A DNA stretch of 64,000 bases from Ochromonas danica (Eukaryota > Sar > Chrysophyceae > Chromulinales > Chromulinaceae). The notes below the pieces were generated by a model. That model made no database searches. It was not told the DNA's origin and was given only the letters and a program-made list of their open reading frames with translations. This document shows, piece after piece, positions 1 through 64,000 of the stretch (positions are counted from its first letter, which is position 1; each line of letters starts with the position of its first letter). The position numbers and the translations under genes are program-made. The stretch is taken from positions 1-64,000 of the forward strand of contig VKHL01000150.1 in assembly GCA_015146655.1 (NCBI GenBank), given 5' to 3'.

Positions 1-48
<48 letters not shown>

Positions 49-131
49 GGGGGGGGGGGGGGGGGGGGGGGGGGGGGTGGGGGGGGGGGGGGGGGGGGGG
101 GGGGTGGGGGGGGGGGGGGGGGGGGGGGGGG
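1..131. repeat. Poly-G tract at contig end
   Basis: Almost pure G, broken only by single T bases at 48, 78 and 105. It lies just past the 5' splice site of the HflX exon, so on the minus strand it would be poly-C inside an intron. A real G tract this long is unusual. A homopolymer-like assembly end, such as dark-cycle poly-G reads joined to the contig, is a good alternative. No coding meaning should be given to the glycine-rich frame through it. Confidence 0.85.
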
Positions 132-142
132 ATATCCTTTAC

Positions 143-837
143 CTTCCCTCGTCTTGGCGTGTTGAGCGAAAATGTCTAAAATCAAAGCTGTGCGATCGAC
201 TACTTTCACATAAGACACTTCACCATTCCTTCCACTACCACTACCACTACCACTACCACTACCTCTTTGTTGTTCCTTCTTCAACAAATCTTTATTAAAG
301 GCTGCCTCCAAGTTCTTCTGCTGGGAGGGTGACAATTCCGTGTCCACCACAAGACAACTGCAACCCAAGCGATGCATCTGCTCTGTGATCTCCTTCACCT
401 TACCAGGTCCTATATAATACTCTACATTGGGTGTGGTGAGACGTTGATAGGTTGACCCCACCACTGTGAGGCCTGCAGCACCTGCTAGTTCACTGAGTTC
501 CGTTAGACTTTCCTCCAAACTGAACGACAACAACTTCTCGTCCTCCTTGCTGCTAGGAACTCTCTCTATAGGCTGGAGGAGGACAGATGAGGCTGCCGTC
601 TTGCGCTCCTCGAGGCCTACCAGGTAGCACTTCTCTTGAGTGCGAATGAGCTGGCGGTCGTAGAAGCGCATGGCACGCTGTCTTAGGAGATCTTCGAGGT
701 CGCGCTCTCGCATCTCCTCAGTGGGGTGCTCTAAGATGTCATAGGAGGCAGAGTGCATAGGCTCTAGCAGGGCGTCATCGTTGAAGAGGTTGTTGGGCTT
801 CTCTGAGGTGGAGCACAGCGAGAGACGAGAAGGTCTT
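143..837 (-). CDS. hflX: GTPase HflX, N-terminal part (partial, one exon)
   Basis: Ribosome-associated GTPase of the HflX family, which in bacteria splits or rescues stalled ribosomes. In an alga it probably acts in the plastid or mitochondrion. The exon, read from 837 down to 143, encodes the N-terminal HflX domain: LVGLE, then [38 protein letters not shown], and the hallmark [21 protein letters not shown] (GS)n linker interrupts the domain before the VVDRT motif. The exon ends at GAAG|GTAAAG, a good donor at the conserved REG, so the G domain lies beyond the left edge. The acceptor at 838-840 follows a long pyrimidine tract. The first exon is unresolved: a signal-peptide-like frame starts at 923 ([13 protein letters not shown]...HLVAFPF) but is out of frame with the GTPase. 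Family assignment is firm; the 5' model is not. Confidence 0.85.
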
Positions 838-1224
838 CTGCGAAAGAGAGGAAGAGAGGAAGGGAAAGCCACAAGGTGTTCAGTCACAGGGAGAGTGAGA
901 AAGAGCCAACAAAGCCATCGCATATCTCACAGCCTTCTGTCAGCAAAGTCAGTCACTATTGGACCAAAACTTGTTGAAATCATCTGCTCTTGCCGCAGAG
1001 AGAGAGAGAGAGGAGGTTATTCCATGGAATCCACATGGAAGAAGTGTCAAGCCTACAATTCACAAGAATCAACTTTCTTCTCTGTCAAGCGATGGACTGC
1101 AAAACCAATCAGTTACCAAAAGAAAGCACCACAAAGAACACTCAAACATCATGCGCTAAAGCACCTAACTACCTAACACTCTCTCTATCTCTAGTAGAAC
1201 CACAAGCTAGCACTGCTATTGTTG
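838..1224. other. 5' region of HflX gene
   Basis: This stretch lies between the HflX exon and the 3' end of the MFS gene. It holds the pyrimidine-rich acceptor just above 840, a possible start codon at 923 on the minus strand, and a GA-rich run near 1000-1013. It probably contains the HflX first exon and promoter. No other gene is supported. Confidence 0.5.
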
Positions 1225-2880
1225 CTACCACCTCTTGTAATACCGTGCGAGATAGCGTTGGTTGCAAAACCACGCCGCTGCAAAGAAAACAACCGTCCAG
1301 TACAACCACAAGACGCATACTAAGATGCACCACCTCAGTCCACCGCCTTCATCGCGGCATTCTGAGGAGGTCGAGTCTGAAGCACAATGCGGAGCTAGAG
1401 AGTCCTTGATTAAACCAGCGATGGAGGGAGAAGGAACATCTCCAAAGATGTGCCCACTGATTGAAAGCAGTGCGATGGCCAAGGCTCTCTGGCGCATAGG
1501 CACCGCCGTCATGACCGCCAGAGTGATCGCTCCCGTGGTCATGAAGAGAAAGGTGCAGCCTATTGTGATGAGAAGAAAGAAGGCAGCAGCAGATTTGGCA
1601 AAGAAGGTGCAGCACAGGAAGATCATCCCTATGAGAGAGGTCCAGTAGAGCATGAGGCAAATGCCTTCCATGCGCTCGACCAAGACCAGACTGTTCTTTA
1701 GCCCGCCATTCTCTTCTTCAGCCAGCCTCTTCTTCTCTTTCTCTTTCTCGTCCTTCTCGAGGTCTCCATGGCTCGAGTTTCCCTCCTGTCCCTCTCCCTC
1801 TCCCTCCATCACACCCACCTGCTCTCCCTCTCCTACCCTTCTCCTCTGCTGAGACTGTCGAGTCACCATGTCCAACACAAAGCCTCCTATTGGCGTCCCA
1901 ATAACTCCTGCTGCACTAGCGAGGATGCCAAAGATGGTGCTGGCTTGGGTCTCGGTGTCGAAGTAGCCCAGGCCCAGCAGAAAGGCCGAGCCGAAGGTCG
2001 AGAGGGCCATGAGCACCGCCACTTGCGCTGCATAGGCAAGAATGATACAAACATAGACGGGTTCTGAACACACCAAGAGCACTTCATCTTTCCAATTAGG
2101 AGCTGTTTGTATAGGTCCAGAGGAAGGAGGAGGAGAAGTGGTAGTGGCTACAGTGGATTCCTCTTTTAGAGGATTATGTACAGAAGAGTCTGCCATTTTG
2201 CTCAGTTCTACTCCCTCCTTAGCAGGCGATTTCCAGTTGCTTTTCTCTCCTCCTCCTCCTGCTACTGCTCCTCCTCCTCCTACACCACTTCTATCCTGGA
2301 TGAAGAAGAGTGCCGCTACGAATGGCCAAGAGACAAACGCTTCGAATAGAAAGGCCCATTGCCAGCCCATTGCTTGAGACATCATAGCAGAGTAGGCATA
2401 GCCAATGGCCGTGCCCACGGGGATGGCCGTGTAGAAGATCGCCAGCCAGCTGCCGCACAGGCCCGGAGGGGCGCAGGCCTGGATCCACGGGGGAATAGTG
2501 GTCTGCAGGCTAGCCTCTCCTAGCCCAGAGAGCATACGAGCAAAGAAGAGACAGAGGAAACTGCGTGTATAATAAGCCAAAGCGGAGAGGAAGACAGCGA
2601 AGAGCCACAGCGCACAGCCCAGACCTGTCAATAGGAAGATATCCGAGACACGATGAATCGCCTGACTGAAGAACAGGAAGCCGAAGATAAGTCCTATGAC
2701 AAAAGCTGACTGCAGGAAGCCAATCTCAGCGCTGGGTGAGATCTGAAGGCTATCCGGTGCCGCGGAGACAAAGTCAGCGAATTCTTCATAGGAACCTGGA
2801 ATAATCCCTCGATCACAGAAGTTGATCAGGTTCATGAAGACCAGCAAGATAAAGGTGTTCAAGGTGGATAGTACTAGCAT
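1225..2880 (-). CDS. Major facilitator superfamily transporter, spinster-like
   Basis: A 551-residue polytopic membrane protein in one exon, read as an MFS carrier of the spinster type. That family moves lysophospholipids or sphingosine phosphate, or related amphiphiles, across endomembranes. The start has the TM1 motif NFCDRGIIPGS, comparable to the NYMDR-type motif of spinster proteins. It is followed by GFLQSAFVIGLIFGF, ARMLSGLGEASLQTTIPPW and FYTAIPVGTAIGYAYS, which match the R-x-x-x-G-x-G-E-A motif and the AIPVGxxxGY motif of the family. About twelve hydrophobic segments can be seen, in two halves. The central loop (about residues 198-265) and a second loop (about 345-395) are acidic, lysine-rich and of low complexity. 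The substrate is not predictable. It lies tandem to HflX and UGP-PGM on the same strand. Confidence 0.85.
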   Translation of the reverse strand: MLVLSTLNTFILLVFMNLINFCDRGIIPGSYEEFADFVSAAPDSLQISPSAEIGFLQSAFVIGLIFGFLFFSQAIHRVSDIFLLTGLGCALWLFAVFLSALAYYTRSFLCLFFARMLSGLGEASLQTTIPPWIQACAPPGLCGSWLAIFYTAIPVGTAIGYAYSAMMSQAMGWQWAFLFEAFVSWPFVAALFFIQDRSGVGGGGAVAGGGGEKSNWKSPAKEGVELSKMADSSVHNPLKEESTVATTTSPPPSSGPIQTAPNWKDEVLLVCSEPVYVCIILAYAAQVAVLMALSTFGSAFLLGLGYFDTETQASTIFGILASAAGVIGTPIGGFVLDMVTRQSQQRRRVGEGEQVGVMEGEGEGQEGNSSHGDLEKDEKEKEKKRLAEEENGGLKNSLVLVERMEGICLMLYWTSLIGMIFLCCTFFAKSAAAFFLLITIGCTFLFMTTGAITLAVMTAVPMRQRALAIALLSISGHIFGDVPSPSIAGLIKDSLAPHCASDSTSSECRDEGGGLRWCILVCVLWLYWTVVFFAAAWFCNQRYLARYYKRW

Positions 2881-3235
2881 GGTGCCTAACTGTTCTTCAA
2901 GCTATCCACCTCTTTTCTTTCATTCATTCATTCATTCATCACAGACCGACACAGAGAGGTTGAGAGGGGTGCAATTGAGGAAATGCATATATATTAGGGA
3001 TTTTCATAACCACGGTATTAACATAGAGACTATTTAGTCCAGACGTCCACTGGAACTAAATTAACTATCACAGGTTAGCTCCATCAAACTCCAGTAGTCT
3101 AGTTACTTTAGCAAATGCTACATTATCTTAAATTGATAATTGGACATGAACACAGAGCTAAATTGAACAAAATTGATTGGAAAAGCGTTATGCTTACAAA
3201 AAGAAAGACCATTTCACATCTCATCGCCCAGCCCT
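2881..3235. other. Spacer between MFS and UGP-PGM genes
   Basis: Upstream of the MFS start and downstream of the UGP-PGM stop. It contains an ATTC microsatellite at about 2921-2939 and is otherwise AT-rich. No gene is supported. Confidence 0.6.
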
Positions 3236-6200
3236 TCAAGTGATGACAGTGGGCTTCTCAAAGCCAGTCAATCCAGCGATATCGCTAACCTTGAGAGCGA
3301 TAGCGACTAAGTCCTGCAAGGCCTCGGCCGTGGGCTGGATGACTTTCTCTGATTCGTACTTCTCAAGGTAGAGGCGAACGGTCGCTCCACTTCCAGCAGT
3401 GCCAGACAAGCGGAAGATGATGCGGCTACCATCTGCAAACAGAATTCTCAAACCTTGATTGTGGGAAACAGATCCGTCGATGGGGTCGTGATAGGTGAAC
3501 TCATCAGCAGTGGCAACGACAAGGCTGCCAAAGGAAGCGCCAGACAAGCTGCTGAACTGGCCACGCAGGTGATCCATCACTGCGGCAGCTTTCTTGCTAT
3601 CAACACCTTCATAATCGTAACGCGAGTAGAAGTTGCGACCGTACTGGCGCCAATGATTCTCAACAATGTCCTTGACGTGGACGAAAGGCTTGGAGTGGTC
3701 AGTGTTGTAGAAAGCCAAGATAGACAACCAAGCCAACACAGCCCAGAGACCATCCTTCTCGCGGACATGATCTGATCCAGTACCAAAGGACTCTTCACCG
3801 CAGATCATAGGGTTGTAGTCAGCACCATGGAACTGCTCCTTGGAATCCATCACATTGCCGAAGAATTTCCATCCAGTGGGTGTTTCAAAGAGAGCGAGGT
3901 TTAAACGCTTGGCCACCAGATCAACCGCGCCAGAAGTGGGCATAGAACGAGCAACAGCTTTCAGACCACCTTGTTGAGCAAAGAATGGAATCAAGTGAGC
4001 GTGAGCAGTGAGAATAGCCAACGAATCAGAAGGTGTAACGAAGAACTGTCTGCCAAGGATCATATTACGGTCGGCATCACCATCACATGCAGCACCAAAG
4101 ACTGGCACAGCCTCTGGATTGGCAGCAGGAAGAGGCTGACCAGTTTTGTCCACACCCATAATATCGCAAAGAGTGCGAGCATAGGTCAAGTTGGGATCAG
4201 CATGTCCTCCACCGAAGTCCTCCAGAGGTTTAGCATGGACGAGAACATCCTCAGGAGCGCCCAACTCCTCAACAAACACTCTACGGGCATAAGGACCTTG
4301 AACACCAGACATGCAGTCATACTTGAAATGGAAGTCAGGACGTTGGAGCAAGCGGCGAATGGCTCCAAAGTCGAAGACCGTCTTCAAAAGATTGACATGA
4401 ATCTCAGCAGGATCGACCACCTCAACAACGAAGTGCACCTCTCCATTAGGACTGGAGATAACACGACTGCCCACTGCGCTGATATCGATCGCAGGCAAAT
4501 CAGGGCAAGTGCGATAGGAGGTAAGAGTGGTGGAAATGGCATAGATTGCTTCAGTCACGCGCTCTGGAGCAGGACCACCATTCTCGCAGTTGTACTTGAT
4601 ACCGAAATCTTCATCTGGACCTCCCGGGTTGTGGGACGCAGTGAGAATGAAGGCACCATAAGCCTTCTGCCAAGCAGGGCCCCGTTCCCTAATGATAGCG
4701 CTCACAGCAGGAGTAGACAACAATCCATGCTGACCAATGACGACTCTACGAACTCCTTGAGCAGCAGCCATTTTAATGATTGACTGGATAGCCTCAGGGT
4801 TATGATAGCGACCATCGCCACCAAGCACTAAAGAGCCTCTGCTCAGATCTGTTCCGGCTTGAGCCACGGCAATGAAAGTTGACTGAACGAAGTTTTCCAA
4901 ATAATTTGGCTTCCCCGTGAACACACGAGTCTTCTTTCGCAAGCCAGAAGTTCCAGGCTTCTGATCATTGTAAGGAGTTGTGGTGACCGTCACAGGACGC
5001 AGAGGACCTAAGCCAAGTCGATCAGTCAGGTCGATGGTAGTGTCCTTGTAAACACCAGGAGGAAGAACTTTAGGCTCAGAAGAGTTATTGATAACGGTAA
5101 CATGACCCTGAATCACATTCTGCGCAGAAAACCAGACATCTCCCTTGACAGTGAGTTTGGTGGTATTGAGCAGAGAAGGATAGCCCAAACGAGTTGCCAC
5201 ATCCAAGGCCTGGACCAACTTGTACTTCTTGTCATCCAACTCCACAATAGGAGCCTTGTCGAGAGAAGGGTTCAAAACAAGAATGGCTTGGTCGTTCACA
5301 ACGTATGCATCAGAGCGCAGCAGAAGCAAGTCGGAACACTTCTTGACAGGAGCGAATCGACTTCTCGATACAGTCACAGCACGAGCACCAGGGAAGCATT
5401 CAATCGCAGCACCCATCGCTGTCTCAAGTTGGAAAACAGGGGTGGAGCTTTCTTGCTGAGGATCGACAGTCTTGGAGTTGAAAATGGTTGGCAAAGGAAC
5501 GAATCCTCCAGAGTTCTCCATCAAATCCTTCAACAAATCCAATCTCACCCAGAGATTGTTTGTGTTGAAATAGCGATGGCGAGTGATATCTTGGAAAGAC
5601 CCTTCATCAGTCTTGGCACATTGGGCAGACTCTCGCAGAATGAGGCGCTCATCAGCAGTACGCAAAGCGAGATGACCTCCTTTCTTGTCCGCCTCGGAAC
5701 GAAGGCAACACTCCATCAAGAAAGGAGCATTGGAGGAAGCGAAATAAGCCAACAGATCAACATCAAGAGTAGCACCTAAATTGTCCGAGTTGCTCACGAA
5801 CATGTACTTGATTCCCTCTTGCAAGAGAGCCTCCAACTTGCCGGAGCCATAGAGAGCAGTGTAGAGATCTCCATGACCAGGGGGGCACCACTCCAAATGC
5901 TTATTAATACTCCAATCGACAGGTAACCAAGTCTTCTTGTCAACCTTGGGAACTTTGTTTTGTACCAACTCTAACTTGGGGTCGCTGGTGAGGGAGGGAT
6001 ACTTGGACAGATAACTCAAGGTATCTTTCGAAGTGTTGAAGCTATTCATCAGCATGAACGCAATGTTACTCTTGAAACTATCTCTCATAGCGATAACTTG
6101 CTTCGCTGTAAGGTCCAAGAAAGTATTGCCAGCCTTCACTTCAAGTAAGGATTTGGCTTTATCCAATCCCATGGAGGTGCCCAAACCACCATTTAGTTTG

Positions 6201-6512
6201 AGTACTACCGTCTGTTGCAACAGGGAAGGATCAACTTGGTATTGGCCTCGGATATCGTTGTCAAGGTCAGGCAAGGAGGCAACGGGGGTGATCTCAGATT
6301 CGGGAATCATTCCCGAGGATCCACTCAGCAGTTCTGTGAAAGAGTGACGGAAAGCGGCGATGGCAGCTTCACTCAAGCCTTCCGCACGCATTTTACTCTA
6401 TCAGGTAATCAGATTATTCCAACCTCCGTTCAGACAATGATGACAGTGACTACAATCTTCTTCTTACCTCATAGAGAGGGAATGCTTCTTCAACTGTGGG
6501 TTTGGCAGACAT
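3236..6512 (-). CDS. UDP-glucose pyrophosphorylase / phosphoglucomutase fusion
   Basis: A bifunctional enzyme of 1068 residues that converts glucose-6-phosphate to glucose-1-phosphate (PGM half) and then to UDP-glucose (UGP half), feeding beta-glucan and sugar-nucleotide synthesis. Exon 1 is 6468-6512 and encodes MSAKPTVEEAFPLYE. A 70-nt intron (GTAAGA...ATAG) follows, then exon 2 at 6397-3236 starting SKMRAEGLSEAA, the usual UGPase N-terminus. The UGP signature LKLNGGLGTSMGLDK is near residues 81-95. The PGM half starts near KPGTSGLRKKT (495). It has the phosphoserine loop TASHNPGG (about 601-608), the metal site DGDADRN (about 787-793), GEESFG (about 882) and the phosphate-binding RLSGTAGSG (about 1011). 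All catalytic motifs are present. Starting at the in-frame Met at 6391 would lose the first 17 residues. The fusion is known in stramenopiles. Confidence 0.95.
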
Positions 6513-6956
6513 TTTCTTGAGGAATGAAATAGTTTATCAGCTTGGTGTGAACAGGCGATGAATGAAGAGAACAGGAACAAAGGACAGAAAGGCAAGCAGC
6601 AGGGACTCGTTAAAGACTTGCTGGGGCTTCTCGAATCGTCTTCTTTGCGATCGGATCTGGAAGAACTGCACCTCGACCTGCAACCTGTCCGCCACGCTGC
6701 CATCATCATCACACTGTGCCCTTTTCGTTTCCGGTGACGAACGAGAACTCCAATAGTCGAAACTACGAAAATGCCCTGAGTTAACTTGTGAAGATTGCAT
6801 TCATGACAATTTCAGAATGAGACTAACCTGACCTTACCCTTAATCCTAATTGGTCATCTATAATGCAATTCAACCCCACAGCTTAAAGAAGTTCTACGGC
6901 TATTTGTTGTTATGTTACACTATTACACTAACATGGCTTCAGTCGTCAGTCGCTCT
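6513..6956. other. Upstream region of UGP-PGM
   Basis: Holds the UGP-PGM promoter and 5' UTR. A GTTAACTT palindrome-core box lies at about 6780-6787. The minus-strand open frames here are short and lack family likeness. No gene is supported. Confidence 0.55.
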
Positions 6957-7742
6957 TTAACTTGTGGGATGAGCAGTGTTGACTTCTACGATCTCCACTG
7001 TCTTCGCCTTGGGCGCAAGGAATTCTAGAATGCCACTAATCACCTTGGCAGCCCAGTAGACTGAGAGGACAATGAGCGTGACACATGCCGTCTTGGTCAA
7101 GAAGGGCGCCTCACTGGTCATGAGATCATACGCTAAGAATGGCTCCAGAACAATTCTTGCAATAAGAAACAATACGGCAAATACCACTTGACAAATCATA
7201 TACCCCAAGGATCCTTTGGGGAAGAACTCAGCCGAAAAGGCGTTGAGGAACGGCGTGGAGACCTCAGCGATCAACATGGTCAGCACGAGGTTATAGCCAC
7301 AGCGATTGTATACTAGAGCTCCAATCTGTCCAAATACACAGGCAGCGTGATGCAACAGAGCCTCGCCATCTGGCACATAGAGAATACAGACGATGCTGTC
7401 GAGGATGTAGTAGCCCAGGGAGGTGGCAAGCCATGCTGCTTCTAGATAGGTCGACTCTCCACCAGCTGACTTGATGGGATCTTCATAAGCAGCATAAGAG
7501 GTCCAACAGACAGCAACTACAGCGTGCACACTAGAGACTGCAAATCCTGTCCGACGGACATCCAGGCCCAATACTTTATTGAAAAAGGTGAATACTGCGA
7601 CAAAGAAGAGCAGGGCGTAGCATGTGACAGGTACCCAGAAAAGACTAATGGGCATTTCTTGAAGGTTCCACAAAGAAGACAGCAGAAGGAAGGGAAGGAA
7701 AACAAACAAACAACACTGGACAGCCTTTCGCGGTGGCGTCAC
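6957..7742 (-). CDS. TLC-domain (TRAM-LAG1-CLN8) membrane protein
   Basis: A 261-residue protein with about seven hydrophobic segments and no intron. The middle holds TLC-type motifs: a first arm with WTSYAAYEDP, then LGYYILDSIVC and LLHHAACVFGQIGAL, the GY-x(3)-D and HH-containing helices typical of the TLC fold. A polar C-terminal tail follows (KAKTVEIVEVNT). Family members include ceramide synthases and the smaller TLCD proteins that tune membrane lipid composition. This one is short, like TLCD or TMEM136, and does not show the longer Lag1 motif, so ceramide synthase activity is not implied. It is divergent to the CNBD gene, with a shared 650-bp upstream region that has one AAAACGCGTT box and one AAGTTAAC box. 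Confidence 0.75.
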   Translation of the reverse strand: MTPPRKAVQCCLFVFLPFLLLSSLWNLQEMPISLFWVPVTCYALLFFVAVFTFFNKVLGLDVRRTGFAVSSVHAVVAVCWTSYAAYEDPIKSAGGESTYLEAAWLATSLGYYILDSIVCILYVPDGEALLHHAACVFGQIGALVYNRCGYNLVLTMLIAEVSTPFLNAFSAEFFPKGSLGYMICQVVFAVLFLIARIVLEPFLAYDLMTSEAPFLTKTACVTLIVLSVYWAAKVISGILEFLAPKAKTVEIVEVNTAHPTS

Positions 7743-7948
7743 TCTATTCTTATTAAGTTAACACATCGTGGTCTGCATCTCCTCTGGCCAGCGATCATTA
7801 TCAACGATCTCAGAGCGATTAGATGAACAAGTCCACCTGCTGGAATCTGCAAGATGCCAGAAAGTACAAGATGTGGCACTTGATTCAAGATGCACATCTC
7901 GTTTGTTTTTATTTGTCGATTCCACTAGACTAAGCAGCTTGTTCTGGG

Positions 7949-7958
7949 AAAACGCGTT
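7949..7958. promoter_or_regulatory. AAAACGCGTT box (MCB-like)
   Basis: A palindromic ACGCGT core flanked by AAA on the left. The same 10-mer occurs three times in the GH130-like / eIF2B gamma divergent promoter. ACGCGT is the yeast MluI cell-cycle box core; whether the factor is shared here is inference. Confidence 0.45.
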
Positions 7959-8090
7959 CCTGGCTTGAGCTGCCACTGAGCTGTCATGAGCTGTCATGAG
8001 CTACAGCTGAGCTGCTGCGCCATGCCAATTCCAGTGCCAGCAGCGCCAGTCCCAGCAGCGAAGCAATGCGCGACACAAACAAACAACAAC

Positions 8091-8132
8091 AAGGACAACA
8101 AGGACAACAAGGACAACAAGGACAACAAGGAC
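8091..8132. repeat. AAGGACAAC minisatellite, about 4.7 copies
   Basis: Perfect 9-bp units at 8091, 8100, 8109 and 8118, with a partial copy from 8127. They lie in the 5' region of the CNBD gene. There are no spacers, so this is not a CRISPR-like array. Confidence 0.9.
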
Positions 8133-8395
8133 ATTACTATACTAGACTAGACTACCAGACACTAGCTCTACCTACCTACTACTATAGCTAGTACGATCAT
8201 ACATCACAATAGCGTCTACACAGCTTGTTGATCCCAGCGGTCTTTTCGCACATGTTTTAGATTAGTGACCAGAAGCAGTGGATTAGTTTTGGTTGTTCTC
8301 CTTGGGTTGGTGACCTTCTGCAGACTAGAGACCTCTCTCTCGTTTTTAAATTTTCCATACATGGTCTTAGTATTATAATAGTAATAACAATTGAA

Positions 8396-11300
8396 ATGGG
8401 AAATTCTTGTGCAATTATCGCTCGAAACCAAAACTTGGCCATCCTGCGCCAGTCATTGCTCGGTGCGATGATGTCTGAGGAAGACCTTCGACGATTTTAT
8501 TCAGTTTGCCACTGCGAGAAGATATTATGCAAGCATTCTCTCACTGCCGCTGGTCGTTCTCCGCCGAAGCCCGCAATCCCCTCAAGCAGCAGTGGCGGTG
8601 GGGGCGGTCGACTGGCAGACCTCAAGATCTGCCCCGAGATTGCTCTCTACTTGATCATCTCTGGCACAGTGGAGGTCTATTTCTCTAATAAAACTATCAA
8701 GCAGCCTGTCCTCATGACCACATTTGGTCCCAGTGACATCATCTTCTTCTTGCCCGGATTGAATGCCATGGACGGCAACCTCCATTTTGGAGAATATATG
8801 CTCACCTATCGCGTTCGACCAGAGAAGAATAAACGTCATGTCCGTTTGTTAACAATAACAAAAGATGCCTTTAATAACTTCCTGGTTGATCGACTCTATT
8901 TAGAAGATCTCGTGCACGTCTGTTTGGTGAAAGATGCCGTGCAGTTTCTATTAGATTCGCCCACTTTCCGCTCTCTCAGTAGACACCAGGTAAGGAGTAG
9001 GATCGAACAGGACATGTTAACTATACTAACACATGTGTATATTCTCTAAACAGATGCAAATGGTGTTAATGTTGATGAAGTTTCGATATCTACGGCGAGG
9101 TCAGTTAGTTCGTACTTTTCCTCCAGCTTGTGGAGGTGTGGATACTTCGCTCTCTTTATGCGGTAAGTACTCTTGCTTGTTATGCACTATATAGTATCGA
9201 AGTGCTAACCCTGTCGTATTGCATTGTAGATCCATTACTTACAAAAGCACAATTACCGCCTGAAACATTTGGAATCTTGCTCAAAGGTGCTTGTGTTTAT
9301 TTACCACCTGGCACAGACTTCTCCGCGCTACCACTACCTTCAGTGCCAACACGATCAAATGAACCACAAACGGCACATTCCAGGAATTCTACCACTCAGA
9401 AGTATTTCTATCGTGCACCCAGTGTGAATGACATGAACAGCAGCTGGCAGCATAACACAATCTATGCAGGGAGTACCTTCGGACTGGAGCAGTACTTTAT
9501 CCATCGCAATCCACTCCCATCTGATCACATTCTCTGTCTGGAGGCTTCTATTGTACCTTTTCTCTCTATCAGTACCTTACATTCATTGTGTTCCATGGAT
9601 GTCTCCTTGAGAAGAAAGTTGCGTGGCAATTATAATCGCCATATCTTCGATACCGTTCGTGCTTCGGTACCATTATTAGCAGATTTGGAAGAATCAATGT
9701 ATGGCCGGTTTTGTAGTCGGGTGCTCATGCGCGGGTTTGATTCAAACACGACCATCTTCCGACAAGGAGAGAAGAGCGAGTTTTCGTACATCTTATTGCA
9801 TGGATTAGTGAGAGAAGAAACGTCGAGCCAACCTAATGAGAGCAGTCCGCCCCTTGCTGGTGAGGTTGCTAATGGCTTGACTATTCAAACTACTCAAGTG
9901 CGGTACTTACCGCCGTTGAGCCTGTTTGGAGAAGTCGCTTTGATGACCCATGCACCATATTTCTCCACGACGGTCTCCATGGAGCCTATCATAGCAATCT
10001 GTATCGGTCAGCGTACATTAGATTTACTATTTCAAAAGGATGAGGCGAAGCTGACAGAAGTCAAGATCAAACTCTCCCAGCCAGAGAGATTGCCACTCAG
10101 TCTCTTGCTGGCTCACCGCGATGGCAATCAGACATTTCTCCGCTTTGCTACTAGTGAGCATGGAGAAGAGAATGTGCTCTTCTATAACGCCGTGACTACC
10201 TTTGAACAAATGGTGGAGAAGTTTATGGGGAAGTTGTTGGCAAGCAATGAAGACATCTGGCAGCAACTGCACGATCACAATTTAGAGTTACTCTGCCATC
10301 CCACTGCGGCTACAACAGCTACCATAGCACCACATATTCTTAGTGTGACTCCAAAGCACTCTGCGATATTGAATGTCTCTGTCAATGCTGCTGATTTCGA
10401 GTCAGCAGCTAGTGCGGCAGCTGCGCAGATGATGTCTTCCCCTATTGGCTCGCCAGTGCCGTGCTCATCCCCTGCGAGCAGTTCGAACCTTGTCACTGGC
10501 AATTTGACTTTGGGACTGTCCAAACAGTCGCTTTCCCGTGCTCTGTCATCTCGTTTTGCGTCCATTTCAGAAGCCAGCATTGGGACGAACTGCTCGTGGA
10601 AGTTTTCAATTCAAGACAAACACGGCCAAGAACTGCAAGACAGCTTGTTGTCTCAGTTGCATGACCTTCGCTCTTTAGTGAAGCACATCGCAGAGAATCA
10701 TCTTCAACGAGATGCACCACTTGAGGTGAACATTGAAGACAAGGTGCGCTCTGAGACCTTCCAAGCCTGTCAAGCTTTCTTACAACGAAATCCTTGTGGT
10801 TTACTTGCTTCACTCATGGCGAATCTACTCAATCAACCCACCACAGCAAAGAATGCTTTAGGCTCTTCTCCTTCCAAGCTGGTGGAACAGGAAGAGCAAG
10901 AGGGAGTGGAGAAGGAAGGCGAAGGAGAATTTGACGCAGTCTCCACTTTGAATCAATTGCATTTGCCACGAGCAGATGACCTCGCGACTCTCTTTGTCAC
11001 CTCTAAACAAGCTGTCTACCTTCTCATGGCAAGGGATACCTACATGAGATTCAAACACTCACCATTGTTTCAGAGTTTTGTGGGACGTTTTCAATTCTAT
11101 ACGAACCAACGGCCAAGTTTGGCGGAAGGCAGTGAAGTGCGATCGAGTATTTGCTCTTCTTCTAATGCGACGCCGAAGAACCGCAAGCTGCTCAATCGAG
11201 AGGATAGTGTCTTTCAAGCACTGATGATGAGCAACAATAGTCTTCAAAATGGTGGTGGTAGTCGAAGATATGGTGGTTTGCAAATGTATGTCTTACAAGC

Positions 11301-11505
11301 TGGCAATGAGATGCCTATGGACACTTCGTCTAAATCCATGTCTTATAACCAACAATACCAACAACAACAGCAGATGAGATTGAAAGCCAAAGCCAATCAG
11401 AACAACAATAGCAATAACAATAGCAATAACAATAGCAAAGGTCATTTGTCCTCTTCTTTGGCCTTCCTGCTTCAACGAAAGCAACAGGTTTTCCCTTCTG
11501 CTTAG
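8396..11505 (+). CDS. Protein with three cyclic-nucleotide-binding-like domains
   Basis: Three exons: 8396-8989, 9054-9162 and 9230-11505, giving 992 residues. The introns are 64 and 67 nt, and the first has a TACTAAC branch site. Three jelly-roll repeats of the CNBD type can be seen. The first (about 45-185) is degenerate, with ALYLIISGTVEVYFS. The second (about 184-355) starts LLDSPTFRSLSRHQ, continues MKFRYLRRGQLVRTFPP and has GILLKGACVYLPPG. The third (about 380-510) has TIFRQGEKSEFSYILLHG and FGEVALM (467-473), the phosphate-binding-cassette-like stretch. The classical Arg of a cNMP cassette is not clear in any repeat, so ligand binding is uncertain. The C-terminus is rich in Gln and Asn (QQQQQ and NNNS repeats). 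No kinase or channel segment is present. It may be a regulatory or flagellar CNBD protein. Confidence 0.75.
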
Positions 11506-13690
11506 CTCTATTATCAACCTTAACCACCCTTCCCTTCTCGTACGTTTCCTATACTGACTGATGGAAGTCAATGTCAGCCTTCACCTAGCTGTTAGTTGAA
11601 TCAGTAGCTACTAGTAGTTAGATCAAACTACAAGTGTAGTTGAATCCGATCTGATTGTCCATGCTCATCATAGTGTCTACTATGTGTTTAGATGGAAACA
11701 GAACACGCAGCAACAGGATCGAATTGCAGATTGCTTTATGCACTGCAACAACTTACAGTAACTGTCTTCGTATTCGTTATGATAGTCTACATTGAATTAT
11801 TATATTATAATACTATACTACTAGATATACTATGACATGAAGAAAATATCTCCCAAGCAACAAGAAGGTGTGTTTTCGTTTATTTCCCCCTTCCACGATT
11901 TAAGAGTGTAGTGTAGTGTAGTGTAGTGTACCAGTACTACATGTACTACTACTAGATCTAGTTACTATTTGAGTGATGATGATATTTGATATATTATTCT
12001 TGATTTGAGCGTTGTCTTCGCTCTGTTTGCGCCGATGATGATAATGATGATGTCAATGATGTCAGTGCTATTGTTTTACTGCTTTGGAAAGCCGATTCTA
12101 ATTGTCAGATTATCCTCCAATACCCTTCCCTTCCCTTCCTTTGCCTATGTACAACGGTTGTATGATGTTTAACTGATTGATGTCAGACTAGCGTTTGCTT
12201 TCTTTTATAGTTATCGTATTCTGTATTTATTGTTATCGTTGATCTTACTACTGCTGTTGAAACATATTATGTCCTGGAGACAAACAAGTCGTTACTGCTA
12301 GACTGCTGCTACAGTACTTGGCATTCAATACCATGTGATGTCTCAATATAGTACATTACAGTACATCACATGTGATGGGAGAGTTACTACCTTATGATAC
12401 CCTCCTTCTCTGAGACTTCTTCCAGGTCTTGTTTGTTTAGCTAGATTACTGTTTTCATCAGTACATTCTGCTTGTTCTTCATATACATGTACTATTAATA
12501 ATAGTCTAATTGATAAGACTTGTGGCGATTCATTTACAGTAGACTAGTCTAAAATCTTTTTCTTTCGTTTGTGATGATCAATAAGGTGAATGGGAGAAAG
12601 GGATCTCATTGTTTTAGAATTGTTAGAAAATACAAACCAATTCAATCATCATTCATTAGAGACGATATCAACATCAACTGCTACAATAGCAAAGCAAGAC
12701 AGATGGTAGCAAACCTTACCACATCATCATAATCATCATCATTACATTTTATGTTAATTACCACATGAGCAAAATAAGCACTAGACTAATTAACACTGTG
12801 AACTATACTACATTTCATTTCATTACACTTCATTGATATTCATGGATATAGCAGTCCCTCCCTCTTTCATCCTGCTAAACACAGAATTGCTTCTAATAAC
12901 CTAGAAAGAGGGGACAACTAACCATGGACATGTATAGAGCATATAACGAGCTAGCTCAGTGTTATGATACAATACAGTCCTCACCACCACCAACAACATG
13001 AATAACATGAAGAAGAAGAAGACTGAGGACAGGATAGGACAGTGTCAAGTGTATATATATCATAACACTGAGCTAGCATACCAACTAGAAGTCAAGAACC
13101 GTGAATCATTGATAACCACACAAATCACAAATAGAACACATGAAATAGAAATAAATATGTGCTACATTACACTACACTACGTGTTAATATAGAGAAGATA
13201 GAAGAACTCATACAGAATAATGAACCAACAATCGCACCGGATTTTGTCAAAATCAAGTCAACTTGTCCCATCAGCTTTGTCTAATTGAAACACTAACTTA
13301 GTAAATCAAAGAGACTAGACTAGACTAGACAAGCAGGTCCAGAAATGTTAAGCCTTCAATAAAATCGATCATGCCAATAAGAATGACAGCCAACCAATTC
13401 CATCATCAATCAACAATCATCACCATCGTCTTACACTTCTGTTAGAACCAGAATGAACAAAGGCACAAAACAATTCGTGCCATATGATTCATTCGTTCAT
13501 TCTCTTCTATTATATATATCATCCACCAAACTCTCTCACAGAGTCATTAATCATAGAAAACGTAATAATAGAACATCAATAAACAAAAGGTGAAAATATT
13601 CACACTATATAATTCTGTTTTATATGGTGAACTAAGAATAAGAACAACAATAACATGGGTGATGATGACGATGACCTCATCCAAGTTAGT
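11506..13690. other. Long AT-rich intergenic region
   Basis: About 2.2 kb between the convergent CNBD and frizzled-like genes, the longest gap in the window. It contains a GTGTA repeat at 11906-11930 and many short TGATGA, TACTAC and CTAGA motifs. I see no protein frame of quality, no cloverleaf and no transposon ends. The UTRs of both neighbours must lie here. Confidence 0.5.
11906..11930. repeat. GTGTA pentanucleotide repeat, five copies
   Basis: Five perfect tandem GTGTA units in the 3' flank of the CNBD gene. Confidence 0.85.
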
Positions 13691-16517
13691 CTACAGCCCC
13701 GATGACTTGTGCAAGGAATTACGATTTGTCTTCCGATGTTCCAATAAGAGCACTAAGACAGCCACTGGAGCAATGACAATCATATTTCCGAAGAGAATGA
13801 TCCCCATGTAGATATTAAAACCTAAATTAGGTTTGTCGTCAAACTGAGAGCCACACACAGACTCCCAGCTGCTGTCATTGCCATTATAGTGCTTGAAGAT
13901 GCAAGTGGTCCACACGCTGAAGCTATCAAGGTAGCTGTCCTTGTCATGCAGTGTCTTGATGCGATTGAAGAGGTAGGGAAGGTAGAGAGCCAACGTGACG
14001 AAGACAGACAAGTAGGCCATCACATTGCTGCCTTTTGGATGAGTTTCCCTCACCACTCGAGACACTGACTTAATCGCAGCTCCTTCCTCAATGTCAGAAC
14101 AAATCAACGCATTATCGCCGTCATTCTCGCTCTTACTCGCAGTGCTTTGAATCACAGTGGATGCCATCGGTGGTGCCTCTCCACAAGAATCAGTCGCGCC
14201 GTCAAAAGGCATCAGGTCAGAAGAGATTGCATTGCGTTGAGCTTCAAAGAGCTGAACATCAGTGCGTTCTTTCTCCTCGACTGGACGTGTCACCACCACC
14301 ACTGCAGCAGGAGGGACAACAGAAGGGGCGGGGGAAGAAGGGGCAGGCAGAGGAGCATATGGGCGATCGGCCATCTGAATGCCATCATGCTCTGAGTTGC
14401 TAACAGCAATTCGCTTGCCTGATTTCCATTTCCTCCATCTCTTGATCACCACGTAGATTCGATGCACCACAATAATGATCAATGCTAATCCCGTGGCAAC
14501 GATGACAGGGATGGCAGTGAGATGGAGATCCAAGTTGTGTTTGTCAAAGGTTGGAGGAAGGACATAACACCACGGCATTGTCCTGGCAAAGCCAAAACCA
14601 TCGTGGCGATACACAAACGCTATGGGTAGGATTGGCAAGGCAAATATGACCAGAATCTGCACCGTGAAGTACAGCCAATGGTGTATGATAGCATATGAAA
14701 GGTAATTATAGCAAACGTGATGAATCGCCATCATCAATACTGTTGCTGCGCTTGATAGTAAGACATAGAGCAGCAAGATCGCTTGAATGAAGCAAGGGGA
14801 CCACGTCGCCACGGACTGACTCTGAGGCACGGCGTTGTCGTAACAAAAGCGATGCTGTGAGTCGTTCACTGATGGATAACGAAATGCCATTACGAGCGTC
14901 ACAACGGAGGCTATAAGGGAGAGAAATGTGAGGTGGAGGAGCAAGTAGAGCTTCTCCAATTCCTTTGGATGAACAAACAAAGTGCACATGAGAGCAATTC
15001 CTGCGATGGAAGAAACGAAAGGAACCCATTTTTGAGCTCTCAGTAATCGCTTCCATTCGCTTTCACTCCACACATTGGGTCTAACGGGGCACAAACACAA
15101 ACACACACATACAAGCCAATGAGCTCAATTCATCAATTGTCTGTCAATCGAACATATGATCGTCTCACCTACAATTAGCAGCACATCCCGTGGCACCAAT
15201 CCAGTTAACACCATCGTGATCAGGATGTTCTGGTACACAATATCCATAAGGACAAGATGTCTTGTAATCATCAGACGAACTATTATAATGTTCATCTGCT
15301 AAACGAACAGGACTGGAAGGAACAGAAAGATCTCCGATTTGCGGGTTGTTTGTCTTAATCACTTGGACAGTTTGATTAGCTTCAGGGAACAGATAGACTC
15401 CAGTAGAACTCTGTGCCAAGCAGTTGGGAATTAAGTTCGAATTGGTGGTAGATTTTAGCAGTTTAGCACAAGCGGTTGAATAGTTCAAACATATCTCGCG
15501 ATGTGGGAAACCGGGAACATAGAAGAACATATTCAATGCAGCGGGTTTAGAAGATTGAAGCTGTGCGATTACGGCTGTTTTACCAGACCATTCCAAAGCT
15601 CTTCGAAGGGTTACCTTTTGAGGAGGTTTGAAAGCCTGATAGCAAAAATAGGACCGCATATAATGCATACACTCTTCTCCAAGATAGACTGGCAACTGGG
15701 CTGTCATAGAAGCAACAGTCGCATAGAGCTTTTGTTGTATTGTTGTTGGAGGGGTGAGGACCGTCCACGACGAGTTTAACGTGGTGCCACCTGAAATAAA
15801 GATCTCACTAGCATAAGAGCCGCAAAAACTGCCATCATCCTCATGCAAATACGTCTCCTTCTGAGGTGCAAAGGCGACCAACTGGGTAGTATGGCAGAAT
15901 TGAGGGTTATCATTGCGAGCACCAAGTTCATAGCGATGTGGTTGGGTGGAGGTGACCACGAGACCTCTACTATAATCAAACCGATCTGATTTACAATTGG
16001 GTAAACCAAATAAACTAAGCAATGTGGTATTACAATACTTGAGCGTATTAAAGCAGAGTGATCCACATGGTCGAGTAAATGGTAAAGGAAAAGTTCGGTT
16101 GACTTCTAGATAGATCTCGAAGTTTAACGAGCTCTGATTGGCAAAGTTGAGGCCAGGATAGCATTTCAAGTAAATCTGAGAGCAAACCAGTGCGACCATA
16201 CTTTCACCACAATTTGAAGGAACTGCTTGTAGCATGGAGCTATTTAAGGCATTTCTTGCAAGTGTTTGATAGTATGACAAGGTCTTCCCTGGTGCGACAT
16301 AGAATGAGTAGGTGACCACGGAAGAACAGGGATTCACCAATCGTTCTGCACTTGTGCCTTGCAATTGTTGACAACTTCCAGTTGGAAGACTTTCCAAATC
16401 AATAGGCAAAGTACTTGACAATTCTTCTTCTAGCCAAGTCAAATCAGTTGAAAAGGAAGTGATGATGGGAAAGAAGAGGAAAAGAAGAAAAATGAAAGGA
16501 AAGATCGACATCCTCAT
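13691..16517 (-). CDS. Frizzled/smoothened-like seven-helix receptor
   Basis: Two exons, 16517-15169 and 15080-13691, joined by an 88-nt intron, give 912 residues. A signal peptide (FPFIFLLFLFFPIITSF) precedes a cysteine-rich ectodomain with frizzled-CRD features: CSSVVTYSF, CGESMVALVCSQIYLKCYP and PCGSLCFNTLKYCNTT. A second cysteine-containing ectodomain part ends at GYCVPEHPDHDG...GCAANC. Exon 2 carries seven hydrophobic segments, starting at WVPFVSSIAGIALMCTLFV. There is a long cytosolic insert of low complexity between the fifth and sixth helices, followed by NVMAYLSVFVTLALYLPYLF and a last helix near GFNIYMGIILFGNMIV. The layout is like the Fsl receptors of Dictyostelium. Ligand and coupling are unknown; Wnt signalling should not be assumed. 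The long exonic ectodomain and the splice junction at CR|P are clean. Confidence 0.75.
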
Positions 16518-17460
16518 ACGTCCAAGAGTTAATGAATGAATAAATTATAGAAATCAAGTGTTAAATCCAGTTCATTGGCTTCAACTGACTGTGAACTGGT
16601 CGACGACTTCTTCCCCTCTGCAATGCCCGCAAGTCTCTCAGCATTGGCAGTCACAGCACAGTGACGGTGACTGAGGTGACAGTCACAGTGGCGGTGTGAC
16701 AGTGACAGAGGCAAACTGGGCAGAGGGGGGGACGGATAAAATTCTCGGTGATTGCTTTGAGCCGTCGAAAGTCGTTGGTTCGCTAGAGATAAGTCGTAAA
16801 TATCGAGTTTGGACCGGACCATTTCCAACACCCCCTCAGACCTCCACAACAGAATTAAATGAAACGGCCCAAACTTGTTGCCTGCGCGTTTGTTTTTCAA
16901 AAGCTGCTGGAACTGGAACTGGAACTCATCCGAACTATTTACGATGCAGTGAATCCGACATGTCCTGCCCAATTGTTGGCAGGTTCCGGCTAGTTGTGGC
17001 CATCGCAACCCTTGTACTATTTTCAAATCACTTCAGAGTTCCTTCAGAATTCATCATCATGATGTGTCATAGTCAGTGGGGAATAGGGTTAGTCAGGGTT
17101 AGGGTTAGTCAGTGGGGAAGTGAAATCGCTCACTGAAATCGTGCAGATGGACTAGTTCTAAGAACAATACTCCTTCTCACAAGTTTCCACTGCCATTGGC
17201 AAGCCCATCATCGATGAATAAGCCACTGAAGATGACGATCAGGCAAGACGGGCACTTGCTATGCTTCCATTCTGATGGTAGACTGGCTACAATGGAAGCA
17301 TGACGTTTGGGTACACACAGATGCCGAGAAGTGCAAAATAGTGATCCATTGTTTACTCGGCCGCTGATCGGGAAGAAACTCAACTGATATGATGAGTACT
17401 TACATGCATAAACTTCACAGATAGACATGCAAATACTATTCGCTAACACTGATTCTTCAT
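16518..17460. other. Intergenic region with dyad-rich and telomere-like sequence
   Basis: Lies upstream of the frizzled-like gene and downstream of the SDR gene. It contains a cluster of GTGACAGTGAC/GTCACAGT dyads at about 16650-16710 and TTAGGG-like repeats at 17085-17109. A 165-codon minus frame here has no recognisable features and is not called. Confidence 0.5.
17071..17119. repeat. Interstitial TTAGGG-like repeats between 13-bp direct repeats
   Basis: Three GGGTTAG units, one separated from the other two by TCA, lie at 17086-17109. The 13-mer AGTCAGTGGGGAA occurs on both sides, at 17071-17083 and 17107-17119. It may mark a healed break or a small duplication. Confidence 0.6.
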
Positions 17461-18759
17461 TCACTTTGCTTGACAAATGTCTTGGTTTTGCAAAAGAAAA
17501 TCGATTTCCTCATGCGAAACTCCTGACTGCAACAAAACACGGTGGCAAGTCTCCGCGGAGTACTTCCACAAACTATTAGCGAGATCCACCGGTGTTCGGA
17601 ACGATATTTGAACTTCTTCAACCGGATCAGTTCGCACACCCTCAGTGGTGGTGGGCCGCAATGGAATGGTTACATAAGAAAAACGCGGACCAGCATATGG
17701 GCCCATCATCTCCCAAGCCAACAAACGGGTGGGAACGGCATAAGGAACAAGATAAGGAATATCTCCTCGCAAGCACATGCGGCCACTCTCTTTATCGCTC
17801 CAACTCTTCGCTGTCATATAATTGCGAATATCTTCCTCTGGCATAGTTGCAGCGAAGAAAGAGGTCTGACATCCTTCTTCCACTTCCAGAAAGATACAGC
17901 GCATGATGGCATTCCATATTGCATGAAGTGGAGCATTTCTCCATATGTCGCTTCGAACTGCACCAGGATTAGCACTAAGAGCTAGAATAGGCCTGTGTTG
18001 GCCGTCTTGGTTGGTGCTCCAGCGGCGATTTATTACCAATGTCAACAGATTCATATAAAGCTTACTATCAGAATAATAGCTGTACTTCATTCTCATAGAG
18101 GAATTGTAAAGTCTCAGAGCAGAGAGCTTAAAGTTGGGTTGTCCTTCATGATGCATCACAGAGGACAAATTGATCACTCTGGCTGATGAGGAGGACTGTC
18201 CGTGCTTAGACAAGAGATCATATAGGCATCGAACTAAAAGATAGTGACCCAAGTAGTTCACTTGAAATAGCTGCTGTAGGCCATTAGGCAGCAGGCTGTC
18301 TGTGTTCAGCCCTGCGTTGTTGACGAGGATATCCAAACGACCAACTACTTCATGAAAACGCTTGGAAAATTCCAAGACAGAGTGCAAGTCACCAAGATCC
18401 AATCGCATATACTGAGCTTTTCCTTGTAGGGCATATGGAAAGTTCTTTGCGGGAAGAGTTTTGGAGGCAGCATTGATAGACGCCACTGCTTCCAGACCTT
18501 TGCTGTCATCTCGACAAGCGAGAATAACTGTGGCTCCACATGATACCAGCTTGCGTGCAGTCTCTTTGCCAATACCAGTGTTTGCTCCTGTGACGATAAC
18601 TACTTTGTCACGCAGATCATACAATCCTTGATCAATCGACTGCTGAATTTGATGGATTGGGCCAGTGAATGGCCAAGACAACACCTCGACCAACTTATGC
18701 AAGAATATTAAAACCAGAGATATAATACCATGGATAACAAAGCTATACTTGGAATACAT
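17461..18759 (-). CDS. Membrane-anchored short-chain dehydrogenase (retinol dehydrogenase-like)
   Basis: A 432-residue single-exon SDR oxidoreductase. A hydrophobic N-terminal helix (about residues 8-30) should anchor it in the ER or lipid-droplet membrane. The Rossmann fold has the NAD(P)-binding TGANTGIG at 57-64, ACRD at the cofactor-selecting strand, NNAG at 147-150, the catalytic serine region VINLSSVMHH near 199-200, and the YxxxK pair at Tyr229 and Lys233. The Arg in ACRD suggests NADPH preference, as in retinol dehydrogenase and WWOX-type enzymes. The substrate could be a retinoid, sterol or other lipid alcohol. It is divergent to the KGKWTPEE gene, and two AAGTTAAC boxes lie in the shared region. 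Confidence 0.88.
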   Translation of the reverse strand: MYSKYSFVIHGIISLVLIFLHKLVEVLSWPFTGPIHQIQQSIDQGLYDLRDKVVIVTGANTGIGKETARKLVSCGATVILACRDDSKGLEAVASINAASKTLPAKNFPYALQGKAQYMRLDLGDLHSVLEFSKRFHEVVGRLDILVNNAGLNTDSLLPNGLQQLFQVNYLGHYLLVRCLYDLLSKHGQSSSSARVINLSSVMHHEGQPNFKLSALRLYNSSMRMKYSYYSDSKLYMNLLTLVINRRWSTNQDGQHRPILALSANPGAVRSDIWRNAPLHAIWNAIMRCIFLEVEEGCQTSFFAATMPEEDIRNYMTAKSWSDKESGRMCLRGDIPYLVPYAVPTRLLAWEMMGPYAGPRFSYVTIPLRPTTTEGVRTDPVEEVQISFRTPVDLANSLWKYSAETCHRVLLQSGVSHEEIDFLLQNQDICQAK

Positions 18760-19415
18760 CTTCTTGATGGGTGGCTTTCCAAATATCTCTCGGTCCAGAT
18801 CGGAGATGATCGGAGATGGCGTCTAAAACGCTTTCTGCTTTCCAACCAAACACCTCCAGATTTCAGATTTTAGGCGGATTTGGCAAGTTAACGCCTTAAG
18901 TTAACTCACCTTGATGTTGAAGCTCACCCCCCATCGCAACAATACCGCGCACTGACTTGTTCTGTTCTGTTGGGGTTCCGGTTCTGACGTGGGGAAGTTG
19001 AAGCTGTTGGGGTCTCCCAGTGGACACACGTCATGCCCCCACCCCGTCAAGTTGCTGCTTGAAGATGACCTTCAACTGCGACAATCACTCTGCCACCCCC
19101 TGACGCAGTGACGCCACCACTGCTCTGCACCTCAACTCCAACCCTTCCCTTCCAATCCAAGCAGACCAACCCAACTGGAAGATTAATACAACCACCTTGC
19201 TTCTGCCTTGCTGACCTGACCCGGCCAGTCGTCATCCTTTGGACGGACGTATTCAATCAATCCACTTCGTTGCACTTGGAGACCGTCCAATATCTTCATC
19301 TCGCCAGTCTCCTGGTTTGATCTTTTCTCTTTTCTATCACGAAAGAACTGCAAATTCTTTCAGAATATCTTTCCTCGACATTATTTTCAAATTCTGATAA
19401 GCAGTGTTGAAAGAC
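18760..19415. promoter_or_regulatory. Divergent promoter region, SDR / KGKWTPEE genes
   Basis: Contains AAGTTAAC at about 18885-18892 and 18898-18905, and a duplicated ATCGGAGATG near 18800-18815. The part from 18960 to 19230 is relatively GC-rich. No gene is supported. Confidence 0.5.
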
Positions 19416-21311
19416 ATGAACATCGTGGTCAAAGCTGAACGTGGTATCAATGATGTCACTGATAATGAATCTGCTGAACGTGATTCAGCAGAAATTGACA
19501 ATGAGAATGATGACCAAGACTCACAGAAAAGTGAGGAAGGCATCGGAACAACAGAACCTGGGCAGAATCACCTTTCTGCTCAGCAAACCAAGTCTCAACC
19601 AAAGGTCAAGGCCAAAGATGGTCTTCGCAAAGGCAAATGGACGGTAAGTTTTGATCTTCTTGTCAATTTGAATGTTGATGTTGACTGAACTGACTTCTTC
19701 TTGTTCAATTCAACTTGACAGCCGGAAGAAGAGAAATACACCAACAAGGTCATTGAAGTCTTCAATGCTGGTTTATTGAAGTTACCTGATACTGAAAGAG
19801 GAATCACGCTTAGAGCATATTTGGCAGAAAAGTTGGGATGTGATCCCATGCGAATCACAAAGAAGTACACTGGAGCTTCTTGCCTTGGGAAGAGAGTCTA
19901 CCATTTTGACTATTTAAATGCGAATCATGAGGCAGCAGAGAAGGCTCGAGCAGAATTAGAAATGCTAGAAACTAATTTTCGCGTGAAGTTGGAGCAGATG
20001 AATCGTCGACGATCGAATGATCCTTCTTTGCATGTGGAGCATTCCAGAATTGTTTCTACACCTGCTATTGACGCGTTGATGCAGAGGAATCGTATAGCAG
20101 CATTCCCTGTCCCAGCAGCAGTCCCAAGACCTGAAGAGATGGCTGCCTATCCCTTCCAACCCCATCCCTTTTTCTTCCAGGCACTGCCTCCTGGACCCCC
20201 TCCTCAGCATCATACCATGTCTACCAACGGAGCCCCTTCTCATCATCCCCACCAAATGGCACCACATGGATATGATTTACCTCGAGCTGGACTGTATAGT
20301 CAGATAGTAAGGGAAGTGAGCGGTGAACCTATGCACCACCATCACAATCCCCATGCCCTTCATCAACAGCACATTCCTCATTACAAAGAGGAGATGATCC
20401 CCCTCTCAGCTGGCGGGATGTCTTCCAAGGCTGGTGGAGGCCACCTTCCGCCTCATACTGCAGGTTTCTATCCGCAGTACCCACATCCGATGATGGCTCA
20501 GTACTTTATGCCTCCACCGCCTATGTATGGACACTTTGAGGGACATATTCCCCCTCAACTGGCGCATCATGGTGGACTTCCTATGCGTGGTGGCCCAGGC
20601 CAAATGCTTCCTCAGGAACATATGCTGCCTCCAAATGGACAGCATTTACAGAAGACTTCCGCCCCTACCTCTTCTCATGCTCCACCCAGTAGCTCCGCTT
20701 CTCGACCTACAGGTCCAACCAGTGGAGTTGGGTCAGTAAATCTGTCGCAACCAATGAATTCCATGTTTAACTTTGAAAGCAGTGTAAACAGCCAGTATGC
20801 ACCGATGCCGCCAATGATGAACAAAGATGATGTCCGCAAGAGCAATGGGGAGGATTGTCCAATTGCTGCAGCTGCGGCTGCAACGGCTAATGCTCTACCT
20901 GCGTTTATGACTTCGGTAGCTCCCATTGTACATACACATTCTAGAAGCAAAGAGAAAAGGGTAGTCGAAGCTGTTCCTGAGGAAGATCTCGTGAAGAAGA
21001 AGGTGAAGATATCCGAGTCTGATCAGAATGCCGCTACCTCCTTGCTTGGCTTTATTAATCATTTGCAGAAGATTGGCAGCCAGGAAGACCTTGTGGATTT
21101 CTTTGAAGGTGTTCAAAAAGCCAGTCATCTCCCAGTCAAGTCCCCCAACAGCAAGAATGGTGAAGCATCACCCCCGGGCAGTGGAACTACTACTGCCCAC
21201 ACTAGTTCCACGGCGACATCTTCTGCGAGTAATGGGTCTCTCTTGGCTCGTGAGGGAATAACTCCCGGCGTGTCTTGTGCCCCGACTAGATTATGTGTAG
21301 GTAGTAGTTGA
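19416..21311 (+). CDS. KGKWTPEE-module protein, probable nuclear regulator
   Basis: Exons 19416-19643 and 19722-21311 give 605 residues. The junction KGKWT|PEEEKYTNKVI restores a module of about 65 residues: KGKWTPEEE, an AGLLKLP turn, TLRAYLAEKLGCDPMRITKKY and GKRVYHF. I recall the same arrangement from diatom, oomycete and ciliate proteins. Its opening resembles the first helix of a Myb/SANT repeat (KGxWTxEED), but a full Myb repeat is not present. Upstream is an acidic, Ser/Gln-rich tail. Downstream is a long region rich in His, Pro and Met (about residues 160-380), then an EKRVVEAVPEEDLVKKKVKI stretch that may hold a nuclear localisation signal. The start at 19416 is the first ATG of the frame. 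A chromatin or transcription role is inference. Confidence 0.75.
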
Positions 21312-21613
21312 ATGTTGTTGTTATGATATCTCTCTATATGATCTTTTCTTTGTAGCGTCGCAGCTAAATACGGCTACTTGTGGTAGAAGAGCACGCAGTC
21401 GTGCCGTTTAGAAGGAAGAGGAGAAGCTGTGTTCGCTGCTTGTTCTATATCAACGCTTCTTCTTCTTTGATGATCTCATTGTTTGATTTGTATTTTCTGC
21501 TTTCTTTTGTTGCCGAACTTTGAGTTATTAGGTTAACATAGGTAAAGCCAAAGAAAGAGAACGGAAGAGATTTAATTGTTTAACAATCACACTTCACTAT
21601 ACTATGAACATGA
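21312..21613. other. Short convergent 3' spacer
   Basis: Holds the 3' ends of the KGKWTPEE gene and the Ly6-like gene. No further gene is seen. Confidence 0.6.
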
Positions 21614-22116
21614 CTATTGATAGAGGAGAAAGAAGGAGAGCAAAGACACAGCGAGGGTTAGAGTGAAGGACAGAGTCTGTAGACCTCCCCACCGCCTCGG
21701 CGCAGAGTTACAGTAGTCAGTCTTACAGCAGTAGGTAGTCCGCGTATATTCATTGCCTTGATAAGTAAAGGTAGTGGACCCTGCCGAGCAGGTGTCACTG
21801 CATTTCTTGAACTGACATTCACTGTTAGTGTAAATATCTCCATAATATTGGGTAGCTCCGCAGAGATTCTGAGTGAGAGTAGAGACCTGCTTCACGCAGT
21901 AGGTATTTCTATGAGATCAAAGGTTAAGGTCAGAGAGAAACGTAATGACGATGATAATTGTAGAGTAGTTCAGTACCGTGCTTCAGGACAAATGACTTTA
22001 TGTCGAGGTTGAGTAAGAGAAGAATAACATTGTAAAGAGTCCACAGGATAGGAAGACAATGAAGGAGAAGGTAAGAAGACTAAAAGCAGGTAGAGACTGA
22101 TAGCAATCACAATCAT
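21614..22116 (-). CDS. GPI-anchored Ly6/uPAR (three-finger)-like surface protein
   Basis: Two exons, 22116-21977 and 21908-21614, with a 68-nt intron (GTACTG...CATAG), give 144 residues. Residues 1-22 form a signal peptide (IAISLYLLLVFLP). The mature part starts near LQCYSS and holds ten cysteines in the spacing LQC, ICPEARNTYC, LCGATQ, ECQFKKCSDTC, then YCCKTDYCN. This is the CC-x-x-D-x-C-N ending of LU (Ly6/uPAR) domains. The second Cys of the usual CYxC start is replaced by Ser. A hydrophobic C-terminal tail after a short polar stretch fits a GPI-anchor signal. The frame is open further upstream to a Met at 22287, but only the 22116 start places the signal peptide at the N-terminus. LU domains are best known in animals, so this is notable. 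PIG-Q for GPI synthesis lies in the same window. Confidence 0.7.
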
Positions 22117-23413
22117 ATCATTCCAAGCAGGCTGGCGTCGAACAAGAAGGACTTCAAAAGGCCAGTCAAGTGCGGGAAGGACTGTTTTGAAACTGCTTAC
22201 TACACTGTATCCACACAAGAATTCCATGGAATAGGGAAGGAAGCCACGCAAGATAACAATTGAATACAGCAAAAGTCTCTTCTGCATCGTATGGTTTGCA
22301 TCATTTCCTTCAAGAAGGCAGTAGTCTGCTTGGTCTCGTCTCTCCCACTATCTTTGCACTCGGGGCACAATCGTATGAAGTGAGGTGTAAACCGATCAAC
22401 GATTATTGCTAGTTGAAAACTAACTCCAATCCCTTGCTTACCACAACGTGGGGAGCAAATTTTTAATGCCTGTGGGCACACACACTTCTATTACTTGTTT
22501 CTTTTATTATTCTATTACGTGCATCATCTACACTTTTCCATTCAGCTGATCCTTCTGTTGCCATCACTTTCATTTCTTGCGGTATCAATAAAATGCCCTT
22601 CTTCAAAATAATCAATGAAGACCCACTTGATTCTATGGAGCCAAATGAATTACTTCCATAGCGCTAGTTGACGAACGATGGCACCCTATTTTAGTGGATC
22701 AAATAATCAATTGAGTATGAGTTGTTTTTTAATTTGTTGACTAATAGCACCAATGACTAGTATTCATTAGAGCTCCTCCCACCCTTGATTTATCAGAGCA
22801 AATAAACGACGCTGCTTAGTCTTAATCTTACCGTCCCATCCCCTTAGATTGCTCCTTATGTACTGCAGCTCGAGCTGCTGTGCGATAGTTCCATAGCGAG
22901 TTACAACTTGTAAAACACATCTTGTTACAACTTGTCTACCACCTGCTTGCGATGTGATTGCTGACAGATGCCTTGAGAGTCCCCTCTTGCTCCTTGTTCT
23001 TCTATCTCTTGCTCCTTCTCTTAGACACCTTGCACTCCCAACGCCCTCGTTACAAAAGAGAACGATATCTTCACCACCACCATGACAAAGTTCCCAAAGA
23101 TACATTTGAGAAAATCTCAAAGTGTCTGCTGTTGCTGTACATGATTGTCTGCTGTAGATTCCAGACTGCCTTCTGATTCTACAGCAGACAATGGTGTAGT
23201 TACTGTAGTGCTTCTTCACGTTGGTCCACAGCCAAGGCAAACAACTCCAACATCTGCTGTGCAAAACACACCCGTTAAGTTGAGGGTTGGTTAAGTTAAG
23301 GAATGGAGGATGACGCGCGCCTCCTTGGATGGCCGCCCACGCCATCTTGCCAATCCTTCTTGTCTGCATCACCTCGGACAAGATCCCAACACAATTTGAT
23401 CCTGAGAGACACC
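22117..23413. other. Divergent upstream region of Ly6-like and carrier genes
   Basis: About 1.3 kb without a supported gene. It has a perfect 15-bp inverted repeat at 23144-23192 and GTTAAG repeats at about 23274-23299. A 204-codon minus frame at 22767-23381 has no family likeness and is not called. Confidence 0.5.
23144..23192. repeat. Perfect 15-bp inverted repeat with 19-nt loop
   Basis: The arm ATTGTCTGCTGTAGA at 23144-23158 is exactly complementary to 23178-23192. It could fold into a stable RNA hairpin or be the remnant of a small inverted-repeat element. It lies about 220 bp upstream of the carrier start. Confidence 0.7.
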
Positions 23414-24412
23414 ATGAGCGAATCTGCTGCTGTTCCCGTTCCTGTTCCTACTCCAACTCCTGAATCTCAGAAGAAGAAAGAGGTTGATGTCAAGGAGATT
23501 TTGATTAAAGCTGCTCGTCGTGCTGGACAGGGTGGTGCGGCAGGTGCTGCAGCTATGGCTATCAATGTCTGCTCCTTGATGTGGATTCGTACTGCTATCA
23601 ATTACCAGTACCGCTATGGTACTTCCATGAGCGAAGCTTTCAAGAAGCTGTATGCTGATGGTGGCATTCCTCGCTTCTATCGTGGTCTGCTTCCTGCTCT
23701 TATCCAGGGTCCTTTGAGTCGTTTCGGTGACACTGCTGCCAATACTGGTGTCTTGGCTGCATTGGATGCATTTGAAGCTACTGAGAACCTCCCAGTGGCT
23801 GTGAAGACCATTGCTGCTTCTGTCGGAGCTGGTCTCTTCCGCATTGGCCTCATGCCTGTGGACACCTTCAAGACCACCATGTAAGTCCCTAGAGCATTGC
23901 CATTGCTGAGAAAGTATTTCATGATCATGAATAAACTGTGGTCTTATAGGCAAGTTGAGGGCAAAGATGGTGTGAAGAAGTTGATGCAGAAGTTCCGTGC
24001 TAATGGTCCCAGCACTTTCTTCCAGGGCGCTTTAGCTTCTGCTGCGGCCACTTTCGTTGGTCACTATCCTTGGTTCTTTGTTTATAACTACCTGAGCGCG
24101 GTTTTGCCAAAATACGATGAAACCTTGCCCAAGTTGGGTCGTTCAGCACTTATTGGCTTCTGTGCCTCTGCTTCCAGTGATACGATCAGTAACTCTATCC
24201 GTGTGGTGAAGGTGTACAAGCAAAGTAATACAGAGGCTGTTTCTTATCCTGAGGCTGTTAAGAGAATCGTCAAGGAGGATGGGGTTCTTGGTTTGATGGG
24301 TCGTGGCTTGAAGACTAAGATCCTCGCCAATGGTCTGCAAGGATTAATGTTCTCCGTGCTCTGGAAGGCGATCGACGAGAAGTTCTTCAAGAAGGACGAG
24401 AAGAAGCAATAA
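23414..24412 (+). CDS. Mitochondrial-carrier-family-like protein
   Basis: Exons 23414-23880 and 23950-24412 give 309 residues. The length and three-repeat layout fit the mitochondrial solute carrier family (inner membrane exchangers, six helices). The second repeat has the signature PVDTFK (148-153), and GGIPRFYRGLLPAL and GPSTFFQGALAS are the typical short matrix-helix and GxxxFYxG motifs. In the first repeat the PxDxxK motif is absent (NVCSLMWIRT stands there), and the third repeat has SDTISNSIRVVK in its place. The salt-bridge network is therefore partial, and it may be a divergent carrier with altered transport. The N-terminus is rich in Pro and Val. The start at 23414 is chosen because the frame upstream has no homology-like sequence. 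Confidence 0.75.
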
Positions 24413-24591
24413 ATAATGGTTTAGGTTTGCCTGTGTATGAGGTGGATACATCTGTGACTTTGTGTCAAAAACATCATAACCGTCCGTTGGAACTTTAAAT
24501 ACATTATTTTTAGGAATATAAGTTTCCAATAGCAATCGCCTCGTAATGAAAATTAAACATTCAGCCATATAAACCACAACATTTTCTGGTG

Positions 24592-27500
24592 TTAGCGCGT
24601 GTCAGAGGTAAAGTTAGGCCCCATTCCTCCGCCTGCAGAAGAACGAATGCGATTGCGGAAGCTGCTATTTGCAATTGATGTCGGTGTCATAACAGGTACA
24701 GAGCTTCGTGGAGAGTCGATAGAATCCTATTAACCAAGTGAATAGACTAAATTAATGTGGCCAAAACCTAGAAAAATGGGGAAGATTCTTACCGTGAGCA
24801 AGTCTGGCGGGGCATTAATCGAAGATCGAAGAATATTAATTTCAGATGCTATTTTCGCTCGTTCATTAGGCTTGGATATTTTCGACATTATTCCACCTCC
24901 TTTCTTTGAAGTTGTTTGAGGCCGATCATTCTGCTTATCATACAATGCAGGCAAACTCCGAGACATCGCAATCGCCGTGCCTGTGGGAACAGGCATAGGA
25001 ACATCGCCAGGTGACCGAGCTCTTTGAGCTGAAATAGGCTTGTCGCAAATTAAGCACTTCGCGTGTACAGCCGCGGATGAAGTTGCGAAATCAGATAGAT
25101 TAATATTTCCCAGAGCCAGAGTAATTTGCTTCACCACTTTTTCTAGCTCTGATGCATCAGCCTTGAGCTTCAAGCCCTGCTTGAACACTGGAAGCAAAAC
25201 ACAGTTGCTGCGCAAATTCTTGACCTCGCCAACAACTGCCTTCATTGCTTCAAGTACTTCGTCTTTGCGAATAAGCTCTACTTGAATAGTTTGCAGATCG
25301 ATAACTTTATTGCTAAGAGCCACAAATCTATCTTTGAGCTCCATGAATTCGGGTTGATCCCTCAACGTGATGGGATCGCTCTCACCACCAAAAAGTCCAG
25401 CACCACCAAACTGTGAAGGCCCATGCGTACCAACGCCACCTGCAGTTGATAGTCGATCAGACAGCTGAGCTTGGAGCCTTTGAAGTTCTGCAGAAGAGGC
25501 CATTTTGCTAGTAACGGCTACAAATTCGGCATGATCGACCTTAATATGAAGTAGGCTGCGAATCTCTTGGTCTGCTTTCATGACCGCGCTACTATCAGCT
25601 TTTGACGAGAGCAATTTATGAGCCTGAACAATCATTTTGTACAACTCCACTTCATGAATACATTCGTCAAGAACGGGCACTGAGGAGTGAATTGCCTCTT
25701 GGACGTAACTTTTCAACGATGTGCTCAAGTCAGAGCAAATGATGTCATCAAAGCAATAATCTAATGCTGTTGACTCGCGCGCCTTAGCATCCATATCCAA
25801 TAAAACCTCAGCTTGGTTGTAAATGTCCAAAAGTTTGGGATATAAACCTTTTAGAGTGATCTCCAGATTTTCCCTCGGAACAAACTCTTCGATAACATTA
25901 TCCAGAGTTGTCACCAATTCTATCGATTTACGAAAAAACAATTTTTGCTCGTAATCACGTCTCTGAGCTTCTAGCTGAGCAGCAGAAAGAGGCCAAGGAG
26001 AATTGCTGTCATCAGGAGCAGGCTTTCTGAGAAGCTCTTTCTCCGACTCTGGAATATTATCCAAGCCAAATACCATCTCAGCATGCACCCGAGCCCAACT
26101 ATCCTTGCAATGCTTAATTTTGGCAAAGAGACTCTGTGCTACCTTCTCGTCTATACTCTCTTGACCTGTCACAGTCTCAACTTTGTTACGAAGAGTCTCA
26201 AACCCCAGCTTTAAGTCGTCAATTACTAGCGCCAGTCGCTTGAATATATTTACGGATCCTTCTAGCTCTGTAACTCTCTTCGACATGTCGTCTTGAAGGG
26301 TTAGGAGGTGTTGTTGTGTTTCTTCATGCCTTTGTTCCAATGAACCAACAAGCTTGCGTGTATAGTCTGATCCATAGTAGTAGTCTGTCACTGAGTTATT
26401 TTCACTGAATATGGAGTCGCCATGCAAGAAAGGTCCAGGACTTTCATTGTACTCTTCGTAGCCATCATCTTCATCATCGCCATCGTTTTTTGAAGCATCT
26501 CCGCCAGTGGAAGTTCGATCCTTCTTGCTGCCCATACTATCATCCTCCTTCACTGACAGTTCATCACCGCTGCCATAACTTTCTGCAGGCTTCCCAGAAT
26601 TCTCGTTGGAAGTCCCGCTATCTCTGTTTTCCACATGGCCACCTTCATTAGCGTTGTCATCATGATCGTGATCGTTTTCATCAATGGCTCTTGGAACAGC
26701 AAAATTACGAGACTTTCTCTTTTTCGGGCTGCCCTTCAAGGGTCGAAGTCGCTTGGGAGAAGAGCTGCCAGAAGATGGGCTGGATGAAACCATCTTTAAA
26801 CGCTCCGATAGCTCAGTAGCCAAAATTCCACCTTCTTGCGGTATCTCGAGAGGTGCAACACCGGGATCCTTGTTGTCTGTTGAGGAAGAGTCGCCAATCG
26901 AAGGTCCCGCTGCGCTAACGTTGGTCACGCGCCTCATAGGCTCGGCAGCAGCTTTTGGAAGGCGAATATCTTTGGGATCGTGACCATTCGCCACAAAAGC
27001 CTTTCTTTCAGTGATCTTCTTCTTCAGCTGTTCCATGCGATGCTCATTGACAAGAGCTTGATGAAGTTCAGCAATTAATCGTTCATGTTCTCGCTGAATA
27101 GTTTTCTGTTCACGAAGCTGTTGCTTTAGTGCAGCATTTTCGCTTCGGTAATCATGAGTCACCGTTTGGATTTGCTCGAATAAGGAGTCGTACACCTTTT
27201 GTACCACTTCGTCTGACTGGATTGCCTCGTTTTGCAAAGTAATTGCTTCTTCCATCTTCTTGACCCGTTCGGTTAAATATTGAACAGCTTCTGCCGGTGT
27301 CGAAGGGACGGCTCCATCTTGGATCATTGCCAAGGCCTCACTCATAGAATGAGACAATTTGCCTCTTAATGAGTTAATATCCATCTTACTGAGTGTTCGC
27401 TGAGAAACCACTTCTTTGTGGATGGAGTTGGTAGCATCAGATAGCTTTTCTTCAACATCGTGTTGGAAAGAGGATAAAGCTTGTTGGACGACACTTTTCT

Positions 27501-27723
27501 GATCATTAGCAATCGATTCTAAGTATTTCAATCTTTCTTCTTGAGCTAATAAATCAAGAGAAACCTTTTTGATTTGCTCCAGACTTCCTTCTAAGGTATA
27601 AGAGAAGCTTCCTATTTTCCCATCAATAGAAGCCAGAACCTCGGATAAGATTGTGGAGAAGGAGGTCAGAGCTCCTAGGCCAGTCTGAAGGGAGTCACTG
27701 ATAGACGATGACATTCTACTCAC
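24592..27723 (-). CDS. Long coiled-coil protein, possible flagellar component
   Basis: Exons 27723-24793 and 24726-24592, split by a 66-nt intron (GTAAGA...AATAG), give 1021 residues. Coiled-coil segments cover about residues 50-240 and 470-640, with further heptads at 720-880. A low-complexity Ser/Asp/Glu region lies at about 280-420, with an SPKRLRPLKGSPKKRKS basic patch that could direct it to the nucleus or bind tubulin. Near residue 900 comes HAKCLICDKPI, a Cys-x-x-Cys motif after a coiled coil. This arrangement resembles the DUF4795 region of QRICH2-type flagellar proteins. The last exon is a basic tail ending in GGGMGPNFTSDTR. The flagellar role is inferred from this likeness. The gene is convergent with the carrier gene (180 bp between stops). 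Confidence 0.7.
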
Positions 27724-27983
27724 TCAGAGAGAAAGGGAAAGGGAAGGGGAAAGATTCGATGACGTATCTTCTAGGGACTTTGTGAAACTTTTTTCACTTC
27801 TGACCCACCAAAGAACTGAAAAACGTATTCGCCCTGCCAGTCAATGAAATGAAAGATCCGATCTGAAGAACAAGAGGGAAGAGCGAAACGAAACGTCTCC
27901 AACCGTAAAACCCAGATGAAGCAGCATTTGGAGATCTGGCTCCATGCCCCCACCAAGCATTGCCCCATGCTGTTAGTGAAAGA

Positions 27984-30251
27984 ATGCCATATCAGTTCTT
28001 GCTAGCAACTATCGTGGCTATAGTATGCATTTGTTATGTTCAAGGATGGTCTCGTTGTCACCTGGAAGGCATGAGAAGAGGTCCATCAATAGCTTGCACT
28101 CCTGCAAGGCTCAAGCCTCTATCCGCTGCCAAGCAATCTGCTCCTTCCAACTCTTCTCCAGCCAAACGAACTTCTTCTAAAGCGAGATCGTTTAGAGGAC
28201 CTAGAAAGAGTCAGAAGGCGAAGGGCGAGGAGGTTGTGAAAGCACTGAGCTGGCGCCTCTACGAGGTGGAAGTGCCCCTCTCAGAAGATCCTGGCAAAGG
28301 TCACCCACCATCACTGCTGCTCTACACCATCACTGACAGCCACTGATATGCTTGTTTGGTGTAGATGACATAGGTTTGCACCCAGCTCTACTCAAGGCTG
28401 TGTCTCGTTCTCTTGGTGTGGAGCAGTTGACCAACTGCACAGTGCGAGTCACTCGGAAGAGCTTTGATGGAAGATGGAAGAAATACAAGGAGCCATACTT
28501 CGTCTACACTCTAGACTTGCAGTTTGATTCCTCAGGTGACGTCCCAAAGAAGTTGGTAGCAAAGGCAGGCGAGGCAGAGGAACTGCTGGAAGACCTCCCC
28601 ACCACCCTTACAAGCCCCTCTGACACCCCTAAAAACACTTTAGACACCATAGAGACTAGTCTGTCGTCTGGTCAACCTCTTCATGCTGCTCTTCCGCAAA
28701 AGCCCCGTGTGGTGATTGTTGGAGCTGGACCAGCTGGTAAGTTGCTGTTCTCTCAGTCTCTCTCTCTCTATCTATCTATCTCCATTACCTGTCTTGTTGT
28801 TCAACATTAACCTCCTCGATGTCTTGATTGGTTTAGGTCTCTTCGCTGCTCTAACACTTGTGGAAGCAGGGCTTTCCCCTGTTATCATTGAGCGCGGTAA
28901 ACCTGTTGAACAACGTGGACTATCCTTAGGGGCATTATTCAATCGTGGGTTGCTCGATCCAGAGAGCAACCTTTGCTTCGGTGAAGGAGGGGCAGGCACA
29001 TGGAGTGATGGGAAGCTCACCACTCGTATTGGAAAGAATGGCGATGGTGTAAGAAGCTGTCTAAAGCTCCTTGTAAGACATGGTGCACCTGAACGCATTC
29101 TAGTGGATGGCAAACCACATCTTGGCACTGATCGTCTAGTACGTATTCTCAAAGACATCCGACACTTTCTTATCTCCAAAGGGGCCGAATTTCATTTCAA
29201 TAGTCGAGTAGAAGAGATTGATATCGATCAAGCAGGAGACAGTAGTAAGCGAAGAGTACGAGGAGTGCGTCTAGCAGGAGGTCAATACCTTGCAGCTGAT
29301 GCTCTAGTACTGGCTATTGGACACAGCTCTCGTCCTCTTTTTGAACACCTTCTGGGACATGGGGTGAAACTTGAGGCAAAGGCCATTGCTGCTGGCTTTC
29401 GTATTGAACATCCTCAAGATAGTATTAATCGGATTCGTTTGGGTGCCTTTGGTGATCTTTGTCTGCGAGGTAAAGGCAAGGTACCTGTAGCAGACTATCG
29501 TCTTGCCGCAGAAGTATCAACAGATATAGGCGGATCACGTGGTTGTTACTCTTTTTGTATGTGTCCTGGTGGACAAATCGTCCCCACAGCTGTCACAGCG
29601 GATGAGCTCTGTATCAATGGAATGAGTTTTTCACAAAGACAGTCAGCATGGGCTAATTCTGCTTTGGTCGTCAATGTCTCTCCACAAGATGCACAAAGTG
29701 AAAATTCTCATGATAATGATATTCTTGCTTTAATGGATTGGCAACGAGAGATGGAGCGGAGAGCAGCTGAGCTTGGTGGAGGAAAGCTAGTAGTACCAGT
29801 ACAACGAGCTACAGACTTTATTGACGAGGTGCTTCGACCATCCGATGTAGAAACAATTACCAGTAGTTATCGTTTAGGTGTGCGCCCTGCACCTTGTCAT
29901 ACAATCTATCCTGCCTTTTTAACCCAAGCTATTCAACAAGCACTGGTGGACTTCAACAGGAAAATGCCAGGGTTTCTCTCTCCAGAAGCCATAATACATG
30001 GTGTTGAGACCCGAACAAGTAGTCCTGTGAGGATTGTTAGAGATAGTACAACTTGCTGTAGTGTGTCGGTGGACCAACTTTACCCTGCAGGTGAAGGGGC
30101 AGGGTATGCTGGCGGGATTGTAAGTGCAGCTGTCGATGGTATGCGCGTAGCCGATAGCATTCTCTCACAGTGTGGGGTTATTGCCGTAGATTGGAAGAAT
30201 AGCCTAAAGGAAATTGGTCCCGCGTGGACGGCTGTAAGTGGAGGAAGCTAA
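27984..30251 (+). CDS. FAD-dependent oxidoreductase (COG2509 type), plastid-targeted
   Basis: Exons 27984-28299, 28365-28736 and 28837-30251 give 700 residues. The FAD motif VVIVGAGPAGLFAAL starts near residue 221 and crosses the second intron. Then follow ERGKPVEQRG, SNLCFGEGGAGTWSDGKLTT and the HLGTDRLV block, which mark the bacterial uncharacterised FAD-dependent dehydrogenase family (COG2509). The C-terminus has PAGEGAGYAGGIVSAAVDG, the FAD-contacting end of that family. The N-terminus is a signal peptide (FLLATIVAIVCICYVQG) followed directly by Trp and a basic Ser/Lys/Pro-rich stretch, which fits a bipartite plastid presequence. The first donor (AAAG|GTCACC) is weak, but it joins VPLSEDPGK to DDIGLHPALLK in a family-like way. 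The reaction is not known. It is divergent to the coiled-coil gene, 260 bp away. Confidence 0.85.
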
Positions 30252-30735
30252 ATGATTGCTGTATGACAACATACTTAATAGGGTCTTAATTTATTATGAT
30301 GGGCGGGAAGTCACTTCCCATGTTCGGGCTAATACATTAAAGTCATCTACATACTAAAAAACCACACAGGATAGCTTTTGCTTCAATGGCAGAGAAACCT
30401 TTCGAAACAGGACGATACAATCCAGTACTCAAAACCAGCGACGTCACATAATCGTCTGAGCCTCTTATTCTCCCAACACAGTTATCTGCATAATTGGAGT
30501 AGTCAAAGCAGCGTTAACTCCTGCTCAGGCACCCAAGACGATATCAAACGCAATGCCACATGTACTAATTCACTACCAATATATTCACTACCAATATATC
30601 CGCGTCTCTAATCATAAGCACTACAAACTACCATACATAGCAACCACAGTAAAATCCAAAGTCAATGGCAACAATCTCAAACTAGTTGGACGAAATTAAA
30701 GGCAAAGCATATAGCCAGCTTAAAGAGAATAAGAA
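30252..30735. other. Convergent 3' spacer
   Basis: Lies between the FAD gene and the glycosyltransferase-like gene, which face each other. It contains a duplicated TTCACTACCAATATAT near 30570-30600. No gene is supported. Confidence 0.6.
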
Positions 30736-31845
30736 TCAAAGAATGGCTTCAACTTTTGGACAGAAAGGCAGATAGGAAACAGGGAACCATCCATAGAGCA
30801 AAGGCTGTAATCGAGGGTCTGGACAGTAGAGGTAGCGACTGCCATAGGTCTTTGTTTGAAAACGATCAACAAACGTCTGAACTTTCTCACGACCTAATTC
30901 TTGACACCTGGTCTTTGAGATGTGATTAATACAGAAGAGTTCACTTGGTTGCTTTTCTTGTACAAAGGCCTCGAACTTCTTCTGTCCTTCGCCAACAGTA
31001 TGCAAAGCATAGTATGGAGTGTACTTTTTAGCCTCCACTGTTCCATTTGAAGCACGTCCTAGGCGATATGCTTCCATAAAGGCATCACGATCATGCTCAA
31101 ACTGATTTGATTCCAAAGCGGTTTTCCAAGCTTGCATAATGTCCTTGGAAGCTTCACGATGGGCTACAAATGTTCCAGCATGAACATTCGTCACAACATG
31201 ATCATTAGGGTTTGATTTATCTTTATCCACACGAGTAAATTTAATCGCGTGATCTTCGAATACGCTACCAGAAGTAATGAAATCCTTGGCACAGCCTGAG
31301 ATACCGAAAAGAACATCACAATCAACATAGGCTATTCTCTGAATTTTCTTGTCAGGAATGAAATCAAATATTCTTGTCTTCATAGTAAAACTACGAATCC
31401 TATTTTTACGAGTACCAATCTTACTATTCCACAAATCAATGCCAATATTACCGAAATCTTCATCGGTGTACACCATATGTAACTTATCAGCTTTCATGCC
31501 TGCATTTTGTACAATTTCTTTCTCATTAAAACAGTTCTTACGATCTGATATCATGTAGACATCGCCATCCCAACCACCAATGCGAACGAGACTTTCAATT
31601 GCAGCTGGACAATTCATTTGATTAGCTTGTACGCCAAGGGCCAAAAAGACAAAAGCGCCATCCTCAACACTACTGAAGTTCTCAGCACGAGGAACAAGAG
31701 GGAGAGCAACAGAGGTCTGTCTGGTTGCTCGATTCTCTTGAACTTCCGTGCCGCTTTCAAGATGTCTGATCACCATAAGACACAACACCAATCCCAGAAT
31801 ACAAAAGGTGGATATTAATCCAAATCTTTTTGCTAAGATGCTCAT
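30736..31845 (-). CDS. Putative type II Golgi glycosyltransferase
   Basis: A 369-residue single-exon protein. A short basic N-terminus and one hydrophobic helix (about residues 9-26) indicate a type II signal anchor, followed by a lumenal domain from about residue 60. The domain starts with AFVFLALGVQANQMNCPAAI and GGWDGDVYMISD. It contains the DxD-type motif AYVDCDVLFG (Asp-Cys-Asp at 175-177), TNVHAGTFVAHR, and a C-terminal acceptor-side part with NHISKTRCQELGREK. This order resembles GT8 or related GT-A fold transferases, where DxD binds the metal and the sugar nucleotide. I cannot name donor or acceptor. The N-glycosylation sequons NFSS and NGTV support lumenal exposure. Confidence 0.65.
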   Translation of the reverse strand: MSILAKRFGLISTFCILGLVLCLMVIRHLESGTEVQENRATRQTSVALPLVPRAENFSSVEDGAFVFLALGVQANQMNCPAAIESLVRIGGWDGDVYMISDRKNCFNEKEIVQNAGMKADKLHMVYTDEDFGNIGIDLWNSKIGTRKNRIRSFTMKTRIFDFIPDKKIQRIAYVDCDVLFGISGCAKDFITSGSVFEDHAIKFTRVDKDKSNPNDHVVTNVHAGTFVAHREASKDIMQAWKTALESNQFEHDRDAFMEAYRLGRASNGTVEAKKYTPYYALHTVGEGQKKFEAFVQEKQPSELFCINHISKTRCQELGREKVQTFVDRFQTKTYGSRYLYCPDPRLQPLLYGWFPVSYLPFCPKVEAIL

Positions 31846-33237
31846 TTCTAAATCAATATGACAAGACAGACTATATCAATACGATAAAGACAGACAGTTG
31901 TTAAAAGGAGAGAGCAGAGTACAACCAACAACAGAACACAGTCGATCAATTGTGTGACGGTAAGGACTGGAATGGGAGGTGATCTTTCTTAGACCTCTGC
32001 TCAATTTTTCACCTGGCCATGTCAGGAGATATGGCTGCAAGACGACTTTTCTATCGGAAAAGTCTGGATAGAAGTCTGAAAAGTGGAGTTTATCAATCCG
32101 CACTGGCTGGCTGCACCTCTGTCAGCTGTTACTGGCTTGTCCTGGTGTAAGTGAAGAAGAGGGCATCTTGTTGATGACCGCACAGCTGGCGAACAAGGGT
32201 GGCATGCATGCGTGGCTTGTGCGTACGTCGCCTTGCACATTTTCCCAACAAAAGTTCACAACAAACAAAACGAAGAGAAGTCCAGTGTCTGATGAGAGAG
32301 AAGAAGATAGATAAATGTCTGCGGATAGAAGTGATCTATATGTCTTGGGAGTTAGGGCGGCTAGGGAGGGAATGAGAGCGATATATGGCAAGCCCACTTT
32401 GGCAGGGTGTGTTTTGATGTATTGAAATATCAGATGTTGGACATATTGGAAGCACTCATCATGACCATATTGATGGGCGATTTCTCTTATACCTGATGAA
32501 AGAACTACTCACATTACTGTACAGGGAAATCGCCTATGCACTTAATCCGCACTAACCTTTGTTTTGACTTTAAGCCCTCATGGAGTAAGCTATCTTTGCT
32601 CCGTCCTGTTAGAGCCTCGCTCTCTTTTTCTCTCCTTGGTATGTGTGTGTGCGTTGGGTTTGCTCCATCATCCTTCCGATAGTTGGTGACGTATGTCTCT
32701 TCCAGTGTGGCGACTATTTCCTGGCTACGAACACCTGGCTACGGCATACCTTGGTGAATGCAGTAAACAAGACCACCAATACTGTGAAATGAATCAGCGA
32801 CCAATTGGAGCAACCCTTTCTTGTACCTCAACGCGGGATAGACTCCAGCCAACTGTGACGGATTTTGAGCAGAAGTGAAGGGTATCAATTCGACTAGAAT
32901 GAGTGCAAGGTTATCCGAGTACAACAGAAGTTAGGGTAGAAAAGCGAAACAAGTTAAAAGTAAGTTAGTGTTGTTAGCTATTAGTGGTAATTAGATTCCA
33001 GACGACCGGTCTGTAACTTGACGCACCTGTAACCCACATCTGTCACTATTTAAAGGAATTACACAAAACGACTCTCTCCTAATCAGCACCAGCCTGCCAT
33101 CATTTGGTTGAGGTTGAGAATAGGAAAGAGGCTATAACCATTACTTGATAAGAAAAAACTTTCGTTTCGTTCATGAGATAAGGAATCTGTGAAGTGAACA
33201 CAACACCGATATAGAATAGAGAAGAAGAAGCAAGCCA
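31846..33237. other. Divergent intergenic region, about 1.4 kb
   Basis: Upstream of both the glycosyltransferase-like gene and the ERF4-like gene. Several frames of 60-90 codons exist but are not conserved-looking. No RNA gene, box cluster or mobile element was recognised. Confidence 0.5.
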
Positions 33238-33837
33238 ATGGATGCCTTTGATCTCATCACTTCAATTCAAGTGTATTCTTTTCATGACCTTCCAAGACCT
33301 TACTTAACCATATGTTCATTTGACTTGGATCCTTTGCCAGAATGGGGAATACCTGCATGCTGCGGAGGCAGACCTGATATTGCTGAAATCCCTTTCTTCG
33401 ACTCCCTGCCAGCCGAAGCGATGGGATACATGTCACTCGCGGAGATCAACTTCATGGCCAATGAGTTGAACAATGTTATACGTAGATCCTATGTACCTCC
33501 ATGTCCGTCTATGATCTGGCTTATTTGTGCACTCCCTTTACTTTTCTATTGTAATCTCAGTCATATTTTCGCTTTGGCTGACTTGGTCAAGTCATGGAAG
33601 AGAAGATTCCATCCAAGAAAATTGTCCATACACTGGACTCGATATTATAGTGGTTTTGGCATGCGAACTCAAGAGCGGTATTCCTTTCATATTGTACGGG
33701 CTGAAGATGCTCCTCTTCTGCAACTTCGCCCCTCTTCTGTTGCAATAGCATCATTGCAGCAAGAGACAGACTCCATGCTGCATTCTACCAATACAGATGA
33801 AAAAGAAGCCATGTTAAGAAAAGGCAGTAATGACTAA
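33238..33837 (+). CDS. Small membrane-associated protein, ERF4/Golgin-A7-like
   Basis: A 199-residue single-exon protein. The middle part, FFDSLPAEAMGYMSLAEINF, is followed by an Asn-containing LNNVIRRSY and a hydrophobic stretch of about 33 residues (IWLICALPLLFYC...). A basic segment (KSWKRRFHPRK) and a beta-like end (RYSFHIVRAED) come next. This order is similar to the Golgin-A7/ERF4 family: F-x-x-x-(L)PAE, an L-N-N helix, a membrane-facing helical pair and a closing beta strand. Those proteins partner the DHHC palmitoyltransferase for Ras-type proteins. The likeness is from motif order only. The N-terminal part, with CCGGRPD, is unfamiliar. The tail is Gln/Ser/Glu-rich and probably disordered. 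Confidence 0.5.
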   Translation: MDAFDLITSIQVYSFHDLPRPYLTICSFDLDPLPEWGIPACCGGRPDIAEIPFFDSLPAEAMGYMSLAEINFMANELNNVIRRSYVPPCPSMIWLICALPLLFYCNLSHIFALADLVKSWKRRFHPRKLSIHWTRYYSGFGMRTQERYSFHIVRAEDAPLLQLRPSSVAIASLQQETDSMLHSTNTDEKEAMLRKGSND

Positions 33838-34167
33838 GTTAGATGGATTGGCGTGGGGTTATTCTATTACGGACCCCACTGCTAACACAAAAGGTAGGTT
33901 TCTTTTCTTGCTATTGAAGGAACGTGGACCATAGTCACACTAGGTGAATAGATACTTTTTACTGTTTGCGTTGCATGACACATGAAAGAGAAAACACTAT
34001 AGTTGGTGCTTCATCGATGATACGTGGTACAATATTGTGTTGGAAGGGCAATACCTGTGGTGTGAACAACTAATTTAGTAGTCGATATTTTTGAAGAAGT
34101 GAAGTGGTAACATTAATCAAGTTGAATGTGTCTCTTTAATGCAGTTTTATTATCTCTATCACGACCC
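33838..34167. other. Convergent 3' spacer
   Basis: Short region between the ERF4-like gene and the alpha/beta hydrolase. Nothing beyond presumed 3' UTRs is seen. Confidence 0.6.
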
Positions 34168-35112
34168 TTATTGTTGATAGAAAAAGTTCAAGAGTGCCTT
34201 CTGCCAGAGGTGTGGATGTTCTAATGGCGCCAAGTGTCCAGCCTCAAGAGTCACGATGTCTCGACATGGCACCAGCTTGGCAAGTTCCACGCAAGAATAA
34301 TAAGGTGAAATACGATCTTCCGTCGCAGCAATAATCTGTGTAGGTGCTTTAACACGAGTCGCAGCAGGTGCTACAGAGAAAGCATCTTGACGATGACTCA
34401 AGCGGATTAAGTCAAACAGGCGATTGGCTTGATTGGAACAGGCAATAGCATCGACCAAAGCTGGGATTTCTTCGTGATGACGCTCTATAAAAGAGCTACT
34501 GTATCCATTTAATACAAATGCCCATCCGCACTCACGTAGATTGCCTCTCTCAGCAGCATCTTTCCAGGAGGTTAGAATGTGTTTGCCCAGGTAGGGCCGA
34601 TGAGGGCAGATTCCTGTCACAGAGAGCTTATCCACCAAATCAGGTCGATAAGCTGCAACAGAGAGAGCAATTCTTCCTCCAAAGCTAAAGCCTGCAAGGT
34701 GAACCTTCTTCAATCCCAAAGCCTCGACAAACTTGCTGACATCGTCTACCTGCTGCTCCATGGTCGCATACTCTGATAGTAGCTCTGTTCTACCTTGGCC
34801 TCTTAGCTCTGGCATGATAATACGATGTGAACGAGAGATGGATGTAATGTGTGTTGCGAATGAGTCAATAGTCATGGCCGTGCCCCCGAAGAAGACGATG
34901 GGCACCTCTCCTTCCGACCCCTTGCCTTCATCGACATAAACCATCTTCCTCTTGCTACCATGGTCATCAAGAAGCACAGTGCGAAGTTCATACGTGGTGC
35001 TGTTTTTCACAGCATGATTTGTCAAAGTTCGTGTGAATGGCTGCTGAGTGAGAGCTCGACAGAAAACATGTCTTTGCACAGCACGAAGTGATAATGATGA
35101 TGCCATCTTCAC
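34168..35112 (-). CDS. Alpha/beta hydrolase, possibly mitochondrial
   Basis: A 314-residue single-exon hydrolase of the alpha/beta fold. The oxyanion region is IVFFGGTAMT. The strand-4 motif MPELRGQGRTE is the family's DxxGxGxS position with Glu in place of Asp. The nucleophile elbow is GFSFGG (141-146) with Ser143. The acid is probably Asp266 in ATEDRISP, and the catalytic His is His293 in AGHLAPLEHP. The triad is complete, so an esterase, lipase or C-C hydrolase activity is likely, but the substrate cannot be read. The N-terminus (about residues 1-35) is rich in Arg, Ser, Thr and Gln with no acids, which fits a mitochondrial presequence. A second in-frame Met lies two codons downstream. It is divergent to the TFIIIC gene, 231 bp away. 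Confidence 0.85.
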   Translation of the reverse strand: MKMASSLSLRAVQRHVFCRALTQQPFTRTLTNHAVKNSTTYELRTVLLDDHGSKRKMVYVDEGKGSEGEVPIVFFGGTAMTIDSFATHITSISRSHRIIMPELRGQGRTELLSEYATMEQQVDDVSKFVEALGLKKVHLAGFSFGGRIALSVAAYRPDLVDKLSVTGICPHRPYLGKHILTSWKDAAERGNLRECGWAFVLNGYSSSFIERHHEEIPALVDAIACSNQANRLFDLIRLSHRQDAFSVAPAATRVKAPTQIIAATEDRISPYYSCVELAKLVPCRDIVTLEAGHLAPLEHPHLWQKALLNFFYQQ

Positions 35113-35343
35113 ACACAGGTAAGAATGAATATGATTGTGTGAATTATCATCAGAACAGAATATGGAGGTGGATGCTCAACATTGATCAGAAGGAGAAGAT
35201 CAAGGTGGGCGGAACTAGTCCAGAACTCAATCAACTCCTTTCATCAACAAGGCAGAGATCGAGATCAAACACTCCCAGATTCCAGATTTGGAGATTTGGG
35301 TTCCATCCAGGTCAGTGATGTGATCTTCAGTCAGTCAAAGAGA

Positions 35344-37374
35344 ATGACAGATCAGGTGGTTGTTGATCCATCCCTCCATCCACGACTGCATTGTATCATT
35401 CTACCTTGCTTTATTCGTTCTTCTGAATCAGCTTTAGCTAGTCTAGGAGGTGAAGAACGAGTTAAAAGCTCTTTGGCGGACAACTTACAATTCCGTTTAC
35501 CAGGCACGTTCCCACATTCTCAACTTACAAGCAGTGAGACTGCGAAGAAGGGCATTCTGCTCTCTGTTCGAAGAAAGAAGAACAGCAGTGGTCCTGTGGA
35601 GACTAAAGTGATAGGGATTGTGGAACGTGCGCAGAGCTTTCCTTCCCCTTTTGACTATCAGGTGAGACTCCTTCCTAACCTTGCTCTACTGAGGAGAGAG
35701 TGTGTGATTGTGACGTTCTCCTGTTGCCTATGAGGGTAGTTTGTTCCTAGGGGAAGAGACTTGAAAGAGTATCGAGAACAATGTGATGAGGCCACTGCAT
35801 CGACTGCCCCACGACGTCATCAACTGCTAGAAGTGCTTCCCAGCTCTTTCACTCGATTAGAATATACGAAAAGAGCACAGTTTCTTTCGTATATATATGG
35901 CAACAAAAGGAAGAAGATGCGTGTCCCCTCCGCGGTGGCAGGCAGTGGAGGAGGGAGAGGAGGGGAGGAAGAGCAAGAAGAAGATGGAGGCTCTGCTAGC
36001 AATGCATCCTCCAACAGTGATGATGATGAGAATGATAACGAGGATGATGACGACAGTATATCAGGTGCTCAGAATCATCGTCTACGCAAACGCACTTATA
36101 ATGTAGTGGAAGTCATCCGCTATCTCGACCCCATCCCCACAGGCCACAGAGAAGGTCGCTGTCCTGAGCGCTGGTTGAATCGTCCCTCTGATTTTAGAGG
36201 CTTGGTCCTAATAGACAAACTCAAAGCTCTGTTTGAGATCATTCCTATTTTGTCTAAAGTACAGATCATTGATCTCTTCGGATTGAAGCATCGTCTTAAC
36301 CTGTTCAAAGATTGTCTGCCGTTTGCTGCTTATACCTACAGCAATGGACCTTTTGCTCATCTATATATCCGTTTTGGATATGATCCTTTGCGTGACGGAA
36401 ATAGTTGGATCTACCAGACGATTCATTGCAAGCTGTCGCGTGACTTCATACAAGAAGTCTCCAAGAAGTGAGTCTTGCCTTTTTCCTGTCCGAACCCTGT
36501 TAATTGACTTACAAACTTAATATATAATGGATATACTAGGCTTGCTAATCATGTTGGGGTGGAGAAATGTCAGCGTCGTTGTCTGGATCTTGATCGTCTC
36601 TGCCTCACGGAGGCACCGACAGAATTCGTTCATTCCTTCATCTCTAAAGGAGTCAACGCTCGTTTGCCCATTTCATGGTGTGGGTATGTGCTGAAATATC
36701 AAGTGGCATTTCAGTTGGCAACAATTCAAGATCCTGAAGCTTTGGCGACTTTGGCTAGATTGGAACGCGGTAGACAATGTCATGGATTCACTGGGTGGCT
36801 TTCCGCTGAGAGTGTTGATCGTCTGCGCACATATATCGTTCAACTTCTCAACAGACGTGTGGCAAAGGCGTTGACCGTAGCTGATTTCCCTATTGAAAGT
36901 TCCATTGATACTGCAAACAAATCTGTTGATCTCGATCAACGCCTACAGCTCATTCAAAGCTATCTTGACCTTCCCAATGAAACTGATGCAGCACATATAC
37001 TGGAAGTTCTTCCTGCCTCAGTGCACTCTTTCTTATACTGGATGAAGCGTTATCGCCAATTAGTGAAAGACAATCCTGTTCGATCTGCCAGTGACCCATT
37101 AGAGATGGCTAAAAACCATTATGTCTACCACTCAATACCTATGCAAGAGCTTCGCTTTCCAAGTTCCACATTAAATGGTGGTGACGAAGAGAGTAGATTG
37201 GTTACTACTAGCCAGACAAAGAGCCGCGCAAGACGAAGCAACCCTTCTGTCCCAACCTTCTCTATGCAGTCTCAGGCATTGCCTCTTGCAGCAGAATCAA
37301 CAAATCCAACAGACATTGCAGCTTTCAGCATATTCGAGAATCCCGACACAAGCGATAGTGAGGCAGAATGGTAA
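35344..37374 (+). CDS. Transcription factor IIIC subunit 5 (tau95/GTF3C5)
   Basis: Three exons, 35344-35661, 35740-36467 and 36540-37374, give 626 residues. It is a subunit of TFIIIC, which binds the A box of tRNA genes and recruits TFIIIB for RNA polymerase III. The N-terminal part has SALASLGGEERV and LQFRLPG, then GIVERAQSFPSPFDYQ, matching the family's dimerisation segment. LEVLPSSFTRLEY corresponds to the PPxxFSR segment. A Glu/Asp-rich linker lies at about 179-211. The core DNA-binding region has CPERWLNRPSDF, FAAYTYSNGPFAHLYIRFGYDP (RFGYDP at 317-322) and a W-x-YQ follow-up. The acceptor of intron 1 is GGGTAG|TTT at 35739/35740; the later CTAG gives a wrong phase. The C-terminal third is less conserved-looking. 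A firm assignment. Confidence 0.88.
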
Positions 37375-37636
37375 TCAATAGCGATAGTTTCGACGACTGT
37401 TATCTTTAATTTATATTTCTCGTGCTGCTCTACATTGTCTGAGATTTCTGACATGAGAACATGAAAAACAAAGCTCCCCTTCCACAACAAGATAAACATG
37501 CAAACCATCGATACCAAACCAAAGGCAGTTGAAATATAATAAGAAATGTCAAATCTACTTCTGATCTACGGCATAGAAGGAAAAGCAAGAAATACCCACT
37601 GTTTAACCAACTCAAAATTGCCGCTGAGTAACTGAC

Positions 37637-38746
37637 TTAAATGAAGTCAGGGACTTCAGGTACAGCCCAATAGGCTCTGCCAGGGTTGTAGCGACCACCA
37701 CGGACAATGCGGAAGAAGCCATGCTCTCCCCAATAGGTGCCCCAGCTGTTGCGGCCAATCCAATAGTCAGTGCCATTCTCGCTTCCCCAGCCATTGAGCT
37801 GGATAGCATGGTTGGTGACCTTATTGTTGCAAGTATCGTACATGTTGATGCCACCCGTGTAGGTTTCCAGGCAGTTTGCATTGATGTAAGCAGAGACTGG
37901 ACCACGAGCGTAGATTTCAGCCATGATGTTCTCATCTCCGTGGACAGAGCCATATTCAGAGACTTTGATCACAGGATAATTCGTGATAGCGTCTACAAGA
38001 AACCAACGATAAAATACTGGTAACATAACTAGGTAAGGAATAGAACTTACAGCATCCAGTGTTAGGATCGCAGTTCATGCAGGTGTTGATGGCAGAGCAC
38101 TGTACCAGGCAAGACAAACCATAAATTACTATCAGTGCCAGACATAAAGTAAAGCGGTGACCCAATATTACCTCCATATTCTTGGCTTGATACTGCTGGC
38201 AAGTAACATCAGGAATACCATTCTTATAGACGTACTCATTGGCAGCGTTGGAGTCGCCTCCATTGCAATCGCCAGCATTGCCGCAGTTGATCAGCGCCTG
38301 GACAGAAGGAATGACATCTCTCTGAGTTCCTGCACAGTTCATCAATATGATAGTGAGTAATAATAATACAAGAATAAAAAAAGGATAAGAAGTCACTAAC
38401 CATTGGTGGCAATTTTAATACGATCACCAATGGAAGAGAAGGCAGCATGAGCCCAGCAAGAACCACTACAGTCGAATAGTATAACATTAGAATCATTTTG
38501 AGAAGGATAAAATAGGAGAGTTTACCAGTAGGTAGGGATGTGTTGGTTGAGGTCAGTGGTGAGAAGACCCAGTGGGCGATAGTCCCAAGCAGCAGGCAGC
38601 TCACTGCTCTTCTTATAGTTAACACGAGTCTTGATCACCTCTCCGATCTTCTCATCCCCAACTAAGACCAGCTCATTGCGAACTTCAGCGAAAGTGAAGA
38701 CCGCAGAAAAGGCAACCAAGGCGATAAAGAAAAGAGGAGCGATCAT
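37637..38746 (-). CDS. Cathepsin Z (cathepsin X) cysteine protease
   Basis: Five exons: 38746-38526, 38465-38401, 38329-38172, 38099-38051 and 37992-37637, giving 282 residues, with introns of 58-71 nt. It is a papain-family lysosomal carboxypeptidase. A signal peptide ([17 protein letters not shown]) is followed by a short propeptide, then [11 protein letters not shown] and NQHIPTYCGSCWAHA. The HIP mini-loop before the catalytic Cys77 is diagnostic for cathepsin Z. Gln68 forms the oxyanion hole, His226 lies in [12 protein letters not shown] and Asn246 in [13 protein letters not shown]. The [10 protein letters not shown] block and [11 protein letters not shown] fit the family's disulfides. 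All catalytic residues are intact. The frame is open upstream, but the Met at 38746 places the signal peptide correctly. It is the most intron-dense gene of the window and is divergent to a coiled-coil gene, 250 bp away. Confidence 0.93.
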
Positions 38747-38996
38747 TGCTGCTGCTGTCAATCTGATTTTGTTCTGAGGATAGACAGGAAGAGGGAGTGA
38801 AGAAAGGCCAAATATCGAACTTATAACTCTGAACTTTTTAGGTGTGTGGTGGTTGGGGTTGGGAGTTGTTGGGGGTTTAACTTCCCTTGAACGTGTTTTT
38901 TGAGCCGTTGGGCTGTTGAGTGTTGAGTGGGATTTGTTTTCATACGATACCAAAACATTTCAATTACTATCTACAAGTATTAGATTTTAGATTGAG

Positions 38997-41736
38997 ATGT
39001 TGGGCATAGATGAGTTAATCAATGAAAGTCATTGGAGAAATGTACAAGATCCTGTACGACAAGCTTTCATGATGGTAGATAAGATATTGAAAGAACAAGA
39101 TCACATGATTCGAGCACTTTCTCAGAAATGCAATGAATTCGTCACTGTGGATCAAGCCAACCTTATGATACGAAATCAAGCTGATCACTTGTATTCTAAA
39201 TCAGAAGCCTCTCATTTAATTTATCAGCTGGACAATAAAGTGAGTCAGCAGCAATACTGCCAGGTGGAGAGAAAGCTGGACGAGGTAAACAATACACAAC
39301 ACACAACATATTGGTCACCACACTACACTACACTGTGTGGCTTATTGCTAACCTCACCCATCCACTGTTTTAGGTTATTCGATCGAAGGAGACGCTGCAG
39401 TTGCAGGTTGCTTCCCAAGAGAAGACAATCACAGAATTGACTGCCCAGCTGGCACAATGCAATGCAGACCTCCACCAGTTGAACGCTCCTAACTATGGAA
39501 ATGTCTTTGGATATGTAGATCATCATCTAGACAAGCTATCCAGAGATATTGATAACAAACTCCTTGTCAAAGCTGATAAAAGGGAAATGGAAACTGCCTT
39601 TCCACAGCGTTTGGAAGATCTTTATCGCGATCTGTACGGCAAAATACAAGATTTAAAACTAGAAATGGCTCAAACCGCTTCCAAAACTGATCTTATTCAG
39701 ATGGATAATAATAAAGCAGATGTAGCTGTTGTGAAAGATCTCAAAGTCGCCATATTGGAGCGGATCAACAAGCAAGACATGCATCAAGGCCTGGTCAGTC
39801 ATATGCAGCCAATAGCAGACACCATTGCTGCTTTAGAAAAGCAACTGCTATCAATAGAGATGTCCTATAAGAGAAGTGCTGATGAACTGTCTGATCGTCT
39901 GCATGTCATGCAAGCTGTGCATGAGGAAATAACAAATAGCAATCTGCTTACAGTAATTCGCAAGCATCCATCTGGAGACTTTATGAACAGTCTGAGCAGT
40001 GATCACATATCAACAGTGGTTCAAACTCTACTGCAAGAGAGACATCTATGGGATATCACACCAACTAGCTTACAGACTATGATTGCAGCACAGATGGAAA
40101 CTGTTTTCAAGCAAGTTTCCATTCTTTGTGAGTCCCTCCGATTAGAAATGACTTCTTCCTTCAGGGAAGAGATTCAACTTGGCAGGGCCAATATTGAGGC
40201 CAAAGCTGACGAAGCGGTGGCTGCTAGTCGACACGCAATGTAAGCATCATCATCACCACATGTACTGTAGCTATCCAGTGCGTGTCTCACAATCGCCTGC
40301 TGTCTACCACAGGGAGAAACTATCGCATACCAGGAAAGCTCTAAAAGAGTTGGCTCAGAATGCAGCAAAGGAATTGAGTAAGAAGGTGGACAGCAAGGAT
40401 GCCCAGCCTCTGTTCAAACTCCTTCAATCCTCTGCCACTGCTCCGTCTTATCAAAAAGCAGCAGAAGTAGCGAGATCACCCAGTCCCGAGAAGAAAGCGG
40501 ATGAGTTCGACCTGCTCATGTCTGATTTAAGGAGAAGCAATGGTCAGTTTGGTGGCAGCAATAGTCGAGGTCGGTCTGATAGAAGACACAGAGGAGCGAC
40601 TGGCCGTGGTGGTGGTGGAGATGTGAAGTACGATAGTTGGGATGAAGAGCGCAAGACAAGTGGATCATCGCGAACACGCTCATCGTCTCCTTCACCACCA
40701 AGACAAAAGAATAAGGAAGGAGATTCTAGTGAGCTTTCTAGAGGAGTAGAAGCATTACAAAAGGAAATGGCAGTAGTTCAGAGGAAGATCGATGACATTT
40801 ATCTCAAAGCTACTAAAGGAGTGCTTGAAAACATGAACATTGGTGAGCAACGCATCCTAGACAAAGAAATGGAAAAGATTGATTGGCGCTTAGCGTTGGG
40901 TGAGGTTTCGATGAATTTGAGACGAGAGATGGCAGACAAGATCTCCCGGGAAGAAGTGTTAACGGCTTTGCAAAGTGAATATGCGGCATTGGAGAAGAGA
41001 ATGCAGGTAGGTTAGCATGACGTTACTTCTATTTTGCTTTATATCTACTGTACCTGCAGTACCTACATACTGTAGCTGACTAATTGCTCTAACTGTTTCG
41101 TGTAATTATGGTGTGATTATGGTGAAGATGTCTGAGAAAGCGATAGAAGGCAGTGCTAAGCAACAAGAGGTGACGAAAGTGGAAAATGATCTCATCTCTT
41201 TGAAGCAGAGAATATCTGGTGAATTGATAGGCGCCAGGTTTTTATGGACGTCAGGACATCTGGTTACTGACTATACTGTTGGAGGACCCGTTGGTCTGTC
41301 TTTTCAAAATGATCCTGGCAGAGTGGGTGGTCTCATTCCATGGGATGTACAAGTCATCAACTCAGCGATTAATAACTACATATGGAAGAAAGGTACCAAT
41401 CAGATTGTAGTGCGAGTGCCAGGGTTATATCGATTGTCAATATTCATCTTTACTACTGAGAGACCAACAATTCAATTGTATCTCAATGATGAGCCTTTGA
41501 TCACATGTACGCCTTGTCCACCATCGTCATCTCCCTCTTCAACTCCTTTGACGCCTTCCAGCCAACCCTTCATCTCTAGTGGTCCAATGATAATACAGAA
41601 GTTAGCACATAGTATTGGAGAGGCAACAAGTGTTGGATTAGAAGAGTATATTTCCTTGCCGCCAGATGCACGTATTAAAGTCTTCTTTGGAAGTAGAACA
41701 CCTGCCCAAGGATTTATGGGATTACTGAAATTGTAG
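38997..41736 (+). CDS. Coiled-coil protein with C-terminal beta-sandwich-like domain
   Basis: Four exons, 38997-39284, 39374-40239, 40313-41006 and 41128-41736, give 818 residues. Coiled coils run over most of residues 20-400 and 530-660. The linker at about 420-520 is rich in Ser, Arg and Gly. The last 180 residues are different: GARFLWTSGHL, then GLIPWDVQVINSAINN and IVVRVPGLYRLSIFIFTTE, then TIQLYLNDEPLI. This short-strand pattern looks like a C1q/TNF-type jelly roll placed after a coiled-coil stalk. Similar stalk-plus-sandwich proteins occur in cilia, so a flagellar or basal-body role is plausible but not shown. The last acceptor (GGTGAAG|ATG) has a weak pyrimidine tract. I do not recognise a named orthologue. 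Confidence 0.7.
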
Positions 41737-41959
41737 GGTGGGTTAGCATGTTACCATGCAGTTGTTGTAAGTCTTACAAGTATTTTACACAAATCTCTAT
41801 GTATACACAATAAATTAAGTAATTCCTTAATTCGAATACCGCTATGCACCTCCTCGCTTCTCAACCCCGTCGATGACTTCTTGTTGTTGTCAGAACATCA
41901 CAACAACAACAAAGAAGAAGAAGAAGGAGTCCTCATCTACTGTACTATAATCCCTAACC

Positions 41960-43281
41960 ATGGCTGCTCGAATAAGACAAGGTGTGAAGACACTGCGACT
42001 AAGTGATGGTCTCCATCTTGCCTATCAGGAATGGGGTGTCAACCATACCAAGAAGGTGGTCGCTCTTCATGGGTGGTTGGATAATTCTAACACTTATCAA
42101 TTCCTAGGACCATATCTAGCCGAGCGTGGATATCATGTACTAGCGATCGATCATGTTGGTCATGGTCTCTCAGATCATCTTGGCTCGGGTGCTTCGTATA
42201 GTATCTCCAAGTCCATGTCTTGTGTGAATGACTTCATCTATGCCTTAGGATGGCCTAAATTTCATCTTATGGGTCATTCCATGGGTGCTAGTATCAGTAT
42301 GATGTATGCTGCTACTATGCATGAGTTTGTTGACAAGCTGGTCTTGATTGAGGTATGTAGCCTACCGTACAATACAATAGATGACTGATTGACTGACTAG
42401 CCAGCCATCCTACGCTAACTAACACTCACCTTTCCTCTATCTAATGGTTGTAGGGGTTTGGACCAGTGACTGAGCTTTCTGAAGATGCCTCACATAATCT
42501 GCGCAAGGCATTGGATTCAGAGCGTCGCATGCGCTTGAAAGCAAATCCTCCAAAGCTCTATTCGACTTTCTCTGACGCCATCTCAGCTCGAGTGAATGTT
42601 GTCTCCACATATCCCGGTACACAATATTTGTCGCGAGAGGCTGCCAAGATCTTAGTTGCAAGGTTTGTGAAGGTTTCTATTCAACTTTCATTGTCAAACA
42701 ATAATAACAAATTGATTGTTTTTGAATGTTCTCCATTAGAGGAACCAAAGTAGCTAACGAGGATGGAAGCTCTCCTTATAAAGACATAGAGCATGAGAAT
42801 ACTGGCCCTGTGACCTTCCGCCATGACAAGCGATTAGTATTGCCCAGCTATCTCTACCACTCGGACGAGCAGGTTCTGTCATATGCTGCGGCCATCACCT
42901 CCCCCACACTTCTGATTGTTGGCAGTAAGTGATAGTGGTCTAACAACTCATATTCTTCAAGACCTTGTCTTACTACCGACATGTTGGTTGAGCAGAACAT
43001 GGCTGGCCTTTGGAGGATTTCCGCTATAAGGCTCGTAAGAATGTCATGGATCGCAAGGTAATAAATGCTGTGCTACAGAAGTAGACTATTTCACTCTTAC
43101 CCACTTGACCATCCTTGCTCAGGGCTTGCTGACGGTGGCGGAACAAGAGGGATCTCATCACTTGCATCTTGACCCGATTGAGCGTGACATTGCTGCACAG
43201 CACATCGTCACCTTTCTCGATCACCCTGCTGAGGTCGTCTCGGTAGGTGCCAAGGTATCCAAGGGAAGAATTGAGATGTAA
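41960..43281 (+). CDS. SERHL-like serine hydrolase
   Basis: Five exons: 41960-42352, 42454-42662, 42740-42924, 42993-43057 and 43123-43281, giving 336 residues of alpha/beta hydrolase fold. Near the start is VVALHGWLDNSNTYQFLGPYL, the HGWLDN oxyanion motif of serine-hydrolase-like (SERHL) proteins, then AIDHVGHGLSDH and the nucleophile elbow GHSMGA (105-110, Ser107). Exon 4 gives EHGWPLEDFRYKARKN, and exon 5 has a GSHHLHLD block carrying the likely catalytic His. The intron 3 acceptor is TTGAG|CAGAAC at 42992/42993; the CAG three bases later leads to a wrong phase. SERHL enzymes may act in peroxisomes, but no C-terminal targeting tripeptide is clear (it ends RIEM). It follows the coiled-coil gene on the same strand, 220 bp apart. 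Confidence 0.85.
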
Positions 43282-43530
43282 ACTAGAGAAATAGCGTTTC
43301 CTTGATGTTGTGGTCGATGCTATTTATTGACTAGTATTATTGCCACATTGCTGTAGTATGGTAAGGGTAAGACAATTCTAACCACCACCACCGACCTCCA
43401 TGTAAGCTGAACTAAAGCTAAAGTCCATGTGGGTATACCTCAGAGTGCCAGAGTTTGAAGATCTGGCTTCCACCTGATCGTTGGAACTGCACTGTAATGA
43501 TCTGCTGTCTTATTTATTGATTTGTCTAGC

Positions 43531-44907
43531 ATGTCGCACAGTAGTCCTGTAGCTCTTAGTCTATCAGCTCTAGAGGTTCCAAAGTTAGCCTCGCCTAGAC
43601 CATGGAGGATCAAAGAGGACAGCAATGAGACCCCCTCAGCCATCCCCAAGCCTATCCCAAACAATCACAATCTTGGTCACAATCTTGGTCACAATGACAG
43701 TCTCATTGGTCGTTCTTCAGTGGTGGATGCTATGAAAGAGGATGAGACACTAGCTCGCCTTCCTCCTCGGCCCTTCCCTCAAGTCCTCATCCCTACCATC
43801 AGCCAATTGCCCCGCACCCTTTCCGCCGCACCGCCTCCCTCTGCCTTGTCTTTGAAATACGTGGCACATGAAGAGGTTCGATCTCTCTTGATGAGAGAGA
43901 GTGAGACCAAGAGTCATCCCTCCCAGACCTCTGCCCCCACTGTAGAGGGAGAGCGAAGCGTAAGTCAAAACCAATACAATGCCTTGGACCACCTCAGAAG
44001 TCAAATCGAACAACTTGAATATGATTTACGTCAACAAAAGCAGCATTATGAGTCACTTCTTATCTCCAAAGAAGAGCAGTATCATGCTCTTCTAAGTGAG
44101 AAAGAAGCACGACAACAAGAGCTACAGACTCGCTTAGAGAGTGAGCAGATGGTATGGAGACAACAACTGCATGACAAAGACAGACATTACGTGGACCTGC
44201 TCACTAACCAAGAGCGATCATATGAAGAGAAACTAAGACAAGAAAGTCAAATTCATCGTGAACGATGGGAAAGTTTTCAAGCACAATTAAGTCAAGAGAA
44301 AGATCTTCAACAACTTGCCATACAAGCACGATTAGAAGCAAAAGAAGAAGAAGTGAAACAATCCTATGAGAAGAAATTACGTAAGATGGAGAAGTTAGTC
44401 CAACAGACAATAGAGAAATATCATGAAAAAGAGTTAATAATTGAAGGTAATATAGAAGAATCACGTAGAGAAGTGAAGACATTGAAAGAAACAATTGAAT
44501 TAAAAGAAAAGCATTATAAAGAACATCTCTATTTCCAAGATAAACGATTATTAGAGATACAACATCATATTGATCATACTGATTATTATGTTAAACTAGC
44601 AGAGAAATGGCAATCTACAGCAAAAGATTTGGCAAGTTATGTCATTCGTACATGTGCTACAGTGGGGGAGTTACCTTATGACTTCCTGGCTATGCAACCT
44701 CGTGGAGATATACTAGCTCGTGATGTCTTTGCAGACCCCATGGCAAGAGATTATGATACAAGAGATAAATATGTCAAGTTCACTCGCAGTGAACATGTTG
44801 CTGTTTGTAAAGCTCAATTGATTCGTGCTTTGAGATTGAGTAAGATGATTCATGAACGAATTAAAGCAGACAATGTCATGCCTTCTTCTCCCAAAGTAGT
44901 AGCATGA
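43531..44907 (+). CDS. Glu/Gln-rich coiled-coil protein
   Basis: A 458-residue single-exon protein. The first 150 residues are Ser/Pro-rich and probably disordered, with a short direct repeat NLGHNLGHN. From about residue 155 to 350 runs one long coiled coil with heptads rich in Gln, Glu and Lys, including repeated HYxxLLxxxEE-like units. The C-terminal 100 residues are more structured: YYVKLAEKWQSTAKDLASYV, FLAMQPRGDILARDVF and KFTRSEHVAVCKAQLI. No known family is recognised. In an organism with other flagellar-type coiled-coil proteins it may be a centrosomal or axonemal component, but the sequence alone does not show this. The start is the ATG at 43531. Confidence 0.7.
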   Translation: MSHSSPVALSLSALEVPKLASPRPWRIKEDSNETPSAIPKPIPNNHNLGHNLGHNDSLIGRSSVVDAMKEDETLARLPPRPFPQVLIPTISQLPRTLSAAPPPSALSLKYVAHEEVRSLLMRESETKSHPSQTSAPTVEGERSVSQNQYNALDHLRSQIEQLEYDLRQQKQHYESLLISKEEQYHALLSEKEARQQELQTRLESEQMVWRQQLHDKDRHYVDLLTNQERSYEEKLRQESQIHRERWESFQAQLSQEKDLQQLAIQARLEAKEEEVKQSYEKKLRKMEKLVQQTIEKYHEKELIIEGNIEESRREVKTLKETIELKEKHYKEHLYFQDKRLLEIQHHIDHTDYYVKLAEKWQSTAKDLASYVIRTCATVGELPYDFLAMQPRGDILARDVFADPMARDYDTRDKYVKFTRSEHVAVCKAQLIRALRLSKMIHERIKADNVMPSSPKVVA

Positions 44908-45228
44908 GCAAAGGCTGGTTAGTTAGTTACAGTATTATTGACACAAACAACAACAAGTAGTATATATTGCTGTACGCAGCAAGGAAGAGCAAAGTGCAGT
45001 ATGACCTGCCCTCTGCTGCTAGCTAGGGTAGTATCTATACAGTTAGTTGACTATACACAAAACAACATCATATGATTGCCACACAAATAAGGTATTCGGC
45101 TTGGCTTGCCGGCTTGAGCGGCTTGAGTCACGCTCACAACCGTCATATCCAGTACAGACATTGCATGCATTGCAAACCAAATAGCGAGAGAATTAGTGTG
45201 TAAGATATGTACAGAAATAGATCACATG
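44908..45228. other. Convergent 3' spacer
   Basis: Between the coiled-coil gene and PIG-Q. It contains a GGCTTGGCTTGCCGGCTTGAGCGG run near 45098-45122. No gene is supported. Confidence 0.6.
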
Positions 45229-48200
45229 CTAAGGTAGAGAGACGGCGGGGGAAATGGAGTGGACGGTGTGCTCAGCGATGACCTCCATGGAGACTGACGA
45301 CTGATTGATTGAAGACGAGATATTCTGAGTGCTGCTTCCCAACAAGTTAGATGACCAGGCGATGGAAGCTTCTTGTGATAATGGTTTAGTGAAACCTTGC
45401 AAATAGTAAAGTGCCACACCCAGTGCGCACAAGAAGCTGCAGGTCATCACCAATAACAAGACCACTGCCAGACAGCTAGTGCGAAATCGCTTTGTCCTCT
45501 GATCTCCGGCTAATGTCGCGGATAGGGGAGTCTCCTTACTCAAGGAATCATCCCATATGGCTTGAATCAACTTGTGGAAAGGGAAATTGGGAGAGACGAG
45601 AGCTTTGAGTTCGTCCAACGCTTGCTCCTTGTCCACCACCTCTCCACTCTGACACTTCGCCCGGATAATATGATTGATTGCATCCATCACTTCTTGCTCC
45701 TCCTCTGTCTGTTGGTGTGTTTGATATTGCAAGGCTACGGCAATGGATCGATCTCTCAATGATTGGATCGAAATCGCTCGTTGAAGTAGTTTCCAAATCA
45801 ACCCCTTCTGCATGAGCAAGAATTGAAACCATTTGATGAGAGTAGCAAAAATGTCAGCAAGCGCTGGACGAGAGAGTTGATAGACCATGTAGGTAGTTTG
45901 ACAATCTAGTGATCGAGGCAAGACTGCAGTCTTGGGCGACCGCCCCGATGACTTGAGACGACTTACACCTTCTCGATGATGATAGTATCGTGTCAATTCT
46001 GTCTCATGATGGTGGGTTCCAGGACTATGGCTCTTGTCACCACTGGGTTTAAAAGATGAGAGAAAGGAATCTTCCAATAAGAGATTGTCTGGATTGATGA
46101 TGGAAGGAGGACCCAACAATCCATTTGACAATGCATCCTCTGCTTTGCTCTCTACACGGGGACTGGTCACTGCATCATCAGATTCAACTTCATTGGAAGG
46201 AGAAAGCGGTGAAGAATTGGATGCCTTGAAACAAACCACCTCCTCATTCAGTGGAAGTAAGCTCGCAAGCTCATCATCCAGTGGGGAAAGAGCACTTTGC
46301 TGACTACTTGGGAGTAGACTGGAAGCAGTTATGGGAGAGGATGATCCCAAGGAGAAATGATGATGTTTGTTTGTTTTACGATTTCTTGGTGACATTTCCT
46401 GCATGACCACTTGGACATCGTCGTAATTCTCTATTGTTAATGTGCTTTTCGCAGGAGCTTGATTTGAATTGGGTTTGATCGGATACATTCTTAATGCAGC
46501 AGCTCTTGTGTGACCAATTTTCGATTCAACTGTGCAAAGGGACTTCTCGTCTTTAAGACAAGTGAGTGTTACTCCCAACAATCCTGCTCCACCATACTTC
46601 CTCAATGGCAATAGAGAGACTAGAAGACCGTAGAAAGGAACATACTTGAAGCTCTCAATGAAGAAGAAAATGAGATAAGACACTGTGATGGAGGCGACAT
46701 GCAAGGATGTCAGAAAGACATAGTAGACTGCGAATGAAGGAAACAGGAACAATGTGATAGAAAACAACATGATTCCAAAGGGAAGACGGTCTAAGTCATA
46801 TTCCAAGCTGTCATATCTATTACGTAAGACATTTTTCTTCGTAGCTTTGAAGAAGAGGAAGAGAGAATAGAGTAATTGGACATGGAAGAGGAACTCCTTG
46901 GCTGCTAGAAGATGAAAAATCCTCACAGGCCAAGTTAAGCAAAACAGACAATCTAATACCAGACCCATCTGAACACTCCAACCAAGTCCTCCAAGACTGC
47001 AAAGGACATGTAACAAAGGAAGACTGTATTGTAATAGCAGATCTTGAACGACATGTTGTCGCCATGTCCGCATTGCATAGAGAAGCAGCTTTCCTACTTT
47101 CTTAACAATGAAAGGATTCAACTTAACACCTCCTGGATCACGTTGAAACCAATCGATGAATTGAGTGAGATAGATTGCCACATTATCTGCAGATGTGCGC
47201 ATAGCCAAGACGACGTCTTCTCGATAGCAGTACAGCCAATAAGCACACAATCCACCCATGACCAAGTCAAACAGCAGATAGAATAATCGTGAGCAGAGTG
47301 AAAACCAATGTCTAACTCGATACTTGGGATCAATAGGCCAGCATAGGTGCAACAAAGCAAGACCTCGCATACAACTCTCACACAAACGCTTCTTCTGACT
47401 GATCTGATAGCCTGTGTAGGACAAGGTCTCCAACGAAATGGAAGGGCGAACAGGCGAACTTTGAGGAGCCATTGCTCGAGTAGATAGTTGCAAAGGTCGC
47501 CAAGTGAACGCCTCGGTGAGGAAGGTCATTAACGGCCGTGCCTGTCCACACAATGTCCTGGCCAAGGATAGAATACGATACCACAGCCCACCAAAGATCA
47601 ACAATCCTTGCTTGCATGTCTTCGCAATCACCTCTCTAGACTGCATTGAAGTAGATAAAGGAGATTCAGAGGAGAGAGAGATTGCTAAATGGACAAGTCG
47701 ATTGACCTCATCCACTACATTCATCAAGTCCACAATACGCTCTTGATCACTGTATCTCATGGTATTACTATTACTATTACTATTACTACTACGTCCTTGT
47801 CCTGTTGGTTTAGCAGATGCGATAGCTTGGAGATGTTTATAAGACAAGAGTGGATAGGCCATCATGTAGACAGCAGTGTCATAACGATTGCCTAATGAAA
47901 ACAAACTGTGTAGTCGTGCAATATTGTGTTGATTAGTCAGACTAATCCAGATGCCTTTACTTTGATAGTCACTGACTGGTAAATAGTCATCCATGAGGAT
48001 AGGATGCCATTCTCCTAATACAATAGGAGCTGTCAAAGATTGTAAACAATGACAAATTTGAAAAATAGCAGCAGATTTATGTAAATGATGTAAAAGCTCT
48101 TCTAGACGATTGACAGAGATGAGATGTTGAGGAACATATCCTAAGATCATACATTTGAACTGATCTAGATTCCATCCTAATAACCAGGCAGGATCACGTA

Positions 48201-48330
48201 ATGTGACAATATCTTGTGGGTAGATGATTTGAGACAAGAAGAATCGCCAGGAAGAAGAAGAAGAAGTAGAAGAAGTAGTAGAATGATGATGATGAAGTCT
48301 TGGGAATGAAGACATTTCACCTTTACCCAT
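45229..48330 (-). CDS. PIGQ: PIG-Q/Gpi1, GPI-GlcNAc transferase subunit
   Basis: A 1033-residue single-exon membrane protein. PIG-Q is part of the ER complex (with PIG-A, C, H, P and Y) that makes GlcNAc-phosphatidylinositol, the first step of GPI-anchor synthesis. The diagnostic block lies near residues 498-545: KKNVLRNRYDSLEYDLD, then LPFGIMLFSITLFLFPS and VYYVFLTS, matching the NVLRxRxDSxxxDxDQLLLG-type Gpi1 signature. The Gpi1 domain covers about residues 330-585, with several helices before it (LFYLLFDLVMGG and others). The N-terminal 330 residues have a His/Ser-rich start and a less conserved soluble part. A C-terminal extension of more than 400 residues is Ser-rich at first, then helical, ending with another TM segment (SCLAVVLLLVMTCSFLCALG). 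That extension is unusual for the family. Confidence 0.85.
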   Translation of the reverse strand: MGKGEMSSFPRLHHHHSTTSSTSSSSSWRFFLSQIIYPQDIVTLRDPAWLLGWNLDQFKCMILGYVPQHLISVNRLEELLHHLHKSAAIFQICHCLQSLTAPIVLGEWHPILMDDYLPVSDYQSKGIWISLTNQHNIARLHSLFSLGNRYDTAVYMMAYPLLSYKHLQAIASAKPTGQGRSSNSNSNSNTMRYSDQERIVDLMNVVDEVNRLVHLAISLSSESPLSTSMQSREVIAKTCKQGLLIFGGLWYRILSLARTLCGQARPLMTFLTEAFTWRPLQLSTRAMAPQSSPVRPSISLETLSYTGYQISQKKRLCESCMRGLALLHLCWPIDPKYRVRHWFSLCSRLFYLLFDLVMGGLCAYWLYCYREDVVLAMRTSADNVAIYLTQFIDWFQRDPGGVKLNPFIVKKVGKLLLYAMRTWRQHVVQDLLLQYSLPLLHVLCSLGGLGWSVQMGLVLDCLFCLTWPVRIFHLLAAKEFLFHVQLLYSLFLFFKATKKNVLRNRYDSLEYDLDRLPFGIMLFSITLFLFPSFAVYYVFLTSLHVASITVSYLIFFFIESFKYVPFYGLLVSLLPLRKYGGAGLLGVTLTCLKDEKSLCTVESKIGHTRAAALRMYPIKPNSNQAPAKSTLTIENYDDVQVVMQEMSPRNRKTNKHHHFSLGSSSPITASSLLPSSQQSALSPLDDELASLLPLNEEVVCFKASNSSPLSPSNEVESDDAVTSPRVESKAEDALSNGLLGPPSIINPDNLLLEDSFLSSFKPSGDKSHSPGTHHHETELTRYYHHREGVSRLKSSGRSPKTAVLPRSLDCQTTYMVYQLSRPALADIFATLIKWFQFLLMQKGLIWKLLQRAISIQSLRDRSIAVALQYQTHQQTEEEQEVMDAINHIIRAKCQSGEVVDKEQALDELKALVSPNFPFHKLIQAIWDDSLSKETPLSATLAGDQRTKRFRTSCLAVVLLLVMTCSFLCALGVALYYLQGFTKPLSQEASIAWSSNLLGSSTQNISSSINQSSVSMEVIAEHTVHSISPAVSLP

Positions 48331-48484
48331 TCTATGTCTTCTCTACCTACCTAGATGATCAACAGCTATGAGGAAGTCTTATGGTTTATGAAGAAAGAAT
48401 AGATTTATTTCAAAAAGGAAAGGGAAGAACAAGATGATGAGATAGAAACAGACAATTTGCATGCCACCCAGCAGATTCCCTCTT

Positions 48485-48533
48485 AAGTTAACTATCGGTG
48501 TTCTTGTTAACTTAAGCTCCTTCTTAACTTAAC
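48485..48533. promoter_or_regulatory. Cluster of AAGTTAAC/GTTAACTT boxes
   Basis: Three TTAAGTTAAC-type sequences, in both orientations, lie at 48485-48492, 48506-48513 and about 48523-48533. They sit in the 253-bp divergent region between PIG-Q and the methyltransferase. The same core occurs upstream of several other genes in the window. Confidence 0.5.
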
Positions 48534-48583
48534 GTGGTAGTGCTGGTGAGTGGGAAGGCGGAAGGGCAAAGGAATGGAATGGA

Positions 48584-49801
48584 ATGATGACAAAGTCATT
48601 CTTGGCATTGCTTTTAGTCTTTATGACAACTTGGAAAGTGGCAAGTTCTTTTCTTGGTACTAGTCCTCGACTTATACTAGGATCAACAGGTGCAACTGTT
48701 GCAGCTAATGGTATCAATAGATTGACCATTGCAGCGGCAATGTGCCAGTCGTCCACTCTCGCTGCCACCACAGCCACTGCCACTGCTACTGCCACAGCCA
48801 CCACCCTTTCCTCACCCTTACCTGCTGGGAAAGATGATAAGCCAGCTGCTGCTGCTTCATCATCCTCATCATCATCAACTGTGGTCCGTGATGATCGTTA
48901 TGAATTCATCGATTGTGGTATGGGCAAACGATTGGAACGCTTTGGTTCGCAAGTTGTCAGTCGATCGTGTGTCGCAGCAAGCAAGTGGAACTGCTATCGT
49001 CTCCATCCCATGTGGAAACCAACGACTAACCTGGTCTATGAGGGATCGCCTGGTAAGATGGGCCGATGGAAAGGACCCAAAGTGGCTCCGTGGATTGTTC
49101 GCTTTGATCGAAAGGCCTTCCTTTTGCACACGTTCGATATGGGTCAAGTGGGTATCTTTCCCGAGCAGGAAGAGAACTGGAAATGGATTGAGTCTGTTCT
49201 AACTTCTCATATCGAGCGCCTACCCCCCAATGCCAATACTAAACCTATTCGAGTCTTGAACACCTTCGCCTTCACGGGGGGATCTACTATGGCTGCTTTG
49301 GTCCATGAAGATGTCCAAGTCACTCATGTGGATGCTTCCAAATCCTTCACTAATCTTGCTTCCAAGAATGTTGATCTGTCGGAAACTGCTGGCAGTATTC
49401 GTTGGGTTGTGGAGGACTGCTTGACTTTCTTGCAGAGGGAGGTCAAACGTGGCAATCAATATGATGCGATCATCTTTGATCCTCCTGCCTTTGGCAGATA
49501 TGGTACAAAGATGTGGAAGATAGAGAAAGACTTGCCCATTCTCTTGGACTTGCTGCCCAACCTCTTGAGCGACAATCCGGCCTTTGTTCTCTTCACTTGC
49601 CATGACGAGCGATGGCCAGCTGAGAAGATGCGTGAAGTCCTGCAAGAATCTCTGCGAAAGAAGTTCAAGGGAGGTAGCTATGAGCACGGGGAGATGATTC
49701 TAAAAGCAGAGCAAAAGAGATGCCGCAGCTTGCCAAGTGGTTCTTTCGCCAGATGGCAACAACACAAGAATGAAGTTGTGGTGACTGTAAAGAAGGATTA
49801 G
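48584..49801 (+). CDS. Plastid-targeted class I SAM methyltransferase (RlmI-like)
   Basis: A 405-residue single-exon protein. The N-terminus is a signal peptide (SFLALLLVFMTTWKVASS) followed by Phe-Leu-Gly, an ASAF-type site, and then a Ser/Thr/Ala-rich transit part (about 22-100) with no homology. The mature part starts YEFIDCGMGKRLERFG, followed by FDMGQVGIFPEQEENW, as in bacterial SAM methyltransferases of the RlmI/COG1092 group. The SAM-binding motif I is LNTFAFTGGSTM (about 225-236), the acidic end of strand 2 is THVDASK, and motif IV is FDPPAFGRYG (298-307). These enzymes methylate rRNA bases, and the DPPAFG motif is typical of nucleic-acid methyltransferases. The exact target in the plastid ribosome is not known. 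The start may also be the next Met codon. Confidence 0.85.
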   Translation: MMTKSFLALLLVFMTTWKVASSFLGTSPRLILGSTGATVAANGINRLTIAAAMCQSSTLAATTATATATATATTLSSPLPAGKDDKPAAAASSSSSSSTVVRDDRYEFIDCGMGKRLERFGSQVVSRSCVAASKWNCYRLHPMWKPTTNLVYEGSPGKMGRWKGPKVAPWIVRFDRKAFLLHTFDMGQVGIFPEQEENWKWIESVLTSHIERLPPNANTKPIRVLNTFAFTGGSTMAALVHEDVQVTHVDASKSFTNLASKNVDLSETAGSIRWVVEDCLTFLQREVKRGNQYDAIIFDPPAFGRYGTKMWKIEKDLPILLDLLPNLLSDNPAFVLFTCHDERWPAEKMREVLQESLRKKFKGGSYEHGEMILKAEQKRCRSLPSGSFARWQQHKNEVVVTVKKD

Positions 49802-50329
49802 AGATGTTACAACGGATGATGACTAGTTTTTGATAGCGTTAACTGTAATATAGACATTATGGACCAACCCCCATGACCTAAAGACAATCATCAATCAACT
49901 TTGTCAGTCTCAACATAAACAACAAAGAATAGCTATCATACAACACAGAGAAAAGATGATTGTAGGAACTCTGATTCATGTTCTCTCATTGATAATCTAA
50001 GAGAGCATGCGCCCAGATTGACCTCGCTCACTCTCTACATTGTTCTGCTCTATTGAGCTGGAACTCTGCTCGGTTAGATAGACCGATGCGAAAGGTTGCT
50101 ATTCTTGTTGTGCCATAAGAAAACGGAAGCCCTCATTGCTTACTTTTAAAAACAAAGCAGGAGGGGGCAAATTGGCACAATGGGTAGTAGTAGACATCAC
50201 ATCACTCGCACAGAGAAGACTCTTACACATAGCAGCTACTCATACAGTATATATGCACAGACAGAGAGACAGAGAAAGAATGTTCTCACCTGGATTGAAA
50301 AATAAGAGTGCCAAGTTTAAGGTGAGGCA
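49802..50329. other. Convergent 3' spacer
   Basis: Between the methyltransferase and the small membrane protein gene. It contains no supported gene, RNA fold or repeat that I could recognise. Confidence 0.5.
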
Positions 50330-50503
50330 TTACTCTCTTGAGGTGGGAGGCCTTTGTTCTCCTATTACTGGTTGTTGTTGTTCCTTCAATGGCTGACGAA
50401 CACGTGAAATACAAATACCCACCGTAATCACCAATTGAACTCCAAAAAGGATCTTCATTCTTCTAGGCAGGTTTGCCCAACGAGCAGAGATAGTTTCTCT
50501 CAT
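50330..50503 (-). CDS. Small single-span membrane protein, hypothetical
   Basis: A 57-codon frame with MRETISARWANLPRRMK, one hydrophobic helix (LFGVQLVITVGICIS) and a polar Gln/Pro/Arg tail. The frame remains open upstream to 50674, giving up to 114 residues, but the upstream part is Ser/Thr/His-rich with no hydrophobic or family features. The basic N-terminal flank and single helix fit a small mitochondrial or ER membrane protein, for example an assembly factor. No family is recognised. Reality as a gene is moderately supported, because it would fill an otherwise long gap between convergent and tandem neighbours. Confidence 0.4.
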   Translation of the reverse strand: MRETISARWANLPRRMKILFGVQLVITVGICISRVRQPLKEQQQPVIGEQRPPTSRE

Positions 50504-50855
50504 TTGATTGTGCAGATCATGTACTGTTTTTTGATGTGATAATGTCCTGCTTGTTGTTGTTTGATTGTGTTGTTGGCGTGATTTGATGTGATGTGTGGTG
50601 AAAGAGACGCTGTGCAAAACTCTGAAAACTGGAGAAAATACTCTCACAGCTTCACACAACCCGAACACCAACACGAAAAACGAAATTGTGTCACTTCCGT
50701 CGACAAATCAAATGTTAATTTTTGACTAGACGCTACAGTACCGAGTAGCAGTAGCTGCAAAACACTCAACATAGACTGCATACAAACTTTCAACATCAAC
50801 ACATTCACTGAATTATGGGGATAAATCAACCGCTATACAAAGCCACACAAAGCAA

Positions 50856-52151
50856 TCAACCACATGACGAGACAGTCTCCAGAGAAGAGAACAAGTCATT
50901 CACATCCAGTTTTGCGATATATCCCACTTTGTTTTGATGACCAAATGATAAATACACATACTTCTCTTGGTCATCAACCACAAAGCTACCAGGAGCGACA
51001 ACAAAGTCATTGTAGACATCAGCCCAGTGTCCCTTGTACAGATAGTCCTGGAAGATAGGTTCATGGGAGATGGAAAACAATTGGAATGGATATGTCGGGC
51101 AGAATGCCATGGCACCCATAAAACTTGTCTGCAATCCAAACCTCTTTTGAAACAATGACACCGTGTGAAAGAACGTGAGATAGACTCCTCGCACCTTCAC
51201 TGCAGGCGTTCCTCCCTTAATCAGCTGACCATATTCCAAAGACCAAGGCAACGGCAATATTTCCTTACTCTTCTGGACAGTGATCAGTTTTGCTGTTAGA
51301 GGGCCTGTACCTGATGAATCACCATCCACCTTCTCCTCTTTCACGGTATGCCAAGGATTGACGGAGACAACCCAATGCAATTGTCCCTGATAGTCAAAGG
51401 GAATCCAACTTTTCGTCTGTGGACTATCTTCCTGCAAAGCCACCTCACGCGAAAAGGTAATCTTGGTCGATAGCACGTTTGCTTGTGCTGATTGATCAGT
51501 TCTCAAAGAGAGGTAGGCACTGTGGGAGAGACCAAAGCGTCGACTCAAATAGGTCAGAATGACTTCACTGCCATTCCGCACAGCCATCAGGCGAGGTTCT
51601 TCCTCTGTTCTAGCTTTACTTGCGTGTGCAACAACGAGAGTCTCGCTGTGTTTCTCTTTCAAGTTAGCCGGAGAGAAGAAGTCTTCGTGTCGATTGTTCA
51701 TCTGCATCCACAAGAAGGAGATCGTGGTCTCGTTTTCATGGGCGAGCAGGTAGCGACCATCCTTCCATCTGATCAAGGAAGGATTCTTCCATGGCAATCG
51801 TTGGCTGCCTTTCCAAAAGGTTTGGCTGGAGCAGTAGTGAATGTGAGTCATGAGGTTGGCCATGGCCATGTCTGGCGTGGTGGGCGGGTAGTGGAGGGCG
51901 GGCACGGGGTCACCCACTGTGTAGGATGTAGTATCAACAACCTCAGCCTCTGCAACTCGTAAATCCAAGGCGCTAACAATGTTCTCATTAGCGATGGCAT
52001 GTACCACCTCTGCCTTCTTATCTAGAAGAAAGAGTTCATCGGTTTCCTCATCTCGAACTAACACACATGGTGAAGAAGAAGAAGAGTAAGAAGGGACTAA
52101 TGTGAAGAAGAATAGAAAAGAGGTAAGAAGTAGAGAAAAGACGCGAAGCAT
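50856..52151 (-). CDS. Secreted five-bladed beta-propeller, GH130-like
   Basis: A 431-residue single-exon protein with a signal peptide (FSLLLTSFLFFFTLVPSYS). The body shows propeller-style repeats: WKNPSLIRWKDGRYLLAHE, EEPRLMAVRNGSEVILTYL, KSWIPFDYQGQLHWVVSVNPW, GGTPAVKVRGVYLTFFH and YVYLSFGHQNKVGYIAKLD. The NPSLIRWKDGRYLL and GGTPAV blocks, and the SFG-x(4)-VGYIAKLD end, match the GH130 (mannoside phosphorylase) and GH43-like five-bladed fold family found near glycosyltransferases in bacteria. It probably acts on glycans in the secretory path. Whether catalytic acids are kept cannot be judged with confidence. It is divergent to eIF2B gamma, with three AAAACGCGTT boxes in the shared upstream region. 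Confidence 0.6.
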   Translation of the reverse strand: MLRVFSLLLTSFLFFFTLVPSYSSSSSPCVLVRDEETDELFLLDKKAEVVHAIANENIVSALDLRVAEAEVVDTTSYTVGDPVPALHYPPTTPDMAMANLMTHIHYCSSQTFWKGSQRLPWKNPSLIRWKDGRYLLAHENETTISFLWMQMNNRHEDFFSPANLKEKHSETLVVAHASKARTEEEPRLMAVRNGSEVILTYLSRRFGLSHSAYLSLRTDQSAQANVLSTKITFSREVALQEDSPQTKSWIPFDYQGQLHWVVSVNPWHTVKEEKVDGDSSGTGPLTAKLITVQKSKEILPLPWSLEYGQLIKGGTPAVKVRGVYLTFFHTVSLFQKRFGLQTSFMGAMAFCPTYPFQLFSISHEPIFQDYLYKGHWADVYNDFVVAPGSFVVDDQEKYVYLSFGHQNKVGYIAKLDVNDLFSSLETVSSCG

Positions 52152-52220
52152 CTCTCTTTCACTTTATGTTCCGGTTAACAGCAGTTGCTCTCATCTGTCA
52201 CAACAATGCGTTGTTGTGGA

Positions 52221-52301
52221 AAAACGCGTTATTGTATGTTCCACCCAGATTGGAAAACGCGTTGTTGTTGTTGTTTTTGCCAGCAGGCTTGAAAACGCGT
52301 T
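52221..52301. promoter_or_regulatory. Three AAAACGCGTT boxes in divergent promoter
   Basis: Perfect copies at 52221-52230, 52254-52263 and 52292-52301, spaced 33 and 38 bp apart. A related half-site, AATGCGTTGTTGT, lies just before. They sit between the starts of the GH130-like and eIF2B gamma genes. The core ACGCGT equals the MluI cell-cycle box; the function here is inferred from the regular repetition. Confidence 0.6.
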
Positions 52302-52427
52302 GTTTCCCCCCAAATTTAGCCTTCTGGCTGTCTGGAGGCTGTCTGCTGTGGTGGTGGACATGATTTCCCTTCGAGTGGAAGAAGTAGTCATCGACTAGTT
52401 TGGAGAGAAACAAACACTGAGTCAGTG

Positions 52428-54050
52428 ATGGAGAGTATCGCTTCTTCAGACTATTCTAACCTTCGTGATCCTGAATTTCAAGCTGTTATCATAGTAGAAT
52501 ATGATGATGGTCGTTTATTCCCATTGACTGAGTCTATCCCCAAATGTTTATTGCCTGTTGCCAATCGTCCACTGCTTGCCTATCAACTCGACATGCTCTT
52601 GAAGAGTAACATTGCTGGTAACCTCTCTCTCTCTCCCACACACACCCCTCACCCTCTGACTGTCTGACTGTCTGTCTGTCTGACTGTGTTGGCAGAGACC
52701 TTCATTGTCATTCCTGCTGAATATGAAAGTCATTTCTCCAAGTTCTTACGTGACTATCTTCGTGATCGCATGACAGTTGATCTTGTCCTAGTTGAGGAAA
52801 TGATGGGCTCAGCGGATGGTCTACGTGCTGTAGCAGATCGAATTCGCGGCGATTTCTTCTGCCTGGCTGCGGATGTGATTTCTCAATACTCGCTGAGTGA
52901 GCTAACTACTTTACATCGTTTAACAGCATCAGACATGACGATGCTTCTCACACCTTCAAAGGAGAGTAATAATAGTAAAGACCAAGAGGATGACATCGGG
53001 TTGGAGTATATCGCCTTATGTGATGATGGTCGAGTCTTAATGAAAACCTCTGCCTTAGAGTTAGATGGATCTGTTATCTTATCCAAGGCATTACTTCATC
53101 GTTCTTCATCTTCTACCCTTCGACTGCGTAAAGATCTGTTAGATATGGGTGTCTATCTTCTCTCCCATTGGCTGTTAGAGTATGTGGTTCAAAACAAACA
53201 CATCTCAAGTCTGCGGAATGACTTGTTGCCTTACATCATCAACAGACAGTTTCAAGATCGTGACTACCTTCTGTCACACTTCCCTCCTCTTGAACATCGT
53301 AAGCGTCCTTTGTCTGCCTTGGAGCCTTGGCTGGTCTCTGCCAAACCACGTGCTTTAAACATCTTCGAGGCGAACAGCCAGGCGACGAGATCTTCTGAGG
53401 GAGAAAGAGATGGAGCTGAGGAAGATCTCCTTCGTTGCTTTTCTTTAGTCTATGAAGCAGGAAGTGAGCCTTCCTCTCCAATCATTGCTAACCGTCTGAC
53501 TACCATTGCCTCCTATTTGGCCTTGAACAAGTGAGTCTTCTTCCCTCTCATACTAGACTCATGACCTTGTCCTTAATCCAGTATTATCGTCTGTTTGTTG
53601 TTAATGATAGAGATCTTCCTCTGCACACTGTGACTAGTCGAACTCCCTGGACAAGAGTGAACAACTATCTCAAGAAGGAAATGACAATCTTGGGTGAGAA
53701 CACAGAGATTGCTGATAAAACCATCACTGTCAAGCAATGTTCCATTGGAAACAACGTCAAGATTGGTATCAAATCGAAGCTCAATAACTGCATTATCATG
53801 GATGGTGTGACTATTGGAGAGAAGTAAGTGCTCTGTTGTTTCCCCACAATTACACCCTGTGAGTCACTTGCTGACTGTCGTCTTGTCATCTAGCTGTACT
53901 ATTCAAAATAGCATCATTTGTGACCGTGCTATCATTGAGAATGGTTGCAATCTCAATGAATGCAATGTAGCAAGCGGGTATAAGGTCGTGGCTAGCACGA
54001 AGGTTCGAGGAGAAGCTTTCTCTTCTCTTTCTCAGACCTCCATGATCTAA
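52428..54050 (+). CDS. EIF2B3: Translation initiation factor eIF2B, gamma subunit
   Basis: Four exons, 52428-52617, 52696-53530, 53611-53823 and 53894-54050, give 464 residues. eIF2B is the GDP/GTP exchange factor for eIF2, and gamma pairs with epsilon in the catalytic subcomplex. The N-terminal nucleotidyltransferase-like domain starts FQAVIIVEYDDGRLFPLTESIPKC and LLPVANRPLLAYQLDML. It lacks the normal GxGTR loop, as expected for the non-catalytic gamma subunit. The C-terminus has a left-handed beta-helix with hexapeptide repeats: VKQCSIGNNVKIGIKSKLNN, IMDGVTIGEK and NCTIQNSIICDRAIIENGC. Exon 3 starts at AA|AGATCTTCC after GATAG, which keeps the phase; the CCAG before TATTAT does not. The assignment is firm. 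Confidence 0.92.
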
Positions 54051-54323
54051 TCTGATCTAATTCACTAGACTACTAGACTAGTATCATATAATTAGCTCTA
54101 TACTCCACTACTCTTGTTGGAGACGGCATGACTGTCCCAAAGTAATTGCTTTCAAACACCCCCTTTCTCAACATTTTACAAGTGCTCTCTCTCTGTCTCA
54201 CTCCCCCACAGCACAGCAGCACGAAATTATCTAACCAGCAAGCTATCTATTGGATTGGCAGTTTGCTAACTAAACGTCAACCAGATCAACCATCAGTCAT
54301 CATCAAGACTAACGACTATTTCT

Positions 54324-57300
54324 TTAACCCCAGGCCCAGTTCTTCTTGTTGGTTGGGTCTTGTTCCAAGTCTTCCAAGGCTTTAACATTACCCACTAAGC
54401 CTTCAATACCTTGAAGAGGAGCGACATAGCTCTTTGTCAAGTGAATAAGGTCGTGTAACCGTGTGGTGATCTCATCACGAGCAGCTTCTTCTAGTTCTCC
54501 ATCGCCATCGACTTCCGAGACAAAGAATGAGATCAATCTCCTCTTATCATCATCAGTGAAGATGTTTCCATCGGCATTGACAGCATGGCTAACATAAACG
54601 GCGTATTTCATCACTTCCTTCGTCCAACGGACACAAGTGACTTCATCATATTTCCTGGCAGCACGAAGAGCCAAGTTGAGCAGCTGGTCGATATAACGTG
54701 CACAGACAGCCTCGATAATTTCCACGGCGAAGTTCTCGGGGATTTCATAAACCTCCTGTAGATCTTTCACGTCATCTGACATGTCATGTTCTACAAGATA
54801 TTGAACTTCCAATGCATAGAGAAGAGCCACGACCTTTTCACTTAGGCCAGTATCCTTCTGCATCTCAAGACCCAAGCTTTGCACCTAAACAACAACAACA
54901 TAATCAAGTAATAGCGTGAGCATGAGAATCAAGGAGAGTTGCTTGTATTAGAAGCGTACCTGTTCGCGGAAAGTGCGAGCTGATTCAGGAGTGAAAGGAC
55001 GTCCAAAGTAGTTGTCTTTCACCAATCTGGCAGCGTGGTCTAACACCGCTCCCTTGCAAGCATTCATAAAGATTTCACTTGCAGCGTCATCGTTCAAACT
55101 CAAACCTTCCTTGAGAAGAGCGAACTGTTGGATATCCTGAGGCTCTACAGCTGGCTTGTATGTTAACACATGCTTGAGTAAGTTCTTGTAAGCATTGAAA
55201 GCCAACGCCTCCTTGGCCTTAGCTTGACCTTCCTCATCAATACCCAAGATCTTGGCATAGAGTTCTTCCACTTCTTCATAGCGACTCTTGAGGGCGGGAT
55301 CAGTCTCAGCCAATCGGCTAATGAGGAAGTGTTTGTATATTCCGACCAAGTCTTCCTCAGTCACCACTCCCACGGCAGTGACAGGCAGGTTCTCCTTGGC
55401 AGCAATATCCACACCTTGTAAGACAAAGTTCTCTTGAACAAAGTCCACCAGATTAACCACTTCACGCATGAAGACATTTGGTCCACCACCTTCCTTGGCT
55501 GCACCCATTTCCATGTAGCCAAATACATTATCAGGAGAGGAGATGGGATCACGAGACTTATCCTTGGCATTCGATTTGTCTTTCTTGCCTTCCTTCTTCT
55601 CTTTCTCTCGACGATAGTTAGCATCTGTATCAGACTTCCACACATCCACCAAGTTCTTCATAATAGGAATGACACGTTGTCTAGCAACAACACTCAAAAT
55701 AGCTTCTGCCTGGTCAGAAGTTAGTTGTAATCTATCACGAAGACGTTCTAATCCTGGTACATATTCTTCAGCAATGACACCTGTAGGTCCCATAGCCTCT
55801 GACAATGCCTTGGCATACTTGTCACCAAAGAGTTCGAGATGAACCTTCGTGACTGCAGAGTCCGTACAAGTCAAGAAAGAGCGCAAGGCAGTCAAGCGAG
55901 CCATATCGTCTACACTGGGTACCGCTTTACTGTTCGAAATACGCGATGCTTCCTGGTAGTAGAAGTCCACCGCCGTGGCAGCCCATTCTCTCTCACCCAC
56001 TTGATACTCTTGTAGAATCTTTTGATAAGCATCTCTTGCACCATCATTGAAATTGCCTTCAGTGATACATTGAGTAATCCAAGTGGTAACCTTTGGCAAT
56101 GCCATGTTCTTGCGTACAAGTTGTTGTTGACCGGGAGTCAGGTCAAACATCGCGGCATCAACAATAGGCTTGCCTTGTTCACCTTTCTGTAATTGTAACT
56201 CATAAATACTAGCACGTACCATATCTGCGAATGGCAGGCCGGGAAGAGGTAACTCAGTGCCATTAAGCACATTACGAACCAACGTGTTGAGAGCATCATG
56301 AGTATGAGCAAAGCCTACCATGATCTTGAATACAGGCTCAATTGAACCTTGAGAGACATTATAGACCTTATCCAGTCTAGTCATGTACTCATTATTCAGC
56401 TTCGACATGAGATTGGTCAAGACCACACGAGCTTTCTGCTCGTCAATACTCAATGCTTTCACACGCTCTTCAATTTGTGCTGCAAGTTCAATAGCCTTGT
56501 CAGGCTTATCAACAACAGCATTAATGAGGTCAGAGGCAACGTCTTCAAAGAGAGGCAAAGTGCGTAACTCCACTGTGGCCTGGAATTCGCGATAATTCCA
56601 TCCCAACACCTCTTGTGCTTTGCGTAAATTATCAAATCCTTCGACCACAGCATTCATAGGTGTGACAGACTCCTTCTTGAGTGAAGTATCCAAGAGGAAT
56701 TGAATAGCTTCCATGATCATATTCTGCATGTTAGCAGGTCGTAAGGATGAGACACTAGCAGTAGTTGTGAGATAGCCTTGTAAGTTATTAATCTCATCGA
56801 TGGTGAAGGCTTCAGGATCGACTAGAACACTCTCAATACAACGACGGAAGAGCTTCGTACAAGAGTCAGAGATAGTCTTCTGGTACTGTTCATCCGTGAA
56901 GTACGACAACGCCACGAGTGCTCGCTTGCCATAAAAGCCTTTTAATGAGCCAATCATCTTATCCGCAAGGAAGAACACCTTGGCTGCTTGAAGATAGACA
57001 TCGACAGGATATTCCACCACATAGATGCCTCTCTCATCTTTCTCTAATTGCTTACCAATCTTAACCGCAGCGAGAGAGAAGGCATTACCAATCTCACTCT
57101 CAGTAAAACCAATACTTTGTGCAAAATCTAATACATCTTGTAACTCAGTCAGATCCATAGAAGTACTTTGAACAGCTTCTACAATTGCTTCTGAGAAGGC
57201 TAACGTGAAGAAGAAGCTGAGCTCATTAGCAGAGAGGCCGTGCTTCTTGGCGATCTTCTCTAACCCTTTCAAATCTAGGGATAATACAGAGATTCCTTCT

Positions 57301-57833
57301 AATGCCTTAGCCGCATTCTTGACTTTATTCGGTACACCCACATAGGCAGTGTCTGGACTGATAGCTGGGCGCTCTCGACTCAGAATTATCTTACGAACTA
57401 CTGCGCCAGCGACACCCCCTGCAGCAGCACCTGCAATACGCACTGCCACAGATGGAGAGGGAGTGACTGCAAAGCCTAAAGAAGCAGCCAAAGGAATGAT
57501 TCCACGGGACAGCTTCCTCAGCATTGATGGAGTCTTTGCTAAACGACCATTTGCCTTTTCTAATTCATCACTATCCTCCTCCTCCTCCTCTTCATCGTCG
57601 TCTTCTTCTTTCAAAGAAGCATTACCAGACGCCGCGGTAGAATCACCTTCATCATTGTCTGAAACACGAAAATGCAAAGGGAGACGAAGAAGAGAAGAAG
57701 ACGAGGAAGAACTTGTTGATTGCAACAAGACATTGCTATAGGGTCTTTGTAGTAGTCGAGGTTGTGAAAATAGCTTGAAGGAAGACAGACAAGGCAAGGC
57801 CACAAGAAGGAAAGGAATGGTAACAACCACCAT
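54324..57833 (-). CDS. TIC110-like plastid inner-envelope protein
   Basis: Exons 57833-54960 and 54884-54324, with a 75-nt intron, give 1144 residues. TIC110 is a scaffold or channel component at the plastid inner envelope for protein import. The N-terminus is an ER signal (IPFLLVALPCLSS) followed by Phe, the ASAF-type cleavage site, then a Ser-rich transit stretch and a Glu/Asp run at about 76-92. A hydrophobic segment follows (GIIPLAASLGFAV...AVRIAGAAAGGVAGAVV), fitting the TM helices of TIC110. The rest is all-helical, soluble and Glu/Lys/Ala-rich, like the stromal domain of TIC110 repeats (for example SANELSFFFTLAFSEAIVEAV). No enzyme motif is seen. Because TIC110 sequences are poorly conserved outside plants and red algae, the name is likely but not certain. 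It is divergent to the NYN-like plastid gene. Confidence 0.72.
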
Positions 57834-58300
57834 GATGACACTGACTGAAGGATCTCTTCTTCAATCAAATTCAAGCAATCAAATAGTCAATTTACTATAC
57901 TTTCTCTACAAACTTGCTAGAAAAAAATAAAGGATTTCTTTTGCATCCACAGGTCCAAGAAATCAAGAATAGCGCAAGTAAACGCAATGCAATGCTAAAG
58001 GTTCGACCAACTGAGAAGAAAGGTTGAAAGGCAAGGCTGCAGTGCGAGGGCAGTGGGCAGGCCAACAGAGCGAGGGTGAGTGAGGCGTGAGTGAGTGCGT
58101 GTCGAGTGGACGCGTGTGCGGTGTGCGCGTGTGGGTGTGGGCAGGACGGGACGACAACTTTACAATCACCACCCACACCAAGGGGGTTAACATGTCAACG
58201 AAAAGAGCTTCTCTCTTCAAGATAGAAAAAACGCGATTTTTGCCTGTCCAGCGCAACAATAATAATCAGCAGCCCATTCTGTTGTTGTTGTGGGGAATGT
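57834..58300. promoter_or_regulatory. Divergent promoter region, TIC110 / NYN genes
   Basis: Contains a GTGTG/GCGTG-rich stretch at about 58098-58142 and an AAAAAACGCGATTTTT palindrome-like box at 58226-58241, a variant of the AAAACGCGTT motif. Both neighbours look plastid-targeted, so joint control is plausible. Confidence 0.45.
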
Positions 58301-59533
58301 ATGAAAGGAAATAGTGATTTACTTGACAATATGTGGAATAAACGATGCTTGTGGACATTCTTTCTCTATCTTATCCTTTCTGTTCTAATATGCACACATA
58401 GTTTTCTTCAGACAACTAGCCGTTGGACCTCTGCTACATTAAGGTCTCTATTGGCTCATGATCGTGAGTTAGAAGAGTTCTTTGAATTGTCCAGCAATCC
58501 TAAGCATGCATTGCAAGAAGTTTGTCATGCTCTCTTTCAAAGCAAGAACCCTACCTATTCTTGGTCTACCAATGGGACTTTGGTCATTCGAGTGCCCGAG
58601 GAGATCACAGTGCGCTATCCCCTGCGCTATGACTATTCCAATCGAGTCATCCCTCAGGCAGTCAAGAAAGAGCACGAGAACAACTGCTCTCTCAAGATGA
58701 TGAAGAAGCTGCATAGCTCTCAGAAGTATCACTCACTGTTCAAGTCCTACATCTCTCAGCGCTTGAATCGTGACAATCAACCCATTCGATTGAGTCGAGA
58801 CGACATGCTCCAGTTGCTATCCACCAAAGCATTGGTCGTCTTGGTTGATGCTGAGAATATTGCAGACTTTAAGAAGATCTTTTATGTCAGTGGAGCGGGA
58901 GATATTCGCTTCTTGTCTCCCTGCCCACCTCCTCTGCGAGTCGCTCCATCCCTCTTGCAGGATAGCAGCGGCACCAACAGCAATAGTCAAAGCCAGCTCA
59001 CTTCCGCTGATCGAGATAGTCTAGTAGGAGGATACTTGGGATTCCAGCGTGTCTTTAGAGACGAGGAAACTCTGATATTGTCTTACGCTCATCATCGAGG
59101 GCCGCAGTCCATTTGGGCGAATCGAATTGTCTACTCCACCAATAAGGATGCTGCTGATGGTCAGTATAATCTATGCTGTTTATTATTGCATGCATAGTAT
59201 GCTTGTTGACAGGAAAACTTTGTTGTTCCAGCCCTGATTTTGTTTGATTTAGGTGCGATACAGTTAATGAAGAATGTGAAAAAGGTCATTCTCATTACTG
59301 GAGACAAGTTTGCTCTTAATGCTGAGGTTTGTTTTAACAACGACAATCTCACTTGGAGAGAGTCAATGGGCTTTTCGAGAGGACGAGGACTATCTTTCGG
59401 AAACAAGATACTAAAGGAAAGGGAGCAGACAGAACGTGAGCTGTTTCTTATGGTACCTTCTTGTGCAGAAGCTGCTCTTGCTATCGGTAGAGTAGTACCC
59501 ATGATGTCTCCTGCACCATCTTCCTCGAGCTAG
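58301..59533 (+). CDS. NYN/PIN-like nuclease-domain protein, plastid-targeted
   Basis: Exons 58301-59159 and 59253-59533 give 379 residues. The N-terminus has a signal helix (WTFFLYLILSVLICTHS) followed by Phe and an Arg/Ser/Thr stretch, again an ASAF-type bipartite presequence. The Met at residue 11 may be the real start. The core has ALVVLVDAENI with Asp183, a long insert, STNKDAADGAI (Asp283 and Asp286) and VILITGDKFALN (Asp304). This is the order of acidic residues of NYN or PIN-type RNases: D-x-E-N near strand 1, D-A-A-D in the central helix, and TGD at strand 4. The splice at D|GAI joins the second acidic block cleanly. An RNA-cleaving role in the plastid is inference. The insert of about 60 Ser/Asn-rich residues (207-240) is unusual. 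Confidence 0.65.
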
Positions 59534-59924
59534 ATATTACAACACTCAGCAGCTGTACATAATTAGCAATAGGGTTTAAACATACGAAAAGTTTAGTTTG
59601 ATGATATACAAGAGCGAGTTTTGTGTAAATGGACTGCTGGAAGTGCGTGTGTGGGCAGACAGAGAGAGACAGCGTAGCACAGAGACAGTCATCACTCAGT
59701 CACTCGCTCTTATCTCCTCGAGGAGGCAGCCGAACCCTCACATTGCATCCCTTCATTGCTCGACTACCAGCGGATATTGATATCCTCTGTTATTCTCATT
59801 ATTTTAACAAAATAATTGAGGATAGGTGTACAGTGCACAGGAAATCATTTCGATTCGTCTGTTTTTCATAGTTTTCTTTGGATATTCTTCGGTAGCTTGT
59901 GAGGCTATATTGGAGGCGTAGATC
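59534..59924. other. Spacer between NYN and YAK1 genes
   Basis: Tandem intergenic region, 391 bp, with an AGAGAGAGACAG stretch near 59660. It should hold the YAK1 promoter. No gene is supported. Confidence 0.55.
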
Positions 59925-62900
59925 ATGGAGAGAGGGAAGGAGTTGGAATCCAACCATATAGAAAGTGCAGGTGGCAATAGAGTGGTGGTAATACCTTCCG
60001 GATCTTCTGCCTTTGTGCGAGCTGCGGAGAATCCATCTCCCGGCCAGGATGACACGAAGGATAGCTTCACACGTAGTGAGAGCAATAGCCTGTATTCTTT
60101 CACAATCGGCATTGCGGCCACTTACAAGAAATGCAATGCCTCTTTCAAAGCCATTGAGGTTCTTCCGCAGCGTATTTTAACTCATCCTTCTGAAGGGGTA
60201 TCCAACAATGGCTGTGACAATCAAGATGCCAACCTCATTTGCCGTGTCCATGACAAGCTTATATCCACCCCTTCATCTTCATCAGGGCAAGAAAAGGTCT
60301 ATACTATTCTGGACCTCTTGGGAACTGGCACTTTTGGTCAAGTGTTCCGTTGCAAACGCGAAGATACTAAAGAGCTGTTCGCTGTCAAAGTCATCAAGAA
60401 TAAACCTGCCTATCATACACAAGGCATGCTAGAAATCAAGATTGCAAAGTTACTAAATGCGCAATACGATCCTCAAAATGAGAAGCATATAGTGAGATTA
60501 TTAGAGTCGTTCGAATATCGTGGGCATATTTGTGTGGTTTTTGAGCTACTTTCCATGTCGCTGTTGGATTTACTAACGCAAAATCAATTCCGAGGCTTAC
60601 CTCTTTCTATTGTGCAAAGGTTTGCCAAACAAATTCTGTCTGCTCTAATGGCGCTAGAAGAAGCCAATGTGATTCATTGTGATCTTAAACCGGAGAATAT
60701 TCTCCTCCTTCCTGCGAAGCATAAGGCGTTACAACGAAAGAAAGTACCAGATATAGTCAGCCCATCTGAAGGGCAAAGTGGAAAAGAAAGTAACCCCAAG
60801 GAGACTGTATCTCAAGATCTGGAAGAGAAGAAACAAGTAGCTGCACCGAGCTCAACTTCTTCATCCTCTGGAACGAGTGGAAGTGGAAGCAAAAAGTCGT
60901 CAAGCATTTCTGATATCAAAGTTATAGACTTCGGATCTGCGTGTTTCGAAGGAAGAACGGTATATTCTTATATACAGAGTCGTTTTTGTAAGTTCCCTTT
61001 TCACAATAATTATATCACTCAACTTTCTGAGTTGTGCATAACTGTTTAATTATGCTTGTGTTAAAGATCGATCTCCTGAGGTACTGCTTGGAGCGCCGTA
61101 CACTGGAGCTATCGACGTATGGTCTCTGGCTTGCGTGTGTGCTGAGATGTATCTCGGCTTGCCGCTTTTTCCAGGTGTGTCACAGCACAATCAGCTTGCT
61201 CGGATTGTTGAAATGTTTGGAGTTCCGCCAGATTTTCTTATTGAATGCAAACATGGGTTGAAGTATTTCACACCTGTTCAAGCTGCTCCTGCGAACGAGA
61301 AAGATGCAAGTGCTCACAAACCAGGCGCTCTACTGGCCACCACTGGTGCACGATATCGTCTTAAAACTGCAGAAGAGTACGCGGCGGAAACGAATACAGA
61401 AGTACCGGTGCTCAAGAAATATCTTCGTTACTCTAATCTAGAAGATGTTATCTTGCGTTGTCCCTTGCCGCAGAAGTCAAGAATGACAACTGAACAACGC
61501 AACTCTGAGATGCTTCGACGACGCTCATTCTTGGATTTTCTCCAAGGTCTCTTTCGATTAAATCCCTTCGAAAGATGGACAGCCAAGCAAGCTGCTCAGC
61601 ATCCTTTCATACAGAATGTGGCATTCACGGGCCCTTTCCATCCTAAGCCAGATCTCAAAACACAAGAAAGGAAACTTATGTACATGGTGCAGATGCAACA
61701 ACGCCAAACGACTTTTCAGGATGAGAGCGCGAATAAACAATATGCTGGCCTCAAGGGGCTGAGAACGCCGACCAATTTTGCCTTGCATACTGCTGGTGCT
61801 CAACCGACTTTCACGCCTTTGCAGTATTCTCATCGTAGGTTGTCTGAGCCAACAGATTCTACCACCGCGAATGCCGGGTTATCGTCCAAACCTATCAGCC
61901 TCAGTGAACGACCTGTTCTGAAGAGAGGTGATCCTGTTCATGTCAAAGCAGTTGAAGCCGACACTGCCAACTCCGACGAGTCCGTTGCATCACATAATAG
62001 TTCTGCCGAGGTCGTTGCTTCAACATCCGAGAAGCCACTTATCAAGGATCAGATGACTGGAATATCCCAAACATTGTCCAAATCTTCTTCAGCCGATGAG
62101 CAATTTACGAAAGCCAATATGAGTGGTCCTCCTGCCCTTTCTCCTGTTCCACTTACCGATTCTCCTCTCCCAAAAACTGAAGAAAATACTGGCAATGGAG
62201 CTGCCTCGCCTGGAGTTGTTGTCTCTGGCGCAAGCCAACAACCGCGAACCACTTCAGGCGCTGGCGGTGCAAAGATCAACAATAATCCTTCGAAACCCCG
62301 CACTCGCCACAGCTTTACTAGCCAGCCTCCTAACTGGGTCAAAACTGCAACAGATAATGTGGCCCGCCAGCAACATGGTATGCAAGCACAAAGCTTTAAT
62401 GTCCCGAACATGATGCCACCGCATCCACCCCTTGGTCATTGGCAGCAGCATCAACCACAGCAGTCGATGCCTCCCCCTGTCCAGCAATCTTTCCCTATGC
62501 CATTAATGGGGGGTCAGCCACAACCTACGTATGTCCAAGCGCCTCCTGCCTGGCCCTATGGAATTCCTAATATAGCACCGAATATGGCGAATGTTGGTAT
62601 GATTCCTCAGGCAATGCCTTTTTACCCTGCCCCTGGAAATACGATGGGAGGTATGGAATTCTACGGTCCACCACAGCAAGCAATGGCTGCTTCCTATGGG
62701 CCATCTTCATTTGGTATGTTCCCAGGAACAAGTAGCTCGATTCCAGAAGGTGGAAATATTGTGATGACTGACTTTGGTATGGCTTTGCTGCGTCCTGATA
62801 TGGATGAACAGCGTCTGTTATTATCTCAAAATCCTGGCATGATGCCCGGTTATTGGCGCCCAATGCCTGGTAGTTTTCTTCCCTTCAGTCCAGACCAAAT

Positions 62901-63532
62901 GCAAGCTCAAATGATGAACATGAACAGCGTCAATGAAGCGGCCGCTCGTTATAACTACGCTATGCAAGCTGGTCACTATGCTTCTTTCGGTCCGAATGGT
63001 CCTATTCCAGGCCCTCCAATGAACAATAATAACGTTCAGATGGCCCGCTCTTTCGATTCAACCAAGATGGTTTATCGAAATAATCACCCGCCAAACGTGA
63101 GACATAACCATGTTCCCGCCGATTCGCACAATAGAGGACAGCAGCAGCAACGTCGTCGATCAGGTGGCCGCATTGTATTCGAGAATTATCTCATTGTTTG
63201 TGTTTAATCGCCATATCTTTGCTGTTTTAGATGGTAGCATGGCGGGGCAAGCACAGGAGGCATTGGCTCGTGCACAGGATGTGGATACCGATGGCGATGC
63301 AGGCTCTTTGACTGCTGATGATGTTTCTTCATTGGTTGTTGTCGCAGGATCTAGCACAAAGACCGATTCACAAGGATCACACGAAGATTCTTTCACTCGA
63401 CAAGAAGCTGTTGGAGATATTAATTCTCCTCCAACGCCTTCCGCCAACAAGGGCAGTCGAAGACCTCCGGGAGATGGTGATGCGTCTGACGCTCTTGCAG
63501 ACTGGGATCCATTTTTCGAATCGGAGGATTAA
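59925..63532 (+). CDS. YAK1-type DYRK-family protein kinase
   Basis: Three exons, 59925-60987, 61067-63163 and 63231-63532, give 1153 residues. It is a Ser/Thr kinase that autophosphorylates on the activation-loop Tyr. The kinase domain starts YTILDLLGTGTFGQVFRCK (glycine loop 132-140), with the ATP-binding Lys in FAVKVIK (about 155), HCDLKPEN at 251-258, DFGSAC at 335-340 and the YxY motif YSYIQSRFYRSPEVLLG at 347, split by intron 1. The APYTGAIDVWSLACV and FGVPP blocks match YAK1. Between LKPEN and DFG there is an insert of about 65 residues, rich in Ser, Lys and Glu. The C-terminal half is a long Met/Pro/Gln/Asn-rich disordered tail. YAK1 links nutrient and stress signals to growth arrest in yeast and plants. 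Confidence 0.9.
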
Positions 63533-63645
63533 TAGAACATCTTTTTGCCAGAAATAGTCAAGGATTAGGGAAAATAGTGGGAGAATGCATCGTCAATAGT
63601 ATAACAATACAGAGCGGTATTATTTTCTAAGATTTGTTGTCTTGT

Positions 63646-64000
63646 TTATTCTGTATTTGCTTCTATGTGACAAGATAAGCGCAAGGCTTGACATGCCTTT
63701 TCCACCCATGTTTTCACTGACGGCGCAATCTTTTGTGTATCCACATTATGATATGACCATTTCCCAGTGGCTTGAGCAGCAGGATCAATAAGCACTGTTT
63801 GATGCACAAAGCTTGCCAAGTGAGATCCAGCTACTTCTATAAGAAGCAGCACAAACAACTCGTCCTGTTCGACTTTATCAGAAGCATTCAAAAACTAATA
63901 ACATCAAATCAAAACTTACTGTCACTGCACTAATAACACCAAGCAAATGCCGCTCTGGATTGGAACTAAACATGGGAGAAGTGTAAGAGGTTATGAAGGC
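63646..64000 (-). CDS. Partial gene at right edge, C-terminal part, unknown family
   Basis: The C-terminal part of a minus-strand gene cut by the window edge. Two pieces can be read. The piece at 64000-63920 gives TSPMFSSNPERHLLGVISAVT and ends at a GTAAGT donor. The piece at 63894-63646 gives FLNASDKVEQDELFVLLLIEVAGSHLASF and ends HIEANTE. A join between them gives a continuous, well-behaved protein but needs a 25-nt intron, far shorter than any other here. No family is recognised. The alternating hydrophobic and charged pattern with conserved-looking Leu, Asp and Trp supports a real folded protein. It is convergent with YAK1 (113 bp between stops). Confidence 0.45.

Follow-up and report, generated by a model that had tools for sequence, protein, structure and literature searches.

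Does an alga make a surface protein of the Ly6/uPAR (LU) type and, if so, where did it come from and what might it do? The question is raised by a small gene within the 64,000-nucleotide stretch of Ochromonas danica DNA analyzed here (the window), which an initial annotation had described as a GPI-anchored, three-finger LU protein. We consider it probable that the product, in this photosynthetic alga, is a GPI-anchored surface protein belonging to the three-finger (LU/Ly6-uPAR) superfamily, and that it binds a conserved partner through fingers I and II.

Gene structure and spliced protein

Direct reading of the window gives a two-exon gene at 21614-22116 on the minus strand that encodes 144 aa when spliced (Table 1). 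The protein has a hydrophobic start which, judged by eye, is consistent with the signal peptide proposed in the initial annotation. Ten cysteines follow (residues 30, 43, 51, 63, 78, 83, 87, 107, 108, and 113), the domain closes with YCCKTDYCN, and the hydrophobic tail carries zero charges in its final 12 residues. The previously noted CC-x-x-D-x-C-N ending was recovered as CCKTDYCN, and the motif CCxx[DN]xCN occurs in one of the 318 stop-to-stop frames of at least 60 aa in the window, namely that of the LU gene. By direct reading, the unspliced frame meets a stop immediately past the 5′ splice site. The GC content of the gene (0.446; GC3 0.462) lies inside the range of ten other frames in the window; the GC of the window itself runs from 0.37 to 0.54 across 2-kb steps. 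A U4 spliceosomal RNA gene (RF00015, 88.7 bits; 22350-22478, plus strand) starts some 230 bases upstream of the ATG of the LU gene, oriented away from it.

Table 1. Features of the LU-like gene, in window coordinates.
Feature	Position	Length	Strand	Basis
Exon 1: ATG at 22116, signal-like start, onset of LU domain, Cys 1 (LQCY) and Cys 2 (ICPE)	21977-22116	140 nt	(-)	Direct reading; P0077 match
Presumed signal peptide, residues 1-22	22051-22116		(-)	Translation judged by eye
Intron, GT-AG, phase 2, GTACTG...CATAG, within the Arg codon of ICPEAR/NTYC (slash marks the junction)	21909-21976	68 nt	(-)	Direct reading
Exon 2: remaining LU domain (Cys 3-10), GPI-type tail, TAG stop	21614-21908	295 nt	(-)	Direct reading; conserved in retrieved relatives
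LU-type closing motif, CCKTDYCN	21707-21730		(-)	Pattern search
C-terminal tail, residues 115-144: small residues following CN, then a short spacer and an uncharged hydrophobic end	21617-21706		(-)	Tail statistics

A family of relatives and a reproduced exon junction

Three protein-database searches yielded 6 of 61, 51 of 1227, and 81 of 2875 candidates at E ≤ 1, 1, and 10, respectively, which combine to 103 distinct proteins; in the second and third searches some matches were already part of the query alignment and were high-scoring by construction. Most relatives come from metagenome or read-archive assemblies, representing many environmental samples, with four from EukProt (P0020, P0048, P0082, and P0098) and two from MMETSP transcripts (P0077 and P0094). 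Some relatives are therefore transcribed.

The ten cysteines and the Asn following the last one are invariant in all 32 members of an alignment that we chose from the 103, mainly full-length and excluding the window protein, which has them too. Pairwise identity across the domain is 26-96% (median 49%), and the usual spacing is C-x12-C-x7-C-x11-C-x14-C-x4-C-x3-C-x19-CC-x4/5-CN. In a second set of 49 sequences (three of 52 were dropped for want of the closing motif; the window protein is included), a script found a ten-cysteine pattern in 24. The usual spacing is kept within one residue by 22 of these, the window protein among them; P0001 matched by way of a retained insert and P0045 has longer gaps. 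Two relatives stand somewhat apart. P0051, an 83-residue divergent match (E 6.6e-4) with LU scores near the best of the singly scanned members (PF00021, E 1.1e-4), could be a divergent family member or a separate LU protein, perhaps from an animal. P0094, whose finger I has an additional two cysteines and whose finger II contains a long insert, might connect the family with the canonical ten-cysteine form. Within the family, a subgroup (P0057, P0059-P0061, P0063, P0065, P0068, P0069, and P0072) has a long N-terminal extension ahead of the LU domain, in which a segment reading roughly GY[IV]DxTxxGxxLTNGxYPST recurs.

The relatives also bear on splicing. The junction is bridged without an insert (...CP to CVKE) in 64 of the 103, which may stem from intronless genes or from splicing, either in the transcript or in the gene model. 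An in-frame insert occurs at the junction in six (P0001, P0014, P0015, P0039, P0045, and P0049), and in five of these it falls at the window's Arg codon, the insert of P0015 lying about one codon upstream. In another 19 the exon-1 part is missing and the protein starts 49 residues or fewer ahead of the CVKE cysteine, a pattern to be expected of metagenome gene callers that ignore splicing. The remaining 14 were left unclassified at the junction, including P0102 and P0103, which cover exon 1 only. P0077, used by itself, matches 21934-22098 (E 0.005, 33% identity), extending into the intron's stop. The 68-nt intron and the joining of both exons, as originally proposed, are thus supported by the relatives. 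Because there are 103 related proteins, the ten cysteines and final Asn are invariant, and the junction is reproduced, the observation goes beyond chance, and on comparative grounds the LU-like gene at 21614-22116 holds as real, with a well-supported structure.

Predicted fold and cysteine layout

Structure prediction was run on two relatives rather than on the window's own spliced protein. Both AlphaFold2 models are three-finger structures with strands in the expected order, and their top Foldseek matches are LU proteins or three-finger toxins, with Lynx1 ranked first for both. Among the VIA matches listed, 50 of 50 have the three-finger fold for each model, with snake toxins near the top. 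Predicted fold and core cysteines together support the window protein as a member of the three-finger superfamily, in keeping with the annotated fold.

Sequence profiles give a fainter signal. The window protein falls below the Pfam cut-offs for PF00021 (14.6 vs. 24.8 bits) and PF00087 (14.5 vs. 21.2 bits). Of 20 relatives scanned singly, P0010 (25.1) and P0051 (21.3) passed the PF00087 cut-off, and profile searches of the PDB matched no LU chain. Compared with a reference of six human LU domains, the family profile scored 34.4 (probability 87%) against 9.6 when reversed. In 60 permutations each, the maximum was 18.6 with all columns permuted and 29.6 with cysteines fixed and the other columns permuted. 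The scored alignment spans the second half of the domain only, mapping LU Cys 6-10. A forced full-length alignment places family Cys 1, 2, 3, 6, 7, 8, 9, and 10 on LU Cys 1, 4, 5, 6, 7, 8, 9, and 10, so that LU Cys 1, 4, and 5 are mapped in the forced alignment only.

The initial annotation had counted the ten cysteines among the marks of a three-finger LU protein. All ten are present, but they are not the canonical ten: eight occupy plesiotypic LU positions, whereas the other two form an extra pair (family Cys 4 and 5) that sits inside finger II in 32 of 32 members and is presumably bonded to itself. The plesiotypic finger-I pair, LU Cys 2-3, is absent from the window protein and from 31 of 32 members, the exception being P0094. 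According to passages of a 2019 review (PMC6600238), superfamily members have commonly lost the 2-3 bond and are known to have gained extra bonds, so superfamily membership stands where the canonical form does not. From cysteine order and strand positions, the pairing would be 1-3, 2-6, 4-5, 7-8, and 9-10 in family numbering. The connectivity characteristic of the superfamily is 1-5, 4-6, 7-8, and 9-10 in LU numbering.

Comparison with known three-finger systems

Animal LU proteins (CD59, Lynx1, GPIHBP1, uPAR, fly LU; PF00021) share with the algal family a single domain of predicted three-finger fold, an LxCY start, a CC-x4-CN end with Asn after the last Cys, a signal-like start, and a GPI-type tail. 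They differ in the finger-I pair, absent from the algal family, and in the additional finger-II pair, which in the algal family surrounds a conserved CGxTQYFGD. The window gene is also alga-borne and was found in one copy rather than as a cluster. Snake toxins and toxin-like proteins (PF00087) have in common with the family an eight-cysteine core lacking the 2-3 pair, and P0010 scores above the cut-off of PF00087. Unlike a free secreted toxin, nearly all algal members bear a GPI-type tail, and toxicity is not suggested by any feature here. The algal finger-II pair encloses 14 residues, more than the equivalent pair of long-chain toxins. Activin and TGF-beta receptor ectodomains (PF01064) belong to the same fold class, with weak matches in 7 of 43 members; in contrast to these receptors, the window protein has no kinase and ends with a hydrophobic tail.

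Origin of the gene

The initial annotation left open whether the protein was convergent, ancient, or acquired. Convergence would mean that an unrelated, small disulfide-rich algal surface protein reached a three-finger-like fold and a CC-x4-CN end independently. The weak similarity to animal LU domains, below cut-off in Pfam and with no LU chain in the PDB profile searches, speaks for this reading, as do a first domain half that aligns to LU only when forced and the altered cysteine pairs of fingers I and II. A further difference is the sole intron, which has phase 2 and precedes Cys 3, whereas passages of the review (PMC6600238) place a phase-1 intron of animal LU genes at the tip of loop 2; the finger-II coding stretch of the window gene is one open exon. 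Against it stand the shared order of eight cysteines, the Asn that follows the final one, both domain ends, and the combination of signal and GPI-type tail. The family profile also outscores all 60 cysteine-fixed permutations, which with that number of permutations and six reference sequences is suggestive only. We therefore regard convergence as rather unlikely and lean toward common origin with animal LU proteins, because of the core cysteines, the two domain ends, and the cysteine-fixed permutation test.

Acquisition could also be recent, by horizontal transfer from an animal, or only apparent, through animal DNA contaminating the assembly. Passages of the review (PMC6600238) record LU proteins in almost every animal phylum, and P0051, with its LU-like scores, could be an animal protein. 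The gene nevertheless has GC and GC3 within the range of ten other window frames and is embedded in a contig spanning 64 kb or more, about 33 kb from a sub-cutoff Tic110-like frame, in a genome with 47 light-harvesting matches, and it belongs to a diverse family with its own intron. Transfer or contamination is thus highly improbable. Recent transfer from an animal in particular looks unlikely, because the intron differs in position and phase and the family appears deep and distinct. Of the three origins first offered, recent acquisition from animals is accordingly disfavored, and descent is leaned to over convergence.

With the algal gene and its relatives found in many environmental samples, the three-finger fold probably extends beyond animals. 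The main text of the 2019 review (PMC6600238) does not contain the words fungi, plants, choanoflagellate, or Capsaspora, and passages of it suggest that the LU domain may have first arisen in TGF-beta receptors (PMC6600238). Our literature search, which covered listings and abstract openings, most subscription papers falling outside its coverage, gave no account of an LU or three-finger protein from algae, diatoms, or stramenopiles; the algal LU-type family is unreported in the literature searched. A conserved family of this kind moves the question of LU origin outside animals.

Host genome and copy number

The genome searched comprises 31.19 Mb in 337 contigs. Light-harvesting proteins gave 47 matches in it, a number of which are gene pieces, and the host is therefore photosynthetic, in agreement with its description as an alga. 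A search for further copies across the genome yielded the window's own copy only. Exon 2 as query matched only itself in the genome, and the closing motif, used as a DNA pattern, occurred at 23 places compared with 9 for a reversed control; translations around all 23, inspected by eye, gave an LU-like context at the window's own site only. With relatives P0098 and P0077 as queries, two weakly matching places were considered and rejected: one on contig C4 (E 0.003) contains a stop, and one on contig C5 (E 0.16) has a zinc-finger-like frame by eye. The CC-x3-6-CN motif was absent from all frames of both 3-kb loci. Genome searches with PF00021 and PF00087 gave zero matches, as they did in control genomes, and a weak match split between two exons would escape them, so these searches carry little weight. 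Thus, a single LU copy was found, and a distant paralogue may remain.

Searches beyond eukaryotes used few short patterns, which distant relatives could escape. They gave 4 and 31 matches in viral contigs and 9 in GTDB contigs (prokaryotes), with zero confirmed relatives in either. Among viral structures the best match had an E of 0.34.

Probable surface anchoring and possible function

Tail composition statistics are consistent with a C-terminal GPI attachment signal, in keeping with the GPI-type tail of the initial annotation. In the 49 sequences, window protein included, the tail is strongly hydrophobic in 47 and the final 12 residues are uncharged in 42. The annotated PIG-Q in the same window was substantiated by a PF05024 match (E 2e-40), and Gpi16, a subunit of the GPI transamidase, is matched elsewhere in the genome (E 1e-15). 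GPI attachment is therefore possible in this host.

Conservation is uneven along the protein. In the 32 members, the mean top-residue fraction is 0.59-0.66 for fingers I (YSSLTKPD) and II (CGxTQYFGD), 0.46 for finger III, and 0.31-0.32 for the signal and tail. A conserved face on fingers I and II points to a conserved partner rather than a fast-changing recognition signal. We envisage that the LU-like protein would be secreted with five disulfides formed on folding, that the chain would be cut near residues N114-A116 and a GPI anchor attached, and that the protein, exposed at the outside of the plasma membrane, would bind a conserved protein partner with the tips of fingers I and II, which are conserved. 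Since these two fingers are the best conserved regions between cysteines, a role in species recognition, as in fish Bouncer, seems less likely. With one known copy, the system lends itself to finding out how a three-finger surface protein functions in a unicellular organism.

One particular form of the surface-protein reading is a Lynx-like modulator that would bind pentameric ligand-gated channels of the alga itself and tune them. The genome encodes two closely similar homologues of such channels (C9:172939-173514 and C16:42229-42804, in stop-to-stop frames of 566 and 557 aa), both above the cut-off for PF02931 (E 1.3e-7 and 3.9e-6, respectively). The solved chains nearest the C9 homologue include GABA-A rho1, GluCl, and GLIC. 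Protist pentameric channels are known with and without the Cys loop, those of diatoms being without it, according to portions of two reports (PMC4795631, PMC11085791), and some animal LU proteins bind nicotinic receptors, as passages of the review state (PMC6600238). Conserved fingers I and II would fit a single conserved partner, and Lynx1 was the first Foldseek match of both models; however, first rank in Foldseek is uninformative on function, LU proteins have highly diverse partners, and PF02932, the channel transmembrane family, is below cut-off in both homologues. On balance, a Lynx-like role is improbable. It is conceivable, if quite unlikely, that LU is older than animals, that a GPI-anchored LU family of photosynthetic protists tunes their own pentameric channels, and that the pairing of LU proteins with channels predates nerves. 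The algal family offers a concrete test of whether the two were partnered before nervous systems.

Other features of the window

A Tic110-like frame at 54948-57860 (minus strand; E 1.8e-5) is below cut-off in Pfam and has, by eye, a putative bipartite plastid presequence; a genome search with PF16940 (Tic110) gave zero matches, in controls too, despite this sub-cutoff frame. At 13691-16544 (minus strand), a secreted cysteine-rich frame is followed by one with several membrane segments. The arrangement looks receptor-like by eye, and a Frizzled-like identity, also considered by eye, was set aside with zero Pfam support. Finally, UDP-glucose pyrophosphorylase is fused with phosphoglucomutase in a single frame at 3236-6397 (minus strand).
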